Shown piece by piece: positions 1 to 64,000 of a stretch of 64,000 nucleotides of DNA (its first letter is position 1; every line of letters starts with the position of its first letter). The notes below the pieces were generated by a model. That model was given only the letters and a program-made list of their open reading frames with translations. It searched no databases and was not told where the DNA came from. Made by a program: the position numbers and the translations under genes. Source of the stretch: Chryseobacterium sp. Leaf180 (GTDB lineage Bacteria > Bacteroidota > Bacteroidia > Flavobacteriales > Weeksellaceae); NCBI RefSeq assembly GCF_001424585.1, contig NZ_LMPJ01000001.1:653054-717053 (forward strand), in the 5' to 3' direction.

Positions 1-320
1 GTAAAAATTTATACGTTGCAGCGGTAAACAACGGTAAAATTTATAAAATCGCTTCAGGATCTCTGGCTACAGAAGAAACTTTCAGAAAGCCCATCAGAAT
101 ATATCCAAATCCGGCGCACGAGACTTTATTTATTGAAGGTTTTGATGATTACGCATTTTCTGCACAAATTCTGACATTGGAAGGAAGAGTTGTTTTAAAC
201 GACACTAAACTTAATTTCGATAACAGTTTGGATATACGCGGAATTCCTGCAGGTACTTATTATATTCACATCAAAATGAACGATCTGAAAACGTACAGCG
301 AAAAAATTATCATTAAATAA
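1..320 (+). CDS. C-terminal end of a T9SS-exported protein (partial)
   Basis: The reading frame is open from the left edge (first full codon at base 3) to a TAA at 318-320, giving about 105 residues. The last 75 or so form a typical type A type IX secretion sorting domain. A linker is followed by I-Y-P-N-P, then short beta strands, the motif G-I-P-A-G-T-Y-Y-I, and a basic end (E-K-I-I-I-K). Proteins with this tail are exported across the inner membrane by Sec and then across the outer membrane by the T9SS, which cuts off or anchors the tail. The residues before it (V-A-A-V-N-N-G-K-I-Y-K-I) look like a beta-propeller or repeat strand, but too little is present to name the enzyme or adhesin. 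The start lies outside the window. Confidence 0.85.
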   Translation, partial: KNLYVAAVNNGKIYKIASGSLATEETFRKPIRIYPNPAHETLFIEGFDDYAFSAQILTLEGRVVLNDTKLNFDNSLDIRGIPAGTYYIHIKMNDLKTYSEKIIIK

Positions 321-337
321 TTAATTCAGGCCAAAAT

Positions 338-368
338 AAAAAGTGACTTCAAATTGAAGTCACTTTTT
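338..368. terminator. Bidirectional intrinsic terminator
   Basis: A 10-bp stem (AAGTGACTTC at 341-350 with GAAGTCACTT at 356-365) has a 5-nt loop, with an A-run on the left and a T-run on the right. It sits between two convergent genes, the T9SS protein and hemN, and can end transcription from both sides. Confidence 0.85.
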
Positions 369-373
369 TCATA

Positions 374-1732
374 TTAAATCGTCATCGAGAAAATCCTGGT
401 TTCAGGTTTGTTCCGCATCATACGCAGATCAAAAACCATCGCCACATTCCGGGTAAAAGCTCTGCCTTCTTCAGTAATTTTTATTGAATTTCCGCTGAGT
501 TGTACCAAACCGTCATTTTCCATTTCTTTCAGCATTTCCATTGCATTTTCAATTCCCGAAAAGCTATTTTCATCTGTAAAGGTTGTTTGCAGCTGACACA
601 TCAGATTTAAAATATGACGGCGAACTTTAAGATCTTCTTCATTTAAAATATGACCTTTCACCACAGGAATTTCACCGTTCTGAACCATCTTCTGGTACTC
701 TTCCACCGTTTTCACATTCTGCGCAAATGCATACCAGGAATCTGAAATAGCCGACATCCCAAGACCCACCATCAGCTGCGTATTGCTTGAAGTGTAGCCC
801 ATAAAATTTCTGTGAAGTTTTTTCTGTTTTAAAGACTGGTACAGATCGTCGTGCTCCAGAGAAAAATGATCCATTCCAACTTCAATATACCCGAGTTTTT
901 CCAAAAGCTGTTTTCCGTCTTCATAGAGTCGGCGTTTTTCTTCACCGCTCGGCAGATCATTTTCATCAAAACCTCTTTGCCCAACGCCTTTCACCCACGG
1001 AACGTGCGCATATGAATAAAAAGCCAGACGGTCAGGTTTCAGTTCTAGCGTTTTGCGGATCGTATGTTCCATTGCTTCCCAGGTCTGATGTGGCAGTCCG
1101 AAAACCAAATCGTGGCTTACACCTTTATATCCGATCTCGCGCGCCCATTCGGTCACACGCTGCACATTTTCAAAAGGCTGAATTCTGTTGATGGCTTTCT
1201 GTACTTTCAGATCATAATCCTGCACACCAAAACTTGCTCTGCGGAAACCCAAATCATACAAAGTCTGAAGATGTTCGCGCGTCGTATTATTAGGATGACC
1301 TTCAAAAGAAAATTCAGGATGATCGGCGATTGTTACCGTTTCAAAGATACCTGAAAGAAGCGTCTTAAGATTTTGTGGAGAGAAAAAAGTGGGTGTTCCG
1401 CCGCCCAAATGCAGTTCTTTCAGGATAGGTTTTTCGGAGAAAAGATTGAGATAAAGCTGCCATTCTTTTAATACACTTTCCAGATAAGGAATTTCCACGC
1501 TGTGCTGTTTTGTAATTCTCTTGTGACACGCGCAAAATGTACAGAGCGCTTCGCAAAAAGGCAGGTGAATGTAAATTGAGATACCTTCTGCCGCATTGCT
1601 TTCGTTGAAAGATCTTATGACCGTATTTTTCCATTCCTGAGGCGAAAACGTACTTTCATCCCAATAAGGAACCGTTGGGTAAGACGTGTAACGTGGCCCC
1701 GGAATATTATATTTATCGATTAATGAATTCAT
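374..1732 (-). CDS. hemN: Oxygen-independent coproporphyrinogen III dehydrogenase HemN
   Basis: This radical-SAM enzyme of haem synthesis decarboxylates two propionate chains of coproporphyrinogen III to give protoporphyrinogen IX without oxygen, in the cytoplasm. The 452-residue length is close to E. coli HemN. The N-terminus has the family-specific Y-N-x-P-G-P-R-Y-T-S-Y-P-T segment. The cluster-binding cysteines are C60, C64 and C67 (C-x3-C-x2-C), and the extra C69 matches the conserved fourth cysteine of true HemN. The G-G-G-T-P-T SAM motif lies near residues 110-115. These features separate it from the HemN-like HemW chaperone. It stands alone on the minus strand, between a shared terminator and its own promoter. 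The ATG at 1732 aligns with the family start. Confidence 0.95.
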   Translation of the reverse strand: MNSLIDKYNIPGPRYTSYPTVPYWDESTFSPQEWKNTVIRSFNESNAAEGISIYIHLPFCEALCTFCACHKRITKQHSVEIPYLESVLKEWQLYLNLFSEKPILKELHLGGGTPTFFSPQNLKTLLSGIFETVTIADHPEFSFEGHPNNTTREHLQTLYDLGFRRASFGVQDYDLKVQKAINRIQPFENVQRVTEWAREIGYKGVSHDLVFGLPHQTWEAMEHTIRKTLELKPDRLAFYSYAHVPWVKGVGQRGFDENDLPSGEEKRRLYEDGKQLLEKLGYIEVGMDHFSLEHDDLYQSLKQKKLHRNFMGYTSSNTQLMVGLGMSAISDSWYAFAQNVKTVEEYQKMVQNGEIPVVKGHILNEEDLKVRRHILNLMCQLQTTFTDENSFSGIENAMEMLKEMENDGLVQLSGNSIKITEEGRAFTRNVAMVFDLRMMRNKPETRIFSMTI

Positions 1733-1775
1733 TTTGAAATTTTAAAGCAGATAATTCTGCGAAGATTATCTTATG

Positions 1776-1783
1776 CAAATTTA
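1776..1783 (-). promoter_or_regulatory. Bacteroidota -7 promoter element for hemN
   Basis: TAAATTTG on the minus strand fits the TAnnTTTG consensus exactly and lies 43 bp upstream of the hemN ATG. No clear TTTG -33 element was found, so the call rests on the -7 box alone. Confidence 0.5.
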
Positions 1784-1835
1784 GGCATTCGAAGCGACTT
1801 TTACCTTATGAAATATATTAGCTGAAAGTCGTCTT

Positions 1836-2837
1836 TTATTCGAAACTAAGCTTAATGATACGGTCTTTTCCTGCAAAAACTATGCTTTTAGTATCGATCC
1901 ATTCGCATACAAATAATCCTTTTTCATCTGAAATTTTCTTCCAGGTATTTCCGAAATCTTCAGAATAGCTAATATGTTTGTCGCCGACCGCAATGATTTC
2001 TTTTCCCTTTGAACCAGGTTTGATTTTTACACAGGTTGTATAACCCGCATTTTTTCCCGAAGCCTGAATTTCCCAGGTTTTTCCACCGTCATTTGTCGTT
2101 GCAATATTGTTGATGTTGGCATCCTGTTTTGTGTAATCGCCACCAACTGCAATTCCGAACTGATCGTTTAAGAAGTCTATTGAATAAATTCCTTGAGAAG
2201 ATTCTCCCTGTATGAAAGGCGTATTAAAAACTTCAAATTTTTGAGTTTTAAAATTTAATCTTAAAATTCTCGAAGATTTTCCACCTGTGGCGATCCACAG
2301 ATAATTTTTTGTCGAAGCAATATTGGTGTTGCTTGCAGCAAAAGCGGCTTCACCGTTATTTAATCTAACAGAATTTTGAAAAAAACTCCACGCACCTTTT
2401 TCAAATTTTGCCAGTTTTAAATGCTGATCATCAGTATCGCTGAACGCAAAAGCAAGATTTTCATTCACAAAATGAAACGTGTCATAAAACGCCGCTTTTG
2501 CATTGTCTTCAAAAACAATTTCATACTTCAAGGTCTTTTTATCAATCTTGAAAAAGTAAGCTGGACTTTCGATATTAATCGCATAAAACGATCTTTTATC
2601 CTGAGCCAGCGTACGGAACTGCAGTTTTTTTTCAGACAAAATAATCTGCTTTTTATCTTGCGGGTTTTTTAACTCTACGTAACCAAATTTCGATTCGGTT
2701 CCACTGTACCAGACTTTTCCGTCATACAGTTCAAGAGCGCGAATGCTGATTTTATCCTCCAGCAAAGTTTTTAACGTAAATTTCTGAGCCAATGAGAAGG
2801 TGCTGAGAAATATCAAAAAGAATCCGAATTTTTTCAT
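1836..2837 (-). CDS. Secreted Asp-box (BNR) repeat beta-propeller protein
   Basis: The protein has about 333 residues. The ATG at 2837 is preferred because it gives a clean signal peptide (M-K-K-F-G-F-F-L-I-F-L-S-T-F-S-L-A-Q); an in-frame ATG 24 bases upstream would lie inside a terminator hairpin. The mature part has repeated W- and G-rich blade-like segments. Two Asp-box motifs are visible near the C-terminus (T-N-D-G-G-K-T-W and S-E-D-F-G-N-T-W), as in sialidase-like or photosystem-assembly-factor-like propellers. Similar proteins in this group are often annotated as oxidoreductase or YCF48-like. No catalytic residues could be assigned, so a structural or binding role in the periplasm or outside the cell is as likely as an enzyme. 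It is co-directional with the permease upstream but separated from it by a terminator. Confidence 0.6.
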   Translation of the reverse strand: MKKFGFFLIFLSTFSLAQKFTLKTLLEDKISIRALELYDGKVWYSGTESKFGYVELKNPQDKKQIILSEKKLQFRTLAQDKRSFYAINIESPAYFFKIDKKTLKYEIVFEDNAKAAFYDTFHFVNENLAFAFSDTDDQHLKLAKFEKGAWSFFQNSVRLNNGEAAFAASNTNIASTKNYLWIATGGKSSRILRLNFKTQKFEVFNTPFIQGESSQGIYSIDFLNDQFGIAVGGDYTKQDANINNIATTNDGGKTWEIQASGKNAGYTTCVKIKPGSKGKEIIAVGDKHISYSEDFGNTWKKISDEKGLFVCEWIDTKSIVFAGKDRIIKLSFE

Positions 2838-2853
2838 AGGAGACAAAAATAAA

Positions 2854-2878
2854 AAAACCACAGAATTTCTGTGGTTTT
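2854..2878 (-). terminator. Intrinsic terminator after the amino-acid permease
   Basis: AAAACCACAG and CTGTGGTTTT form a 10-bp stem with a 5-nt loop, followed on the minus strand by a long T-run. It should end the permease transcript. It lies only about 16 bp upstream of the next gene's ATG (2837). Confidence 0.8.
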
Positions 2879-2896
2879 ATATTCAAATAAAAGAAT

Positions 2897-4528
2897 TTAT
2901 TTATTGATATCCGGTTTTTCCAAAGGCTGCTGTTCTGCTTTGAACGTTTCCCCGTAACCGCCATTCTGAAGTTTTGAATGTCTTCTACTATATAGAAAAT
3001 AGATTACAAAACCGATCAGAAGCCAAGCTACAGAGTACATTTGCGCCTCTTTGCTCAGGTTGATGATCAGATAAATATTAATTGCAATCCCAAGACACGC
3101 AATTAATGGAAGTGCTGGAACTCTGAAACTTCTTACCAGATTTGGTTCTTTAACTCTCAAAACCCAAACCGCAACACAAACCATTGTAAAGGCGAATAAA
3201 GTACCGAAACTCGTCATGTGCGCCAAATCATTAATTGGCGTGAGAGAAGCGATTACTGCAATTACACCACCTAAAATCATCAGGTTTTTTGTAGGAACTC
3301 CTGTTAGAGGATTTACTTTTGAAAAAGTTTTAGGAATCAACCCGTCTTTCGACATCCCGAGGAAAATTCTCGACTGTCCCATAATCATTACCATCAAAAC
3401 GGAAATCAAACCGATAGTTGCAGCAATCGTGATGATGTAACCTGCCCAAGCCTGACCGGCAATATCAAAAGCGTAAGCAACCGGCGCTTTTATCGCATCT
3501 GGATATTTCCCAAGCGGATTAAAGTCGGTATAATGCATCATTCCCGTTAAAACCAAAGAAACCAAAATGTACAAAATCGTACAGATAATCAATGATGTAA
3601 TGATCGCAAACGGTACGTCTTTTTTAGGATTGATCGCTTCACCAGCCTGTGTAGAAACGGCATCAAAACCAACATATGCGAAGAAAATTGCTGAAGCACC
3701 AGCAACAATTCCGGCAACACCATACGCATTGTGCGAAACTCCGTTTTCTGTAATTACAGTAGGTGCAGGAATAAACGGTGTCCAGTTTTCAACATTAATA
3801 AAGAACAAACCGGCAATAATGACAAAAATTACTGCAGAAACTTTTAAAACAACAATAAAGTTATTGGCTTTTGCAGCGCCTTTCGTTCCTCTTACAAGAA
3901 TTGAAATCACAAAAAGTACAATTACAAGCGCCGGCAGATTCATGAATAGTTTAAAATCAAAAATTTGAGGAGCAGCATTGTAATTGGCAATCGTTTCCTG
4001 AAATGTCTGAATCTTTTCTAAAGGCAGATTTCTATTTAAAAGCTGCGAGGTGGCTTCACCAAAGGCTTTATGCGCAGTTCCGGGATCAGTCGTCATCCAG
4101 TACGGAAGATGAATGTTAAACATTTTCAGCAGTTTTCCGAAATAACCTGACCAGGAAACGGCCACTGTCATCGATCCCATTGCGTACTCAAGAATTAATC
4201 CCCAGCCGATAATCCATGCGAAAATTTCACCAACAGTTCCGTAAGCATAAGCATACGCCGAACCTTCTACCGGTAAAATTGATGCAAATTCTGCGTAACA
4301 CAAAGCGGCAAAAACGCAGGCAATACCTGCAATGACAAATGAAAGTGCAAGCGCCGGCCCAGCGTTGTAATACGCTCCGGTACCGGTAAGTACGAAAATT
4401 CCTCCTCCGATAATGGCACCAATCCCGATGGCGGTAAGGCTCCATTTTCCCAAAACACGTTTCAGCTCACTCTTTTGAATGTCAGCCTCATAAGCGCTCA
4501 TTGGCTTTTTAGCCCAAATTTTAGACAT
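2897..4528 (-). CDS. APC-family amino-acid permease (cationic amino-acid transporter type)
   Basis: An inner-membrane amino-acid carrier of 543 residues. The first membrane segment holds the family signature G-I-G-A-I-I-G-G-G-I-F near residues 35-45, and about 12 to 14 hydrophobic segments follow. Other APC landmarks are F-A-Y-V-G-F-D-A-V-S-T and the G-Q-S-R-I segment near the middle. The extra C-terminal segments and length place it with the CAT/YfnA-like branch, which takes up basic or neutral amino acids or proton-coupled substrates. The exact substrate cannot be read from sequence. It is followed by its own terminator and has no obvious operon partner. Confidence 0.85.
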   Translation of the reverse strand: MSKIWAKKPMSAYEADIQKSELKRVLGKWSLTAIGIGAIIGGGIFVLTGTGAYYNAGPALALSFVIAGIACVFAALCYAEFASILPVEGSAYAYAYGTVGEIFAWIIGWGLILEYAMGSMTVAVSWSGYFGKLLKMFNIHLPYWMTTDPGTAHKAFGEATSQLLNRNLPLEKIQTFQETIANYNAAPQIFDFKLFMNLPALVIVLFVISILVRGTKGAAKANNFIVVLKVSAVIFVIIAGLFFINVENWTPFIPAPTVITENGVSHNAYGVAGIVAGASAIFFAYVGFDAVSTQAGEAINPKKDVPFAIITSLIICTILYILVSLVLTGMMHYTDFNPLGKYPDAIKAPVAYAFDIAGQAWAGYIITIAATIGLISVLMVMIMGQSRIFLGMSKDGLIPKTFSKVNPLTGVPTKNLMILGGVIAVIASLTPINDLAHMTSFGTLFAFTMVCVAVWVLRVKEPNLVRSFRVPALPLIACLGIAINIYLIINLSKEAQMYSVAWLLIGFVIYFLYSRRHSKLQNGGYGETFKAEQQPLEKPDINK

Positions 4529-4682
4529 ATTTTTTTCTGTTTAATTTAAAGATGTACGAAAATATAAAAATTTTGAAGATCTTAACATTTATTAATACTA
4601 TTTTGATATAAAATTTAAGCTTAGTCGATTTAAATTCAATATTAAGTTTTCAAAAATCATAAATCTTCCCCTTTTCAATTCT

Positions 4683-4690
4683 TATTTTTG
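4683..4690 (+). promoter_or_regulatory. Bacteroidota -7 promoter element very close to pnuC
   Basis: TATTTTTG matches TAnnTTTG exactly and ends 5 bases before the pnuC ATG at 4696. If it is used, transcription would start at or within a few bases of the start codon, giving a leaderless or nearly leaderless mRNA. No clear -33 TTTG was found. Confidence 0.5.
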
Positions 4691-4695
4691 CGCCC

Positions 4696-5385
4696 ATGAA
4701 TTGGTACAATTTATTTATAAAGCCTTACGAAGCAGTTTCTGCCGAACAGATTATTCTGGAGGCTGCGGGAACTATTCTAGGTATTTTAAGCGTTTACTTT
4801 TCTATCAAAAAAAATATCTGGGTTTATCCCTCAGGAATCGCTTCCACGATGATTTATATATATCTCCTTTTCGTGGCCGGACTTTACGGTGATTTTCTAA
4901 TCAATATATACTATACGGTGATGAGCGTTTACGGCTGGGTTTTGTGGAGAAAAAACTCAAAAGATAATGTGCATGTCGAAGTTTCATGGACTACAAAAAA
5001 AGAATGGGTTACTGCCCTACTTCTTTTTATTGTCAGTGCCATTTTCATTTTAATTATTTATTATTATAAACCGGCGATCGACAATTATTTTTCAGGAAAA
5101 GATATGAAGGCAGGTTTTTCCCATCTGGATTTTGCCAACTGGCTGGATGTCATTACAACTGCCATATTTCTGGTCGGAATGTGGCTGATGGCAAAACGCC
5201 GCATCGAAAACTGGCTTTTCTGGATTATCGGGGATTTTATTTCCATCCCTATGTATATTTATAAAGGTTTGGGAATCACTTCGGTGCAATATTTGGTATT
5301 TACCACATTGGCCGTCATAGGTTATATGACGTGGCGAAACAGTTTACAAACAAATACCAAAGAACCTCATGAAAAATATAATTAA
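4696..5385 (+). CDS. pnuC: Nicotinamide riboside transporter PnuC
   Basis: A 229-residue inner-membrane protein with about seven hydrophobic segments. It facilitates entry of nicotinamide riboside, which feeds NAD salvage once it is phosphorylated. Family features are the N-terminal G-T-I-L-G-I-L-S-V-Y-F-S-I-K-K-N segment, the aromatic pair Y-G-W-V-L-W-R-K-N near residue 80, and the C-terminal W-I-I-G-D-F-I-S-I-P-M-Y stretch. The 3' end overlaps the next lipoprotein gene by 17 bases, so the two are probably co-transcribed. No kinase partner (nadR type) is seen in the window. Confidence 0.9.
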   Translation: MNWYNLFIKPYEAVSAEQIILEAAGTILGILSVYFSIKKNIWVYPSGIASTMIYIYLLFVAGLYGDFLINIYYTVMSVYGWVLWRKNSKDNVHVEVSWTTKKEWVTALLLFIVSAIFILIIYYYKPAIDNYFSGKDMKAGFSHLDFANWLDVITTAIFLVGMWLMAKRRIENWLFWIIGDFISIPMYIYKGLGITSVQYLVFTTLAVIGYMTWRNSLQTNTKEPHEKYN

Positions 5386-5908
5386 ATTAACAGGTGTGAT
5401 TTTACTGGCAGCAAGTTTAAATTCTTGTGCCATCGGAAATCCAAACTACGCGAGCACGTATGGAGATCCATATTTTGATAACGGGGTGTATTACGCTCCT
5501 CAAAATTATTACGGGAACGGCGGATATTACGGTGACGACGGATATTATTACCGAAACGATATGCGGTATTACTATGACAATGGCGTTCCGTATTACTTAG
5601 GAAATAACAGAAACCGAGTGTATCTGCAGCAGCAAAATAATCAAAGTCCGGTTCGTGCCAATAATGGTTTCCGAAATTCACCCGGAACTACGGTAAATAC
5701 TCCACAACCGACAAGAACCCGAAACAGTACAGGATTTCGTGATGGCGGAACAGTTCGTGTAAGAACAAACCAACCCGCAGCGCCAGTTCGACGATCAGGT
5801 GAAAGCGGCGGTTTCAGAAACAATAATGAAAATAGAAATACGGCTCCGGCTGTGCCACGTACTGCACCTCAAAACACACCAAACCGTTCGCAAGGTGGAT
5901 TCAGATAA
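5369..5908 (+). CDS. Tyr/Asn/Gly-rich low-complexity lipoprotein
   Basis: A 179-residue protein with a lipoprotein signal ending L-N-S-C (lipidated C20). The mature part has no recognisable domain. Residues 25-85 are rich in Tyr, Asn, Gly and Asp (many Y-Y and G-Y-Y units), and residues 90-179 are rich in Asn, Arg, Pro and Thr, with G-F-R recurring four times including the last three residues. Such sequences are expected to be disordered and probably face the periplasm or the cell surface. The gene overlaps the end of pnuC and ends just before a strong terminator. No function is proposed. Confidence 0.75.
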   Translation: MKNIIKLTGVILLAASLNSCAIGNPNYASTYGDPYFDNGVYYAPQNYYGNGGYYGDDGYYYRNDMRYYYDNGVPYYLGNNRNRVYLQQQNNQSPVRANNGFRNSPGTTVNTPQPTRTRNSTGFRDGGTVRVRTNQPAAPVRRSGESGGFRNNNENRNTAPAVPRTAPQNTPNRSQGGFR

Positions 5909-5931
5909 TAAATTTTATAACTAACATTTTC

Positions 5932-5955
5932 GGACAGCTTTGGCTGTCCTTTTTT
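5932..5955 (+). terminator. Intrinsic terminator of the pnuC-lipoprotein unit
   Basis: GGACAGC (5932-5938) pairs with GCTGTCC (5943-5949) and is followed by a six-base T-run. Confidence 0.8.
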
Positions 5956-5968
5956 ACTTTAAATACAG

Positions 5969-5976
5969 TATTTTTG
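5969..5976 (+). promoter_or_regulatory. Bacteroidota -7 promoter element for dapF-mltG
   Basis: TATTTTTG matches TAnnTTTG and lies 28 bases before the dapF ATG, just after the upstream terminator, as expected for a new transcription unit. Confidence 0.6.
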
Positions 5977-6004
5977 CAGCTTCTAAAAAGAAAAATTTTA
6001 GGCT

Positions 6005-6778
6005 ATGGAATTCTATAAATATCAGGGCACAGGAAACGATTTTGTGATGATCGACAACCGCGATCTTCAGTTTCCCAAAGACAGAAGGTTAGTCGCAAGA
6101 CTCTGCGACCGACGTTTCGGAATTGGAGGCGACGGATTGATTTTGCTTGAAAATGACGAAGATGAAAATTTCAAAATGGTGTATTATAATGCCGATGGCG
6201 GAGAAAGCACCATGTGCGGAAACGGTGGGCGCTGCTTGGTTGCGTTTGCTTCTTTCCTGAAAATTTTTGATCAGAAATGTACATTTTCAGCCGTTGACGG
6301 GTCGCATGAAGCTGAAATAAATAATGGAATTGTGAAACTGAAAATGATCAATGTAAATCAGATTTCAAATGAATACGAAGATCATATTTTAGATACAGGC
6401 TCGCCACATTATGTAAAATATGTACAAGACATCGCCGAGTTTCCGGTGTTTGCAGAAGGAAAAACGATTAGAAATTCTAACCGATTTGCTGAAGAAGGCA
6501 TCAATGTCAACTTTGTCGAAATTATGTCAGATGACGAGATTTTTGTCCGCACGTACGAGCGTGGCGTTGAAGATGAAACATACAGCTGCGGTACTGGAGT
6601 GACAGCATCTGCCTTAACCTTGATGCAAAATGGCAATCAAACATCAGTTCGCGTGAAGACTTTGGGAGGCGATCTTAAAGTTTACGCTGAAAAGTCTGAT
6701 GATGGCTTTAAAAATGTCTGGCTGGAAGGTCCGGCAAAACAGGTTTTTCAGGGAAGTGTAAATCTGACGAATTTTTAA
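6005..6778 (+). CDS. dapF: Diaminopimelate epimerase
   Basis: A cytoplasmic enzyme that converts LL- to meso-diaminopimelate for lysine and peptidoglycan synthesis. It has 257 residues, slightly shorter than E. coli DapF. Both catalytic cysteines are present in their motifs: C71 in M-C-G-N-G-G-R and C195 in S-C-G-T-G-V-T-A. The N-terminal G-T-G-N-D-F segment is also typical. The gene is followed after 10 bases by mltG, so two cell-wall genes share one transcript. Confidence 0.96.
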   Translation: MEFYKYQGTGNDFVMIDNRDLQFPKDRRLVARLCDRRFGIGGDGLILLENDEDENFKMVYYNADGGESTMCGNGGRCLVAFASFLKIFDQKCTFSAVDGSHEAEINNGIVKLKMINVNQISNEYEDHILDTGSPHYVKYVQDIAEFPVFAEGKTIRNSNRFAEEGINVNFVEIMSDDEIFVRTYERGVEDETYSCGTGVTASALTLMQNGNQTSVRVKTLGGDLKVYAEKSDDGFKNVWLEGPAKQVFQGSVNLTNF

Positions 6779-6788
6779 TTTAAAATCT

Positions 6789-7814
6789 ATGAAAAAAACT
6801 GTACTCGCAGTTGTCATCGTTGTTCTTGTCATCGCTGCGTTTTTTGGATATACATTTTACGCTAAATATTATGGCAATAATGTACAGAAAGACGGCTATG
6901 TGCTTATTCCCAGAAATGCAGAATACAAACAGATTTTAGATTCTGTCTCGGCATATATAAAAGATAAAGAGAGTTTTGAGAGTGTTGCGGCAAGTAAAGA
7001 TTTAGCTAAAAATTTCAAGCCAGGACGTTACCATTTTAAAAAAGGTGCCGGAAATTCGAGTTTGGTGAATATGATCAAAGCGGGAAATCAGGCTGAAAAT
7101 ACATTTAGAATTGGTGACTTTGGCGACGTTTATCAGATGGTCGGAAAGGTGACGAAGAAAACCGAAACCGATTCGATGACTTTTGTAAAAGAATTAAATG
7201 AAATTGCGCGTGAAAAAGGTTTTTCCGATGCAGAAGATTTAAAAAGATATTTTTTTATCGATACATATAACTTTTTCTGGACGGTCACGCCACAGGAATT
7301 TTTTAAAAAATTCGAAACACAATACGATGATTTCTGGAATGCTGAAAGGAAACAAAAAGAACAGCAAAGCGGTTTAAGCCGTTCTCAAATTTATGCCTTA
7401 GCTTCTATTGTTTATAAAGAAAGCGGCGGAAAACCGGATGAGATGAAAACCATTGCAGGTTTATATCTGAACCGTTATCGTAAAAACATGAAACTGCAGA
7501 GCGATCCCACTGTGATCTATGCGATGAATAAGCAGACTAATTTCACATCAAATATCAAAAGGGTTTTTTATAAATATCTCTCGACACCGTCTCCCTACAA
7601 TACCTATGCAAATAAAGGTATACCGCCGGGACCGATCTGTATCGTGGATAAAAAATCTGTAGATGCTGTTTTGAATGCAGAAAAAATCAACTATATCTTC
7701 ATGTGCGCAGATCCTAAAAGGCCAGGCTACCACAAATTTACAGATAATGCAGAAGAACATGCCATAAATGCAAAAGAATATCAAGATTGGTTGAATTCGA
7801 GAAATATTAAATAA
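6789..7814 (+). CDS. mltG: Endolytic peptidoglycan transglycosylase MltG
   Basis: A 341-residue inner-membrane protein that cleaves nascent glycan strands and is thought to set their length. Residues 4-24 form a single N-terminal membrane anchor. The YceG-type catalytic domain fills the C-terminal half, with the catalytic glutamate at E211 in A-S-I-V-Y-K-E-S (E. coli E218). The conserved L-Q-S-D-P-T-V-I-Y and G-I-P-P-G-P-I segments follow. The start 10 bases after dapF implies translation from the same mRNA. Confidence 0.93.
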   Translation: MKKTVLAVVIVVLVIAAFFGYTFYAKYYGNNVQKDGYVLIPRNAEYKQILDSVSAYIKDKESFESVAASKDLAKNFKPGRYHFKKGAGNSSLVNMIKAGNQAENTFRIGDFGDVYQMVGKVTKKTETDSMTFVKELNEIAREKGFSDAEDLKRYFFIDTYNFFWTVTPQEFFKKFETQYDDFWNAERKQKEQQSGLSRSQIYALASIVYKESGGKPDEMKTIAGLYLNRYRKNMKLQSDPTVIYAMNKQTNFTSNIKRVFYKYLSTPSPYNTYANKGIPPGPICIVDKKSVDAVLNAEKINYIFMCADPKRPGYHKFTDNAEEHAINAKEYQDWLNSRNIK

Positions 7815-7980
7815 ACTGTTTTTTAACTATATTTTAACAAACTCGTAATTAACATTTTACCTTTTGCGTCGACTTATGCATTTGAGATAAAAACTATAAG
7901 GGGAATTACCAAAAATTCTGGAGATTCAACATTACTGAATAAGACCAGATTTTTTGTGATTTTGCCAAAAGAATAAATTT

Positions 7981-10482
7981 ATGAATCAGACAGAAATAAT
8001 CAGTATTTTCACGAAAAAAGCATTGGGATTAACCTTTGTTTTATCAGCGGCAGCATTTGCCTTTGCTCAGGAAAAACTTCCGGTAAGCGGAACTGTGGTG
8101 GATAAAAGTAATCAGCCGGTTCCTTACGCTTCGGTATCATTCAGTAACAAGCAGAGCAAACTTCTGAGCGATGCAGCACTTACCGATGAAAACGGAAAAT
8201 ACACGCTAGACCTTACTCCTGGAAATTATGATATCACCATTGAAGCCATTGACTTCAAAAAAAGTGTCGTCAACAAGCAGATTTCGGCTCCTGGAAGTAT
8301 CGGAGCACTTTCTATTGAACCAGAAAGTACTCAGACCAATATTAAAACTCAGGATATTCAGGGTGTTGTGATTACGGCAAGTACGAAGCCGTACAAAGTT
8401 GAGCTTGATAAAAGAACCTACGATCCTTCGCAGGATATTGTGAGTAAAGGAGGAAGTCTGCAGGATGTTTTAGCGAATGTTCCTTCCGTTTCTGTGGATA
8501 CAGACGGTACAGTTTCTATGCGGGGAAGCTCAAACGTACGTTTTTTAATTAACGGGAAACCTTCAGCTCTTTTGGGAATCGATGACGGTGCGAATGCTTT
8601 ACAGAGTATTCCTGCTGATCAGATTGAAAGAATTGAGGTGATTACCAATCCATCTTCAAAATTTGAAGCGAGCGGAACTGCGGGTATTTTAAATATTATT
8701 TTAAAGAAATCCAAGAAAACAGGTTTTAACGGAAGTGTGATCGGAACTTTAGGATATTTGCCTCAAACCAATCTCAACACAAATTTAAGCTGGAGAAAAG
8801 GAAATCTTACCTGGTTTTTAAATGGCGGCGGCGGTTACCGTGAATCTAAAAATACAAACAGAAATAACGCAACATATTTTTCTGCGAACACAGGAAACCG
8901 TCAAAAAGTTGATCAGGAATCAATCAGCAACAGCAACAACAGCAATTACAATGCATCGACCGGTTTGGTGTATGACGTTTCAGATAAAACTTCGGTAAAT
9001 ATTTCCGGAACAGTACGTTCTTTTGAAAGTGAAAATGAAGGCACGATTAATTACGACGAAAGATATTTTGACGGAAGCCGCACGTTAACTCAACGTTTTA
9101 ATAACGGAACAGGAAACAATCTGGCTTTTCAGGGAGATTTAGGTTTGGATCATAAATTTGATGACAAGGGACAGAATATTGCGCTATCATTAAGTTTACA
9201 GAGTAACAAATCTTTTAACGAAACCAATGTTGAAGAAAGAACCAACAATCTTTTAGTATTAAATAACATAATCGACCAGGATACTAAGAATAAAACTTTG
9301 ATCGGTAAAGCAGATTACGAATTGCCGATTGGTGAAAATTCGAGACTCGAGGCCGGTTACAGAATCGACATCAACAACAACATTTATGATAATGATGTTC
9401 TGCAGAAAAACACGCTAGATACACAGTTTTATTTCTTACGCGACTTTACTTATCATGCAAATTATCGCGAGATTTTTAATGCCGGATATGTGCAGTACAA
9501 AAGTAAAATCGGAAAACTGGCATATCAGGTTGGTTTAAGAAATGAATATTCAAATGTTTCCATAAAGTACGCTAACAGAAATTCTGCGACGTCGAAAATT
9601 GATAATACGAAAGATTACAACAACATCTTTCCGACGGTATTTCTGAGCTATGAAGTGGCAAAAGATAATCAGTTTTTGCTGAATTATTCAAGAAGAATTG
9701 ACCGTCCGAGATCTTACTTTTTGATTCCGAACCCGAGTTATTCTGATAACCAGAACATCTTCGCAGGAAATATTGATCTTAATCCTTCCTATGTAGATTC
9801 ATTTGAGTTTGGATACAATATTTCGAAACCGAAATACACGATTAACCCAACACTTTATTACCGTCACACGAATGATGATGTGAAACTTCTGGTGTATTCT
9901 CAGGAGGATGCGTTTTACACAAAACCGATCAACCTTGGTACTGACGACCGTTTCGGTATGGATTTAAACTTTAACTGGGATGCTACGAAATGGCTGAAAT
10001 TCTTAGGAAATGTAAACCTTTTCGGTTACAGAACAACCGGAACTTATTACGATCCTGCCGTGATGCAGCGAGCGCAGTCTTTCGAAGGTAAAGGATTCTC
10101 TTCTATCGCCAGACTGACTTCCACATTTAAAATTGATAAAACATTCAGTTTTCAGCTGCAAGGATTCTACAGAGGTGCGCAGAAATCACAAAGCCAGGAC
10201 AGAAAAGATATGTATGCACTTAATTTTGGTGCTTCAAAAACAATCTGGGATGGTAACGGAACGATTTCATTCAATATTCAGGATATTTTCAATACCCGGG
10301 CAATGCGAAGTGTGACTAATACGCCAGATTTTACAAGAGAATCTTATATGCAGTGGCAACCGAGACAGTTTGCGATTTCACTAACATACCGTTTCAAACA
10401 GGGTGATAAAGTGGATACCCCGAAACGTAAAAAAGATGTGAATGCCAATGCTGCAGGCGACGATCAGCAAGGACCAATGTAA
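7981..10482 (+). CDS. TonB-dependent receptor with N-terminal carboxypeptidase-regulatory-like domain
   Basis: An outer-membrane receptor of 833 residues. The signal peptide runs to about residue 29. A CarboxypepD_reg-like domain follows (V-S-G-T-V-V-D-K-S-N-Q-P-V-P-Y-A-S-V), and then a plug domain (V-V-I-T-A-S, then R-G-S-S-N-V-R-F-L-I-N-G-K-P and I-E-R-I-E-V-I-T-N-P-S-S-K-F-E). The remaining 600 residues form the barrel of the outer-membrane beta-barrel family 3 type, ending in aromatic-alternating strands (F-A-I-S-L-T-Y-R-F). The C-terminus continues for about 25 polar residues beyond the last strand. No SusD partner follows, so it is probably not a SusC-type glycan importer. The ligand cannot be inferred, and no siderophore or metal genes are adjacent. 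Confidence 0.85.
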   Translation: MNQTEIISIFTKKALGLTFVLSAAAFAFAQEKLPVSGTVVDKSNQPVPYASVSFSNKQSKLLSDAALTDENGKYTLDLTPGNYDITIEAIDFKKSVVNKQISAPGSIGALSIEPESTQTNIKTQDIQGVVITASTKPYKVELDKRTYDPSQDIVSKGGSLQDVLANVPSVSVDTDGTVSMRGSSNVRFLINGKPSALLGIDDGANALQSIPADQIERIEVITNPSSKFEASGTAGILNIILKKSKKTGFNGSVIGTLGYLPQTNLNTNLSWRKGNLTWFLNGGGGYRESKNTNRNNATYFSANTGNRQKVDQESISNSNNSNYNASTGLVYDVSDKTSVNISGTVRSFESENEGTINYDERYFDGSRTLTQRFNNGTGNNLAFQGDLGLDHKFDDKGQNIALSLSLQSNKSFNETNVEERTNNLLVLNNIIDQDTKNKTLIGKADYELPIGENSRLEAGYRIDINNNIYDNDVLQKNTLDTQFYFLRDFTYHANYREIFNAGYVQYKSKIGKLAYQVGLRNEYSNVSIKYANRNSATSKIDNTKDYNNIFPTVFLSYEVAKDNQFLLNYSRRIDRPRSYFLIPNPSYSDNQNIFAGNIDLNPSYVDSFEFGYNISKPKYTINPTLYYRHTNDDVKLLVYSQEDAFYTKPINLGTDDRFGMDLNFNWDATKWLKFLGNVNLFGYRTTGTYYDPAVMQRAQSFEGKGFSSIARLTSTFKIDKTFSFQLQGFYRGAQKSQSQDRKDMYALNFGASKTIWDGNGTISFNIQDIFNTRAMRSVTNTPDFTRESYMQWQPRQFAISLTYRFKQGDKVDTPKRKKDVNANAAGDDQQGPM

Positions 10483-10503
10483 TCTCCCGAACATTATAAA
10501 TAA

Positions 10504-10530
10504 AAACCCCGAAAATTAATTTCGGGGTTT
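10504..10530. terminator. Bidirectional intrinsic terminator
   Basis: AAACCCCGAAA (10504-10514) pairs with TTTCGGGGTTT (10520-10530). An A-run on one side and a T-run on the other serve the convergent TonB receptor and cytidylyltransferase genes. Confidence 0.9.
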
Positions 10531-10534
10531 TTTG

Positions 10535-10972
10535 TTATTTTTCAAGTTTTGCAATTTCAGCTTCGTAAATTCTTTTTCTCAAATCGCTGGAGGAAAACCG
10601 ATGATCTCTTTTATTATAAAAAATCTCAATGCCTTTTTCTTCGCAGTATTTTTTTCCTGTAAAATCTTTATCAGCATAATCATCTCCGATAATGCGCACA
10701 TCAATCACAAAAGATCTCAAAATATCCTCAAGATCTTCCTCAGTATAATACGGTATAATCTCATCAACAGCATTTACCGCTTTCAGCTGTACATAACGCT
10801 CTACGATGGTTTGCGTCGGCTTGTTTTTCGTCGGTCGGTCGTGTGAAGGATCGATCTGCAATCCTACGATCAGATAATCGCACACTGTTTTTGCTTCTTC
10901 CAGCATCTTTATATGACCCGCGTGCAGCAGATCAAACGAGGAAAATGTAATTCCTATTCTTTCTGTCTTCAT
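10535..10972 (-). CDS. Glycerol-3-phosphate cytidylyltransferase-like nucleotidyltransferase
   Basis: A 145-residue cytoplasmic member of the cytidylyltransferase superfamily. It has the nucleotide-binding H-A-G-H motif near residues 17-20, an R-Y-V-Q-L segment, and the C-terminal S-S-S-D-L-R-K-R-I that stands in the place of the R-T-x-G-I-S-T motif. Relatives (TagD, HldE C-terminal domain, FAD synthetase-like) transfer CMP or AMP to a phosphorylated alcohol or sugar. The substrate cannot be fixed from sequence. It ends a co-directional block with galE and a sugar aminotransferase, which suggests a role in activating a precursor for surface polysaccharide or glycolipid. Confidence 0.75.
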   Translation of the reverse strand: MKTERIGITFSSFDLLHAGHIKMLEEAKTVCDYLIVGLQIDPSHDRPTKNKPTQTIVERYVQLKAVNAVDEIIPYYTEEDLEDILRSFVIDVRIIGDDYADKDFTGKKYCEEKGIEIFYNKRDHRFSSSDLRKRIYEAEIAKLEK

Positions 10973-11000
10973 AAAATATAATTGTTTAATATGGTATTAA

Positions 11001-12023
11001 TTAATTCGTTCTTGATTCTAAATATTTCTGCCATTCCCAAACGGTTTTCAAAGCCTCTTCGAGCGTGGTCTCAGATTTCCAGTTAAGTTCTTCCGCTGCT
11101 TTATCAGCATTGGCGTAAGCAATGGTAATATCGCCTTCTCTGCGGTCACAGATCTGATACGGAACCGGAATATTATTCGCCTGTTCAAACGCTTTTACTA
11201 CTTCCAAAACCGATGAACCTTTACCAGTGCCAAGATTATATGTATCAATAACCGTCTCGCCGGAGCTTTTAGCTAAAAGATTTTTCAGTGCAGCGACATG
11301 TGCTTTCGCCAAATCAACCACATAAATGTAATCTCTCACTGCTGTGCCATCTTCAGTAGGATAATTATCGCCCCAAATACTCAGCTTTTCACGAATCCCC
11401 GCCGCAGTCTGCATCACATAGGGAACCAAATTATTCGGAATTCCAATCGGCAGTTCCCCCAAAAGTGCCGAAGGATGAGCACCAATCGGATTAAAATATC
11501 TTAATAGGCAAATTTTCCTCTGATATGCATTAGCAAAATCTTTCAGGATCTCCTCTCCCATCTGCTTCGTCTTTCCGTATACGCTTTCAGGCATCTTAAG
11601 CTGCGTGTTTTCGTCGATTGGCATTTCATCTGCCTGACCATAAACGGTACATGATGAACTGAAAATAAAATTAGAGATATTTCTTGTTTTAAACTCTTGA
11701 AGAATATTGATTAACGAAAACAAATTATTTTCATAATAATCAACCGGTTTTTCCTGGCTTTCACCAACCGCTTTAAACGCTGCAAAATTGATACAACCTT
11801 CAATATGATGGGCATCAAAAACCTGATTAAGAAGTTCTTTTCTTTTTAGATCAAAAGGATAAAATACAGGTCTCTTGCCCGTAATTTCTTCGATGTTGTG
11901 TAAAATAAATTTTTCTGAATTTGATAAATCATCAACGATAATCACTTCAAAATTATTATTGATAAGCTCCACAACGGTATGTGAGCCAATATATCCGAGT
12001 CCGCCTGTGACGAGTATTGCCAT
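11001..12023 (-). CDS. galE: UDP-glucose 4-epimerase
   Basis: A 340-residue extended short-chain dehydrogenase that interconverts UDP-glucose and UDP-galactose, and possibly the N-acetyl forms. The NAD-binding motif G-G-L-G-Y-I-G-S-H is at residues 7-15. Catalytic residues are S124 and the Y149-x3-K153 pair (Y-G-K-T-K). The G-T-G-K-G-S-S-V segment and the C-terminal R-R-E-G-D motif also match GalE. It lies 28 bp before the cytidylyltransferase and 17 bp after the small membrane-protein gene, so all four genes from 13610 leftward may form one transcript. Confidence 0.93.
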   Translation of the reverse strand: MAILVTGGLGYIGSHTVVELINNNFEVIIVDDLSNSEKFILHNIEEITGKRPVFYPFDLKRKELLNQVFDAHHIEGCINFAAFKAVGESQEKPVDYYENNLFSLINILQEFKTRNISNFIFSSSCTVYGQADEMPIDENTQLKMPESVYGKTKQMGEEILKDFANAYQRKICLLRYFNPIGAHPSALLGELPIGIPNNLVPYVMQTAAGIREKLSIWGDNYPTEDGTAVRDYIYVVDLAKAHVAALKNLLAKSSGETVIDTYNLGTGKGSSVLEVVKAFEQANNIPVPYQICDRREGDITIAYANADKAAEELNWKSETTLEEALKTVWEWQKYLESRTN

Positions 12024-12040
12024 TGTTTTAATTATTATTT

Positions 12041-12484
12041 TTAATCATTTTGTGTTCCTATTGCTTCAATGTTTTCATATCGTAATTTTTCAAATTTAAA
12101 TTTATTAATAAGAAAAATTAAAGAAGCTAGCACAATAATGAATAGTATATTCACGATCATATAAGATGAATCTATATAATTTTCATCGTTAATATAATTT
12201 CCTGCAAATCCGAATATAAGAACAAGAAGGAAATATATGTAAAAAACATTTAGTAAAAAAATACTTTTTGAAGATTTGATTATTACTAATATCAAACTTA
12301 TGAGATTAACTAAAAATATTGATCCAAGAAAAAACAAAACTATTGATTCAGTAACAGAATCAGGGTGATTATTAAAATCTGCTATATTTTCATATAATGC
12401 AGCCCCAAATGCAACAAGCATAAATATGCCTATTAAAATTACAAATATATGTATACTTCTGTGCTTAAAAACTCTTTTCTTCAT
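12041..12484 (-). CDS. Small four-helix membrane protein of unknown function
   Basis: I do not recognise this 147-residue protein. It shows four hydrophobic segments (about residues 10-31, 44-66, 72-93 and 105-126), a basic N-terminus (M-K-K-R-V-F-K-H-R) and a polar tail, fitting a polytopic inner-membrane protein with both ends inside. By eye its coding DNA is more AT-rich than either neighbour. Its ATG follows the aminotransferase stop with one base between them (TAA-A-ATG), suggesting translational coupling. It is wedged between two sugar-nucleotide genes that are usually cytoplasmic enzymes, so it may be an accessory of polysaccharide export or a recent insertion. Confidence 0.6.
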   Translation of the reverse strand: MKKRVFKHRSIHIFVILIGIFMLVAFGAALYENIADFNNHPDSVTESIVLFFLGSIFLVNLISLILVIIKSSKSIFLLNVFYIYFLLVLIFGFAGNYINDENYIDSSYMIVNILFIIVLASLIFLINKFKFEKLRYENIEAIGTQND

Positions 12485-12485
12485 T

Positions 12486-13610
12486 TTATCTCATAAACTC
12501 CAGCACAGCATCCGTAATAAACTTCAGCTGCTCCTCATCAAGCTCCGTATGCATCGGTAGAGAAATTACCTGATCCAAAAGCTTGTCTGTATTTACAAAA
12601 TCTGCATCGTTGCTTTCCTGAAAATAGGCTTTCTGCTTCCTCAAAGCCACCGGATAATAAATCATCGCCGGAATATCTTTTTCCGTCAAAAATTTCTGTA
12701 ATTCGTTACGTTTTCCGTTTAAGATTCTCAAAGTATACTGATGAAAAACGTGCGAAGAATTCTCTGCGCGCTTTGGTGTAAGAATATTTGCGTTTCCGGC
12801 AAAAGCTTCATCGTAATAATCAGCAGCTTTTCTTCGTGCTTCATTGTACGTATCAAGATGCGGGAGTTTCTTTCGTAAAATTGCCGCCTGTACACTGTCC
12901 AGACGGGAGTTTACACCCACTTCATCATGATAATATCTTTCGTACATCCCGTGATTCACAATCCCGCGAATCTTATAGGCAAGATCATCATTATTGGTAA
13001 AAACGGCTCCACCATCGCCATAGCAACCCAGATTCTTAGACGGAAAAAAAGAGGTTGTGCCCACCGTACTCATCGTTCCGGATTTTTTTACTTCACCACT
13101 CTCAAAGGTATACTCGGCTCCAATGGCCTGTGCATTATCTTCGATCACATATAGATTATGTTCTTCTGCGATTTTCAAAATCGCTTCCATATCGCTGGTC
13201 TGACCAAAAAGATGCACCGGAATAATTGCTTTCGTACGTGAAGTAATCGCCTTTTTTATCGCATCTACCGAAATGGTAAAGGTATCATAATCAGCATCGA
13301 CCAGTACCGATTTCAGTTTAAGCAGATGAATGACCTCTACCGTGGCAGCAAAAGTAAAATCTGTAGTGATGATCTCATCGCCTTCCTGCAGATCGAGCGC
13401 CATCAGAGCTATCTGCAAAGCATCGGTTCCGTTTCCGCAAGGGATGACGTGTTTTACATCAAGGTAAGCTTCCAGCTCAGACTGAAAAGATTTCACTTCC
13501 GGCCCGTTGATAAAAGCTGCAGAATCCATCACATTCAAAACTGCATTGTCTACATCATTTTTTATCTTGTAATACTGGCTTTGCAAGTCGACCATCTGTA
13601 TCTTTTTCAT
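12486..13610 (-). CDS. DegT/DnrJ/EryC1/StrS-family sugar aminotransferase
   Basis: A 374-residue PLP enzyme that transfers an amino group, usually from glutamate, to a keto-sugar bound to a nucleotide. The PLP lysine is K192 in S-F-F-P-S-K-N-L-G-C-Y-G-D-G-G-A-V. Other family motifs are C-G-N-G-T-D-A-L (57-64), V-H-L-F-G-Q (132-137) and E-D-N-A-Q-A-I-G-A (157-165). The closest characterised branch by motif is the WbpE/WlbC group that makes 3-amino-3-deoxy sugars, but this is an inference. No dehydrogenase or acetyltransferase of such a pathway is next to it. It begins the leftward block that includes galE. Confidence 0.85.
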   Translation of the reverse strand: MKKIQMVDLQSQYYKIKNDVDNAVLNVMDSAAFINGPEVKSFQSELEAYLDVKHVIPCGNGTDALQIALMALDLQEGDEIITTDFTFAATVEVIHLLKLKSVLVDADYDTFTISVDAIKKAITSRTKAIIPVHLFGQTSDMEAILKIAEEHNLYVIEDNAQAIGAEYTFESGEVKKSGTMSTVGTTSFFPSKNLGCYGDGGAVFTNNDDLAYKIRGIVNHGMYERYYHDEVGVNSRLDSVQAAILRKKLPHLDTYNEARRKAADYYDEAFAGNANILTPKRAENSSHVFHQYTLRILNGKRNELQKFLTEKDIPAMIYYPVALRKQKAYFQESNDADFVNTDKLLDQVISLPMHTELDEEQLKFITDAVLEFMR

Positions 13611-13765
13611 ATCTAAATATCTTTTATATAATGCTTTAACCTTTCATGAATCCCACACAAAATTTTAGTTTTCGTAAGATTGTCAGGGTTCAGCAATCGG
13701 TAATTTATTCCGTAAAAATAGGAAAATTAAAAATGTTGCGGGAATAAAATCGTGCTTTTTTGTTC

Positions 13766-13773
13766 TATCTTTA
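13766..13773 (+). promoter_or_regulatory. Possible -7 promoter element of the subtilisin-like gene
   Basis: TATCTTTA differs from TAnnTTTG only at the last base and lies 14 bases before the ATG at 13788, implying a very short leader. There is no -33 match. Confidence 0.3.
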
Positions 13774-13787
13774 GCTAAAAATACGGT

Positions 13788-15392
13788 ATGAAAAAGATTT
13801 TTCTTCTTTTGATCTTCACGATTCCTGCAGCGATATATGCGCAGACTGAACTTGTCTTTGTTTATTTTACCGGAAAGCCCAATAAATCTGCATTTTATGC
13901 CAATCCGCTGACCGAACTAACACAGAAATCACTCAACAGAAGAAGTACTTTAGGCATCGCGCTGAATGATCAGGATGTGCCGATCGAAATGTCTTATCTT
14001 CAGGCTTTACAGAATTTGGGTTTCAGCACAACAGACCGCTCAAAATGGTTAAACGGTGTTGCTTTGAGAGTAAATCAGGCCCAGCTAAATATCATTAAAA
14101 CGCAACCTTATGTACAGTCGGTAGAGAGTTTTGCAAAAATCTCTTCGCTTGTTTTAAAATCTGGCCAATACAATAAATGGGAAAGTTTCAATAAAAATCA
14201 AAACATACAGACAACTTTCAATTACGGAAATGCTTCCGACCAAATCGATCAGATCAACCTTCGGCCGCTTCATCTCGCAGGATTTACAGGAACCGGAGTT
14301 TCGATCGCGGTGATAGACACCGGATTTCCGACGGTCGACAGCGGCTCCGTTTTTTCGCGCATCCGGAATCAAAACCAAATCAAAGCCGGATACGATTTTG
14401 TCACAAAAACGCCAAACATCTACGACCCTTCGCTCAACAGCCACGGCACGGTGGTACTGGGCGCCATCGGCGGATTTATTCAGAATACTTTTGCAGGATC
14501 GGCTCCGGATGCTGATTTTTATCTGTACCGAAGTGAAAATGCTGCTGTTGAGGTGCCCGAAGAAGAAATATATTGGATAGAAGCTGCCGAGGAAGCCGAC
14601 CGTCAGGGTGTTGATATCATCACATCATCTTTAGGCTACAATATTTTCGACGAAGCGAAATACAGTTACACCTACGCACAGATGAACGGCACGAATTCAT
14701 TTATCGCGCGCGGAAGTCAGCTTGCAGCAGCACGTGGCATCTTCGTTTTGGTCGCCGCCGGAAATTCCGGTGAGCAGACGTGGCATTACATTACGACGCC
14801 GGCAGACAATGAACAAATCTTTAGTATTGGTTCGGTTGACAGTTCAGGGCTGGTTTCGCCTTTTTCGTCGTACGGGCCTAATTCGGCAGGTGTCACTAAA
14901 TCCGATGCGGCAGCGCGAGGCACTATGGCTATTACTGTTGATAATAATACAACGGTAAATGTTTCGGGAACATCAATTGCAACACCGATTGCCGCAGGTG
15001 GCGTGGCATGTCTGCTGCAAGCTTTTCCATCACTGAGCCGCGAGACTTTGAAAGCAAAACTCCGGCAGACTGCTTCCCTTTTCCCCAGCACAAATCCGCA
15101 GATCGGCTACGGAATTTTGAATTTCGGGGGCGCATACACTTCGTTTTTAAGTACGTCTGAAAACATTTTCAGCAAAGATTTCAAAATCGCACCCAATCCG
15201 GTTAAAGATTTCTTCACTGTCATTTCGGCTAAAAACATTGACGTTGTAGAGATTTCAGATGCAGCGGGAAGATTGATCCGCGAGATAAAAAGCAATAAAA
15301 CGATTGATATAAGAGATTTTCTTCCAGGAACGTATTATCTGAAAGTAACATCCGGAAAAGATGTTTCTTTCCATAAAATCATCAAACAGTAA
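13788..15392 (+). CDS. T9SS-exported S8 (subtilisin-like) serine protease
   Basis: A 534-residue secreted peptidase. The signal peptide covers residues 1-19 (ending Y-A-Q) and a propeptide-like region extends to about 150. The catalytic domain has the full subtilase set: D177 in A-V-I-D-T-G, H219 in N-S-H-G-T, oxyanion N326 in A-A-G-N-S-G, and nucleophile S396 in G-T-S-I-A-T-P. From about residue 460 to the end is a type A T9SS sorting domain (I-A-P-N-P-V-K-D-F-F, then F-L-P-G-T-Y-Y-L-K-V and H-K-I-I-K-Q). The protein should therefore be released outside the cell or attached to its surface. It stands alone between divergent and convergent neighbours. Confidence 0.95.
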   Translation: MKKIFLLLIFTIPAAIYAQTELVFVYFTGKPNKSAFYANPLTELTQKSLNRRSTLGIALNDQDVPIEMSYLQALQNLGFSTTDRSKWLNGVALRVNQAQLNIIKTQPYVQSVESFAKISSLVLKSGQYNKWESFNKNQNIQTTFNYGNASDQIDQINLRPLHLAGFTGTGVSIAVIDTGFPTVDSGSVFSRIRNQNQIKAGYDFVTKTPNIYDPSLNSHGTVVLGAIGGFIQNTFAGSAPDADFYLYRSENAAVEVPEEEIYWIEAAEEADRQGVDIITSSLGYNIFDEAKYSYTYAQMNGTNSFIARGSQLAAARGIFVLVAAGNSGEQTWHYITTPADNEQIFSIGSVDSSGLVSPFSSYGPNSAGVTKSDAAARGTMAITVDNNTTVNVSGTSIATPIAAGGVACLLQAFPSLSRETLKAKLRQTASLFPSTNPQIGYGILNFGGAYTSFLSTSENIFSKDFKIAPNPVKDFFTVISAKNIDVVEISDAAGRLIREIKSNKTIDIRDFLPGTYYLKVTSGKDVSFHKIIKQ

Positions 15393-15514
15393 AATAGCAT
15401 GGACGAAAAGTTGCTTAATTTTAATAGAATAAAACTTCAAGCAAAAACTAATGATAATCTTAAACTTCTGATCTGATATTTCTTAATTTATTAAAATCTA
15501 AGCAAAACTTTTTT

Positions 15515-18049
15515 CTAAGCTGAATTTCTGCTAGCATTGATATTCCCGAAAAGAGATCTTGTCACAAGCTTTTTGTAAGCATCGGTATTTCCTTCCTGTT
15601 TCTGAATTTTAATGAGCGCATACTGCTGAATGCTGAGCAGCGGCAAAACGATTTTCTCACGGATCTTTACTGATTTTCTAGACAGCGGATCTTCTTCCTG
15701 CAGCAGCTTGAAGCCGGTCAACTCAAGCATAATATCTTTTGAAAGATTGTACTCTGCAAAGAGAATATTCCAGAATTCGCCAAATTTCGGATGCTTTCTG
15801 ATGTAATACGTAAGCGGAAAATACGATTTGTTCATGCTCATCATCGAGTTTAAAACAAGCGTTTTGAAAAAATCCGAACCCTGATACAGTTCTTTTATTT
15901 CGTTAAATCTCCCTTCCTCTTTCAATTGATTCATGGCAAAACCAAAACCAAAAAATCCCGATACATTCTGCTTCAGCTGCGACCACGATCCTACAAACGG
16001 AATTGCGCGAAGGTCTTCAAACTTAAGTTCGCTGTCGCCTCCACGTTTTGAAGGACGGCTGCCGATATTGGTTTTTCCGTAATATTCGAGCGTGCTCATC
16101 TCCTGAAGATACGGTACAAACATCGGATGCGCCTTCAAATCTGAATACTTTTTATAGCTAATTTCCGCCAGCTCTTTAATGAGCTCGCGCTCTTTTTCTG
16201 TGAGATTTTTCTTTGAATCTTTAAACACATCATTCTCAATACCGGCGGTGAGCAGCTGTTCAAAATTATACTGCGCCTGTTCTTTATTCCCAAAAATACT
16301 GGTGATCGTTTGTCCCTGAATCGTCAGTTCGATCTGATTATTAGCAATCGTATTGCCTTGTGAAGCGTAAAAATCGTGGGTTTTACCGCCACCGCGCGCA
16401 GGCGGACCGCCGCGTCCGTCGAAGAAAATTACTTTTACATCGTGCTCCTCCGATAGAGACGTAAGCGTTTCTTTGGCTTTATAGATCTCCCAATTGGCTT
16501 TCAGATAACCGCCGTCTTTGGTTCCGTCGGAGAAACCGAGCATAATAGTCTGCTGATTTCCGCGTTTTGCCAAATGTTTTTGATATACGGGATGACTGTA
16601 CAGATCGCGCATTACCTCTCCGGCACTTGCTAAACCTTCCATCGTTTCAAAAAGCGGAACGATATCGATGTTGATTTCCTCATCGCTGTAACCGCAGATC
16701 TTAAAGAAAGCATATACATTCATCACATCTTTCACAGCATCTGAGTTTGAAATAATATAACGGTGCATGCCACGATGACCGTTCGCCGCCTGAATATCTT
16801 TGATCTGAATAACATTCTCAAGCGTACCTTTTATAATATTTTCAAAATGAGTTGGATCAACCTTTTCATTCAGCGAGATTAATTTAGAATATTTATCGCC
16901 GTTTGATGCATTCTCATCATTAAATTTAAACTTAAAAACTTCATCAATTACCTGCTGATGAATCCTGCTGTCTTGTCGCACATCGAGCGTCGCAAAGTGA
17001 GTTCCGAAGATTTTCACACGGTCAATAAAATCATCCAGTAAGCTGATGAAAAGCGAATTGTTATTTTTCACCAACATCTCTTTTGCTTCATATAAATTAC
17101 CTAAAATTTCATCTGAAGTAAGATTTTTATTCCTGAAAATTGCGGCGTAAAGATCGTTGCTCAAAGTCATTAGAGCTTCTGCCACTCCACGGAAACTGAT
17201 TCTTCGGCGAACCGATTTCAAATGTTCATAATATGATTTCAAAATCGCAATACGAAGCTCTTCGGAAACTTTTCTGGTAATTTCTGCCGTTACATAAGGA
17301 TTTCCGTCGCGGTCGCCACCAGGCCAGAATCCTAACTGAATAATATCTTCACGCAGATGGAAATGACGGTCAGAAAATATGTTTTTTATTTTTGTAAACA
17401 GCTCACCGATCGAATCATAGTAAACATATCGGAGATAATAAATAATGCTCAACGCTTCGTCCAAAGGTGTCGGCCGTTCTTTATTTACAAAAGGCGTTTG
17501 CCCCAGTTGCTGCAAAAGCATATCGATTTCCGTAATCGAATCTGTATTAATCGCTTTTCTCAAATCATGCAGAATGCGCTGCACAGAGTTCGGATAAAAC
17601 TGTGTTGGATGCGCCGTAAAGACAATTTTCACCGCAAAATCTTTCAGCTTTTCACGAATTTCCTCTAACTTACGATCCTGCACCGCATGATCGTACATAT
17701 TACTCACCGTACCTTTGTCGCCTGCAGAATGCATCGACGGAAAAGCGGCGTCCTCAATACTGTCAAACAGAACCACCTGACGCTCGATGTATTGAATGAT
17801 TTTAAAAAGAAGTTCGGTTTTCTGCTCTTCATTTTCCAGTTCAGTATGATTTTTAAAAAACTCTTCAATGATTTCTTCCGGCGTTTTTCCGGCATTGTAA
17901 CCGTTTTTACTTTCTTCGTAGAGGAATGGCAACAGCATTCCGATATTACTCATTTTATCATACGGCAGGCTCATAAACAGCGCGTTATAGATCTGAAATT
18001 TGTTCTCAACAATCTGTCTGAACTGCTCTGTGCGGTTTTGATGCATCAT
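15515..18049 (-). CDS. ppc: Phosphoenolpyruvate carboxylase
   Basis: A cytoplasmic anaplerotic enzyme that adds bicarbonate to PEP to give oxaloacetate. I choose the ATG at 18049 (844 residues); the longer frame would begin at a TTG. Catalytic H147 lies in T-A-H-P-T-Q, where most PEPCs have T-A-H-P-T-E. The glycine loop reads F-F-D-G-R-G-G-P-P-A-R-G-G-G and is followed by K-T-H-D-F-Y, unlike the G-R-G-G-x-x-G-R-G-G of E. coli. W-P-G-G-D-R-D-G-N-P is also present. These differences match a divergent subgroup I associate with Bacteroidota. The usual C-terminal end with allosteric aspartate residues is not obvious here. No neighbouring gene is functionally linked. Confidence 0.93.
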   Translation of the reverse strand: MMHQNRTEQFRQIVENKFQIYNALFMSLPYDKMSNIGMLLPFLYEESKNGYNAGKTPEEIIEEFFKNHTELENEEQKTELLFKIIQYIERQVVLFDSIEDAAFPSMHSAGDKGTVSNMYDHAVQDRKLEEIREKLKDFAVKIVFTAHPTQFYPNSVQRILHDLRKAINTDSITEIDMLLQQLGQTPFVNKERPTPLDEALSIIYYLRYVYYDSIGELFTKIKNIFSDRHFHLREDIIQLGFWPGGDRDGNPYVTAEITRKVSEELRIAILKSYYEHLKSVRRRISFRGVAEALMTLSNDLYAAIFRNKNLTSDEILGNLYEAKEMLVKNNNSLFISLLDDFIDRVKIFGTHFATLDVRQDSRIHQQVIDEVFKFKFNDENASNGDKYSKLISLNEKVDPTHFENIIKGTLENVIQIKDIQAANGHRGMHRYIISNSDAVKDVMNVYAFFKICGYSDEEINIDIVPLFETMEGLASAGEVMRDLYSHPVYQKHLAKRGNQQTIMLGFSDGTKDGGYLKANWEIYKAKETLTSLSEEHDVKVIFFDGRGGPPARGGGKTHDFYASQGNTIANNQIELTIQGQTITSIFGNKEQAQYNFEQLLTAGIENDVFKDSKKNLTEKERELIKELAEISYKKYSDLKAHPMFVPYLQEMSTLEYYGKTNIGSRPSKRGGDSELKFEDLRAIPFVGSWSQLKQNVSGFFGFGFAMNQLKEEGRFNEIKELYQGSDFFKTLVLNSMMSMNKSYFPLTYYIRKHPKFGEFWNILFAEYNLSKDIMLELTGFKLLQEEDPLSRKSVKIREKIVLPLLSIQQYALIKIQKQEGNTDAYKKLVTRSLFGNINASRNSA

Positions 18050-18234
18050 GATTTTTAGTTTTAAATTGTATTGCTTCACTGAATTCCTCTCTAACAAATA
18101 TCTTAATTATTATAATAGGATTCTCTTCTCAGGCAAAATGTATGCTGAAAAAACACCACATAAATACAGATATTTTTTCTTTAGTTAGAGATTTAAAATA
18201 AATTAGCTTACTTTTATCAGCATAAAAAACGATA

Positions 18235-18651
18235 ATGTTTAGAAGAGTTTTAGTTTTATTAATAATGATTACCGCATTTGTGTCATGTAAAGAAGATTGC
18301 TATTCCGCACCGGAATCTGTCTTCTTTAAACTGGTAGATGCCTCGGGCAATAATCTTCTGGAAAACGGTACATTGACTTTTTACACTATTCAGATGGAGG
18401 TTAACAGTACGACAACAACTAATATTACTGCAACAAAAACTACCGATAACCGCCTCGAACTGACGAAAGTGGGCGATTTTAACGGAGAAAGAAACTACAG
18501 ATTATATTCAAATATTGACTTTTTTGATTTTAAAATCAAAGCTTCACCAATTACAACCGACTGTGAAGGTTATAAAATAGACAGTGTTGTGTTTGAGAAC
18601 AATCTTCCGGTTTCACAATCGGGAAACGAGTATACGATCACTTTAGACTAA
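18235..18651 (+). CDS. Small lipoprotein of unknown function
   Basis: A 138-residue protein with a lipoprotein signal ending F-V-S-C (C18). The residues after the cysteine (K-E-D) resemble the acidic export signal that sends Bacteroidota lipoproteins to the cell surface. Three more cysteines (near 22 and 109, plus C18) and a beta-rich pattern are visible, but no known domain. It is co-directional with the lipocalin-like lipoprotein gene 127 bp downstream, so they may be related in regulation. Confidence 0.65.
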   Translation: MFRRVLVLLIMITAFVSCKEDCYSAPESVFFKLVDASGNNLLENGTLTFYTIQMEVNSTTTTNITATKTTDNRLELTKVGDFNGERNYRLYSNIDFFDFKIKASPITTDCEGYKIDSVVFENNLPVSQSGNEYTITLD

Positions 18652-18778
18652 TAAAATCAGAGGATTAATTTGCAGACTGTACACATTTTTAAAGATTATC
18701 GTACAAAAAAGCAGCTCTTTGGTCGGCGTTATTCCGATTTTATTTATATTTTAGCATATTCTTAAATAAGTTTAAAAA

Positions 18779-19237
18779 ATGAAAAAATTATTACTTTTAT
18801 TTACCTTTTCAGCATTAGCGCTCACTTCGTGCGAAGATGAGGATACTCAGGGTTTGGAAATCGACATGCTGCAGGGTACTTGGAAGATAGCTAAAACTGA
18901 AATTATCTCTGGTGTGAATGAGAATATCGTGATTTCTACAGACATCCCGACAGGTTGTTTTGCAAAAAGTAATTACGAATTCAGAACCGATTATCTTGCG
19001 TCTTATACCGCAGTTTCGGGTTTTGGAAACAACTGCAACAGCGTAAAAACGGATGGTAAATATACTTACGATGCTGACAAAAAAGAAATGGTGATCACGC
19101 TGAAAGGGGATAAGGACAGAAAATATAAAGTAGTGATCCTAAGCAGCAGCGAACTGCGCCTGGTGAGCCTTACCGATAATATCGACCAAAACGGCGATCT
19201 GGTAATCGACATTCCTTACATCAGTTTTACAAGATAA
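18779..19237 (+). CDS. Lipocalin-like lipoprotein
   Basis: A 152-residue lipoprotein with signal ending L-T-S-C (C18), followed by an acidic stretch (E-D-E-D-T) that fits surface export. The motif L-Q-G-T-W-K-I near residue 32 is the G-x-W element of lipocalin-like domains common in this phylum. It is followed by alternating strands and the C-terminal L-R-L-V segment. The ligand is unknown. The gene ends at a terminator shared with the convergent helicase gene. Confidence 0.7.
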   Translation: MKKLLLLFTFSALALTSCEDEDTQGLEIDMLQGTWKIAKTEIISGVNENIVISTDIPTGCFAKSNYEFRTDYLASYTAVSGFGNNCNSVKTDGKYTYDADKKEMVITLKGDKDRKYKVVILSSSELRLVSLTDNIDQNGDLVIDIPYISFTR

Positions 19238-19258
19238 AACCTTAAAAGAGGTCAATAA

Positions 19259-19289
19259 AAAATCCCGAGATTTAACGTTTCGGGATTTT
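19259..19289. terminator. Bidirectional intrinsic terminator
   Basis: AAAATCCCGA (19259-19268) pairs with TCGGGATTTT (19280-19289), with a T-rich tract on the right and an A-rich tract on the left. It lies between the convergent lipocalin-like and helicase genes. Confidence 0.85.
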
Positions 19290-19294
19290 CTTTT

Positions 19295-20647
19295 TTATTT
19301 TTTACGTTTAGATTTCGAGATTGCCTTCTGCTGTGCGCGGTTGGCTCCGAATTTCTTAGGCGTTTTTCTTTTCGAAGGTCCGCCCCAGTTTTCTTTTTTG
19401 TTCTTATCCTTTTTCTCGTGAAAAGCTCCGCCGCCCTCATACAGTTTTACCTGCGCAGGATTTTTCATCACGATTTCATCTTCTTCTGACGAAATTTTCT
19501 TCGGATTAATTTTAACTTCAGACGGGAAATCAAGGTAGTGAAGTTCTTTGTCCATCAGAAGTTCGATATCCAGCGCTAAAGTTTCTTCTTTTTTGGCGAC
19601 AAAAGTGATCGCTTTACCATCTTTGTCTGCTCTACCCGTTCGCCCGATTCTGTGAATGTACTGCTCAGGAACTTCTGGCGTTTCAAAATTGACAACGTGC
19701 GTAATGTCGGAAATATCAAGTCCACGCGCCATTACATCAGTTGTAATAATCCCACGGAGTTCTTCGTTTTCAAAACTCTTCATTGCTCTCAAACGGTAAT
19801 TCTGAGATTTATTTGAGTGAATCACATCAAACTTATCAGGGAAGAGCTCGGCAATTTGCGTGAACAGTAAATCTGCATGACGCTTGTTGTTACAGAAAAT
19901 CAGAACTTTAGATAAATCTTCGTTGTTCCTTAAAAGATATTCGAGAAGATTAATTTTTGTATTAAAATTTTCTACTTTGTAAGCGGTCTGCTGAATTTTT
20001 TCGAGGGGTGTGCCAGATTTAGCCAATGAAATTTCGATTGGTCCGGCAAAATATTCATCCAGCATATCGTCGACGGCATCAGTCATCGTAGCTGAAAAAA
20101 GAATATTTTGACGCTTTTCGCGCATCATTTCAAAAATATGGGTAAGCTGCGGTCTGAAACCGAGATTCAGCATTTCATCAAATTCATCGATCACCAGTTT
20201 CTGAACTTCTTTTAAAGAAATTGCATTGTCAATCGCCAAATCCATGATTCTTCCCGGTGTTCCTACAAGGATATCGCACCCGTCTTTGAAAAGTAATTTC
20301 TGCGTGTTGATATTTTTACCACCGTAAATTCCAATCACTCTGGCGGAAATATTTTCGGTCAGTTTTTCTACAATTTCGGCAACCTGCACCACCAGTTCGC
20401 GAGTTGGAACCAAAATAACAACCGTAGGATTTCCATTTTTATTGTATTTCCAGGTCTTTAAAACGGGCAAGAGATAAGCAAGCGTTTTACCGGTTCCGGT
20501 CTGTGCAATTCCCATCACATCGCGGCCGGAAAGTATCGGGCCGATGCTTTTCTCCTGAATCGGAGTCGGTTCAAATAAGTTTAAATCTGCTAAAACATCA
20601 AGAATTTTTTCGGGAAGATCAAAATCTGCAAAAGTGCGCTTTTCCAT
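19295..20647 (-). CDS. DEAD-box-family ATP-dependent RNA helicase (DEFD variant)
   Basis: A 450-residue cytoplasmic RNA helicase. The order of motifs is complete: Q motif near P-T-P-I-Q-E-K (27-33), Walker A A-Q-T-G-T-G-K-T (48-55), P-T-R-E-L (81-85), G-T-P-G-R, Walker B, S-A-T, A-R-G-L-D-I and H-R-I-G-R-T-G-R. Walker B reads D-E-F-D (154-157) instead of D-E-A-D. The C-terminal 60 residues are very basic (many K and R, ending K-S-K-R-K-K), which would help bind RNA. It is most like the RhlE/DbpA-type accessory helicases used in ribosome assembly or cold adaptation. The specific role cannot be fixed. Confidence 0.9.
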   Translation of the reverse strand: MEKRTFADFDLPEKILDVLADLNLFEPTPIQEKSIGPILSGRDVMGIAQTGTGKTLAYLLPVLKTWKYNKNGNPTVVILVPTRELVVQVAEIVEKLTENISARVIGIYGGKNINTQKLLFKDGCDILVGTPGRIMDLAIDNAISLKEVQKLVIDEFDEMLNLGFRPQLTHIFEMMREKRQNILFSATMTDAVDDMLDEYFAGPIEISLAKSGTPLEKIQQTAYKVENFNTKINLLEYLLRNNEDLSKVLIFCNNKRHADLLFTQIAELFPDKFDVIHSNKSQNYRLRAMKSFENEELRGIITTDVMARGLDISDITHVVNFETPEVPEQYIHRIGRTGRADKDGKAITFVAKKEETLALDIELLMDKELHYLDFPSEVKINPKKISSEEDEIVMKNPAQVKLYEGGGAFHEKKDKNKKENWGGPSKRKTPKKFGANRAQQKAISKSKRKK

Positions 20648-20697
20648 TTTGCAAAGATAGATATTTAATCTTAGTGTGATTTTGTTGATTAAAATTA

Positions 20698-22341
20698 TTA
20701 TTTCCGCAAAATACGAAGCAATAAAACAACAGTTAAAAATATTGAAAATATAAATCCGAAAATCGCCAAAACAGATGTTTCACCGATTTTCAAGCCTTTA
20801 TCAGATACATAAACAATTGCTGTCGCGATTATATTTGCCGCCAAAATCATCGTGATGATAATGTCAGTCATCATCACGCGGAAGAATTTATTGGTCTTAT
20901 CTAGATTTTTAACTTCCGCCGTGATTGAGAATTGGTTTTCATCCAGCTTCTGAAGTACAGATCTTAATTCGCGCGGAATATCATCAATGTTATCAGTCAG
21001 ATTTACCATTTTTTCCATGCTTTTTTTGAGCATTTTTTTCGGATCCATCTTTTTTCGGAACATTTTTTTACTGTACGGATACAGACTTTTCACTACATCC
21101 AAATCCGGATTGATAGTTCTTCCAACGCCCTCTATCAGACCGATTCCTTTAAATAAAAGATAAAAATAATCCGGCATATACAGTCGATTATCTTTCACCA
21201 CATCTTTCATTTTATTCATGATGACATTCGGATCAATGTCTTTGAGCGAACTGCTGTGTACAAAATTTAAAACTTCATCAACATCATTTTCAAAACGCTT
21301 TTCATCCGGAATTTCATAGCTGACCGCCATTTTTTTTAGATATTTAACAATCTTCTGTGGATTTTTTGCCACAAAAGCTACGATCATATTTTCGAGAATT
21401 TCTTTATCGTTCGGCTGAATTTTTCCGACAGCGCCAAAATCAATAAAAACCATTTTTCCGTCCCGCGTTACCATCATATTTCCGGCATGCGGATCTGCGT
21501 GGAAAAAACCGTAATCAAGAATCTGCGAAACAAAGAGTTTTAATCCAAGCTCAGAAATCTTTACCGGATCTATATTATTGCGCCGCAGTTCTTCAACATC
21601 CGTTACTTTAATGCCGTCGATAAACTCCATGCACAAAACATTGTTGTTGGAAAATTCATCGAAAACCTTCGGTACATAGGTTTCTTTATGATCTTTAAAA
21701 TTCCTCTCAAACTGCAGAATATTATTTTTCTCGTTGATGAAAGAAATTTCTTCCAGCAAAGATTTCTCAAAAGTCGCAATCGCCTGTTTCAGATTGAGCT
21801 TGGAACCTATTTCGGAATACGTCGAAACCAGTTTGACCAAATCTTTTACCAAAAGCAAATCGTCTTCAATCAGCGACTGTACGTTTGGCTTTTTTATCTT
21901 TAAGATAACATCGGTTCCGTCGATCAACGTTGCACGGTAAACTTGCGCAATAGAAGCAGCTGCCAAAGGTTTTCTATCGATTTTAGTAAAGTGATCAGCA
22001 ACGGAAATATTAAATTCGTTCTCGAGAATCTGCTCCACGTCCATCTCGATTTCCTCTACCCGATCCTGAAGTTTCTGCATTTCCACAATCATTTCGGGAG
22101 GCAGAAGATCTTCACGGTTGCTAAAAGCCTGTCCCATTTTCACAAAAGTTGGTCCCAACTCTTCCAGCACAAGACGTATTCTTTCGTAAACATTTTCTTT
22201 CGACGAAACCTCATCAGGAATGTTTTCTGAATTTTTGGAACCATCTTTCATACGCGAAATAAGGTCTTTGAAACCATATTTGCTGAGTACGGAAATCATT
22301 TTTCCTGAACGTTTCAGTTTGCGCTGCTGCCTATCAAACAT
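20698..22341 (-). CDS. ABC1/AarF/UbiB-family atypical kinase
   Basis: A 547-residue membrane-associated atypical protein kinase-like ATPase. The signature K-M-G-Q (KxGQ motif, near residue 68) lies before the kinase lobe. The Ala-rich loop A-A-A-S-I-A-Q-V-Y replaces a glycine loop, followed by the catalytic H-A-D-P-H-A-G-N and metal-binding F-I-D-F-G-A-V-G. Two hydrophobic segments at the C-terminus (from about residue 495) anchor it. UbiB relatives support isoprenoid quinone synthesis and lipid handling. This lineage makes menaquinone, so a ubiquinone role should not be assumed. It lies 15 bp from the GNAT-nitrilase gene upstream, suggesting co-transcription. Confidence 0.88.
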   Translation of the reverse strand: MFDRQQRKLKRSGKMISVLSKYGFKDLISRMKDGSKNSENIPDEVSSKENVYERIRLVLEELGPTFVKMGQAFSNREDLLPPEMIVEMQKLQDRVEEIEMDVEQILENEFNISVADHFTKIDRKPLAAASIAQVYRATLIDGTDVILKIKKPNVQSLIEDDLLLVKDLVKLVSTYSEIGSKLNLKQAIATFEKSLLEEISFINEKNNILQFERNFKDHKETYVPKVFDEFSNNNVLCMEFIDGIKVTDVEELRRNNIDPVKISELGLKLFVSQILDYGFFHADPHAGNMMVTRDGKMVFIDFGAVGKIQPNDKEILENMIVAFVAKNPQKIVKYLKKMAVSYEIPDEKRFENDVDEVLNFVHSSSLKDIDPNVIMNKMKDVVKDNRLYMPDYFYLLFKGIGLIEGVGRTINPDLDVVKSLYPYSKKMFRKKMDPKKMLKKSMEKMVNLTDNIDDIPRELRSVLQKLDENQFSITAEVKNLDKTNKFFRVMMTDIIITMILAANIIATAIVYVSDKGLKIGETSVLAIFGFIFSIFLTVVLLLRILRK

Positions 22342-22356
22342 ATTTTTTACTGAAAT

Positions 22357-23859
22357 TTATTTGAGGTACGTTTCATATAAATCTTTACGGCGGTCATTCA
22401 GTATTTGTACCGAACCATGAAAATGCAAATCTTTAAGTAAATTCAGATCTACGTCTACAATCAGCGTCATTTCGGTATTTGGCGTGGCTTCTCCTTTCAC
22501 AGCATTAGAAGGAAAAGCAAAATCTGAAGGCGTAAAAACGGCTGCCTGACCAAACTGAATATCCATATTGTTTACTCCAGGAAGATTGCCGACGCAACCT
22601 GCAATGGCTACATAACATTCATTTTCAATCGCTCGTGCAGCAGCACAGTGACGAACTCTGATGTAAGCGTTTTGAGTGTCTGTGAGATATGGAACAAAAA
22701 GAATTTTCATTCCCTGGTCTTTCAAAATTCTTGGTAATTCAGGAAACTCAACATCGTAGCAGATAACCAGACCAATTTTTCCACAATCGGTATCAAAAAC
22801 ACGGATTTCGTTGCCACCTTTCATTCCATAATATTTTCGTTCATTCGGTGTAATATGAACTTTGCGGTATTCATCGATTCTACCGTCGCGGTGCAGTAAA
22901 TAGCTGATGTTGTAAAGATCATTGTTCTCAAAATAAGGCATACTTCCTGATATAATATTTACATTATACGAAATTGCAAGCTCAGATATTTTAAGTTTTA
23001 TTTCTTCAGTAAGTTTTGCAAGTTCGATCATGCTGTCACGCTCAGAAAGCTTGTTGAATGGTGCCAAAAGCGGTGTATTGAACAGTTCCGGAAACAGTAC
23101 AAAATCTGATTTGTAATCGCCCATAACATTTACAAAAAACTCAACCTGCTCATAGAAAGCATTCAAATCTTTAAAATGGCGCATCTGCCACTGTACCAAA
23201 CCAAGTCTGATAATACTGTCCTGCATGGTATTTGGTTTTTTGCTGTAGTATATATTATTCCACTGCAACAGCACTGCATTCTCCCGCGAAGATTCGTCTT
23301 CTGGAAGATATTTTTTTAAAATTTTAATCGGTAAAAAATTATTAGAAAGCTGGAAAGAAAGCACAGGATCGTAAATTTCTTTATCACGCACTTTTCTGAT
23401 ATAATCTCTCGCAGAAAGTTCATGACTGTATTTATGATAACTCGGAATTCTTCCTCCAAGAATAATCGATTTTAAATTTAACAGTTCGCAAAGCTCTTTT
23501 CTGGCATCATATAATCTGCGTCCCAATCGCAGTTCGCGATATTCCGGGTCTACGAAAATTTCAATTCCATACAAAACATTTCCTGTCGATAAATGCGTAT
23601 TAAAAGTATAATTTCCGGTGATATCGCTGTAGGTATGTTCATCGCCAAAATCATCATAATCGACAATAATTGATAAAGCAACAGCCGCTAATTTTCCGTC
23701 TACGGTAATGCAAATCTGTCCTTTCGGGAAAATCCTCGTCAGTTTATCGATGCTTTTTCGCGACCAGATGTATTCCGACATTTGTGGGTAAGCGCGGCGC
23801 ATTGTGTCTGCCAATTCATCATAATCTGCTACGCTGAGCGTACGTGTATCTATCTGCAT
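22357..23859 (-). CDS. GNAT acetyltransferase fused to a nitrilase-family amidohydrolase
   Basis: A 500-residue two-domain protein. Residues 1 to about 205 form a GNAT domain, with acetyl-CoA binding suggested by R-E-L-R-L-G-R-R-L-Y (108-117). Residues 215-495 form a carbon-nitrogen hydrolase with the complete E-K-C triad: E258 in F-P-E-L-F, K333 in Y-R-K-V-H and C367 in V-I-C-Y-D-V-E. Such fusions recur in bacteria, but their substrate is not firmly known to me. The second domain could hydrolyse an amide made or masked by the first. It is followed closely by the ABC1 kinase gene. Confidence 0.85.
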   Translation of the reverse strand: MQIDTRTLSVADYDELADTMRRAYPQMSEYIWSRKSIDKLTRIFPKGQICITVDGKLAAVALSIIVDYDDFGDEHTYSDITGNYTFNTHLSTGNVLYGIEIFVDPEYRELRLGRRLYDARKELCELLNLKSIILGGRIPSYHKYSHELSARDYIRKVRDKEIYDPVLSFQLSNNFLPIKILKKYLPEDESSRENAVLLQWNNIYYSKKPNTMQDSIIRLGLVQWQMRHFKDLNAFYEQVEFFVNVMGDYKSDFVLFPELFNTPLLAPFNKLSERDSMIELAKLTEEIKLKISELAISYNVNIISGSMPYFENNDLYNISYLLHRDGRIDEYRKVHITPNERKYYGMKGGNEIRVFDTDCGKIGLVICYDVEFPELPRILKDQGMKILFVPYLTDTQNAYIRVRHCAAARAIENECYVAIAGCVGNLPGVNNMDIQFGQAAVFTPSDFAFPSNAVKGEATPNTEMTLIVDVDLNLLKDLHFHGSVQILNDRRKDLYETYLK

Positions 23860-23922
23860 TTACTTGTAATTTTGTTTAAATTTAAAGATTTCCGTTTATA
23901 AATGACCCATTTTCATCACAAA

Positions 23923-23954
23923 AAAACATGTTTTGCATATGCAAAACATGTTTT
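23923..23954 (-). terminator. 32-bp perfect palindrome with nested repeats, probable terminator
   Basis: The two 16-bp arms meet at base 23938/23939. Each arm contains AAAACATGTTTT, itself a palindrome, so the site holds two copies of a 12-bp palindrome around GCATATGC. On the minus strand it follows the DUF2383-type gene and is followed by a T-run, which fits a terminator. The nested symmetry also resembles a double operator. Confidence 0.6.
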
Positions 23955-23976
23955 GAAATCAAGAATAAAAATAATG

Positions 23977-24426
23977 TTACTTGATATTTTCTAAGTGCTC
24001 GAATTTTGAAGCTGCAGATTTTAAATGATGCAACTGGTTCTGTACTACTAATGTACTTTCCGGGCATAAATCTCCGCTTTCCAAAGCATTTTCGTAAGCG
24101 TCGATTGCTGCATTTTCACCGAAAACTACGTTTTCTAAAGTCGACTCTTCTTTGTTACCAGAGAAAGAATTTTTCACATCGATCCAAGTTCTGTGTAAAG
24201 CACCTGCAGTGCTCGTCGTATCATCTGGGCTTCCACCTTTTGATGTAATCAAATCAATCAATTCTGACTTCATTTTCTGAGATTCAGTTACCATTTGATC
24301 GTAATCAGATTTCAGATTAGAATGATTTTCCCATACTTTGTCTTCAACTTTGTTGAACCCTTCAATTCTGTCATTGGTAATGTTCAGTAGATCATTTAAT
24401 ACTGATACTGTCTTACTGTTTTCCAT
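23977..24426 (-). CDS. DUF2383/PA2169-family four-helix-bundle protein, copy A
   Basis: A 149-residue soluble, all-helical protein of the ferritin-like PA2169 family. The conserved start reads V-S-V-L-N-D-L-L-x-I-T-N-D-R-I-E-G-F, and the middle has T-A-G-A-L-H-R-T-W-I-D. A second copy at 29493-29948 on the other strand shares these segments and about half of all residues. The biochemical function is not known. Members of the family are often near stress genes, as here (aldehyde oxidoreductase, catalase). It has a strong palindromic terminator downstream. Confidence 0.8.
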   Translation of the reverse strand: MENSKTVSVLNDLLNITNDRIEGFNKVEDKVWENHSNLKSDYDQMVTESQKMKSELIDLITSKGGSPDDTTSTAGALHRTWIDVKNSFSGNKEESTLENVVFGENAAIDAYENALESGDLCPESTLVVQNQLHHLKSAASKFEHLENIK

Positions 24427-24539
24427 AATACTTATTTTTGATTAGTGTACCTACAAACTTGCAATCTGTATGCCCGAAAAAACGAGAATTATAAGTTTAA
24501 CAGTTATTTAACATAATAAAAATTCTGAACGAATTTTTT

Positions 24540-24794
24540 TTAAAAAAGTAATAAGTTTCCAAACTTACTGCTCTTCACTTTTGCAATAAATTCGTCAAAT
24601 TCCGGGTATTTAATTCCTGTGACACAGTCAACAACAATTTTTCCGTTCACGGCATCCTGACGCATTTTTATCTGATCGAAACTTTTATTGTCGGCTTTCT
24701 GCAAAAATGATTTGAGTTCAGATATCATTGTAGACTGCGCCCCATTTCCTCCTTCTATTCCTGCTGCTGTTGGTTTTATTCTGATTCGTTCCAT
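24540..24794 (-). CDS. Small conserved-looking protein of unknown function
   Basis: An 84-residue protein with no signal peptide or membrane segment. The N-terminus is Gly-rich (A-A-G-I-E-G-G-N-G-A-Q-S). The rest alternates polar and hydrophobic residues, with one cysteine (V-D-C-V-T-G) and an E-F-D-E-F-I segment. Codon use looks ordinary for the window. I do not recognise the family. It has its own untranslated flanks on both sides and sits among stress-type genes. Confidence 0.5.
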   Translation of the reverse strand: MERIRIKPTAAGIEGGNGAQSTMISELKSFLQKADNKSFDQIKMRQDAVNGKIVVDCVTGIKYPEFDEFIAKVKSSKFGNLLLF

Positions 24795-25003
24795 ATCTGG
24801 TGATTTTTGGTGTTGTTGTAGGTTAAAATTCCACTTTTAATTTACTGATAGCAAATTGTTTAAGTCTCAATGAAATCTTTATAGATCTATCACAAACATA
24901 AGCGAATATCAGACCAAACTTAACATAATTCATTTATAATTGAAAATAAAACACAGTGAAATGGTACAGCATTTGTCCTTGCAGAGTCACAGAAAAATTG
25001 ATT

Positions 25004-25378
25004 ATGGAAACAAAAACAATCGCACGTGTCGCATTGGGCGCGATGCTTATTACCGCAGGGATATCGCATCTTACATTTGCCAGAAAAGAATTTAAAGCAC
25101 AAGTTCCGGATTTTGTTCCGCTCGATAAAGATGATACTGTAGTATATTCAGGAATAGCAGAAATTGCTTTGGGATCGGCAACTTTATTAGCTCCAAAAAA
25201 ACACCGGCCATTGATGGGAAAAATCCTTGCAGGATTTTTTACCGCTATTTTCCCGGGAAACATTGCGCAATACACCAACCGTGTAGATGCTTTTAATCTT
25301 ACCACAGACAAACGCCGTTTTGCGAGATTATTCATGCAGCCGGTTCTTATTTACTGGGCTTTAAAATCCACAAAATAA
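25004..25378 (+). CDS. DoxX-like small membrane protein
   Basis: A 124-residue integral membrane protein starting at the ATG at 25004; an upstream in-frame ATG adds an unlikely polar stretch. Hydrophobic segments occur at about residues 5-23, 46-62, 75-90 and 105-120. The pattern G-A-M-L-I-T-A-G-I-S-H-L-T-F-A-R-K-E-F, then Y-S-G-I-A-E-I-A-L-G-S-A-T-L-L, is that of the DoxX/DoxD-like family. Some members of that family form redox-related membrane complexes. The large reverse-strand frame over the same bases (24934-25335) is a shadow. It ends at a terminator shared with the oxidoreductase operon. Confidence 0.75.
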   Translation: METKTIARVALGAMLITAGISHLTFARKEFKAQVPDFVPLDKDDTVVYSGIAEIALGSATLLAPKKHRPLMGKILAGFFTAIFPGNIAQYTNRVDAFNLTTDKRRFARLFMQPVLIYWALKSTK

Positions 25379-25380
25379 AA

Positions 25381-25406
25381 AAATCCTCGCTTTTCGGCGG
25401 GGATTT
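25381..25406. terminator. Bidirectional intrinsic terminator
   Basis: AAATCCTCGC (25381-25390) pairs with GCGGGGATTT (25397-25406), including one G-T pair. Flanking A and T runs serve the convergent DoxX-like gene and the aldehyde oxidoreductase operon. Confidence 0.8.
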
Positions 25407-25411
25407 TTATT

Positions 25412-27619
25412 TTACATAATTATTTTATCTGGTGTGATTGGCAGATCCCGAAAACGTTTTCCGGTGGCATTGTAAATTGCATTGGCAATCGCCGCTGCGG
25501 TACCAATGATTCCGACTTCGCCTAAACCTTTCGCACCGCTCGGATTGATGTTTGGATCCGGTTTATTGATAAACGCAACTTCAACAATCGGCGCATCTGC
25601 ATTTACAGCGAAATGATAACTCGCCAAATCGTTTCCTATTACTCCGAGATTCTCATCGATCATTTTTTTCTCCATTAAAGCCATTCCGATTCCGCCAATT
25701 GCCGCACCAGAAATCTGATTAGCAGCAGGTTTTTCACTGATAATCGTTCCGCCATCTACAACAACTACCATTTTATCAATTTTTACCTTTCCGGTTTTCG
25801 AATGAACTTTCACTCTGCAGAAATGTGCCGCAGAAGAACAAAACGCGTATTTGCTACGTTCATCGCCCGGAGCGGAACTTGCTTCAACCTCAAATGTTGT
25901 CAGATTATTTTTCTCAAAAATATCTTTGTAGCTTATCGAAGCATTCTGATTTTTCACAGAAATTCCTTTATCATTTAGAATAATATTCTCTTTAGAAACA
26001 TTTTTAAATTCCGGATTTGCTGTCGCTGCGTAAGCCAAAAGTTTCTCTCTTAAAGCATCTGCAACAGCAACGACGGCGCCGCTCACAGAAGACATTCCGG
26101 TACTTCCACCCTGACTTCCTGCCTGCGGTAGATTAGAATTTCCAAGTTCAATTTTAATTTTATCTTTCGGAATTCCCGTGGCTTCATGCAGAATATTCCG
26201 CATTCCTGTACCTGTTCCCGTTCCAATATCTGTCATGGCAGTCTGTAAAATCACACTTCCGTCTTTACTCATGATAATTCCTGCGCTGGCTTTACTTCGG
26301 CCGGCATTCCACATACCAAGCGACATTCCGTAGCCGATTTTCCACTCACCTTCAGATATACTTCCGGGAGTTTGTTTTCGGTTGTTCCATTTGATCATTT
26401 CAGCGCCACGTTGTGCAGCTTCCTTTAAATAATTCGTTGACCAAGGCAGTTTAGAATCCGGATGATTGACCAGCGAAAGATTTTTATAACGAAGTTCCAG
26501 AGGATCCATCTTCAGCTGATAACTGAGCTCATCTAAAGCAGATTCGATTGCAAAATCGCCTGAACAATCGCCCGGACCGCGCATATACGTAGGTGCACTC
26601 AAATGCAAAGGAACAACAGCATTTTCAGTTTTAAGATTTGGAAACTCGTAAATAAGTCGCGTCACACGCGTGATTCCGTCGCTGAAAGGATCATATTTTG
26701 CACCGCTGTTCATTGCCTGATGCAAAATTCCCATGATTTTTCCGTCGGCGCTTGCAGACAGTTTCACACGCTGCCAGGATTCCGGGCGGTAACCCGTTGA
26801 GAAAAACATCTGCGGTCTCGTCAAAACAAGTTTTACCGGTCGGTTTAGTTTTTTAGCAGCTATCGCGGCCGCCAAAGTATGTGGCCAAACCCGTAAACCG
26901 CTTCCAAATCCACCACCAACATATTCGCTAATGACTTCAATGTTTTCTTTCGGAATATTATATAAACCAGAAAGCGTTTTCTGAACCATATTCACGCCCT
27001 GATTTTTATCAAAAAGCTTCAGTTTATTTTCTGAAGGCCAATGCGCGATCGTGGCGTGCATCTCCATCGGATTGTGAACCTCCGGAGCGATTTTATATTC
27101 CTGATCAACTGTAAAAGGCAGATTTTCCCAAGACGAAGAACTTCCGCGTTCTTTACCTTCAGGTTTTAATGCTGTCTTCTTTCTTAAAGTTTCAAAATCG
27201 AGATCAGCAGTGTTTTTTTCATATTTAACTTTAACCAGCGAAGCTGCATAAACGGCCTCTTCCAAAGTTCCTGCAACGACCAGCGCAACCGGCTGACCTT
27301 TGAAATAAACCTTATCGGTATGAAAAACCGGCAATCCAAATTTTGATTCTTTGATTTTTGCTTCAGTAGATAATCCCGGAACTTCAGGTCGGTTTTCATG
27401 GGTAATAATATCGATGACGCCGTCGGCGGCTTTTGCATCCGTAAAATCAAAACCGGTGATTTTTCCGGCTGGAATTTCACTTGTCACCAAAACACCATGG
27501 CAAAGGTTTTCTACAGAATATTCTGCAGAATATTTTCCCTTCCCGGTCACTTTGGCAATCGCTTCCACTCTGCCTTCGGGCATTGGAGCAGAAGAATTTT
27601 CTTCGTCAAAAAATTTCAT
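25412..27619 (-). CDS. paoC: Aldehyde oxidoreductase, molybdenum-cofactor-binding subunit (PaoC type)
   Basis: The 735-residue catalytic subunit of a xanthine oxidase-family enzyme that oxidises aldehydes to acids. Molybdopterin-contacting segments include G-G-G-F-G-S-G-L-R, G-P-G-D-C-S-G-D-F-A and G-S-Q-G-G-S-T-G-M-S-S. The general-base glutamate is E701 in G-L-G-E-V-G near the C-terminus, matching the E. coli PaoC position. The length is close to PaoC, and the last gene of the operon is in the same order as in E. coli (Fe-S, FAD, Mo). It has no signal of its own, so export would rely on the Tat signal of the small subunit. The natural aldehyde is unknown. Confidence 0.9.
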   Translation of the reverse strand: MKFFDEENSSAPMPEGRVEAIAKVTGKGKYSAEYSVENLCHGVLVTSEIPAGKITGFDFTDAKAADGVIDIITHENRPEVPGLSTEAKIKESKFGLPVFHTDKVYFKGQPVALVVAGTLEEAVYAASLVKVKYEKNTADLDFETLRKKTALKPEGKERGSSSSWENLPFTVDQEYKIAPEVHNPMEMHATIAHWPSENKLKLFDKNQGVNMVQKTLSGLYNIPKENIEVISEYVGGGFGSGLRVWPHTLAAAIAAKKLNRPVKLVLTRPQMFFSTGYRPESWQRVKLSASADGKIMGILHQAMNSGAKYDPFSDGITRVTRLIYEFPNLKTENAVVPLHLSAPTYMRGPGDCSGDFAIESALDELSYQLKMDPLELRYKNLSLVNHPDSKLPWSTNYLKEAAQRGAEMIKWNNRKQTPGSISEGEWKIGYGMSLGMWNAGRSKASAGIIMSKDGSVILQTAMTDIGTGTGTGMRNILHEATGIPKDKIKIELGNSNLPQAGSQGGSTGMSSVSGAVVAVADALREKLLAYAATANPEFKNVSKENIILNDKGISVKNQNASISYKDIFEKNNLTTFEVEASSAPGDERSKYAFCSSAAHFCRVKVHSKTGKVKIDKMVVVVDGGTIISEKPAANQISGAAIGGIGMALMEKKMIDENLGVIGNDLASYHFAVNADAPIVEVAFINKPDPNINPSGAKGLGEVGIIGTAAAIANAIYNATGKRFRDLPITPDKIIM

Positions 27620-27637
27620 ATGTGTATTTTTTTGATG

Positions 27638-28627
27638 TTAAATTATAGCGCTTTCCGGTTGTAAAGCCTGCTTTAAAGCTGATTCTATCGCGCCTTTCAG
27701 CAATGGAACTTTATACGCATTATCCGGAAGCGGTTTCAGACCTGAAGTCGCTAAAGTTGCTGCCTGTGCAAAAACTTCTGGTGTCGCAGATTTCCCCTGA
27801 AGAAATTTTTCAGCCTCAAGCCAGCGCCAAGGTTTATGCGCCACGCCGCCAGATGCAAGTCGCGCTTCTTTGATTTTGCCGTTTTCAATCTGTAAAGCTG
27901 CGGCTACAGAAATCAGAGCAAAAGCATAAGAGCTTCTCTCTCTGATTTTTAAATATGCAAAATTTTTATTAAAACCGTTTTCAGGAATTTCGATCTGAGT
28001 AATGACTGCATTTTCCGGCAGATTATTATCAAGCCAAGGTGTTTCGCCAGGCAACCTGTGAAAATCTTTAAAAGCAATAATAGATTCCTTTTTTCCGTCG
28101 GCAACAGTCACCTCAGCATCCAGTGTAGCGAGTGCCACACACAGATCTGAAGGATGTGTTGCCACGCACTGCTGAGAATATCCCGCAACGGCCATATTGT
28201 GCGTATCACCTTTCAAAGCGCTACATCCAGAATTCGGATTTCTTTTATTACAAGGTGCCGAAGTATCATAAAAATACGGACAACGCGTTCTCTGCAGAAG
28301 ATTTCCCGCGGTGCTTGCCATATTTCTGATCTGCGGTGAAGCGCCTGCCAATACCGCTTTTGAGATCAGAGGGGAATGTTTAAGCAAATCATTATTTAAA
28401 GTAAGCTCGGTATTTTTCACCATGGCACCAATAACCAATCGGTTTTTCGTGGTTTTAATATTATTTGACAAAGCTTCTGAAACGTCGATCAGACCATCAG
28501 GATTAACAATGTTTTTTTTCTGCAAGTCCACGAGATTGGTTCCGCCAGCAAGAAAACTCTTCGTTTTTATTTTTAAATCCTGCGTCTGGGCAAGATTTTT
28601 CGGTTTTTCAAATGTAAATGGTTTCAT
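27638..28627 (-). CDS. paoB: Aldehyde oxidoreductase, FAD-binding subunit with extra 4Fe-4S site (PaoB type)
   Basis: A 329-residue middle subunit. The ATG at 28627 overlaps the small-subunit stop in an ATGA arrangement, so translation is coupled and I prefer it over an in-frame upstream start. FAD-binding segments are A-G-G-T-N-L-V-D (27-34) and G-A-S-P-Q-I-R-N-M-A-S-T-A-G-N-L (95-110). Four cysteines, C116, C126, C135 and C154, occupy the insertion that in E. coli PaoB holds a [4Fe-4S] cluster. This sets it apart from ordinary xanthine dehydrogenase FAD subunits. The cofactors pass electrons from molybdenum to an external acceptor. Confidence 0.9.
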   Translation of the reverse strand: MKPFTFEKPKNLAQTQDLKIKTKSFLAGGTNLVDLQKKNIVNPDGLIDVSEALSNNIKTTKNRLVIGAMVKNTELTLNNDLLKHSPLISKAVLAGASPQIRNMASTAGNLLQRTRCPYFYDTSAPCNKRNPNSGCSALKGDTHNMAVAGYSQQCVATHPSDLCVALATLDAEVTVADGKKESIIAFKDFHRLPGETPWLDNNLPENAVITQIEIPENGFNKNFAYLKIRERSSYAFALISVAAALQIENGKIKEARLASGGVAHKPWRWLEAEKFLQGKSATPEVFAQAATLATSGLKPLPDNAYKVPLLKGAIESALKQALQPESAII

Positions 28628-29217
28628 CGTGCTGCAACTTTTTGAATAGATTCTACGATGCCGTTGTAGGCGCCGCAACGGCAAAGATTGCCACTCATGA
28701 ATTCTTTAATTTCTTCGACTGATTTGGTATGACCTTCTTTCACGCAGGCAACAGCCGACATAATCTGGCCCGGTGTACAATAACCGCACTGGAAACCGTC
28801 GCATTCGATAAACGCTTCCTGCATCGGATGCAGATTTTTACCTTCAGACAAACCTTCAATCGTCGTCACTTCTTTTCCTGGAAGTGTGGCTGCAAGTGTA
28901 AGACAACTCAAAACACGTTCGCCGTCTACATGAACTGTACAAGCACCGCACTGGCCGTGGTCGCAGCCTTTTTTGGTTCCGGTAAGCTGCAGATCTTCAC
29001 GCAGCACATCGAGCAAAGTAGAACGGCTGTCGGCATTGAGATCGTATTTCTTTCTGTTAATGGAAATTTTCAAGGGTAAAACTTTTTTCTTGGGAATAAT
29101 AAAATGTTTTACATCATGGTAAAAAGCCTTCACTGATGACGGAATTGCAGAAAAGACTGCTACAATGGCGCTGCTTTTCAGAAAATTCCGTCGCGAAAAG
29201 TGGAGTTTTTCAGACAT
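28624..29217 (-). CDS. paoA: Aldehyde oxidoreductase, 2Fe-2S subunit with Tat signal (PaoA type)
   Basis: A 197-residue subunit with a twin-arginine signal (S-R-R-N-F-L-K, residues 8-14, followed by a hydrophobic stretch). It has two [2Fe-2S] domains. The plant-ferredoxin-like cluster uses C85, C90, C93 and C105, and the helical one uses C144, C147, C179 and C181. The whole complex should be carried to the periplasm by this one signal. It is first in a three-gene operon with the FAD and molybdenum subunits. No xdhC/paoD-type maturation chaperone or molybdopterin synthesis gene is in the window. Confidence 0.92.
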   Translation of the reverse strand: MSEKLHFSRRNFLKSSAIVAVFSAIPSSVKAFYHDVKHFIIPKKKVLPLKISINRKKYDLNADSRSTLLDVLREDLQLTGTKKGCDHGQCGACTVHVDGERVLSCLTLAATLPGKEVTTIEGLSEGKNLHPMQEAFIECDGFQCGYCTPGQIMSAVACVKEGHTKSVEEIKEFMSGNLCRCGAYNGIVESIQKVAAR

Positions 29218-29492
29218 ATTTTTAATGATTTTGGTTGTTCTCTCAAAGCTAATGAAGATTTTACAAAAAATGAATTTATCACGGCTTAGAATGATTACAA
29301 ATAAACTTAAATCATAAAATCTTTAGCCCGTTTTTCATTAAATTAAAGCGATAAATCAGCTGAAAAAATGAGATGAATAGTTATGAATATCAAAATTAAA
29401 AATCATTAAAATTTCTTATTTGATTTCTTTGAAAAACCTTTTACAAAGGCATTATAATTGATCAATTTAAGTCACACCATAAAAAATATATT

Positions 29493-29948
29493 ATGAATAA
29501 CGAAAACCCTGTAAGTGTGCTGAATGATCTTCTACACATTACCAATGACCGGATAGAAGGTTTTGCGCGCGTGGAAGGAAAAGTTTGGGAAATGTATTCT
29601 GAACTGAAACCGCAATACGACCACATGATCACGGAAGCTAAAATCTTTAAAAACGAACTCATCAATCTTATTACTGAAAGAAACGGAACTCCAGATGATT
29701 CTGCAAGTACCGCAGGCGCGATTCACCGCGCGTGGATTGACATCAGAAATGCCATCCCTGGAAAAAACCGTGAGAAAGCGACTTTAGAAAATGTTTCTTT
29801 TGGAGAGAAAACTGCCGTTGAAGCTTATGAAGCTGCACTTTACTCGGGTGATCTTGATGAAGAATGCAGAAAAACAATTGACGATCAGCTGTATAAACTG
29901 CGACAGTCTTACGAGACATTCAGCAAAATAAGTGAATACAAAGATTAA
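29493..29948 (+). CDS. DUF2383/PA2169-family four-helix-bundle protein, copy B
   Basis: A 151-residue helical protein, paralogue of the minus-strand gene at 23977-24426. The shared blocks are S-V-L-N-D-L-L-x-I-T-N-D-R-I-E-G-F, G-x-V-W-E, P-D-D-x-x-S-T-A-G-A-x-H-R and E-N-V-x-F-G-E. It has no signal peptide. The 275-bp region before it has no other gene and no clear consensus promoter. It is followed after a hairpin by the NDH-2-like gene. The function is unknown, and the stress-type neighbours suggest a protective role as an inference only. Confidence 0.8.
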   Translation: MNNENPVSVLNDLLHITNDRIEGFARVEGKVWEMYSELKPQYDHMITEAKIFKNELINLITERNGTPDDSASTAGAIHRAWIDIRNAIPGKNREKATLENVSFGEKTAVEAYEAALYSGDLDEECRKTIDDQLYKLRQSYETFSKISEYKD

Positions 29949-29958
29949 TCTGAAAAAG

Positions 29959-29983
29959 TGGCCGGAAACCGAAATTCCGGTCA
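29959..29983 (+). terminator. Hairpin terminator between copy B and the NADH dehydrogenase-like gene
   Basis: TGGCCGGAA (29959-29967) pairs with TTCCGGTCA (29975-29983), including a G-T pair. It is followed by TTTTCTGTTTTT. This argues that the next gene starts at 30036, not at an earlier in-frame codon that would lie across the hairpin. Confidence 0.7.
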
Positions 29984-30035
29984 TTTTCTGTTTTTCAGTT
30001 TGAAAAATTTAAAACAATCTCTAAAATACCGCTTT

Positions 30036-31304
30036 ATGCAAAAAAGAATTGTAATCGTCGGTGGTGGTTTTGCGGGCATCAAAATGATCAAAGAACTGCA
30101 AAACGACGAAAGATTTCACATCACACTCGTCGACAAAAATAATTATCATTTTTTTCCGCCGCTGCTGTATCAGGTGGCAACATCGTTTATACAGGCTTCC
30201 AACATCAGTTACCCATTTAGGAAAATGATTTCTAAATTTAAGAATGTGCATTTTCATATGGGAAACTTCAAACAGGTTTTTCCGGAGCAAAATATTATTG
30301 AAACCGATACCGGGAATATTTCATATGATTATCTGGTGATCGCGCACGGAACAGAAACCAATTTTTTCTCGATGGATAATGTGAGGAAATGCGCTTTACC
30401 GATGAAGAGTATCGAGGAAGCACTTTTTATAAGAAATCATGTGCTTTTAAAACTGGAAGAAGCCGCGAGAAATACCGATGTGACTAATGCTCAGCGACTT
30501 CAGAACATTGTCATTGCGGGTGGCGGACCGACTGGCGTTGAACTCGCAGGAATGATCGCAGAAATGGGAAGATATATCGCGCAGAAAGAATATCCGGAAA
30601 TCAAACTCGACAATTCAAATCTGTATCTCATCGATGCTTTACCGTCTTTACTCGCGCCAATGAGCAAAATGGCACAGGAATCTGCCTACGATACATTGAA
30701 AAAACTGGGCGTAAAGATTATTCTTAATGTTTCGGTGAAAGATTATGTCGACGGAAAAGTGATTTTGTCTGACGGAAATAAAATTGAAACGGAAACATTA
30801 ATCTGGACTTCCGGAGTGATTGGACGGGAAACGCCGGGATTGCGACAGGAAACTTTTGGCCGCGGAAAAAGAATTTTGGTAGACGGTTTTAATAAAGTAA
30901 ACGGTTACGAAAATATTTTTGCTGTGGGTGATATCTGTCTTCAGATGTCTGATAAAAATTTTCCGCAAGGTCATCCGCAATTGGCGCAGGTTGCCATTCA
31001 GCAGGGAAGAAATCTTGCTGAAAATCTGATTAAAATCAACGAAAATAAAAAACTGACTCCTTTTGAATATAACAATAAAGGAAGTATGGCGATTATTTCG
31101 AAATTCCGTGCGGTCGTCGATTTGCCGAAGTTTTCGTACAAAGGCTTTATCGCGTGGCTTACGTGGCTTTTCATTCACGTAATTCCTCTGGTGAATTTCA
31201 GAAGTAAAATTGTGCTGATGCTCGACTGGTTCAGGCTTTTTATAACCAATAATCCTTCAATCAGACTCATTCTTTACCCCAAAAAAAATATGGAGAAAGA
31301 TTAG
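30036..31304 (+). CDS. NADH dehydrogenase type II-like FAD oxidoreductase
   Basis: A 422-residue flavoprotein. The ATG at 30036 directly precedes the FAD-binding motif V-I-V-G-G-G-F-A-G (residues 6-14). A second dinucleotide fold for NAD(P)H has I-A-G-G-G-P-T-G-V-E-L-A-G near the middle. The segment N-N-Y-H-F-F-P-P-L-L-Y-Q-V-A-T is typical of NDH-2-type enzymes. The C-terminal W-L-T-W-L-F-I-H-V-I-P-L-V stretch is the membrane-anchoring part. It most likely passes electrons from NADH to menaquinone without pumping protons. Confidence 0.88.
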   Translation: MQKRIVIVGGGFAGIKMIKELQNDERFHITLVDKNNYHFFPPLLYQVATSFIQASNISYPFRKMISKFKNVHFHMGNFKQVFPEQNIIETDTGNISYDYLVIAHGTETNFFSMDNVRKCALPMKSIEEALFIRNHVLLKLEEAARNTDVTNAQRLQNIVIAGGGPTGVELAGMIAEMGRYIAQKEYPEIKLDNSNLYLIDALPSLLAPMSKMAQESAYDTLKKLGVKIILNVSVKDYVDGKVILSDGNKIETETLIWTSGVIGRETPGLRQETFGRGKRILVDGFNKVNGYENIFAVGDICLQMSDKNFPQGHPQLAQVAIQQGRNLAENLIKINENKKLTPFEYNNKGSMAIISKFRAVVDLPKFSYKGFIAWLTWLFIHVIPLVNFRSKIVLMLDWFRLFITNNPSIRLILYPKKNMEKD

Positions 31305-31317
31305 ATTTAATAAAAAA

Positions 31318-31340
31318 AGAGACCTCAAAACGAGGTCTCT
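31318..31340 (-). terminator. Intrinsic terminator of the alcohol dehydrogenase gene
   Basis: AGAGACCTC (31318-31326) pairs with GAGGTCTCT (31332-31340). The T-run is on the minus strand, so it ends the dehydrogenase transcript more than the convergent one. Confidence 0.8.
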
Positions 31341-31373
31341 TCTCAAAAAACTATGTATGAAAAGATGAAAATT

Positions 31374-32540
31374 TTATTTCCAGGGGTCTAAAACGACTTT
31401 TACACAGCCATCTTCCCTCTTATGGAAAATCTCGTAACCTTTTGCAACATCTGACAGTGCCATTCTGTGTGTGATAATATCATCGAGTTTTACCTGACCT
31501 GTCTCTACGTAATTCAAAAGTTTATCGACAATCGCGTGAACCGGCGACTGACCGGCTTTGATCGTAATTCCTTTATCAAACAACTGTCCCACGCGGAAAT
31601 TATCATAATTCATCGGATAAACACCGAGAATTGAGACAAAACCACCACGGCGAACCGCGCTCATACAGGCATCCAAAACTTTGATCGAACCTTTTTCAAA
31701 ATTGATAACAGCTTTTGCACGGTCGATCAAATCACGATCCGGCTCGAATCCTACAGCTTCAATACAAACATCGGCACCGCGACCTTCCGTCATATCGCGA
31801 ATTTCATTGACTGTTTGCTCGCCATCTTCCCAGAGAATCGTTTCGCAGCCAGTAAGATTTTTAATCTGATCTAAACGGTACTGCTGTGTATCGATCACGA
31901 TTACCTTTTTAGCATTGTGAAGAATTGCGCTTTTCGCCGCCATAGAACCTACAGGTCCGGCACCGAAAATTGCCACAGTTTCTCCACCTTTCAGATCTGC
32001 CCACATAACGCCCGTGTAACCGGTCGGAAATATATCTGTCAGAAACAAAAGCTGCTCATCAGAAAGCGATTCTGACACCTTTCTCGGACCAAAATTAGCA
32101 TACGGAACGCGCACATACTCTGCCTGTCCGCCATTGTAACCGCCGTAAAGATCGGTGTAACCAAACATTCCGCCACCTTTTTCCGTTAAAATTCCACCTT
32201 CAGGACCGTAATTTTCAACATTTGAATTGGTACAGCCTGATGGAAGATCGTGCTGACAGAAATAACATCCGCCACACGCAATCGGAAAAGGAACAATCAC
32301 ACGGTCGCCGACTTTCAGATGACCGATGTTTTTGCCGACATCTTCCACAATTCCCATAAACTCGTGGCCCATCACCATCGGTCTCGCCTGAGGAATTCCA
32401 CCGGAATACATATGAAGATCGCTACCGCAAATTGCCGTTGAAGTTACTTTTAAGATAATATCATTTTCCTCCTGAATAATAGGATCATCCACCGTATCGT
32501 AAGTAATCTTACCTGGTGCGTGAAAAACTGCTGCTTTCAT
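31374..32540 (-). CDS. Zinc-dependent alcohol dehydrogenase, formaldehyde-dehydrogenase-like
   Basis: A 388-residue medium-chain dehydrogenase/reductase starting at ATG 32540. Catalytic zinc ligands include C38 (I-C-G-S-D) and H59-E60 (G-H-E-F-M-G). Structural zinc is bound by C89, C92, C95 and C103 in G-G-C-Y-F-C-Q-H-D-L-P-S-G-C. The cofactor fold has F-G-A-G-P-V-G. The long loop containing G-G-M-F-G-Y-T-D-L-Y-G-G-Y-N-G-G-Q-A-E-Y is characteristic of the glutathione-independent formaldehyde dehydrogenase group. With the aldehyde oxidoreductase 3 kb away, a shared role in aldehyde detoxification is a reasonable inference. It follows the catalase gene by 25 bp and may be co-transcribed with it. 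Confidence 0.85.
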   Translation of the reverse strand: MKAAVFHAPGKITYDTVDDPIIQEENDIILKVTSTAICGSDLHMYSGGIPQARPMVMGHEFMGIVEDVGKNIGHLKVGDRVIVPFPIACGGCYFCQHDLPSGCTNSNVENYGPEGGILTEKGGGMFGYTDLYGGYNGGQAEYVRVPYANFGPRKVSESLSDEQLLFLTDIFPTGYTGVMWADLKGGETVAIFGAGPVGSMAAKSAILHNAKKVIVIDTQQYRLDQIKNLTGCETILWEDGEQTVNEIRDMTEGRGADVCIEAVGFEPDRDLIDRAKAVINFEKGSIKVLDACMSAVRRGGFVSILGVYPMNYDNFRVGQLFDKGITIKAGQSPVHAIVDKLLNYVETGQVKLDDIITHRMALSDVAKGYEIFHKREDGCVKVVLDPWK

Positions 32541-32565
32541 AATTTTAATATTTTGTGATGTGATG

Positions 32566-34713
32566 TTAATTATTTTCGTATCGGTCGATCTCAAGATCCC
32601 AAACTCTGTGATTGGCAATCGCGGTGATAAATTTGCCGTTTCCTACGGTGCTGTCTACATTGGCAATCATCGCAGGATCTTCAAAAGTTTTACCTGCAAT
32701 ATCTGTTTTGCTGAAAATCGCATTTGTATCGGCTCCGAAATAAACCGCTTTGCAATGTCTGTATGCTTCTTCTACAAAACCGATAACCCAGTTTTTATTT
32801 TCAGATCTCATCAGCTCGGCAGCTGATTCGGCTCCCGGACAAATATATAAAGCATCAAAACATACGCTTGCTGTGCTGCTTATTGAATGTTTTGGGATAA
32901 ATTTCGTTCCGTCTGAAGCTTTTACAGCCGACATGCTTGGACCGATAATCTGAACAACCGCGCCCAGATTTTCAAGCTGGTTTTTCAGTGTATTAACACC
33001 ATCTGCATCGACTCCATCGGCCATCATAAATCCAATGATTCTGCTTTCAATAGAATCTTTCGCAGTATTTTTCATACTTAAAGCTTCTGAAGAAGTCGTT
33101 TTTGGCTCACGCTCAGCGCTCTGCAAAGTTTTAGGATCTGCATCGGCAGGAATACTTTGGTTGGGCATATCTAAAACTGTTACTTCAACACCGACTTTCG
33201 CAGCAACGTTTGCAGCTAATTCTTTATTAATGAAATTCAGCTGAGCCACCATTCTCTCACGGATTGCATGTATTTTCACTTTAGATAACTCGAAAATAAG
33301 AGCGTTCTGCAGATGCAGTTTTTCAGGAATCGACTGACTGTTGTAAAACATTTTCGCCTGAGAATAATGATCCACGAAACTCTGGCTTCTCGCCCGGATT
33401 TTATTACCGTGAATGCGCTCATTATTTGTATGGAAACCACCATCTTTTATCATCGCCTGATACGGACAGCCGCCGCCCATCGAGTTCGGTTCGTACGCAA
33501 CTTTACCCTTTACAATCTGTTGACGCATATGACCGTCGCGGTTGTTGTTGTGGATTTCCTGCACCGGACGGTTGATCGGAATTTCGTGGAAATTCGGTGA
33601 GCCAAGTCTAGAGAGCTGCGTGTCGGTGTACGAAAATAATCTTCCCTGAAGCAGAGGATCGTTGCTGAAATCGATTCCCGGAACGATGTGTCCCGGATGA
33701 AAAGCAATCTGCTCGGTTTCCGCAAAAAAGTTATCCGGATTTCTGTTTAATATAAGTGTTCCTACAATTTCTACGGGAACCAATTCTTCAGGAACCAGCT
33801 TAGTAGGATCGAGAAGATCAAAATCAAAATCGTGCTCATTTTCTTCAGGAATCAGCTGTACGCCCAGTTCCCATTCCGGATACGCTCCGTTTTCAATAGC
33901 TTCCCACAGATCTCTACGATGAAAATCAGGATCAACACCCGATATTTTCTGCGCTTCGTTCCAGGCAACCGAATGCACGCCCAATTTTGGTTTAAAATGA
34001 AATTTCACAAAATGTACATCGCCTTCACTGTTTATAAATTTAAACGAATGCACGCCAAAACCTTCCATCATACGGTAACTTCTTGGGATCGCGCGGTCAC
34101 TCATTATCCACATAATCATGTGCATACTTTCTGGCATCAGCGAAATAAAATCCCAAAAAGTATCATGAGCTGAGGCTGCCTGCGGAATCTCGTTATCCTG
34201 TTCGGGTTTTACCGCGTGAACGAGATCCGGGAATTTTATTGCATCCTGAATAAAAAACACGGGAATATTATTCGCGACAAGGTCGTAATTGCCTTCATCG
34301 GTATAAAATTTTACGGCAAAACCACGCACATCACGCGCCAGATCAGTACTTCCGCGGCTTCCCTGTACCGTAGAAAATCTTGCAAAAACAGGAATTTCTT
34401 TTCCTACTTCGGTTAAAAATTTTGCTTTGGTATATTTTTCAAGACTTTTTGTAAGCTTAAATACGCCATGAGCGCCCGAACCTCTTGCATGAACGATTCT
34501 TTCTGGAATACGCTCGTGATCAAAATGGGTAATTTTTTCGCGAAGAATAAAATCTTCCAGAAGCGACGGTCCGCGTTCGTCAGCCTTCAGAGAATCCTGA
34601 TTATTATTGACTTTCAAACCCTGATTGGTCGTCAGAAATTCGCCGCTGTTATCTGTTCTGTGCTCCTCCAGCTGATCTAATTTCTTATTAGAATTTAAAT
34701 TTTCGTTTTTCAT
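32566..34713 (-). CDS. katE: Large-subunit (clade II) monofunctional catalase
   Basis: A 715-residue haem catalase like E. coli HPII, which splits hydrogen peroxide. The essential residues line up: distal H75 in [11 protein letters not shown]148 in L-V-A-N-N-I-P, and proximal haem ligand Y362 in [10 protein letters not shown]. The C-terminal 140 residues form the flavodoxin/GATase1-like domain found only in large catalases (from about I-I-G-F-M-M-A-D-G to the end). No signal peptide is present, so it is cytoplasmic. It is the central gene of the stress region. Confidence 0.95.
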
Positions 34714-34731
34714 ATTTAGTAATTTATGGTG

Positions 34732-35349
34732 TTATTTGATTTTGATGAGCGTGTCGACAAAGTTTTGCCACTGCAGTTTGCTGCCGCCGAAAATGCCGCC
34801 ACCGCCGATAAAAAAATTCCTCAACCTGTGCCTGATTCTCAGTTTTTTCACATTTGGAATTTCATTTCTACCGTGTACACTTACCTGAATTTCGCTTCCG
34901 GATCTCGCCACGATAAATGTATTGGTCGAATCATTTGTATAGAAGTGAGCAATTTGTCCTGCTGCATTTTCGATGCATGAATGTGGTTTCATTTCTATCA
35001 TCGTGTAGGCAATATCTCCTTCACTGAATTTTGAAATTTTCGTCACATAAACCCAGTCGAAACCATTCCCAAAGCTATTGGCGAGCATTGGCATTTTAAT
35101 TTTAACAAAGTCACCCATCTCAGCTTCGTCGTACGTAGGCTTTCCGCGAGGATCGGCAAGATAAAAACGTACGCTTCCGAAAGGAATCGTTACCGTCCAG
35201 GAATTAACGTCAAACAGCATTTTCTCAATCGCATTAAATGCTTTAATAGCTGTCTGATCGTCTGGATACGTTTTTGTTGCCACTGCATCGTTCGAAGATC
35301 CCATTTTGTTTTTGGGTACGAGATGCTGTATATTAATGGTCATTTTCAT
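34732..35349 (-). CDS. Protein of unknown function upstream of the catalase
   Basis: A 205-residue protein from the ATG at 35349 (the frame opens further only through a GTG at 35394). I do not recognise the fold. It has a conserved-looking middle (W-T-V-T-I-P-F-G-S-V-R-F-Y-L-A-D-P-R-G-K-P-T) and a Cys-His pair (P-H-S-C-I-E-N). A basic Gly-rich C-terminus follows (R-I-R-H-R-L-R-N-F-F-I-G-G-G-G). There is no signal peptide or membrane helix. It precedes katE by 18 bp on the same strand and probably shares its transcript, which links it to oxidative stress by context only. Confidence 0.6.
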   Translation of the reverse strand: MKMTINIQHLVPKNKMGSSNDAVATKTYPDDQTAIKAFNAIEKMLFDVNSWTVTIPFGSVRFYLADPRGKPTYDEAEMGDFVKIKMPMLANSFGNGFDWVYVTKISKFSEGDIAYTMIEMKPHSCIENAAGQIAHFYTNDSTNTFIVARSGSEIQVSVHGRNEIPNVKKLRIRHRLRNFFIGGGGIFGGSKLQWQNFVDTLIKIK

Positions 35350-35590
35350 ACGCAAGTCGTTTATTTTCAATTCAACGTCATCTTGTTTGAACACAGCTGG
35401 TGCTCAGACTTTAATTTAAGCCTGATTAGATATTCATCTCTATTAAAACTTTACAATAAAGCACAGGAAATAACCTTAGCTGTATTTGTAGCTATTAAAA
35501 AGATTTAAAAAAAATTTGGAGAAAAACAACAGAAGTGTTTCTAAGTACCGAGAGTACAGACGAAAACTTCTGTTGATTTAGAATAATGAA

Positions 35591-35839
35591 CTATCTTGTC
35601 GTAGTTCTGGCAGAATCTCCTCTCATTTGTGTGCCTGCAGCACCTGTAGAATCTGACATAGTCGAAGATCCAGAATTCATAGATCCTGTAGAATCCATTG
35701 GAGCAGCCATCGGTTGAGTCATAGACGTCGTGTCTGTCATCGTCGTGTCTGTCGTAGAAGTAGAATCGTTGTTTGCTTCCTTTTTACAGCTAACAAGAGA
35801 AAGGCCCAAAATAAGGGCAGATGCAAGAATGGTTTTCAT
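35591..35839 (-). CDS. Small Ser/Thr/Met-rich lipoprotein
   Basis: An 82-residue lipoprotein with signal ending L-V-S-C (C18) followed by K-K-E. The mature 64 residues are low-complexity, rich in Ser, Thr, Met, Asp and Gly (T-T-D-T-T-M-T-D-T-T-S-M-T), ending in R-T-T-T-R. The Met content could bind copper or silver, but this is speculation. It has a consensus promoter 23 bases upstream and a palindromic site positioned as for an activator. It is probably stress-induced, as an inference. Confidence 0.65.
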   Translation of the reverse strand: MKTILASALILGLSLVSCKKEANNDSTSTTDTTMTDTTSMTQPMAAPMDSTGSMNSGSSTMSDSTGAAGTQMRGDSARTTTR

Positions 35840-35861
35840 AATATAATATTTAGTGTGTAAA

Positions 35862-35869
35862 CAAAACTA
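35862..35869 (-). promoter_or_regulatory. Bacteroidota -7 promoter element of the small lipoprotein gene
   Basis: TAGTTTTG on the minus strand matches TAnnTTTG exactly and lies 23 bases before the ATG at 35839. No -33 TTTG at the right spacing was found, which would fit a promoter that needs an activator. Confidence 0.6.
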
Positions 35870-35890
35870 CGCAAACCGCTTCTTGCATGG

Positions 35891-35906
35891 TATGACCTGA
35901 GTCATA
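35891..35906. promoter_or_regulatory. Palindromic operator-like site 1
   Basis: TATGAC-CTGA-GTCATA is a perfect 6+4+6 inverted repeat. Its centre lies about 43 bases upstream of the transcription start expected from the -7 box at 35862-35869, the position used by class II activators. A near match is at 36968-36983. Confidence 0.45.
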
Positions 35907-35951
35907 GCAGATTTTTTGGATTGATTTAATACACAAAAAATCAAAAAAATA

Positions 35952-36278
35952 TTATCTGTGACGATGTCCTCTCGGGTGATACTGCACATTCTGATTTTGA
36001 TTCAAATTCTGGTTAGAATGTAATCTTGCATCGTCGTGATGATTATTTCCTGGCTGATGATCATGCGGTGCTACATGACCTCGATCGGTGTGCAGTCTGT
36101 GACCGTTTCTGTACAGTTCACCGTCTGATGATCTGTAGGTCTGGTCTTTTCCGTATTTTTCACCGTCTGGTGTGGTGAATTTTTCTAGTTCTTCACTAAG
36201 TTTTTTTCTTCGTCTGTAAATTGTTGCTGCTGCAGCGCCGGCTGCGAGCGCCAGTGCTAATTTTCCTAGTCTGTTCAT
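35952..36278 (-). CDS. His/Asn-rich protein with an N-terminal membrane anchor
   Basis: A 108-residue protein. Residues 4-20 form an Ala/Leu-rich hydrophobic segment followed at once by R-R-R-K-K, so the C-terminal part would lie in the cytoplasm if it acts as an anchor. Residues 35-65 contain two Y-R and D-G-E repeats (T-P-D-G-E-K-Y-G, S-S-D-G-E-L-Y-R). The last 45 residues hold many histidines and N-Q repeats and end H-P-R-G-H-R-H-R. Metal binding is possible but unproven. I do not recognise the family. Confidence 0.6.
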   Translation of the reverse strand: MNRLGKLALALAAGAAAATIYRRRKKLSEELEKFTTPDGEKYGKDQTYRSSDGELYRNGHRLHTDRGHVAPHDHQPGNNHHDDARLHSNQNLNQNQNVQYHPRGHRHR

Positions 36279-36446
36279 TTCTTATGATTTTAAATTAAAT
36301 CAACAAGATTACTGCCAAGAGAAAGTTTTGTGGTACAAATTATTTTATTAATATGATTGGTGTTATTTGCAACGACGAAACTTCAAGTGGTCTGAAATTT
36401 GAAACTTTTTATTTAACATAATTATAAACCTTTAAAACAAAAGAAG

Positions 36447-36851
36447 ATGTACAAAAAAATGATCGCAGGATTTGGTGGCGCCATCGCCTTAAACATACTG
36501 CACGAAGTAATCCGTAAGAATTTTGATGATGTTCCTCACATCAATGAATTGGGTGAAGAAGCTCTGTTGAAAGTGACCGATCAGACGCCGTTCAGCATTT
36601 CATCAGATAAAATTTATACTGCAACACTTGCAGGTGATATTATGAGCAACGGTATTTATTACGCTACAACAGCAACCCAGAATAATATGGCTTCAGGGCT
36701 TTTAGCAGGGATCGGCGCGGTCGCATTACCAAAATATATGGGACTTGATGATGAACCTGTGGCATCTACAAATAAGAAGAAGCTGATGACCGTGGGATAT
36801 TACGTTTTTGGCGCGTTGGTGACAAAATTTATCTATGACCGCATAAAATAA
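36447..36851 (+). CDS. Small membrane-associated protein of unknown function
   Basis: A 134-residue protein with weak hydrophobic segments near residues 5-20, 60-75, 82-95 and 113-130 and no signal peptide cleavage site. Gly- and Ala-rich stretches (F-G-G-A-I-A-L, L-L-A-G-I-G-A-V-A-L-P) suggest packed membrane helices. No known domain was recognised. It lies divergent to the His-rich protein across a 168-bp gap. Confidence 0.55.
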   Translation: MYKKMIAGFGGAIALNILHEVIRKNFDDVPHINELGEEALLKVTDQTPFSISSDKIYTATLAGDIMSNGIYYATTATQNNMASGLLAGIGAVALPKYMGLDDEPVASTNKKKLMTVGYYVFGALVTKFIYDRIK

Positions 36852-36856
36852 AAAAA

Positions 36857-36878
36857 TTACCCCTCGCGCAAGGGGTAA
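36857..36878 (-). terminator. Hairpin with its T-run on the minus strand
   Basis: TTACCCCT (36857-36864) pairs with AGGGGTAA (36871-36878). The T-run that would make it a terminator is on the minus strand, yet the adjacent gene is read on the plus strand. It may still stop plus-strand RNA weakly, or it may end antisense transcription. Confidence 0.5.
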
Positions 36879-36967
36879 TAAAAACTTGAGTTAAAAACAT
36901 CGATAAAATACTGGGTATTATTTCAATTCGATTTCATCAAAATTATTAAATCTGAATATCAAGTGTA

Positions 36968-36983
36968 TATGACTAAGGTCACA
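36968..36983. promoter_or_regulatory. Palindromic operator-like site 2
   Basis: TATGAC-TAAG-GTCACA matches site 1 (35891-35906) at 11 of 12 arm positions with the same 4-base spacer. It lies 52 bp before the ATG of the YetF-like gene. Confidence 0.45.
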
Positions 36984-37034
36984 ACCTCTCGATTTAGTTT
37001 AATTTATTGAAATTTAATCTGCAAAAAACAAAAA

Positions 37035-37715
37035 ATGGATTGGAATAAAATGTTTATCTGTGATCTGGATTTTTCTTTCGCGTTCGAAATCGTTATACGA
37101 ACGCTCATCATGTTCAGCATGATTCTCTTAATTTTACGTCTTTCCGGGAAAAAAGGCGTGCGGCAACTATCTCTTTTTGAAGTTGCCATTATCATTGCAT
37201 TGGGTTCTGCAGCAGGCGATCCAATGTTTAATAAAGATTTTGCCATTCTACCTTCAGTTATTGTGTTTATAGCCATCATTATTTTCTACAGAATCATTAC
37301 CTTTATTGCTAGCAGAAGCGAAAAATTTGAAGATTTTATTGAAGGCGAACCGCTTTATGTGATAGAAAACGGACTTTTTGTTTTGCTGGATAATAAAGAA
37401 CACACTTTTGCGAAAGATGAGTTTCTATCAGAAATGCGCCAAGAAAGTATCGATCACGTCGGTCAGGTAAAAACTGCGATTTTGGAAACTACAGGAAAAA
37501 TGAGTTTCTATTATTATGAAGATGAAAAAGTCGGTTTCGGAATGCCGGTACAGCCAAAACTGTATAAGGATAAATTAAAAACAATCAGTAGTGACGGAAT
37601 ATATTCCTGCACCTACTGTGCGCATACAGAGAAACTTTCGGCTGGAAAACAAAGTTGCCAACGCTGTTCCAAAGAAGAATGGGTAAAGTCGATTGACGAT
37701 AAAAGAGTTGCTTAA
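37035..37715 (+). CDS. YetF-type (DUF421) membrane protein with a C-terminal cysteine cluster
   Basis: A 226-residue inner-membrane protein. Three N-terminal membrane segments lie at about residues 16-38, 47-62 and 70-93. They include the family pieces R-L-S-G-K-K-G-V-R-Q-L-S-L-F-E and I-I-A-L-G-S-A-A-G-D-P-M. A soluble domain follows, with the L-x-E-M-R-x-x segment typical of DUF421 proteins. The C-terminus holds C192-x2-C195 and C208-x2-C211, a likely zinc ribbon that is not part of the basic family. The role of YetF proteins is unclear, and many are stress-linked. The stop is 22 bp before the next small gene. Confidence 0.8.
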   Translation: MDWNKMFICDLDFSFAFEIVIRTLIMFSMILLILRLSGKKGVRQLSLFEVAIIIALGSAAGDPMFNKDFAILPSVIVFIAIIIFYRIITFIASRSEKFEDFIEGEPLYVIENGLFVLLDNKEHTFAKDEFLSEMRQESIDHVGQVKTAILETTGKMSFYYYEDEKVGFGMPVQPKLYKDKLKTISSDGIYSCTYCAHTEKLSAGKQSCQRCSKEEWVKSIDDKRVA

Positions 37716-37737
37716 ACACATTAAAAATCAATATATT

Positions 37738-37968
37738 ATGACACATGCCGAAGCTGTTTTGCACAAACAGGAAGCAGAAAGTAAAGCCGATGAGTCGGTA
37801 AAAAAAATGTTTCACATAACGATTGTTCCATCAAATACAGATGAAAGTAATAAATTTATAGAGGATTTTTTGCAGAATCCGGATGATTTTAATGATGAAA
37901 GCTGCATACCCTATTGCTCGAATAATGATTTTGAGGTGGTAAGTTTTGGTAGGAATGCTGTAAATTAA
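37738..37968 (+). CDS. Small acidic protein downstream of the YetF-like gene
   Basis: A 76-residue protein from the ATG at 37738. It has no signal or membrane segment and is rich in Asp, Glu and Asn, with two nearby cysteines (S-C-I-P-Y-C). The family is not recognised. The 22-bp gap and same orientation suggest it shares a transcript with the YetF-type gene. The next gene's promoter overlaps its last codons. Confidence 0.5.
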   Translation: MTHAEAVLHKQEAESKADESVKKMFHITIVPSNTDESNKFIEDFLQNPDDFNDESCIPYCSNNDFEVVSFGRNAVN

Positions 37969-37976
37969 TACTTTTG
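37945..37976 (+). promoter_or_regulatory. Promoter of the ketoacyl synthase III-like gene
   Basis: TTTG at 37945-37948 and TACTTTTG at 37969-37976 are separated by 20 bp, matching both elements of the Bacteroidota consensus. The leader to the ATG at 38060 is about 77 bases and has no obvious structure. Confidence 0.65.
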
Positions 37977-38059
37977 CTGTCTGAAAACTCAGCACATTAA
38001 AGCACTGGAAACAACCTTTTTCCGGATTTTAAATTTAAAATAATTAGAATCAGACACTG

Positions 38060-39115
38060 ATGAACGTAAAAATAGTGGGATCTGGCAGCTGCATCCCTAC
38101 AAATGTGATTACCAATGAATATTTCAGTAATCATATTTTCCTGAATGAAGACGGATCTGAGATCAAGGCTCCAGAAACAATCATCAGAAAATTTAAAGAA
38201 ATCACCGGCATCGACGAAAGACGATACGCTGATGAAAACCACGTGACTTCAGATCTGGCGTTTGCTGCTGCAGAAAAAGCAGTAAAAAGTTCGGGAATTG
38301 ATCCTGAAACTTTAGATTATATCATCGTTGCGCACAATTATGGCGATGTAAAAAAAGGAAATATTCAGTCTGACACGGTGCCGTCGATTGCGACACGTGT
38401 GAAGAGCAGACTTCAGATAAAAAATCCCAGTTGTGTAGGTTATGATTTACTCTTTGGCTGTCCGGGTTGGCTGGAAGGAATGATTCATGCTAACGCTTTT
38501 ATTAAAGCCGGAATTGCCAAGAAGTGTTTAGTTGTCGGTGCAGAAACTCTTTCGAGAGTTACCGATCAGTCGGACAGAGATTCGATGATTTATGCTGATG
38601 GCGCAGGAGCGACTATTGTGGAAGCAACAGATGACGAAGGCGGAATTTTGGCTCACGAGACGGCAACTTATGCAACCGAAGAAGCTGAATTTTTGTTTTT
38701 CGGAACATCTTATGATACAAATGCTGCGTCAGATACACGCTATATAAAAATGAAAGGCCGCAAAATCTATGAATTTGCTTTAACGAAAGTGCCTTTGGCG
38801 ATGAAAATCTGTCTTGAAAAAGCTAATGTTCCTATCGAAAAGCTTAGCAAAATTCTCATTCATCAGGCAAATGAAAAGATGGATGAAGCAATCGTAGAGC
38901 GTTTCTACAGTTTATACGATCTTACTCCGCCGAAAGACATTATGCCGATGTCTATTCATAAATTAGGAAACAGCAGTGTCGCGACTATTCCTACCTTGTA
39001 CGATATGATCATGAATAACGAAATGGGTGATCACGCTTTTGAAAAGGGCGATATTGTGCTCTTCGCATCAGTCGGCGCGGGAATGAATATCAATGCGATT
39101 GCTTATCAGTTTTAA
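38060..39115 (+). CDS. 3-oxoacyl-ACP synthase III (FabH)-like enzyme
   Basis: A 351-residue thiolase-fold condensing enzyme. The triad is C134 (F-G-C-P-G-W), H268 (L-I-H-Q-A-N) and N304 (K-L-G-N-S-S-V-A-T-I), as in FabH and related synthases. It is longer than classical FabH (about 317 residues). It lies alone, away from fatty-acid genes, so it is more likely a second KAS III used for special branched or secondary acyl products. The substrate cannot be told. It has its own promoter. Confidence 0.85.
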   Translation: MNVKIVGSGSCIPTNVITNEYFSNHIFLNEDGSEIKAPETIIRKFKEITGIDERRYADENHVTSDLAFAAAEKAVKSSGIDPETLDYIIVAHNYGDVKKGNIQSDTVPSIATRVKSRLQIKNPSCVGYDLLFGCPGWLEGMIHANAFIKAGIAKKCLVVGAETLSRVTDQSDRDSMIYADGAGATIVEATDDEGGILAHETATYATEEAEFLFFGTSYDTNAASDTRYIKMKGRKIYEFALTKVPLAMKICLEKANVPIEKLSKILIHQANEKMDEAIVERFYSLYDLTPPKDIMPMSIHKLGNSSVATIPTLYDMIMNNEMGDHAFEKGDIVLFASVGAGMNINAIAYQF

Positions 39116-39215
39116 ATAGATAAATACTTAAGTTAATTTTATCTTAGGTATATATTGTATTGATTTAATGAGCTACTTGGGTTTCACAATTTATTCACAT
39201 CGTAAATAAGTTCTC

Positions 39216-39653
39216 ATGAAAAATTTTTTTTCAATCTTTTTACTCTTCTTTTTTCATTTTGCGTTTTCACAGTTTAATAGTACTTACTTCCATAATCAAC
39301 AGATTGCAGAACAAAATATTAAATTTCAGCGTGAACTTGCAAGGAGAAACAGTGAGAAAAATGGTCCATCTTCTGGAGGCCCAAATGCTTTACTGTATTC
39401 GATGCTTGATAAAAGTATCGCAAGACTTGAAAAGAAAAAATTAAGTCTTGAAGCAGAAAACAATTTGGGGAAAAATTCAGATGAAATCGCCAGACTTGAG
39501 TCAAAAATTACAAAAGTACGAGGTATAAAAGAAAAGCATGAAAAAGAGGAAGCTGAAGAAAATAAAAAGTTAGCCGCTGAAAATAAACAGAAAGAAAACG
39601 AAAGACTGGAAAAAGACAGAAAGAAATTCGAAAGAAAATTGTTAAAAAAGTAA
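39216..39653 (+). CDS. Secreted coiled-coil protein of unknown function
   Basis: A 145-residue protein with a very hydrophobic signal peptide (residues 1-18, ending F-A-F-S-Q). The mature part is mostly charged helix. From about residue 63 to the end, Lys, Glu and Arg heptad-like repeats (R-L-E-K-K-K, A-E-E-N-K-K) suggest a long coiled coil. A short Gly/Ser/Pro linker (S-S-G-G-P-N) precedes it. It would sit in the periplasm. No known family was recognised. Confidence 0.55.
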   Translation: MKNFFSIFLLFFFHFAFSQFNSTYFHNQQIAEQNIKFQRELARRNSEKNGPSSGGPNALLYSMLDKSIARLEKKKLSLEAENNLGKNSDEIARLESKITKVRGIKEKHEKEEAEENKKLAAENKQKENERLEKDRKKFERKLLKK

Positions 39654-39736
39654 CTGATTTCACTCTTCGATCAAACGACATTTATAAGCGTGAAACTATA
39701 ATCTGAACCTCTTTTAACAGTTACTTTAAAATAAAA

Positions 39737-39769
39737 AATCCGTCCCTTCATTTGATTGTGAGACGGATT
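39737..39769. terminator. Bidirectional intrinsic terminator
   Basis: AATCCGTC (39737-39744) pairs with GACGGATT (39762-39769), with a T-run on the right and an A-run on the left. It lies between the coiled-coil gene and the convergent guaA. Confidence 0.75.
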
Positions 39770-39785
39770 CTTTTTTTATCTTAAA

Positions 39786-41315
39786 TTATTCCCACTCGAT
39801 GGTTGCCGGTGGTTTGCTTGAAATGTCGTACGCGACCCTGTTGATTCCTCTTACTTCGTTGATGATTCTGCTGGAAACCGTATCTAAAAACTCGTAAGGA
39901 AGCCGGCTCCACGTTGCGGTCATGAAATCAATCGTGTTGGCAGAACGAACAACTGCGGTGTATTCGTAAGTTCTTTCGTCACCCATCACTCCTACAGATT
40001 TTACCGGAAGCAAAACGACAAAAGCCTGAGAAACTTTGTCATAAAGGTCATTTTTATATAATTCTTCAATGAAAATATCATCAGCTTCCTGAAGAATTTT
40101 GACTTTTTCAGCATCCACTGCACCCAAAATTCTGATTCCCAAACCTGGACCCGGAAAAGGATGTCTGTGTACCAGATGATGCGGAATACCAAGCTCTTCA
40201 CCTACTTTTCTTACTTCGTCTTTGAATAATTCTCTCAAAGGCTCAAGCAGTTCAAATTCCATTTCTTCCGGAAGTCCGCCCACGTTGTGGTGCGATTTTA
40301 TTACCGCTGAAGGGCCGTTTACCGATTGACTTTCGATCACATCCGGATAAATGGTTCCCTGTGCCAGGAATTTAGCGCCTTCAATTTTATGCGATTCTTC
40401 GTCGAAAACATGAATAAATTCGTTTCCAATGATTTTTCTTTTGGTTTCAGGATCATCTACGCCAGCGAGTTTTGAAAGAAACCTTTCTTTCGCGTCAACA
40501 AGCTTGATGTTCATATGAAAACTTTCACCGTAGTTGGTCATCACTTTTACATCTTCATCTTTTCTTAGAAGTCCGGTATCTACGAAGATACAGTGAAGCT
40601 GATCGCCGATAGCTTTGTGAATTAAAACTGCAGCAACAGAAGAATCTACGCCTCCGGAAAGACCAAGAATCACTTTCTGATCACCTACTTTTTCCTTAAT
40701 TTCCTGAACGGTTTTGTCTATATAATTAGTCAGTTTCCAGTTTTTTTCTGAATCGCAGATGGCAAAAACAAAATTCTCCAACATTTTTCCGCCTTCTTCA
40801 GTATGAGAAACTTCCGGGTGAAACTGTACGCAGTATATTTTCTTTTCTTCGTTGGCAATTGAAGCAATTACACCTGATTTTGCATTTAACTCAAAACCCG
40901 GAGGCAACATTCCCACCTCGTCAAAGTGACTCATCCAAACAATAGAATCGTTGGTTACACCTTTTAATAACGAAGATTCTTTTACAATTTCCAGATGTGC
41001 TTTTCCGTACTCTCCTTTTACTCCTTTGTGTACTTTACCTCCTAAAAGATGTGCTGTAAGCTGCATTCCGTAGCAGATTCCCAAGACGGGAATTCCCTTT
41101 TGGTACAATTCTTTTTCAACCAGATGCGCATTTTCTGCATTTACAGAACTTGGTCCCCCTGAAAGAATGATTCCTTTTGGCTGTTTTTCCAGAATGATTT
41201 CTAAAGGTGTATTGAATGGCAAAATCTCGGAATATACACCCATCTCACGGATTCTGCGTCCTATAAGTTGGTTGTACTGCGATCCGAAATCTAATATAAT
41301 GATACCGTTGGTCAT
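39786..41315 (-). CDS. guaA: GMP synthase (glutamine-hydrolysing)
   Basis: A 509-residue cytoplasmic enzyme that aminates XMP to GMP. The N-terminal class I amidotransferase has C81 in G-I-C-Y-G-M-Q and the F-H-P-E-V motif carrying the catalytic His and Glu. The ATP-pyrophosphatase domain has G-L-S-G-G-V-D-S-S. The C-terminal dimerisation domain ends with the typical K-P-P-A-T-I-E-W-E. It lies downstream of purD in the purine cluster, but a terminator and a repeat element come between them. It may therefore have its own promoter, which I could not find. Confidence 0.97.
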   Translation of the reverse strand: MTNGIIILDFGSQYNQLIGRRIREMGVYSEILPFNTPLEIILEKQPKGIILSGGPSSVNAENAHLVEKELYQKGIPVLGICYGMQLTAHLLGGKVHKGVKGEYGKAHLEIVKESSLLKGVTNDSIVWMSHFDEVGMLPPGFELNAKSGVIASIANEEKKIYCVQFHPEVSHTEEGGKMLENFVFAICDSEKNWKLTNYIDKTVQEIKEKVGDQKVILGLSGGVDSSVAAVLIHKAIGDQLHCIFVDTGLLRKDEDVKVMTNYGESFHMNIKLVDAKERFLSKLAGVDDPETKRKIIGNEFIHVFDEESHKIEGAKFLAQGTIYPDVIESQSVNGPSAVIKSHHNVGGLPEEMEFELLEPLRELFKDEVRKVGEELGIPHHLVHRHPFPGPGLGIRILGAVDAEKVKILQEADDIFIEELYKNDLYDKVSQAFVVLLPVKSVGVMGDERTYEYTAVVRSANTIDFMTATWSRLPYEFLDTVSSRIINEVRGINRVAYDISSKPPATIEWE

Positions 41316-41405
41316 TTTGTTTTTTTGAAGTTTGAAATGTTTAATTCCTTTTATCTAAGCTTAATCCTTTTTACTTTTATCGTGGTATTTTACCTAGTTT
41401 CCCTT

Positions 41406-41497
41406 AGCCCTGATAGCAGCGGTTACCCCGCAGTGAGGCGGCGGAGCGAAGCGGAGCCGGCGAGCGAGGAGTATGAGCGGATAGCAGGTTCCAGGCT
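41406..41497. repeat. Intergenic structured element, copy 1
   Basis: A 92-bp, GC-rich block between purD and guaA. The ends pair as AGC-CCTG (41406-41412) with CAGG (41485-41488) and AGGCT (41493-41497), leaving a 4-base bulge. Inside are G/C-rich purine-heavy runs (GCGGAGCGAAGCGG). Its GC content is far above the surroundings. A second, shorter-GC copy with the same end rules lies at 52182-52271. It contains no plausible gene. Confidence 0.6.
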
Positions 41498-41509
41498 ACA
41501 AATAAAAAA

Positions 41510-41529
41510 AGCCCCGTAAAAGCAGGGCT
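41510..41529 (-). terminator. Intrinsic terminator after purD
   Basis: On the minus strand AGCCCTG pairs with CGGGGCT (7 bp including one T-G pair) and a T-run follows. It begins 6 bp after the purD stop region. Confidence 0.8.
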
Positions 41530-41534
41530 ATATT

Positions 41535-42773
41535 TTAAAATTTGCCGATGTCTTCTCTATAAAAGCTGTAATCGAAATGCACGTGCGATGCATCTTCGTA
41601 TACTTTCTTGCGCGCATCGTCGAAGGTTGCGCCTGTGGCCACAATATTCAATACACGACCGCCGTTTGAGACAATTTTATCTCCTTTTTTAGTGGCACCG
41701 GCATACAAAAGCTGGCTGTCTTTTACTCTTTCTTCGCCTGTGATTTCAAAGCCAAGCTCAATATTTCTCGGGTAGCCGCCAGAGCACATTACCAGACACA
41801 CTGCTTTTTCATCTCTGAATTTAAGATTAATCTCTTTATTGCTCATGCAGTCATTGATGACGTCGAGAAGATTATTTTCCATTAAAGCCATCAAAACCTG
41901 AGTTTCAGGATCTCCGAAACGCATGTTGTATTCTAAAAGATAGGTTCCGTTTTTAGTGATCATCAAACCAAAGAAAATGATTCCTTTAAAGCCAAAACCT
42001 TCCGCCTTCAAACCTGTAACAGTTGGCTCAAGAATGTTTTTTTCGAAATCTGCAAAATGCTCAGCAGTAAATTCCGGGCTTGGTGCCACAGAACCCATTC
42101 CGCCAGTGTTCGGACCTTTATCACCGTTTCCGGCTTTTTTGTAATCTTTTACCGGAATACACGGAAACAGTTTTTCTCCGTTCGAAAACGCGATAATCGA
42201 CGCCTCAAAGCCTTGAAGATATTCTTCGATCACCAAACGGATTCCGGCATCACCGTACAGTCTGCGGATCATAAAATCGTGAATCGTCGCTTCTGCTTCT
42301 TCTACTGTATCACAAATCACTACACCTTTTCCACCTGCCAAACCGCTGGCTTTAATTACTAAAGGATATTCGTGATCCTGAACGTATGCTTTTGCTTCGT
42401 TGTATGAATCAAAAACCATTGCTTTAGCCGTTTTGATGTCATACTTCTGCATGAATTTTTTTGAGAATGCTTTACTTCCTTCCAGGCTCGCCACTTTTTT
42501 GGTAGGACCAAACACTTTAAGGTCGTGTTTTTTAAATTCATCTTTAAGGCCTGCAACCAAAGGTGCTTCCGGGCCTACAATGGTGAGATCTACTTTTTCT
42601 CTGATGGCAAAATCTCTCAGCTCGTGGATTTCAGAAAGATTTACATTCTGCCCGATTTTCTCTGTCGATGCATTACCGTTGGCAAAAAACATCTTTGTGA
42701 TTCTGGCATCTTTCTGAAGTTTCGCAGCAAGTGCAGATTCTCTACCACCTTCACCAATGATTAATATTCTCAT
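41535..42773 (-). CDS. purD: Phosphoribosylamine-glycine ligase
   Basis: A 412-residue ATP-grasp enzyme of the second step of purine synthesis, joining glycine to phosphoribosylamine. The N-terminal dinucleotide-like motif G-E-G-G-R-E-S-A-L is present, as are the ATP-grasp segment K-A-S-G-L-A-G-G-K-G-V and the metal-binding E-Y-N-M-R-F-G-D-P-E-T-Q. It is the last gene before the terminator at 41510. The gap to purH is 86 bp. Confidence 0.96.
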   Translation of the reverse strand: MRILIIGEGGRESALAAKLQKDARITKMFFANGNASTEKIGQNVNLSEIHELRDFAIREKVDLTIVGPEAPLVAGLKDEFKKHDLKVFGPTKKVASLEGSKAFSKKFMQKYDIKTAKAMVFDSYNEAKAYVQDHEYPLVIKASGLAGGKGVVICDTVEEAEATIHDFMIRRLYGDAGIRLVIEEYLQGFEASIIAFSNGEKLFPCIPVKDYKKAGNGDKGPNTGGMGSVAPSPEFTAEHFADFEKNILEPTVTGLKAEGFGFKGIIFFGLMITKNGTYLLEYNMRFGDPETQVLMALMENNLLDVINDCMSNKEINLKFRDEKAVCLVMCSGGYPRNIELGFEITGEERVKDSQLLYAGATKKGDKIVSNGGRVLNIVATGATFDDARKKVYEDASHVHFDYSFYREDIGKF

Positions 42774-42859
42774 ATTTTATTTATTATCTAGTCTGTTTTA
42801 CAAATATATAATTTTGACTGCCATAGAAGCAATCGCAAGGATCGGTTTTTAATACAATT

Positions 42860-44377
42860 TTAATGGAAAAAATGACGCACGCCCGTAAACATCATCGGAA
42901 GATGGTGCTCGTTGGCTGCATCAATACTTTCCTGATCTTTTACGCTTCCGCCAGGCTGAATAATCGCTGTAATACCTTCCTGAGCGCAGAAATCAACTAC
43001 GTCTCTGAATGGAAAAAATGCATCAGAAGCCAAAACTAAATCTCCGTCAAATTTTCCTTTAGCTCTCTCGATCGCCTGTTGCGTTGCCCAGATTCTGTTA
43101 ACCTGCCCGCCGCCAATACCAAATGCCTGAATGCCGTTTGAAACCACAATTGCATTTGATTTTACATATTTTACGACTCTCTGAGAGAACAATAAAGCCC
43201 TTTTCTGCTGTTCAGTCGGCTGCGTTTCAGTCACCACTTTAATGTCGTCTGAGAAAACACTGTCGTTATCCTGAACTAAAATTCCACCGTCTACTTTCAC
43301 CCAGGTTTGCTTATCTGAAACGGGATTGACGATTTTTATAATTCTTAGATTCTTTTTCTTTCTTAAAATTTCCAGTGCTTCCTCGTCAAAATCCGGAGCC
43401 ATTACAATCTCAAGGAAAGTCTTGTTCAATTCTTCGGCCGTCGCTGCATCAATTTTATAATTCATCGCGACAATTCCGCCAAAAATAGAAACCGGATCGC
43501 ACTCAAAAGTTTTCTGATACGTTTCTAAAGCTGAAGTTCCGATGGCTACACCGCAAGGTGTAGAATGTTTTACGGCGCAACAGGCCATTTCTTCTTTAAA
43601 TTCTGTTACCACTTTCCAGCAAAGATCCATATCCCGAAGATTGTTGAAAGAAAGTTCTTTGCCGCCGAGCTGTTCAAAATCTTTCATCGCACCGTTTTCG
43701 AAAGTCGAAGCGTAATAAGCTGCGGTTTGATGAGGGTTTTCGCCATATCTCAAGTCTGCTACTTTTTTGTAAGAAGCACTTAAATAGGTTGGATATTCTT
43801 CATCTAAAAGCATTCTCGAAATTGCCGCATCGTATGCTGACGTCAGATTGAATACTTTTCCGGCAAGTTTTTTCCGCGTTTCTATCGAAGTATCACCAAC
43901 ATTTTCCATTTCAGACTGCACTTTTGCGTAATCTTCAACATCGGTGATGACTGTTACGGAATCGAAATTTTTTGCCGCTGAGCGAAGCATTGAAGGTCCG
44001 CCAATATCGATAAATTCCACTTTTTCGTGAAGCGGAATATCTTTGTTTACATTCTCAAAGAAAGGGTAAAGATTCACAATCACCATGTCGATCAGACCAA
44101 TTCCGTGTTCCTTAACCGTTTTCATGTGTTCTTCATTGGCACGAACAGCAAGTAATCCTCCATGAACCTTCGGGTGAAGGGTTTTCACTCTTCCGTCAAG
44201 CATTTCCGGGAAGTCGGTCACCTCATCAATCTGAATCGGATTTAATCCTGCATCTTTTAAATGCTTAAACGTTCCGCCTGTGGAAATTAATTCGTAGTCT
44301 TTTGCTTCCAGAAATTTTGCAAAATCAATCAATCCGCTTTTGTCAGAAACACTGATCAACACTCTCTTTTTACTCAT
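42860..44377 (-). CDS. purH: Bifunctional AICAR transformylase / IMP cyclohydrolase
   Basis: A 505-residue enzyme for the last two steps to IMP. The N-terminal cyclohydrolase (MGS-like) domain begins with V-S-D-K-S-G-L and contains G-G-T. The C-terminal transformylase has the K-H-S-T-P-C-G motif with its catalytic Lys-His, and F-P-F-R-D and G-G-G-Q near the end. The length is typical. A GC-rich inverted repeat (44420-44424 with 44436-44440) lies in the 82-bp gap to purN. Confidence 0.96.
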
Positions 44378-44459
44378 CTTACTTTCAATTTTTACTTTTT
44401 ACAGCTGTTTCAAACTGTTGCCGGTTCTTTCACTTCCGGCTTTATTTTACTTAGATTTT

Positions 44460-45023
44460 TTATTTGTGAAGCACTTTGTTGATCGCTTCCGGGAAAATTT
44501 CATATTCCACCTGATGTACTTTCTCCGCAACTGTTTCGGCGGTGTCATTTTCAGTTATTTTAAAAGATTTCTGGAGAATAATTTCGCCTTCGTCAATTCC
44601 TGAAGTCACATAATGAACCGTTGCGCCGCTTTCTTTTTCGCCGGCGGCAATCACCGCTTCGTGCACATGATGTCCCCACATTCCTTTTCCGCCAAATTTC
44701 GGCAATAAAGCAGGATGAATATTAATGATTTTATCCTGCCATTTTTCGCAGAATTCTGGTTTCAGGATAGATAAGAAGCCGGCAAGAATAATGAGATCAG
44801 TATTGTCATGAATGTTCTCTGCAAGCTCTTCGCTGAAATCTTTCCCACGTGGAATCATGATGTTTTTGATCTGATGATTTTTCGCTCTCTCTAGACCAAA
44901 ACATTCTCTGTCGGCAACCACCAGAGAAATATTTGCATCGCGAATTTCTCCGCTGGCAACAGTATCGATGATTCTCTGAAAATTTGTCCCGGAACCCGAA
45001 ACTAAAATGACTAAATTTTTCAT
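44460..45023 (-). CDS. purN: Phosphoribosylglycinamide formyltransferase
   Basis: A 187-residue enzyme that transfers a formyl group from 10-formyltetrahydrofolate to GAR. Characteristic segments are S-G-S-G-T-N-F-Q near residue 9, N-I-H-P-A-L-L-P (catalytic N and H) and H-x-V-x-x-x-I-D-E-G. It follows purM by 78 bp. That gap contains part of a degenerate repeat. Confidence 0.95.
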   Translation of the reverse strand: MKNLVILVSGSGTNFQRIIDTVASGEIRDANISLVVADRECFGLERAKNHQIKNIMIPRGKDFSEELAENIHDNTDLIILAGFLSILKPEFCEKWQDKIINIHPALLPKFGGKGMWGHHVHEAVIAAGEKESGATVHYVTSGIDEGEIILQKSFKITENDTAETVAEKVHQVEYEIFPEAINKVLHK

Positions 45024-45045
45024 TGAACTTAGATGGTAGATTCAG

Positions 45046-45084
45046 GATGTCAGATATCAGAATTAAAGTCTGGAATCTCGCATC
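45046..45084. repeat. Degenerate inverted repeat, purM downstream copy
   Basis: The segment reads GATGTCAG ... TCTGGAATCTCGCATC. Its reverse complement shares GATGCGAGATTYCAGA and CTGACATC with the copy at 46109-46139, so the two copies flank purM in opposite orientation. The internal part contains AGATATCAGA-like units. Confidence 0.5.
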
Positions 45085-45101
45085 TGAAATCTGATGTCTT
45101 T

Positions 45102-46094
45102 TTAAAATTTAAGGTCAATTTTTTCGTCTCCTGCAGTAATTTCACCGATTTCATAAGCGTCATCCAAAAGATGTAAAACCTTTTCGGCGTGCTGCGCATC
45201 TACTACAACGATCATCCCAACGCCCATATTGAAGGTTCCGAACATTTCTTCGCGGGCAATATTTCCACGTTTTTCAAGCTCAAGCATTACGCTCGGAATC
45301 TGGATTTTAGAAGCATCAATGGAAGCACATAGTCCGTCACCGATAATTCTTGGAATATTTTCGTACAAACCGCCACCCGTAATGTGCGCAATACCTGCCA
45401 CCTCAACTTCTTCAATAACTTTGTGAATGTCTCTGTAATACAATCTTGTAGGAACCAAAAGTGTCTCATACAAAGGTTTTCCTTCAAACTCTTCTTCGAA
45501 ATTAGGGAAGATTTTTCTTACCAATGAGAATCCGTTTGAGTGGAATCCTGAACTTGGCAATGCAATAATTTTATCTCCGGTTTTGATTTTTGTACCGTCT
45601 ATGATCTGATCTTTTTCAACGATTCCTACGCAAAAACCTGCCACATCATAATCTCCAGGCTGATACATTCCCGGCATTTCGGCCGTTTCACCCCCGATCA
45701 AAGCGCAGTTGTTGTCTTTACAGGCTTTTACCATTCCCAAAACAATCTCTGCAGCAATCTCAGAATCAAGTTTTCCGCAAGCTAAATAATCAAGGAAAAA
45801 CAAAGGCTTCGCACCGTGGCAAAGAATATCGTTGGCACACATTGCAAAACAGTCGACGCCGATAGAATCATATCTTTTCGAGTCTAAAGCGACTTTCAGC
45901 TTCGTTCCCACGCCGTCGGTTCCGGAAACCAAAACCGGGTTTTTGTAACCGCCGATTTCGTAAAATGCACCGAAACTTCCCAAATGATTCAAAACATTAG
46001 CATTGTGCGTTTCGCCAACTGCTTTCTTTATTTTGTCTACCGTTTTGTAGCCTTCTTCCTTGTCTACGCCTGCCGATTTGTATGTGTTACTCAT
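45102..46094 (-). CDS. purM: Phosphoribosylformylglycinamidine cyclo-ligase (AIR synthetase)
   Basis: A 330-residue PurM/SelD-fold ATPase that makes the imidazole ring. Matching motifs are Y-K-S-A-G-V-D near the start, S-G-T-D-G-V-G-T-K (58-66), G-G-E-T-A-E-M-P and H-I-T-G-G-G-L-Y-E-N-I-P-R. It is the first gene of the leftward purine cluster. No good TAnnTTTG box is found between it and the terminator at 46189-46215, so it may depend on read-through from the promoter at 46311-46341. Confidence 0.96.
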   Translation of the reverse strand: MSNTYKSAGVDKEEGYKTVDKIKKAVGETHNANVLNHLGSFGAFYEIGGYKNPVLVSGTDGVGTKLKVALDSKRYDSIGVDCFAMCANDILCHGAKPLFFLDYLACGKLDSEIAAEIVLGMVKACKDNNCALIGGETAEMPGMYQPGDYDVAGFCVGIVEKDQIIDGTKIKTGDKIIALPSSGFHSNGFSLVRKIFPNFEEEFEGKPLYETLLVPTRLYYRDIHKVIEEVEVAGIAHITGGGLYENIPRIIGDGLCASIDASKIQIPSVMLELEKRGNIAREEMFGTFNMGVGMIVVVDAQHAEKVLHLLDDAYEIGEITAGDEKIDLKF

Positions 46095-46108
46095 TGTAAT
46101 AGATTTTT

Positions 46109-46139
46109 GATGCGAGATTTCAGATCACAGACTGACATC
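46109..46139. repeat. Degenerate inverted repeat, purM upstream copy
   Basis: The segment starts GATGCGAGATTTCAGA and ends CTGACATC. It is the inverted partner of 45046-45084 and lies in the purM 5' region between the upstream terminator and the ATG. Confidence 0.5.
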
Positions 46140-46188
46140 TTTTATCTTTTAAAATTAACTTTTGGTTTGACTGAAAGAAAATAAAAAA

Positions 46189-46215
46189 GCCGACAATCTT
46201 TAACAATTATCGGCT
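46189..46215 (-). terminator. Intrinsic terminator upstream of purM (possible attenuator)
   Basis: On the minus strand GCCGATAAT pairs with ATTGTCGGC (9 bp with one T-G pair, better paired on this strand than on the other) and is followed by TTTTTTATTTT. It ends the short unit that begins at the promoter 46311-46341, about 95 bp before the purM ATG. Confidence 0.8.
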
Positions 46216-46221
46216 GGTATT

Positions 46222-46296
46222 TTATCTGAAAATTTCAGAGCCCACAGTTTTTCCGTTTGCTGAAAAACATTCTTTGAAAGCGGACTCAATTTTCAT
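46222..46296 (-). CDS. 24-codon small ORF or structured leader RNA upstream of the purine operon
   Basis: ATG at 46296 to TAA at 46222 encodes 24 residues: M-K-I-E-S-A-F-K-E-C, then F-S-A-N-G-K-T-V-G-S, then E-I-F-R. Codons are normal for the window. The start is 14 bases after a consensus -7 box and the stop is 7 bases before a terminator, so it is a complete short transcription unit. The same bases can fold on the minus strand. GAGTCC (46282-46287) pairs with GGGCTC (46238-46243), enclosing TTTTTC (46262-46267) paired with GAAAAA (46248-46253). It may be a small protein, a leader peptide or a riboswitch-like RNA. No known purine riboswitch sequence was recognised. Confidence 0.45.
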   Translation of the reverse strand: MKIESAFKECFSANGKTVGSEIFR

Positions 46297-46310
46297 CTAT
46301 TTTCTTTTTG

Positions 46311-46341
46311 CAAAGATATTAATTTAAAGTTAAATCTCAAA
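46311..46341 (-). promoter_or_regulatory. Strong consensus promoter of the purine leader
   Basis: On the minus strand TTTG (46338-46341) and TATCTTTG (46311-46318) are 19 bp apart, matching both Bacteroidota promoter elements. The expected start is near 46304. It is one of the two best promoter matches I found in the window. Confidence 0.75.
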
Positions 46342-46360
46342 TGCAAAAAATCGGTTTGAC

Positions 46361-47089
46361 TTATTTTAAATACGCCGGAAATTCCATAGGAACTTCCATC
46401 AGTAATATTTCGGAGTCTTCTGTAGCTTCCAGAGTGAAACTTTCTGCGTCCCAGATACCAAAACCATCTCTCTCATTTAAAGTCTGTTCGCCCACTTTTG
46501 CACTTCCTTTCAAAACAAAAATATAGACACCGTTTCCATCTTTATGCAGTTGATATTCTCTGCCGTTTCCTTTTGTGAAATTAGCGAGATTAAACCATGC
46601 ATCCTGATGAATCCAAACGCCTGTGTCATCCTGATTCGGTGATAAAATCTGGTGAAAATCATTCACTTTCATTCCTTCGGATATACTGACCTGATCGTAT
46701 CTTGGCGCTACATTTTCTTCACGCGGAAAAATCCAGATCTGCAGAAATTTTACACTTTCGTCTTTATTTTTATTGTATTCACTGTGCATCACGCCGGTTC
46801 CGGCACTCATCACCTGAATTTCTCCTTTTTTGATTACCGCAGTCGTTCCTATTGAATCTTTATGTTCCAAATCGCCTTCCAAAGGAATCGAAATGATCTC
46901 CATATTTTTGTGCGGATGCGTTCCAAAACCCATTCCCTGGGAAACGGCATCGTCGTTTAAAACCCTTAAAACTCCGAAATTCATCCGTTCTGCGTTTTGA
47001 TAACCTGCAAAACTGAATGTGTGATAAGAATTGAGCCAACCGTGATTGGCGTGACCTCTGGAATCTGCTTTGTGATAAACTGTTTTCAT
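46361..47089 (-). CDS. Pirin-family cupin protein
   Basis: A 242-residue two-cupin protein of the pirin/YhhW group. The metal-binding segment G-F-G-T-H-P-H-K-N-M-E-I has two His and a Glu near residues 57-64, and H-S-E-Y is near 102. The N-terminal R-G-H-A-N-H-G-W-L-N-S-Y-H-T-F-S-F-A is family-specific. Members bind Fe, and some cleave flavonols or act as redox sensors; the role here is not known. It ends just before the purine leader promoter. Confidence 0.9.
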   Translation of the reverse strand: MKTVYHKADSRGHANHGWLNSYHTFSFAGYQNAERMNFGVLRVLNDDAVSQGMGFGTHPHKNMEIISIPLEGDLEHKDSIGTTAVIKKGEIQVMSAGTGVMHSEYNKNKDESVKFLQIWIFPREENVAPRYDQVSISEGMKVNDFHQILSPNQDDTGVWIHQDAWFNLANFTKGNGREYQLHKDGNGVYIFVLKGSAKVGEQTLNERDGFGIWDAESFTLEATEDSEILLMEVPMEFPAYLK

Positions 47090-47118
47090 TTTGTAAATTT
47101 TATTGATTATTTATAGTA

Positions 47119-47126
47119 CAAATGTA
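47119..47126 (-). promoter_or_regulatory. Bacteroidota -7 promoter element of the pirin gene
   Basis: TACATTTG on the minus strand matches TAnnTTTG and lies 29 bases before the ATG. It is inside a small inverted repeat GTAC-AAAT-GTAC (47116-47127), which could bind a regulator. Confidence 0.55.
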
Positions 47127-47209
47127 CAGTCAGAATCCGCAGAAATGATTGATATAAGGTAAGAAGCGATTCGTTTAGTTTAGTAGATGCATTTCTTTAA
47201 AATGATAAG

Positions 47210-47229
47210 AAGCGGACTTCTACCCGCTT
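47210..47229. terminator. Hairpin downstream of the sugar transporter gene
   Basis: AAGCGG (47210-47215) pairs with CCGCTT (47224-47229). It lies after the MFS transporter stop. The T-run is better on the plus strand than on the minus, so termination on the minus strand may be weak. Confidence 0.45.
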
Positions 47230-47261
47230 TTTATATAATAGTTTTCTGTTTTAAATTAATT

Positions 47262-48644
47262 TTAAAAATGAACCTGCTGAATATCTTCTTCAATTTCTTT
47301 TGTATTCGAATCTTCTGTTTTAATGAAAATCATCGTTAAAACTGCTGCTAAAACCATACATATTCCGCCAACAACCACATAACCCATTGCCATATTTCCA
47401 AAATATCTGCTTACAATTGGCCCACCAAATAATCCGTTGATGATCTGCGGAATCACAATAAAGAAATTAAAAATCCCCATAAAAACGCCCATTTTACGTT
47501 GCGGAATCGCGTCTATCAGCATCGCATAAGGCATTGCCAAAATACTTGCCCAGGCAAAACCAAGCCCAATCATCGACATCCATAAAAGCGAAGTGTCTTT
47601 AATAAAATACATAGAAATTAAGCCAAGTCCGCCACACAGAAGAGCAAAAGCATGCGTCTGTTTTTTTCCGATTTTGTTCGCCATAGGTGTCAGCAAAAAC
47701 GCAAACGGAATCGCCCAGAGATTATACATTCCGAATAATTTTCCGGTGAGATCACCTGCTTTATTAAATTCTAAAGAATGTGTATCTTCCGGTGATAGCC
47801 CGAAATGATGCGTTGCCAAAGCACTGGTCGTAAAAACCCACATTGTAAAGAGCGCAAACCATGAGAAAAACTGTACAATTCCCAGCTTTTTCATAAGCGT
47901 CGGAATTTTAGCAAAATCGCTGAACATATCTGAGAACTTCGATGTATGATGATGTTCTTCATTTTCGTCTTCAAATTCTATAAATTCTTTCGGAGAATAT
48001 TCTTTCGTTGTAATGATTGTATAGATAATACTTAGCAATAGAATCGCCGCTCCAAAGTAAAATGCATAGATCACATTATCTGCAACAAAACCTTTTTCAG
48101 CAACATTTGATATGCCTAATTTAGTAAGCCAATCTGGGAGATAAGATCCAATCACCGCGCCGATTCCGATCAAAACGGTCTGTACAGAAAACCCTAAAGT
48201 TCCCTGATGTTTTGGAAGCATATCTCCCACCAAAGCACGGAAAGGTTCCATAGCCACATTGATTGAAGCATCCATCATCGCGAGAAAAATCACCGCTAAA
48301 AGAAGCACATTTGCGGCGATCATCTGATTAGCAGAAGCGGCATTCGGAAGCAAAACCAAACCAATAGCGCACAAAATTGCCCCTATTAAAAAGTACGGTT
48401 TTCTTCTTCCCAAAAATCCCCATGTATTATCTCCCAAATGACCGATAATTGGCTGAACGATTAATCCTGTGACCGGCGCTACAAGCCAAAACCACGAGAG
48501 TTGATGAATGTCTGCACCCAGATTCTGCAAAATACGGCTGGCGTTACCGTTCTGTAGACCAAAAGCCATCTGAATTCCCAAAAATCCCATGCTCATATTA
48601 ATGATTTGAGCCATCGAAAGATTTGGTTTTACTTTTTTCTGCAT
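47262..48644 (-). CDS. MFS sugar transporter (SLC45/GPH-like), probable maltose carrier
   Basis: A 460-residue inner-membrane carrier with about 12 membrane segments. The N-terminal part has G-R-R-K-P-Y-F (loop 2-3 motif) and G-H-L-G-D. A His/Glu-rich cytoplasmic loop (E-E-H-H-H) divides the halves. SLC45-type transporters move disaccharides such as sucrose or maltose with protons. Lying last in the starch locus, it is the likely route for maltose or maltotriose into the cytoplasm. The start is 4 bp after the SnoaL-like stop. Confidence 0.82.
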   Translation of the reverse strand: MQKKVKPNLSMAQIINMSMGFLGIQMAFGLQNGNASRILQNLGADIHQLSWFWLVAPVTGLIVQPIIGHLGDNTWGFLGRRKPYFLIGAILCAIGLVLLPNAASANQMIAANVLLLAVIFLAMMDASINVAMEPFRALVGDMLPKHQGTLGFSVQTVLIGIGAVIGSYLPDWLTKLGISNVAEKGFVADNVIYAFYFGAAILLLSIIYTIITTKEYSPKEFIEFEDENEEHHHTSKFSDMFSDFAKIPTLMKKLGIVQFFSWFALFTMWVFTTSALATHHFGLSPEDTHSLEFNKAGDLTGKLFGMYNLWAIPFAFLLTPMANKIGKKQTHAFALLCGGLGLISMYFIKDTSLLWMSMIGLGFAWASILAMPYAMLIDAIPQRKMGVFMGIFNFFIVIPQIINGLFGGPIVSRYFGNMAMGYVVVGGICMVLAAVLTMIFIKTEDSNTKEIEEDIQQVHF

Positions 48645-48648
48645 CAGT

Positions 48649-49164
48649 TTATTCGCTCTTTAATTTGTTGATCAACTCTTCTTCGATCGGAGCTTTTACA
48701 GAAACCACTTTGTCGACAACATCGTTAGGAACAGTCATCGAAAGAACATACTGACGCACTTTCCACTGTCCGTTGATGTTTTCTACAACGCCAGAACCTC
48801 TGCAGATTTTCATCTGCGTATCAAGCAATTCATCAAACCAAGCCATTTTTCCGTCTTTGCTGAAGTAAATATGTCGCTGAATCGAGGTAAAATTCCATGT
48901 TGATTTTTTATCGAAATATGGTTTTGCCCAAACCATAAACTGTTTTTTGTCCCACACTTCGGTAGCATCTGTTCCAATGAAGGTCGACTCGTCTGCGAAG
49001 AAATCAAAATACGTTTTGTAATCTGCTTTTGCCGCAGCAATATTAAACTGATTCAGCATTTTGCTGATCTCACTTTTTTCTTTTTCAAATTTTGTCTGCG
49101 CAGAAACTGCCGAAAAAAATGACAGGAAAATGATTAAAGCAAAGCTAAAAACTGATTTTTTCAT
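48649..49164 (-). CDS. Secreted SnoaL/NTF2-like domain protein
   Basis: A 171-residue protein with a signal peptide (residues 1-22, ending V-S-A-Q). The alpha+beta cone fold is suggested by D-Y-K-T-Y-F-D-F-F-A-D-E-S-T-F-I-G-T-D and G-Q-W-K-V-R-Q-Y. It would be periplasmic. It sits between the amylase and the transporter with gaps of 22 and 4 bp, so it belongs to the same transcript. Its function in starch use is unknown. Confidence 0.75.
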   Translation of the reverse strand: MKKSVFSFALIIFLSFFSAVSAQTKFEKEKSEISKMLNQFNIAAAKADYKTYFDFFADESTFIGTDATEVWDKKQFMVWAKPYFDKKSTWNFTSIQRHIYFSKDGKMAWFDELLDTQMKICRGSGVVENINGQWKVRQYVLSMTVPNDVVDKVVSVKAPIEEELINKLKSE

Positions 49165-49186
49165 AGTTTATTTGTTTAATTTGATT

Positions 49187-51046
49187 TTAATTCAGTTCAA
49201 GGATCATTGATGATTTTGCTGGAATGTTCAATGTTTTCTGAAGCGAAAAATTGTTCCCGGAAATTATTTCTTTTCCTTCTTTAAAATTTTTCAGTGATTC
49301 AGAAAATCTGCTTAATTCAATTTCCTGATCGCTTTCATTCGCATTCAAAACCACCATCACCGTTTCTTTTTCGTCGTATCTAAAATACACAAAAACATTG
49401 TTCTGAGGCACGAAATTTTTAGTTTTGCCAGTATGAATGACGTTTTTTCCTTTTCTCCAGTTGAGTAATTTCTGAGTAAAACCGTAAAATTCTTTTTGCT
49501 GTGCCGACTGCTTTGCAATATTGAACGCATTTTGAGCATCAGATTTCCAGCCGCCAGGAAAATCTCTTCGGATATCTGCATCGCCACCCTTATTTTTATC
49601 GCCACGCATTCCGATTTCAGTTCCGTAATAAATTTGTGGAATTCCGCGAACGGTTGAGATCAGCGTCATCGCCAGTTTGTAGGCTTTTGGATCTGAATTA
49701 AACATTTCGTTCCATCTTTCGGTGTCGTGGTTTTCAAAAAAAACCAAAAGATTATTAATATCCGGATAGAGAAAATCATTGGTAAAACTATTGTAAAGCC
49801 GATTCATTCCGTTGTCCCAGCCGTCTTTTTCTTTAATCGCCTTTGGGATTTCGCCATACAGCGGAAAATCCATCACCGACGGAAGATGAGAATTGTAATG
49901 CGCCGCTTCTCCGGTTTTAGAATCTTTTTGCCATGCGGAAATGTGCGCTGCGTTATTCAGCCACGTTTCTCCGACGATATTAAAATTCGGATATTCATCA
50001 GTAATTGCTTTCGCCCATTTTGCCATCGCATCTTTGTCGTTGTAAGGATACGTATCGACTCGAAAGCCGCCCAGTTCAGCATATTCAATCCACCAGATTG
50101 CATTTTGAATTAAATATTTTAAAACCAACGGATTTTTCTGGTTGATATCGGGCATCGACGTATCAAACCATCCATCCAGAGCCAAGGTTTTATCGACTTC
50201 CGCAGCGTTTGTGTCAAATTGTGAAGTGATCTTATAGTTTGATCTTTTAAAACCTTTTTCGCCGTCATCGAACCAGTGAATCCAGTCTTTGGTCGGCAAA
50301 TCTTTGATCAGCCAGTGCGAAATTCCCCAGTGATTGGTGACATAATCCATCACCAGTTTCATATTTCTTTTGTTGAGCTCACGCGAAAGTTCGCGGTAAT
50401 CATCATTGGAACCATATCTTCCGTCGATTTTATACAAATCGGTCTGCGCGTAACCGTGATAAGAATATGTTTTTTCATTATCTTCATTCACCGGCGTGAG
50501 CCAAATTGCGGTCGCCCCCACGTTTTGAAGATAATCGAGATTATTGATAATACCCTTAAGATCTCCGCCGTGTCGGCCGTTTGGAAGACTTCGGTTTGCT
50601 TTTTCGGTGAGATACGGAACAGAATCATTTTTCTCATCGCCATTGGCAAAACGCTCGGGCATGATGAGATACATCACATCTTTTGACGAGAAAGACGGCC
50701 GGTTTGCAGAATTTGGATTTCTTTCTTTCAGTTCATAGGTATATGAGGCAACATTTTTCTTTCTGTTTTGAATATCAATTTTAAATTTTGAAACATTGAT
50801 TTCATTGGTATTCAAAGTCACGAAAACGTAGTTTGGATTTTCAACTTTCTGAATGTCTTTTGCTACGATTCCGTCTGAAAAGCGGATCTCGTTTTTCGCA
50901 ATATCTTTGCCGTACAGAAGCAGCTGAATTTCCGGATTGTGCATGCCTTTCCACCAAAAAGCGGGTTCTACTTTCTCCAAAACTTTGATCTGAGAAAACG
51001 CAAAAGATGCGGTGAGAAAAGCACCTGCGAAAATTATTTTTTTCAT
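49187..51046 (-). CDS. susA: GH13 alpha-amylase / neopullulanase-like (SusA type)
   Basis: A 619-residue glycoside hydrolase that cuts alpha-1,4 bonds of maltodextrins. The signal peptide ends F-A-F-S-Q. An N-terminal Ig-like domain (residues 20-110) is followed by the barrel. Catalytic residues are D331 (G-F-R-V-D), E360 (V-G-E-T-W) and D441 (E-N-H-D-T-E-R), with D-Y-V-T-N-H as the first conserved region. The layout fits SusA and cyclomaltodextrinase-like enzymes. It probably acts in the periplasm on oligosaccharides brought in by SusCD. Confidence 0.9.
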   Translation of the reverse strand: MKKIIFAGAFLTASFAFSQIKVLEKVEPAFWWKGMHNPEIQLLLYGKDIAKNEIRFSDGIVAKDIQKVENPNYVFVTLNTNEINVSKFKIDIQNRKKNVASYTYELKERNPNSANRPSFSSKDVMYLIMPERFANGDEKNDSVPYLTEKANRSLPNGRHGGDLKGIINNLDYLQNVGATAIWLTPVNEDNEKTYSYHGYAQTDLYKIDGRYGSNDDYRELSRELNKRNMKLVMDYVTNHWGISHWLIKDLPTKDWIHWFDDGEKGFKRSNYKITSQFDTNAAEVDKTLALDGWFDTSMPDINQKNPLVLKYLIQNAIWWIEYAELGGFRVDTYPYNDKDAMAKWAKAITDEYPNFNIVGETWLNNAAHISAWQKDSKTGEAAHYNSHLPSVMDFPLYGEIPKAIKEKDGWDNGMNRLYNSFTNDFLYPDINNLLVFFENHDTERWNEMFNSDPKAYKLAMTLISTVRGIPQIYYGTEIGMRGDKNKGGDADIRRDFPGGWKSDAQNAFNIAKQSAQQKEFYGFTQKLLNWRKGKNVIHTGKTKNFVPQNNVFVYFRYDEKETVMVVLNANESDQEIELSRFSESLKNFKEGKEIISGNNFSLQKTLNIPAKSSMILELN

Positions 51047-51096
51047 TTTTTACGGTTGTATAATGTGGATATTTTTTTGATAATTTTAAATCTAAA

Positions 51097-52101
51097 CTAA
51101 AGAGTTTCTACTTCAAAATCGGTCGAAGTTTTTGCGATTCTGTTGGCCAGCCAGCTTACGTAAAACAGCTGAAAACTGTGATAAATCATCACAGGAAGCA
51201 GAAAAAGAACTTTTTTATCATCCGGAATTCCGAGGACGAGCAGGAAAAGACTTCCGTGAACGAGCGATTTTTTTGATCCGCAAAATGTCGTGGTGATTAT
51301 GTCTTTCTTTGGAAATTTCATTTTCTGAGATATAAATTTCAGAATATAATACACCGCAAAAAACAAAAAAACGACGCTGAGGGCGAGTATCACAAAGATG
51401 ACTCCAGGAACTGAAGAAAATACATTTTCTACAAATGCCGTCGAAAAACTTTCGTAAACAATCAGCAAAATAATGAGTCGGTCGAATTCGGCAATGATAT
51501 TTGAATATTTCGTTACCCACTTTTTCAGATATGGATTCAGCAAAACGCCCAAAATTATCGGCAGTAAAACTTTGGCGAGCAACTGCTGCAAAATCTCACC
51601 GGTGTCTGAACTTTCAGAATTGGAAACCAGAAAAAAGCTCATCAGAAGCGGTGTCATCAAAATCCCGATAATTCCTGATACCGATGCATTGAAAATTGCA
51701 GAAGTTACATTTCCCCTGGCAATCGAAACCATAACCACCGAAGAAGAAACCGTAGATGGAAGGCTGGCAAGAAAAAATACCGAAAGCCAGATGTCGTAAT
51801 ATTCTGTTCCTTTTGCAAGCGGATAAAAAAGCAAAGCCAGCAGCGGAAAAATGATAAATGTTCCGGACTGTATCAGAAGGTGTAGCCTCCAGTTTGAAAT
51901 GTCTTTTACGACTTCTTTTAAGTTAAGTTTGAGACCGTACAGAAGAAAAATGCCCGCGATTCCCCAATCGATGAATGCAGAAAGATTAAAAACTTCGTTG
52001 TAGGTTTTCTGAAAAGGAACAAACCTGGCCAAAATTACCATCGCGATCAGCAGAAAAAGAAAGACATTCTGTTTGTTGATGATCTTTTGTAACAATTTCA
52101 T
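51097..52101 (-). CDS. Bile acid:sodium symporter (SBF)-family transporter
   Basis: A 334-residue inner-membrane protein with about ten membrane segments. Family features are the N-terminal W-G-I-A-G-I-F-L-L-Y-G-L-K-L, A-S-L-P-S-T-V-S-S-S-V-V-M-V-S and F-C-G-S-K-K-S-L-V-H-G (YfeH type). The substrate of this branch is not known; family members move organic anions with sodium. It is embedded in a starch locus, which may be chance or a sign of a product exporter. A terminator precedes it, so it probably starts a new transcript. Confidence 0.8.
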   Translation of the reverse strand: MKLLQKIINKQNVFLFLLIAMVILARFVPFQKTYNEVFNLSAFIDWGIAGIFLLYGLKLNLKEVVKDISNWRLHLLIQSGTFIIFPLLALLFYPLAKGTEYYDIWLSVFFLASLPSTVSSSVVMVSIARGNVTSAIFNASVSGIIGILMTPLLMSFFLVSNSESSDTGEILQQLLAKVLLPIILGVLLNPYLKKWVTKYSNIIAEFDRLIILLIVYESFSTAFVENVFSSVPGVIFVILALSVVFLFFAVYYILKFISQKMKFPKKDIITTTFCGSKKSLVHGSLFLLVLGIPDDKKVLFLLPVMIYHSFQLFYVSWLANRIAKTSTDFEVETL

Positions 52102-52128
52102 TTTGTGAATGATTTTATAATTGAAAAA

Positions 52129-52160
52129 ACTTTGTCAAAGTTTAGTGGCTTTGACAAAGT
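52129..52160 (-). terminator. Terminator downstream of the GH97 gene
   Basis: A 12-bp perfect stem, ACTTTGTCAAAG with CTTTGACAAAGT, has an 8-base loop and is followed on the minus strand by TTTTTT. It lies downstream of repeat copy 2, separating the GH97 gene from the SBF gene. Confidence 0.8.
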
Positions 52161-52181
52161 CTGAATATACAACACCTTCCC

Positions 52182-52271
52182 AGCCCCGATTGAACGGCAT
52201 GTCTGAGCTCTTTTTACCAAAATGATAAAGCCCTGGCGTAAAAAAGCGAGTAGTGAAAGCGGGAAATAGCT
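52182..52271. repeat. Intergenic structured element, copy 2
   Basis: A 90-bp block immediately after the GH97 stop. The 5' end AGC-CCCG (52182-52188) pairs with CGGG (52260-52263) and, after AAAT, AGCT (52268-52271). This follows the same end rules as copy 1 at 41406-41497, while the interior differs. On the minus strand it would be in the 3' untranslated region of the GH97 mRNA, before the terminator at 52129-52160. Confidence 0.6.
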
Positions 52272-52272
52272 C

Positions 52273-54432
52273 CTAATTAACAGGCTTCAAAGAGATGGCA
52301 AAACCACCGCTTCGTACCATTTTCATAGGCAATTTTGATTTGCTGGTAATCTGCTTTTTGTAGATGTTGTAACTCTGCGGATTGTTGATATAATCGGCAT
52401 CTTTTCCGTCTTCGTAAATCGTCGCTTCGTATTTTTTACCTTTATCTAAGAAAGAGAAATCTACGGTATAATCACGCTTGTTCTCATCGGTAATTCCGCC
52501 CACAAACCAATTTTCTGTACCTTTTGCTTTTCTCGCCGTGATGACGTAATCGCCAGGCTCGGCCGAAAGAATTTTGGTATCGTCCCAATCTGCAGCCACA
52601 TCTTTGATAAACTGAAAAGCATCCATGTGCTTTTTATAATTTTCCGGCAAATCGGCAGCCATCTGAAGCGGCATGTACATCGTCACATACAGCGCCAACT
52701 GCTTTGCCAACGTGGTTTTCACAAATCTTGTGTCCCCCGGAAAATAATAATCGAGCTTCGTTTGAAAGATTCCGGGTGTGTAATCCATCGAGCCGCCCAT
52801 CCAGCGTGTGAAAGGAAGAATGGTTTGATGATCCGGATTATTTCCGCCAAAAGCTTCATATTCTGTCCCGCGCGCTGCTTCTGCAGAAATATAGTTTGGA
52901 TACGTACGGCTTTCACCGGTAGGGCGCACAGACTCGTGAGAATTGACCATTACTTTATACTCGTTGGCTTTTTCGGCAATTCTGTAGTAATGATTGATCA
53001 TCCACTGCGAATAATGATGTTCGCCCCGCGGAATGATATCGCCTACATAACCCGTTTTCACTGCATCGTAACCGTATTTATTCATGAGCTGAAAAGCTTT
53101 GTCAGACCACCATTCATAATTGGTAGCAGAACCTGAAGTTTCGTGGTGCATGATTAATTTAATGCCTTTTGAATGTGCGTATTCGTTCAGCATTTTAATA
53201 TCAAAATCAGGATATGGCGTAATAAAATCAAAAACAAATTCTTTGGAACGCCCGAACCAGTCTTCCCAGCCGATATTCCAGCCTTCAATAAGCAATCCCT
53301 GAAAACCATTTTCTGCAGCAAAATCGATATACTCTTTTACCTTTGTATTGTTTGCCGCATGTTTTCCGTTGGGCGTCAGTTTTGCAAAATCGGTCTCGCC
53401 GATTCTCACGTTAGATTCCGGCTGACCGTATGCCCACTGAGACTTCCCGATGATCATTTCCCACCAAACACCCATATATTTTGTAGGGTGAATGTAGGAA
53501 GTGTCGTTATATTTTGTAGGCTCGTTAAGATTAAAAATCATTTTAGAATCCATCACCTCTTCCGCTTTTGGCGAAACAATAATTGTTCTCCATGGCGTAA
53601 CCATTGGTGTCTGCATGTAGCCTTTCGCGCCCTGACGGTCTGCTGTAAGATGGGTTTTGAATTTAAAATTCTGCGCGTCAACTTCAAGGTGAGAAGCCGG
53701 ATAATCTAAAACTGCTGCTTCTGCAACGTTGATGTACAGTGGATTTTTTCCTTCCATTTTAAGCATCAGCGGTGACTGTACGGCATTTTTAATCAAAGTC
53801 TGCGACGCGTTGGCATCTGCCGCTTTTGACCATCTTCCTGGAATTTCTGAAACTTTGGTTTCCTGATACTGATATTCCTGAGAATCGTAATCGGCAACCA
53901 TCCACCATGCTTTCATATCACTCGGGAAATCGATTTCAGAATCTTCCTCTCGGATAACGAAATAATTTAGATTCTTCTGCTGAGGAAATTCATATCTGAA
54001 ACCCAAACCGTCATTAAAAAGTCTGAATTTTACAATAATGCTTCGGTCTGTACTCGCCTGATTAAGAGTCAAAGCTAATTCATTATAGTGATTGATATAG
54101 TTTTTCTTTTCGCCCAGAACCGGCTGCCAGGTTTCATTTTTTGAATCTCTTTTTTCTGCAGTTTTTGTAAAACCGCTGTTCAGATCAGATTTTGCATCGT
54201 CTGGTTTGGCAATCTCTGAAGCAAATTTTATCGCTGATTCTTTAAAAATTCTTAAACCCAGTTTAGAATCTTCAACTACTGTATTACCGTTAAATTTCAG
54301 ATTGTAATAAGGAACACCGTTTTTCAGCTGAAAAAACATTTCAAATTTTCCGTCCGGTGATTTTAAAGATTGTGCATTTGCAAATCCGCACATCATTGAG
54401 AGCATCATTGCCCCGATTGTCATTTTCTTCAT
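52273..54432 (-). CDS. susB: GH97 alpha-glucosidase (SusB type)
   Basis: A 719-residue enzyme from the ATG at 54432; the frame opens two codons earlier only at a TTG. The signal peptide ends F-A-N-A-Q. It has an N-terminal beta-sandwich, a central barrel with G-L-L-I-E-G-W-N-I-G-W and H-H-E-T-S-G-S-A-T-N-Y-E, and a C-terminal beta domain. E residues in the H-H-E-T and V-N-S-H-E-S-V-R-P-T-G segments match those of inverting GH97 enzymes such as SusB, which release glucose from maltodextrins. It probably works in the periplasm. It is separated from the SusE-like gene by a terminator. Confidence 0.92.
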   Translation of the reverse strand: MKKMTIGAMMLSMMCGFANAQSLKSPDGKFEMFFQLKNGVPYYNLKFNGNTVVEDSKLGLRIFKESAIKFASEIAKPDDAKSDLNSGFTKTAEKRDSKNETWQPVLGEKKNYINHYNELALTLNQASTDRSIIVKFRLFNDGLGFRYEFPQQKNLNYFVIREEDSEIDFPSDMKAWWMVADYDSQEYQYQETKVSEIPGRWSKAADANASQTLIKNAVQSPLMLKMEGKNPLYINVAEAAVLDYPASHLEVDAQNFKFKTHLTADRQGAKGYMQTPMVTPWRTIIVSPKAEEVMDSKMIFNLNEPTKYNDTSYIHPTKYMGVWWEMIIGKSQWAYGQPESNVRIGETDFAKLTPNGKHAANNTKVKEYIDFAAENGFQGLLIEGWNIGWEDWFGRSKEFVFDFITPYPDFDIKMLNEYAHSKGIKLIMHHETSGSATNYEWWSDKAFQLMNKYGYDAVKTGYVGDIIPRGEHHYSQWMINHYYRIAEKANEYKVMVNSHESVRPTGESRTYPNYISAEAARGTEYEAFGGNNPDHQTILPFTRWMGGSMDYTPGIFQTKLDYYFPGDTRFVKTTLAKQLALYVTMYMPLQMAADLPENYKKHMDAFQFIKDVAADWDDTKILSAEPGDYVITARKAKGTENWFVGGITDENKRDYTVDFSFLDKGKKYEATIYEDGKDADYINNPQSYNIYKKQITSKSKLPMKMVRSGGFAISLKPVN

Positions 54433-54458
54433 TCTCAATAATATTAAATAGGTAAAAT

Positions 54459-54487
54459 AAAAACTGCCGCCTTTAGCAGCAGTTTTT
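54459..54487 (-). terminator. Terminator between the SusE-like and GH97 genes
   Basis: AAAAACTGC (54459-54467) pairs with GCAGTTTTT (54479-54487). On the minus strand it follows the SusE-like stop and is followed by TATTTTA. It lies 27 bp before the GH97 ATG, so it may set lower expression of the hydrolases than of SusCDE. Confidence 0.75.
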
Positions 54488-54504
54488 TTATGAATAAATC
54501 AAAT

Positions 54505-55617
54505 TTAAAGTTTTGTAACCGTCAGTTTGTAGTTTGCAGAATTATGCAAATCGAGTTCGATTTTGTAGTTTCCTGCAACACCCACTTTATAGCTTGGGTC
54601 GCCTGTAACCGTACCTTCATTACTGATAAAAACCTTCACGCCCGTTCCTGTAACCAAAGTCTGATCTGTAGATGCCGGCTGAATTTTCACTGCCCAGTCG
54701 TCATTTGCTCTGAATTTGAAAACGCCTGTACTATTCAAAGCAATCGAATTAATCACATATGTTTTTGTAGTGGGATTATACACAAAATCAGTATCAGAAG
54801 CATAACCGGTTGGCGTGGCGTCACCGATTACACCAAAATTCATGATTGCTGTAGAATAGGTATTTGCAAGCCAGTCAACTTTAATATAATAGGTTCCGGC
54901 TGTAGCTGCTTTCAGATTCACCTCTCCTGTTTCAACGAGTTTACCGGTAAAGGTTCCGTCATCACCTTTGTCACCTGTGTAATCCTGATTGATGGTAAAT
55001 TTATACTCGCTGTTAGCAGCAGAAACATAAATAAAACCTCTGTATTTGCTGTCTTTTTCAGGAGAAAAAAGATTGGCGGTATTGGTAGGAGTCCAGTCCT
55101 GATATCCTGCCGCACCTGCGTAATTGCCGGGAACATTGATTTTAGGATATACCAGATCTGGGTTTGGGGTGTAGCCTTTCACTGAAACAGCAACGCTTGG
55201 CGAGTAAAATGCAGTTACTGAATTAGCACTTGTCTTTAAGCGAAATTCGACATTTTTCGCCACGTTCGGCGCTACCATCAGATCTGCCAAAATTGTATTT
55301 AGCTGCACGTGAGTCAAAGAAAATGAATTAGATTCTTTGGAAACGATAACTTTTTTGCTTGGTGAAAAATTTGTTCCTGCCACTGCAATTTCCACCTCGT
55401 TGGTAAAAACGATATTCGGACTGAATGTAGGATTCACATAAGTAAATGTGAGAGCAGACTGATCAGCAATCAACTCATCTAAATTTACAGCAGTTTTATT
55501 TACCGCTAAACTTCCCGGAGCTGTGTTATTTAGAATTATTTTTTCATCTTCGTTATCACATGAAAACAAAACTGAAACAAATAATCCTAAAAATAATATT
55601 TTTATAAAATTTCTCAT
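54505..55617 (-). CDS. SusE-like starch-binding outer-membrane lipoprotein
   Basis: A 370-residue lipoprotein with signal ending L-F-S-C (C20), then D-N-E-D-E. An N-terminal SusE-type domain (residues 30-140) has the N-K-T-A-V-N-L-D-E pattern. It is followed by repeated Ig/carbohydrate-binding modules containing D-Y-T-G-D-K-G-D-D-G and F-K-F-R-A-N-D-D-W-A-V-K. SusE and SusF bind starch at the cell surface beside SusCD. It follows susD by 18 bp. Confidence 0.85.
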   Translation of the reverse strand: MRNFIKILFLGLFVSVLFSCDNEDEKIILNNTAPGSLAVNKTAVNLDELIADQSALTFTYVNPTFSPNIVFTNEVEIAVAGTNFSPSKKVIVSKESNSFSLTHVQLNTILADLMVAPNVAKNVEFRLKTSANSVTAFYSPSVAVSVKGYTPNPDLVYPKINVPGNYAGAAGYQDWTPTNTANLFSPEKDSKYRGFIYVSAANSEYKFTINQDYTGDKGDDGTFTGKLVETGEVNLKAATAGTYYIKVDWLANTYSTAIMNFGVIGDATPTGYASDTDFVYNPTTKTYVINSIALNSTGVFKFRANDDWAVKIQPASTDQTLVTGTGVKVFISNEGTVTGDPSYKVGVAGNYKIELDLHNSANYKLTVTKL

Positions 55618-55635
55618 TTTGATTGTAATTAAAGA

Positions 55636-57189
55636 TTAATAGCCAGGATTCTGAGTCAGATTTGGGTTTGCCTGTAATGCCGACGCAGGAATAGGAAAAA
55701 CTTTATAACTATCGGAGATCGAAGTTCCTGCCTGCACTCCACCTTTCCATGGCCATAAATAAGTACCTCCGGTAAATCTTCCGAAACGAATTAGATCCTG
55801 TCTTCTCACACCTTCCAAACCTAGCTCGCGGCCTCTTTCATCCAAAATATTCTGAAGCGTAAGCGTGGGTAATGCTGATGCGCCCGCTCTTGTTCTGATC
55901 TGGTTTACGTAAGTAAGCGCCTGAGCCACGTTTCCAGTTGTAGCGCCACGCAGGGAACTTTCAGCATAAATCAAATAGGTATCTGAGAGTCTGAATAAAG
56001 GGAAATCTGTAGATGAAAAAGAAGTTATCGCTCCAGAGCCGTCAGAATTTTTATTTGTAAATTTAATTGACGGATAGCCGTCTGTCCACTCTTTATAATC
56101 GGTCATTTCGTAATTATGACCCGTTAACCAAAACTGTTTTGCTCTGATATCTGTACTGGTTGCCAGAGACGCAGCATTCGCGCCAAATAATCCGTACCAG
56201 GCTTTTGTTGCTCTATGACCGCCCCAACCTTCTGTTGCTCCATAGGTACTGAGCGTCATGGTGGCAGAATTAAGATTTCCGTTTACAATATAGGTTGTGT
56301 TTCCAAAACTTTGTGAGTTTGTCGCATCAGCGATCAGCGGAAAAATAATTTCTTTTGAAGTGTTATTATCTGCTCGGAAGTTTTTTGTGAAATTACTTTC
56401 CAGCTGATATGTACCGCTGCTGATCACTTTTGAAGCGTACGTTGCAGCATCAGAATATCTTGCAGTACCTGTGTAAACCTCAGCATTCAGATAAAGTTTT
56501 GCCAGCAGCATCTGTACAACAGCCTTGTTTGCTCTACCGTAAGTATTCGTGGGTGCAATTTTAGATTCAATATCTTTTAATTCAGATTCTACAAATGCAA
56601 AAAGTTCTGCACGAGAAGATTCAGCAACCGGAACTGGTGCTCCGTAATTTGTATCATTAATCAAAGGTCCTTTTCCGAAAAAATCAATCAGGTAATAATA
56701 TGATAATGCACGTAAAAATCTCAATTCGCTGATATACTGATCTTCGTTTGGTACATCAACTTTCTGTTTCAAAATAAGAATTAAGTTGGTAGTTTGAGGT
56801 ACGGTATAATAAATTCTGTCATATACATATTTAAAGAATTTATTATTAGAATTCCAGCCTTTTGTTGTGGTCAGCTGGTCTAATCCGTTGTCTCCCCACT
56901 TGTTTTTCATTCCGTCTGCGGTAAAATCATTCAAATTAACCAAACCACGGATAAAAGGCGATTCACCGGCATCGGCACCCGCAATATCAGAATCTCCTGG
57001 TCCGGAAACGCTTGAAAGCGCAAAAGTGGAATACATTCTTGACAGCAAACCTTCAACCGCGTTTGGATCTCTTATCAGAAGTTCCTCAAGAGTGAGTTCA
57101 AATTTCGGCTCAGTATTCAGATCATCGGTACACGAAGACACAAATAAGCAAGCAACTGCCAAAAGACCATATATTTTTGTTTTTTTCAT
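55636..57189 (-). CDS. susD: SusD/RagB-family nutrient-binding outer-membrane lipoprotein
   Basis: A 517-residue lipoprotein with signal ending V-S-S-C (C20) followed by T-D-D. It folds into TPR-like helices and forms the lid of the SusC channel. Typical pieces are A-L-S-Y-Y-Y-L-I-D-F-F-G, R-A-N-K-A-V-V-Q-M-L-L-A-K-L-Y-L-N and, near the end, I-L-D-E-R-G-R-E-L and R-Q-D-L-I-R-F-G-R. It is paired with susC upstream (11-bp gap). The ligand is probably maltodextrin, by context. Confidence 0.95.
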   Translation of the reverse strand: MKKTKIYGLLAVACLFVSSCTDDLNTEPKFELTLEELLIRDPNAVEGLLSRMYSTFALSSVSGPGDSDIAGADAGESPFIRGLVNLNDFTADGMKNKWGDNGLDQLTTTKGWNSNNKFFKYVYDRIYYTVPQTTNLILILKQKVDVPNEDQYISELRFLRALSYYYLIDFFGKGPLINDTNYGAPVPVAESSRAELFAFVESELKDIESKIAPTNTYGRANKAVVQMLLAKLYLNAEVYTGTARYSDAATYASKVISSGTYQLESNFTKNFRADNNTSKEIIFPLIADATNSQSFGNTTYIVNGNLNSATMTLSTYGATEGWGGHRATKAWYGLFGANAASLATSTDIRAKQFWLTGHNYEMTDYKEWTDGYPSIKFTNKNSDGSGAITSFSSTDFPLFRLSDTYLIYAESSLRGATTGNVAQALTYVNQIRTRAGASALPTLTLQNILDERGRELGLEGVRRQDLIRFGRFTGGTYLWPWKGGVQAGTSISDSYKVFPIPASALQANPNLTQNPGY

Positions 57190-57200
57190 TTTAAATTAAA

Positions 57201-60080
57201 TTAGAAATTAAAGTTTAAACCTAAAGTGTAAATTCTTGGTCTAGGATAAAAATTATTATCGATACCACCGAAATTCTCCGGATCCTGTCCTTTATATTTA
57301 GTGATAATAAATGCATTATTTACTGATCCGTACACTCTCAGATCGAGTTTGTTACCAAAAACTTTTTCGACTCTGTAACCCAAAGTTACGTTATCCATTC
57401 TAAGGAAAGTGGCATCGTGAAGGAAGTAATCTGAGAAAAACATATTGTCTGTTGGCTGTACAAGATTGATTGAATATTGTGGGTTAGAAAAATCAACAAG
57501 ATTATTCAGATTCTCAGAATTTGAAGGTTTTGCCTGATTAATAAATCCCTGCGCTACGTGACGCCCGTCATACACTTTACCTCCGATCTGACCGCGAAGA
57601 TTGGCGGTTAAATCCCAGTTTTTATAATTAAAGGAAGTTCCAAATCCGTAGGTAAAATTCGGGATCATCTGTACATTGTATCGGTCATCGTTATTAATTG
57701 TGCCGTCACCATTTCTATCTACAAAAGATTCAGAAATTGGATTTCCTCCGGCATCATACACCTGCTGAAACATCCATGCCGAGTAAGGCTGCAAACCGAC
57801 AACGTTGTAGGCAATTTTCACACCTGTTCCCACAGGCAGATCACCGCCAGCCTCAAGTCTTTGAGTATATTTAAGATCTAAGATCTCTCCCTTATTGTAA
57901 GAAAAATTACCGAAAACATTCCAGCTGATATTCTCTGTTTTTATAGGATTGATGTTTAAATTCATCTCTACACCTCGGTTTCTGAGAGAACCTACATTGT
58001 CTGAAAACTGATTGGTAAGTCCCTGCCCAGGTGGCAATGGTGCTTTCACAAGTAGATCTCTTGATGTTCTGTCATAAAGATCAATGCTTCCGGAAATGAC
58101 ATTACTATTAAAGAAACTAAAATCTAAACCAACATTCCAGCTGGTTGTGGTTTCCCATTTCAGATTCTGATTAAATGGCAAAGCATTGTAAATGTTGAAA
58201 CCAGGTAAATACTGCGCTGTTTCTGATCCTAGAGAAAACAATGGTCTTGACGGATAAAAACCTCCGGAAACCTGCGTAATATCCTGCTGACCAGTTTGTC
58301 CCCAGCCGATTCTCAGTTTAAGTTCTTTTACAGCAGCGACATCTTTAAGAAAATCTTCTTCCTGAATTTTCCAGGCGAGTGCAGCTGACGGAAAGTATCC
58401 CCAACGATTATCAAAACCACTGAACAGTGAAGAGGCATCAGCTCTAAAAGATGCTGTAAATAAATATTTATTTCTGATATCTACATTGGTTCTTGCAAAA
58501 AACGACTGCAAATTCAGATTATTAAAATATCCATAAGTAGGATTTGCTCTGTTGGGCTGAGGGATTCTGATTCCGCTTCCTGTAGGATCACCGTAATACT
58601 GTTCTTTGTTTCCATCATATCTGAAATCCTGATATGTGTAACCGCCTTGGATTAAGAAATTAGTAAAAAAATCATTGATTTTTCTGTTATACACTAAATA
58701 TGCATCTAAATTCCTGTTGTTCGTAAACTGGTTTTCAGCATAGCTAAGCCCCGGATTGTAGATTACCTGATCCAGAGAATTGTACACTTGGTTAATTACA
58801 GAATTTCGTGCATTATTATCATACGTTTCACGAATTTTTGTTCTCGAAAAGTCTCCGCCTACATTTACGACTGCTCTCAAATCCGGCAGAAAGTGAAATT
58901 TGTAATCAAGCTCGATGTTACCTAAAAAACGCATTGTATTTTCCGGTCTCTGTCTCTGCTCAAGCGCTGCCAAAGGGTTTGTGTCGTTGGTGAGATTATA
59001 TTTTCCTGTTGCATCAATGTAGTAATTCTGATAATAGCCTCCGAAATAATTTGACCCATTTTCTCCAAATGCTTCACGGTTGTAAACGGGCAAAGTTGGG
59101 TTTCTCGAAAGCGCACTTCCGATCGCACCGCCCGCATCTACTGTATTTTTATCAACTTTAAACCCTTTTGCATTAATATCAATCTTCAAATGTTTATCAA
59201 AGAAAGTGGGTGTAATACGAATCGCCGCTGAGAATCGCTCAAAATCATCATTTTTTACGACACCTTCGGTTTTGTTATATCCCAATGAAAGTCTTGTCGG
59301 TAAAGCCTTAAACAGATTACCGGAAGCACTGAAGTTATTATCGGTAGATACCGAAGTTCTGTAAACAACATCCTGCCAGTTGGTGCTGTAAATTTTTCCC
59401 GGTTGTGTCCTGTTTGCAATGCTTCCGCCAACTCCCAATTTCCAGACATCGTTCGGAAAATAAGTTTTCACGAAAGACACATATTGCTCAGAATCCATCA
59501 CGTCAATGTATTTAGAAACTTTACCTACCGAAACATTGGTGTTAAAACTCATCTTCAGTTTTCCACCACCAGATTTTGTTTTAATTAAAATGACACCATT
59601 CGAAGCTCTTGCTCCGTAAATCGCAGTGGCCGAAGCATCTTTAAGAATAGAAAAAGATTCTATATCGTTTGGATTCACCAAAGAAAGGGGGTTTTGAATA
59701 CCTGCAGGATTGGTGCTGTCAAGCGGAATTCCGTCAATAACGATCAATGGATTGTTTGAGGCACTTAATGAAGATCCGCCACGTATTCTGATGTTCGGAT
59801 TAGAATCCGGCGAACCACCGTTTGTGGTAATCCTTACACCAGGCGCTTTTCCCTGGATCAGCTGGTCGGCCGACACAATGGCACCTTTATTAAAATCCTT
59901 TTCGGATACCGACGTTATCGAGCCTGTAAGATCAGATTTTTTCTTCGCTCCAAAACCAATTAAAACGACTTCCTCAATCTGTTTTTCTTTCGGAATCGTA
60001 TCGCTGCTCTGCGCGTGCATTAGTGTGCCGGCAAGTAAAAATGCCGGTGCAATTTTCAGTACTGTTGTAAAGTTTTTCAA
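57201..60080 (-). CDS. susC: SusC/RagA-family TonB-linked outer-membrane importer
   Basis: A 959-residue outer-membrane transporter. The start is a TTG at 60080: the frame has a stop nine bases upstream and no ATG until residue 21, yet the TTG gives a full signal peptide (ending M-H-A-Q). Unlike most SusC proteins, it has no carboxypeptidase-like domain before the TonB box E-E-V-V-L-I-G-F-G. The plug (A-D-Q-L-I-Q-G-K-A-P-G-V-R-I, then G-I-P-L-D-S and F-S-I-L-K-D-A-S-A-T-A-I-Y-G-A-R-A-S-N-G-V) and a complete barrel follow, ending L-G-L-N-F-N-F. It heads the starch operon. Confidence 0.93.
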   Translation of the reverse strand: MKNFTTVLKIAPAFLLAGTLMHAQSSDTIPKEKQIEEVVLIGFGAKKKSDLTGSITSVSEKDFNKGAIVSADQLIQGKAPGVRITTNGGSPDSNPNIRIRGGSSLSASNNPLIVIDGIPLDSTNPAGIQNPLSLVNPNDIESFSILKDASATAIYGARASNGVILIKTKSGGGKLKMSFNTNVSVGKVSKYIDVMDSEQYVSFVKTYFPNDVWKLGVGGSIANRTQPGKIYSTNWQDVVYRTSVSTDNNFSASGNLFKALPTRLSLGYNKTEGVVKNDDFERFSAAIRITPTFFDKHLKIDINAKGFKVDKNTVDAGGAIGSALSRNPTLPVYNREAFGENGSNYFGGYYQNYYIDATGKYNLTNDTNPLAALEQRQRPENTMRFLGNIELDYKFHFLPDLRAVVNVGGDFSRTKIRETYDNNARNSVINQVYNSLDQVIYNPGLSYAENQFTNNRNLDAYLVYNRKINDFFTNFLIQGGYTYQDFRYDGNKEQYYGDPTGSGIRIPQPNRANPTYGYFNNLNLQSFFARTNVDIRNKYLFTASFRADASSLFSGFDNRWGYFPSAALAWKIQEEDFLKDVAAVKELKLRIGWGQTGQQDITQVSGGFYPSRPLFSLGSETAQYLPGFNIYNALPFNQNLKWETTTSWNVGLDFSFFNSNVISGSIDLYDRTSRDLLVKAPLPPGQGLTNQFSDNVGSLRNRGVEMNLNINPIKTENISWNVFGNFSYNKGEILDLKYTQRLEAGGDLPVGTGVKIAYNVVGLQPYSAWMFQQVYDAGGNPISESFVDRNGDGTINNDDRYNVQMIPNFTYGFGTSFNYKNWDLTANLRGQIGGKVYDGRHVAQGFINQAKPSNSENLNNLVDFSNPQYSINLVQPTDNMFFSDYFLHDATFLRMDNVTLGYRVEKVFGNKLDLRVYGSVNNAFIITKYKGQDPENFGGIDNNFYPRPRIYTLGLNFNF

Positions 60081-60407
60081 AACGGTTTATGTTTTATGGT
60101 TTACGATGAATGTTAAGCTAATGTTAATGAATTCTGCAATGTATAAAAATTTTGTTAAAATTAGATTTAATATGAAATTTTAAAAAATATGATAAGTTAC
60201 ATAAAATATTAAACTATAAATATATAAATATCAGTCACTTATATATAATATTCTATGCATATTATTTTATAAAACGAATTGCATAATTAAACATTCGTTT
60301 AACTTATTATTGCATCAATTTGAGATTATAGAAGAATTTGACAAACTGAAACGGTGATATTTTTACATCAAATTACCGTATCTTTACGATTTAAATTCTA
60401 CTATAAA
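60081..60407. promoter_or_regulatory. Divergent regulatory region between susC and metG
   Basis: A very AT-rich 327-bp region without a gene. It must contain the starch-operon promoter on one strand and the metG promoter on the other. A perfect inverted repeat TTAAAC-ATTC-GTTTAA is at 60287-60302, between two ATTGCAT copies at 60278-60284 and 60309-60315 whose starts are 31 bp apart (about three helical turns). I found no clear -7 box for susC. Confidence 0.5.
60379..60386 (+). promoter_or_regulatory. Possible -7 promoter element of metG
   Basis: TATCTTTA has one mismatch to TAnnTTTG and lies 21 bases before the ATG at 60408. Confidence 0.4.
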
Positions 60408-62441
60408 ATGTCAAACAAAAAGATGATTACAGCGGCTTTGCCTTATGCTAACGGACCGGTTCATATAGGGCATTTGGCGGGTGTTTACATTCCTGCAGAT
60501 GTCTATGCAAGATTCCAGAGAAGATCAGGAAAAGATGTTGCTTTTATCTGCGGAAGTGATGAGCACGGAATCCCAATTACTATACGTGCTAAAAAAGAAG
60601 GCGTTACCCCACAGGATATTGTAGATAAATATCATGAAATTATCAAAAAATCTTTCGCAGATTTAGGAATCTCGTTTGATGAATATTCACGAACTACATC
60701 AGCCAATCACCGGGAAACAAGTCAGGATTTCTTTAAAGTGCTTTACGAAAAAGGAAAGTTCACAGAAGAAATGTCTGAGCAGTATTTTGACGAGCAGGCG
60801 AATGAATTCTTAGCAGACCGATATATCGTTGGAACCTGCCCAAACTGTGGCAATGAAAATGCCTATGGAGATCAGTGTGAGAAATGTGGTACCACCCTTT
60901 CTCCATCAGAACTGATCAATCCAAAATCAATGCTGAGTGGAAATGTTCCGATTTTAAAAGATACCAAAAACTGGTATCTGCCTTTAAATGAATATGAAGA
61001 TTTCTTAAACAAATGGATTATTGAAGGTCACAAAGACGACTGGAAACCAAACGTTTACGGACAGGTAAAATCGTGGTTAACCGACGGTTTAAAGCCTCGT
61101 GCAATGACCAGAGATCTGAATTGGGGCGTTCCTGTTCCACTTCCAAATGCAGAAGGAAAAGTTTTATATGTTTGGTTTGATGCACCGATTGGCTATATTT
61201 CTTTCACCAAAGAATGGGCTGAGAAAAACGGAAAAGACTGGAAAGATTACTGGCAAAGTGAAGAATCTGATTTGGTTCATTTTATCGGAAAAGATAATAT
61301 TGTTTTCCACTGTATTATTTTCCCTGCGATGATGAAGGCTCACGGAGATTTCATTATGCCGAAAAATGTTCCGGCTTTTGAATTTTTGAATCTTGAAAAC
61401 GATAAAATTTCCACATCAAGAAACTGGGCAGTTTGGGCACATGAATATGTAGAAGAATTTCCGGGACAGCAGGATGTTTTGCGTTACGCATTGCTTTCAT
61501 CAGCTCCTGAAACAAAGGATAACAACTTTACGTGGAAAGATTTCCAGACTAAAAACAACTCGGAATTGGTTGGGATTTTCGGAAACTTTATCAACAGAGT
61601 TGCCGTTTTGATTCATAAATATTATGATGGAATTGTTCCTCAAGGTGACGTAAATGCACCTGAATTACAGGAAATAAATAAATCAGCGAAAGAAATTTCA
61701 GGATTTCTCGAAAACTATGAATTCAGAAATTCTTTAACTGCATTAATGAATTTGGCACGTTTTGGAAACCAGTATCTTCAGGCTGAAGAACCTTGGAAAA
61801 CCATTAAAGACAATCCGGAAAAAGCAGCTCAGTCATTATTTGTAGGTGCTCAGATTGCAGTTGGCTTGGCACAGTTGTGTGAACCATTTATGCCTTTCAG
61901 TTCTGAGAAGTTACTGAATATGTTTAATGTTGAAAAATCAACATGGAATGATGTTGAAACTAAAAATATTTTAATTGAAACCGGACACCAGATCAACGAA
62001 TCGTCTCTTCTTTTCTCAAAAATTGAAGATGATGTGATTGACTTTCAAATCCAGAAATTAGAAAATACAAAACAAAGCAATAAAAAAACAAACCCTAACG
62101 CCAACCCCATGAAAGACGAAATACAGTTTGATGATTTCACGAAAATAGACTTGAGAACAGCAACAATTTTAACGGCTGAAAAAGTTGAAAAAGCAGACAA
62201 ATTATTAAAACTGACTGTTGATACAGGTGTTGACGTAAGAACGGTTGTTTCAGGGATTGCAGAAAGCTTTACTGCTGAAGAAGTAATCGGAAAGCAGGTC
62301 ATGATTTTATTAAACCTTGCTCCAAGAAAAATCCGTGGAATTGAATCTCAGGGAATGCTGTTGCTGACAACAAAAGCCGACGGAAAACTGTCATTTGTGA
62401 TGCCTGAGGAAACCGTTGAGAATGGAATTGAGATAGGATAA
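60408..62441 (+). CDS. metG: Methionyl-tRNA synthetase
   Basis: A 677-residue class I synthetase, the same length as E. coli MetG. The ATG at 60408 gives the normal N-terminus; the longer frame would begin at a GTG. HIGH is intact (residues 19-22). The KMSKS loop reads K-I-S-T-S (333-337), an accepted variant. A zinc knuckle has C144, C147, C157 and C160. A C-terminal EMAP/Trbp-type tRNA-binding domain (about 565-677) with D-L-R-T-A-T-I and S-Q-G-M-L is fused, as in other dimeric MetRS enzymes. Confidence 0.96.
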   Translation: MSNKKMITAALPYANGPVHIGHLAGVYIPADVYARFQRRSGKDVAFICGSDEHGIPITIRAKKEGVTPQDIVDKYHEIIKKSFADLGISFDEYSRTTSANHRETSQDFFKVLYEKGKFTEEMSEQYFDEQANEFLADRYIVGTCPNCGNENAYGDQCEKCGTTLSPSELINPKSMLSGNVPILKDTKNWYLPLNEYEDFLNKWIIEGHKDDWKPNVYGQVKSWLTDGLKPRAMTRDLNWGVPVPLPNAEGKVLYVWFDAPIGYISFTKEWAEKNGKDWKDYWQSEESDLVHFIGKDNIVFHCIIFPAMMKAHGDFIMPKNVPAFEFLNLENDKISTSRNWAVWAHEYVEEFPGQQDVLRYALLSSAPETKDNNFTWKDFQTKNNSELVGIFGNFINRVAVLIHKYYDGIVPQGDVNAPELQEINKSAKEISGFLENYEFRNSLTALMNLARFGNQYLQAEEPWKTIKDNPEKAAQSLFVGAQIAVGLAQLCEPFMPFSSEKLLNMFNVEKSTWNDVETKNILIETGHQINESSLLFSKIEDDVIDFQIQKLENTKQSNKKTNPNANPMKDEIQFDDFTKIDLRTATILTAEKVEKADKLLKLTVDTGVDVRTVVSGIAESFTAEEVIGKQVMILLNLAPRKIRGIESQGMLLLTTKADGKLSFVMPEETVENGIEIG

Positions 62442-62462
62442 TATTCTAATATTTCAGATAAG

Positions 62463-62489
62463 AAAAGACGTACAAATCGTGCGTCTTTT
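62463..62489 (+). terminator. Intrinsic terminator after metG
   Basis: AAAAGACGTAC (62463-62473) pairs with GTGCGTCTTTT (62479-62489), with one T-G pair, and more T residues follow. The convergent methyltransferase may use it too. Confidence 0.8.
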
Positions 62490-62543
62490 TTGTTTGAATA
62501 TAAAGAGATACTGAGCGCAATCAAAGCATTTTTTCCTGAAAAA

Positions 62544-63248
62544 CTATTTCTTTGTCAGTCTTGCCAGATAAGAATCTTCGTCCTTCACAATCATTTCAAC
62601 TTTAAAACCATTGTTTACTGCAGCATTTTGTAAAGTATTAAAATCAAGATACAGCCATTTGATAGGATCTTCCGACTCGCCTTTGTAATGAACGATATAA
62701 TCCAGTTCGCCATAATATCCATTTGCAGGAATCAAAACTCCGCCGTCTTCGTCCTGATCAAACATGTAAAGAATATCTGTGCTGTCGATGAGGATTTGTC
62801 CTTTTCTGTTCAGTAAAGAATAAAGTTTCTGTAAATAAATATCAATCACATTCAGGCTTTGAAAAATTCCGGTTCCGTTCATTAGAAGAAGGATCGTATC
62901 GAAAGTTTCTGCTGAAAATTCAAGCATATTTTGGGCAGCTGTTTTCTCAATTCCTCTTAATTGGCACACTTTAATTGCCAATGGAGAAATATCCAGTGCC
63001 GTAACATCCAATTTTCTTTCATTCTGGAGGTAAAGCGAATGCGAACCCGCTCCAGCCCCAATGTCTAACACTTTTCCATTAGAAAGTTCTAAAGCTTTCT
63101 GCTCGATTTTATTCATCTCATCAAAATCTCTGAAAAGATAGTCTACCGGAAGCTCATCGAGTTCGGAAATTGAAGTTTCTGTCTGCAGATCTTCAGTATT
63201 TCCGTTTTGAAAATAATCACAGATCGCGCGTCCCATTAAGTCTTTCAT
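62544..63248 (-). CDS. Class I SAM-dependent methyltransferase
   Basis: A 234-residue Rossmann-fold methyltransferase. SAM-binding motif I is V-L-D-I-G-A-G-A-G-S-H-S (about 60-71), with an acidic residue at D-I-S (motif II) and D-T-I-L-L-L-M-N-G as motif IV. The substrate cannot be deduced. It stands alone and is convergent with metG. Confidence 0.8.
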   Translation of the reverse strand: MKDLMGRAICDYFQNGNTEDLQTETSISELDELPVDYLFRDFDEMNKIEQKALELSNGKVLDIGAGAGSHSLYLQNERKLDVTALDISPLAIKVCQLRGIEKTAAQNMLEFSAETFDTILLLMNGTGIFQSLNVIDIYLQKLYSLLNRKGQILIDSTDILYMFDQDEDGGVLIPANGYYGELDYIVHYKGESEDPIKWLYLDFNTLQNAAVNNGFKVEMIVKDEDSYLARLTKK

Positions 63249-63433
63249 TCTGAATTTTTAGTAATAGCAAATATAGGTTTAGACATGGCAAATTTAAGTA
63301 GAAATATTATCTGTAAATCTTAGAGGTAGATTATTGTATTTACCAAAATAACAGTCATTCATATTTTCTATTCGCTGATGATTTGATCTGAAATTTAAAT
63401 TCCCTAAATTGTATGCTATTACAAGAAATACTA

Positions 63434-64000
63434 ATGAAGAAGAAACAGTTTAATTTTAATCAGGGATTTACCTTCAGCAAATACACTCCCGAAGAAGTTT
63501 CACACTTCGACCGTGTTTTTGATGTGTTTAAAGATCTTCTCACCCACACTTCCGGAGATATTGAGGAAGCTTTTGAGTGGCTCGAGATGCTCGATAAAGA
63601 ATACGATATTTTCACCGACGAATATACACTTGCAGATTTTGAAGAAGATCTTCGCAAACGCGGCTATATTAAAAGAGAGGATGAAAATAAAGAAGGAAAC
63701 ACAGGAAGTGGCGAAGGCAAAAACATACTTACTGCCAAGCTGGAAGCAGCTTTGCGTGAGTATGCCTTAGACCAGATTTTCGGAAAGCTGAAGAAAAGCG
63801 GCATCGGAAATCACCGGACCAATAAGTCGGGCGTTGGCGAAGATAAAGACGGCGACAACCGTTCGTATCAGTACGGTGATGATCTTTCGCTGGTGAATAT
63901 GACCGAAAGTCTCAAAAACGCACAGATCAACAACGGAATTGCCGATCTTAGACTTACCGAAGATGATTTAATCGTGGAAGAAACGCGCCACAAAGCACAG
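63434..64000 (+). CDS. N-terminal part of a protein resembling VWA-domain proteins (runs off the window)
   Basis: The frame from the ATG at 63434 stays open for 189 codons to the right edge. The sequence is charged and lacks a signal peptide. It starts M-K-K-K-Q-F-N-F-N-Q-G-F-T-F-S-K-Y-T, with G-G-acidic segments (E-D-K-D-G-D-N-R-S-Y-Q-Y-G-D-D-L-S) and an R-L-T-E-D-D-L motif. This pattern is what I expect before the metal-binding domain of VWA proteins that work with MoxR-type ATPases, but the diagnostic D-x-S-x-S site is outside the window. The call is tentative. Confidence 0.5.
   Translation, partial: MKKKQFNFNQGFTFSKYTPEEVSHFDRVFDVFKDLLTHTSGDIEEAFEWLEMLDKEYDIFTDEYTLADFEEDLRKRGYIKREDENKEGNTGSGEGKNILTAKLEAALREYALDQIFGKLKKSGIGNHRTNKSGVGEDKDGDNRSYQYGDDLSLVNMTESLKNAQINNGIADLRLTEDDLIVEETRHKAQ

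Follow-up and report, generated by a model that had tools for sequence, protein, structure and literature searches.

A short open reading frame that ends at an intrinsic terminator upstream of purM in Chryseobacterium and related genera, and its possible role in attenuation

The pyrL open reading frame (ORF), which belongs to pyrBI of Escherichia coli, runs past its terminator hairpin. In the arrest leaders of the tnaC and erm types, the stop codon or stall site is placed so that the stalled ribosome controls what follows. To our knowledge, little is known about the control of purine synthesis in Bacteroidota, and we know of hardly any study of ribosome-polymerase coupling in this phylum. Clues for leader peptide attenuation have been described upstream of amino-acid operons in Flavobacterium psychrophilum (PMC9723704), so leader-peptide attenuation is thought to exist in the phylum; the main text of that paper contains neither "purine" nor "purM". 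Another related group is the uORF motifs, such as uORFC-6-1 before hflX, in which a conserved RNA structure overlaps a short ORF (PMC8632094). Neither "purM" nor "Bacteroidetes" occurs in the main text of the latter paper. A literature search of open-licence papers found no report of the purM leader that we describe here.

The window, i.e. the whole analysed stretch of 64,000 nt from Chryseobacterium sp. Leaf180, carries four purine genes behind a short leader unit (Table 1). The first-pass annotation had proposed a promoter of the form TTTG-N19-TATCTTTG, a 24-codon ORF and a terminator on the minus strand, and all three were found at the places it gave. We named the segment 46311..46341 (minus strand) a promoter by what we take to be the Bacteroidota-type consensus, and its transcription start is predicted at about 46306-46303 on the same strand. 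The stop codon of the leader ORF lies 6 nt 5′ of the hairpin. The hairpin arm GCCGATAAT (46214-46206) holds a further TAA in frame with the ORF, which looks like a back-up stop. The RNA from 46308 to 46178 folds better than its shuffled versions (z = -4.1), of which 1 in 200 was equally good. The purM gene starts somewhat less than 90 nt downstream of the T tail of the terminator. In agreement with the first-pass annotation, no good promoter was found between the terminator and purM in the window: on that strand there is neither a TANNTTTG box nor a sigma-70-like match. Behind purD there is a terminator-like hairpin (41529-41510), with guaA beyond it. Inverted near-copies of one sequence were seen by eye on both sides of purM, GATCTGAAATCTCGCATC before the gene (46150-46110) and GATGCGAGATT after it (45100-45040). 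Related stretches occur in the gap before purM in several members of the genus.

Table 1. Window positions of the leader unit and the purine genes that follow it.
Feature	Position	Strand	Description	Basis
Promoter, Bacteroidota type	46341-46338 and 46318-46311	minus	TTTG, 19 nt, TATCTTTG	sequence
Leader ORF	46222..46296	minus	24 codons, MKIESAFKECFSANGKTVGSEIFR and stop; ATG 46296, TAA 46224-46222	
Long helix P1, inside ORF	46227..46295	minus	46295-46280 with 46245-46227	RNA folding
Inner hairpin P2	46247..46268	minus	46268-46262 with 46253-46247	RNA folding
Intrinsic terminator	46188..46215	minus	GCCGA...GTCGGC, 11 pairs, T tail	sequence, terminator scan
purM	45102..46094	minus	first gene after leader	NCBIfam TIGR00878, 412.6 bits (cut-off 236.35)
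purN	44460..45023	minus		TIGR00639, 177.6 bits (cut-off 150.1)
purH	42860..44377	minus		NF002049 and TIGR00355, above cut-off
purD	41535..42773	minus		TIGR00877, above cut-off

No second copy of the leader was found in the genome, where the best other match had an E value of 0.018. The GCCGA terminator pattern has one further occurrence, directly after the end of a gene. We also surveyed the other purine loci of the genome, for which purF, purE and purL were identified by family and the adjoining purC and purB were named by eye. A simple terminator scan revealed no hairpin between the start of any of these loci and the end, or the terminator, of the preceding gene. As these three loci lack such a terminator, the leader is not a regulon-wide device.

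Within the genus, the leader is nearly universal. The leader DNA (query 46360-46090) matched 147 of 148 Chryseobacterium genomes, including all 145 of good quality, and among the matches listed the span from promoter to terminator was covered in nearly every case. The -7 box was present in the genus loci inspected. Among all box-bearing leaders, 113 of 158 have a TTG 18-21 nt 5′ of the box. Nearly all members of the genus have a leader ORF of 24 codons; in L041 it has 26. Neighbouring genes were sorted for 96 genus loci, 85 of them unique, and in every one purM followed the leader on the same strand. On the other side of the leader, the genes include an FMN-reductase-like gene (named by eye) in 92 of the 96 loci and a pirin-like gene in 90. 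In the window, pirin is directly upstream of the leader and there is no reductase at that place. This difference in the upstream gene between the window and its relatives implies that the leader is associated with purM rather than with the preceding gene.

Beyond the genus, a family-wide search with the leader RNA gave matches in 99 of 197 genomes, of which 50 belong to Chryseobacterium. Many of the matches in other genera covered the 3′ part with the terminator, while others looked like chance. Twenty of these 49 matches were fetched, picked for covering the 3′ part, and in all 20 loci (six genera) the leader preceded purM and had a short ORF whose end was at the hairpin or within it. We then read the upstream regions of purM in one genome for each of 27 genera, and in 60 more loci. 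Leaders were present in 152 of 175 purM loci and were merged to 116 unique ones for counting ORFs. Among the 60 additional loci, 47 fit the terminator pattern, and the script found the ORF in 45 of them; in the other two, L189 (its 5′ end is cut) and L235, it was visible by eye only. Of the 13 loci that did not match the pattern, four (L188, L191, L196 and L197) have, by eye, both ORF and terminator. In L215 and L225 the stretch inspected shows just a terminator, L220 has an RNA match from the family search, and L237-L242 have no leader.

In total, the leader is present in 17 of the 30 family genera having purM, most genera being represented by a single genome or a small number of them. With genera labelled by number, the leader-bearing ones are g1, g3, g5, g7, g9, g11, g12, g13, g16, g20, g22, g23, g24, g26, g27, g30 and g32. 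No leader was found within the few hundred nucleotides read before purM in g2, g4, g8, g10, g15, g17, g18, g19, g21, g25, g28, g29 and g33. A -7 box is found at a distance of 33-61 nt from purM, on its 5′ side, in 5 of 12 leaderless representatives. The sequence 5′ of purM looks, by eye, like the end of purF in three leaderless loci (L175, L176 and L181). In the comparison across relatives by which the first-pass annotation was to be refuted, diverged genera retain the open frame together with its start and stop; the helices are kept moderately. Stems like that of the window terminator are also present in other genera.

In 115 of the 116 unique leaders, a script found a short ORF of at least 18 codons, with an ATG, GTG or TTG start 10-27 nt after the -7 box, whose stop lies no more than 8 nt inside the hairpin's GCCGA and no more than 14 nt ahead of it. 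The sole miss (L005) was a parsing slip, as the ORF is present in the sequence of the locus. All 18 representatives of the 17 genera (two from g23) have an ORF at the terminator, compared with 6-23% of dinucleotide shuffles; the representatives are related, so the product of these frequencies is not a probability. Among several lineages the length of the ORF varies by 6, 9 or 15 nt, and in most leaders the stop is 5-7 nt from GCCGA. Three loci (L117, L122 and L223) have lost the first stop, and their frame ends within the hairpin arm, at a TAA that corresponds to the back-up stop and is the only one. The start codon may be ATG, GTG or TTG and the stop codon TAA, TAG or TGA, which is what one would expect of a start and a stop in use.

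The peptide drifts from MKIQTTFKECFSEKGKTVGSEILR in Chryseobacterium to MKIQQVHFEKYPNSCKENYISTSELVN in g9, VKLHLLHSPKEIFQDFGNVIDAEK in g26 and VKIIKQFKEKHQSSRTIGKDKSVCPLNLR in g23, and NCBIfam has no family for it. As far as these sequences tell, conservation concerns an open frame whose end is fixed at the terminator, more than a peptide. This bears on the possibility of an arrest peptide, in which the nascent chain would bind a small molecule, such as a purine or a precursor, stall the ribosome at the stop codon and thereby block the terminator. The stop codon does sit at the hairpin, and the C-terminal residues are alike within genera (e.g. SEILR, TSELVN, DAEK). But they differ among genera. 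An earlier coding test was also in favour of the peptide, since only 4 of 300 and 0 of 300 sets of permuted columns were as good as the observed frame. That test counted stop codons, and it is therefore outranked by a stricter one without them. In the latter, 35 of 500 permutations did as well as the observed codons in Chryseobacterium, a borderline signal of codon-level selection, and there was no signal in the g26-like set (215 of 500) or in g9 (353 of 500). We regard an arrest peptide as unlikely.

With moderate confidence, we lean towards the leader being a translation-coupled attenuator of purM, in which a ribosome at the stop codon would permit read-through. The first-pass annotation had left the choice among an attenuator, a riboswitch and a small protein gene. 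The attenuator with read-through into purM is the part that stood, and its suggestion that translation of the short ORF could be a control input is plausible. The riboswitch and the independent gene were not supported. In the proposed attenuator, RNA polymerase would have to read through the terminator to reach purM, and read-through would supply the purM message. If the leader ORF is translated, a ribosome at the stop codon, which we presume to reach over the lower arm of the hairpin, would cover the 5′ arm, so that the terminator would be blocked and purM, purN, purH and purD would be transcribed. The position of the ribosome would be the switch. The helices within the ORF might slow the polymerase or the ribosome so that both meet.

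Low purine nucleotides are a likely but unproven signal. When they are scarce, the polymerase would slow down, the ribosome would catch up, and expression of purM would rise. Direct evidence for purine sensing is weak: the purine content of the leader is hardly higher than that of purM (0.596 compared with 0.563), and it is 0.73 in the last 12 nt before the hairpin. We suggest tentatively, and at less than even confidence, that the translating ribosome is itself the antiterminator and senses purine nucleotides through its race with the polymerase. If so, purine control would work without a repressor protein, a riboswitch or an antiterminator hairpin.

A classical amino-acid attenuator does require such a hairpin: a ribosome stalled in the first half of the ORF would free the 3′ strand of P1 for pairing with the hairpin arm. 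In leaders folded up to the hairpin, the arm was unpaired (P < 0.5) in 25 of 26. When the first part of the ORF was masked, 12 of 26 leaders could pair the arm upstream with P > 0.5 for at least one length of the mask. The highest values, 0.68-0.84 with 45 nt free, were those of seven leaders from Chryseobacterium and g32, and the arm pairing was equalled by no more than 5% of shuffles in 5 of 31 leaders. Over all 31 leaders, however, upstream pairing did not exceed that of shuffles (mean z = 0.17), and P was 0.38-0.48 in three leaders in which GAC replaces GGC. The peptides, inspected by eye, also lack a run of any single codon that could serve for control. A generally conserved antiterminator was thus not found over the leaders folded, and we judge an amino-acid attenuator to be very unlikely. 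A candidate is seen mainly in some leaders of Chryseobacterium and g32, which may have a lineage-specific antiterminator.

The RNA structure itself could also point to a metabolite riboswitch or a protein-binding RNA, with the terminator controlled independently of translation. Both helices of the first-pass annotation are present in the fold. But the register it gave for the long helix (46282-46287 with 46238-46243) paired in only 70.8% of cells among 53 unique Chryseobacterium ORFs; its first pair is C-C in 52 of the 53, and compensatory changes are absent. In their consensus register, P1 and P2 paired in 93.5% of cells of the same ORFs (letter shuffles: mean 92.6, highest 93.4) and in 89.2% in the g26-like set (mean 84.2, highest 87.5), i.e. 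above all 500 shuffles in both sets. Double changes were seen in 2 of 18 pairs in Chryseobacterium and in 5 of 16 in the g26-like set. In the latter set, all 30 sequences form the outer three pairs of P2, and 27 of the 30 form the inner two. Some folding seems to go beyond what the peptide demands: compared with synonymous-codon shuffles, the mean z of the folding energy was -1.19 over 54 ORFs, with P < 0.05 in 15, including the five from g9, both from g32 and two from Chryseobacterium. Against this, the leader RNA has no Rfam match at the gathering score and none near a cut-off, and the internal loop is, by eye, not conserved between genera. A riboswitch or a protein-binding RNA would also leave the conservation of an in-frame start and stop unexplained, and we give this explanation little credence. 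The weak Rfam matches, SpF39 (31.1 bits, cut-off 60) and the trpB motif (28.2 bits, cut-off 59), were far under their cut-offs and were rejected. We also rejected the leader as a 6S RNA, because the 6S-Flavo model matches elsewhere. That match, at G000:C1:738251-738354 (locus L039, outside the window), scored 49.7 bits against a cut-off of 85 (E = 8.7e-7) and is possibly the 6S RNA of this genome.

In 42 of 171 unique leaders, the gap between the T tail and the start of purM is no longer than 60 nt, and the shortest gap is 23 nt. A loose -7-like box lies in the gap in 38 of the 171. In the genus, TANNTTTG was found there in 11 of 84 loci (L072 left out). In g9 leaders the motif after the terminator reads TAAGTTTG, and in L146 a box lies 70 nt before purM. 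Judging from such boxes, some relatives may have a second promoter for purM, and the dependence on read-through may thus differ between species. A motif GTTTGAARTAAA, absent from the window, occurs in 41 of the 171 unique leaders, over several genera, and in 36 of these its distance downstream of the T tail is 21-24 nt; an example is the gap of L109, located from 2040 to 1857 on the minus strand. The g9 leaders frequently have it within TAAGTTTG, a sequence that fits a -7 box. That the unit is instead an independent small RNA or small-protein gene, or the end of the upstream gene, with purM using its own promoter, is highly improbable: the unit does have its own promoter and terminator, the loose boxes could be read in this way, and two Chryseobacterium genomes (L026 and L061) have a gap more than 500 nt longer than usual, with a TANNTTTG box and, at least in L026, an extra ORF, but the leader precedes purM in every locus examined across the 17 genera, at distances down to the minimum given above, and its upstream gene varies.

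The translation-coupled attenuator that we favour resembles pyrBI of E. coli in having a short leader ORF at an intrinsic terminator before genes of nucleotide synthesis. It differs from pyrBI in preceding purine and not pyrimidine genes, in an unrelated lineage, and in showing no strong tract of the limiting nucleotide. Its ORF, unlike that of pyrL, ends just before or inside the hairpin. Compared with the leaders of the tnaC and erm types, the purM leader peptide has little conservation at the codon level. The attenuators suggested for F. psychrophilum come from the same phylum but concern amino-acid operons, as far as they are described (PMC9723704), whereas the purM leader lacks control codons. 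It shares with the uORF motifs a conserved RNA structure over a short ORF, although the motifs seen in that work belong to other phyla and other genes (PMC8632094). The purM leader ORF, kept over 17 genera despite the drift of its amino acids, offers a specific and cheap test of ribosome-polymerase coupling. If our reading is true, control of the pyrBI type would extend from pyrimidine to purine genes.
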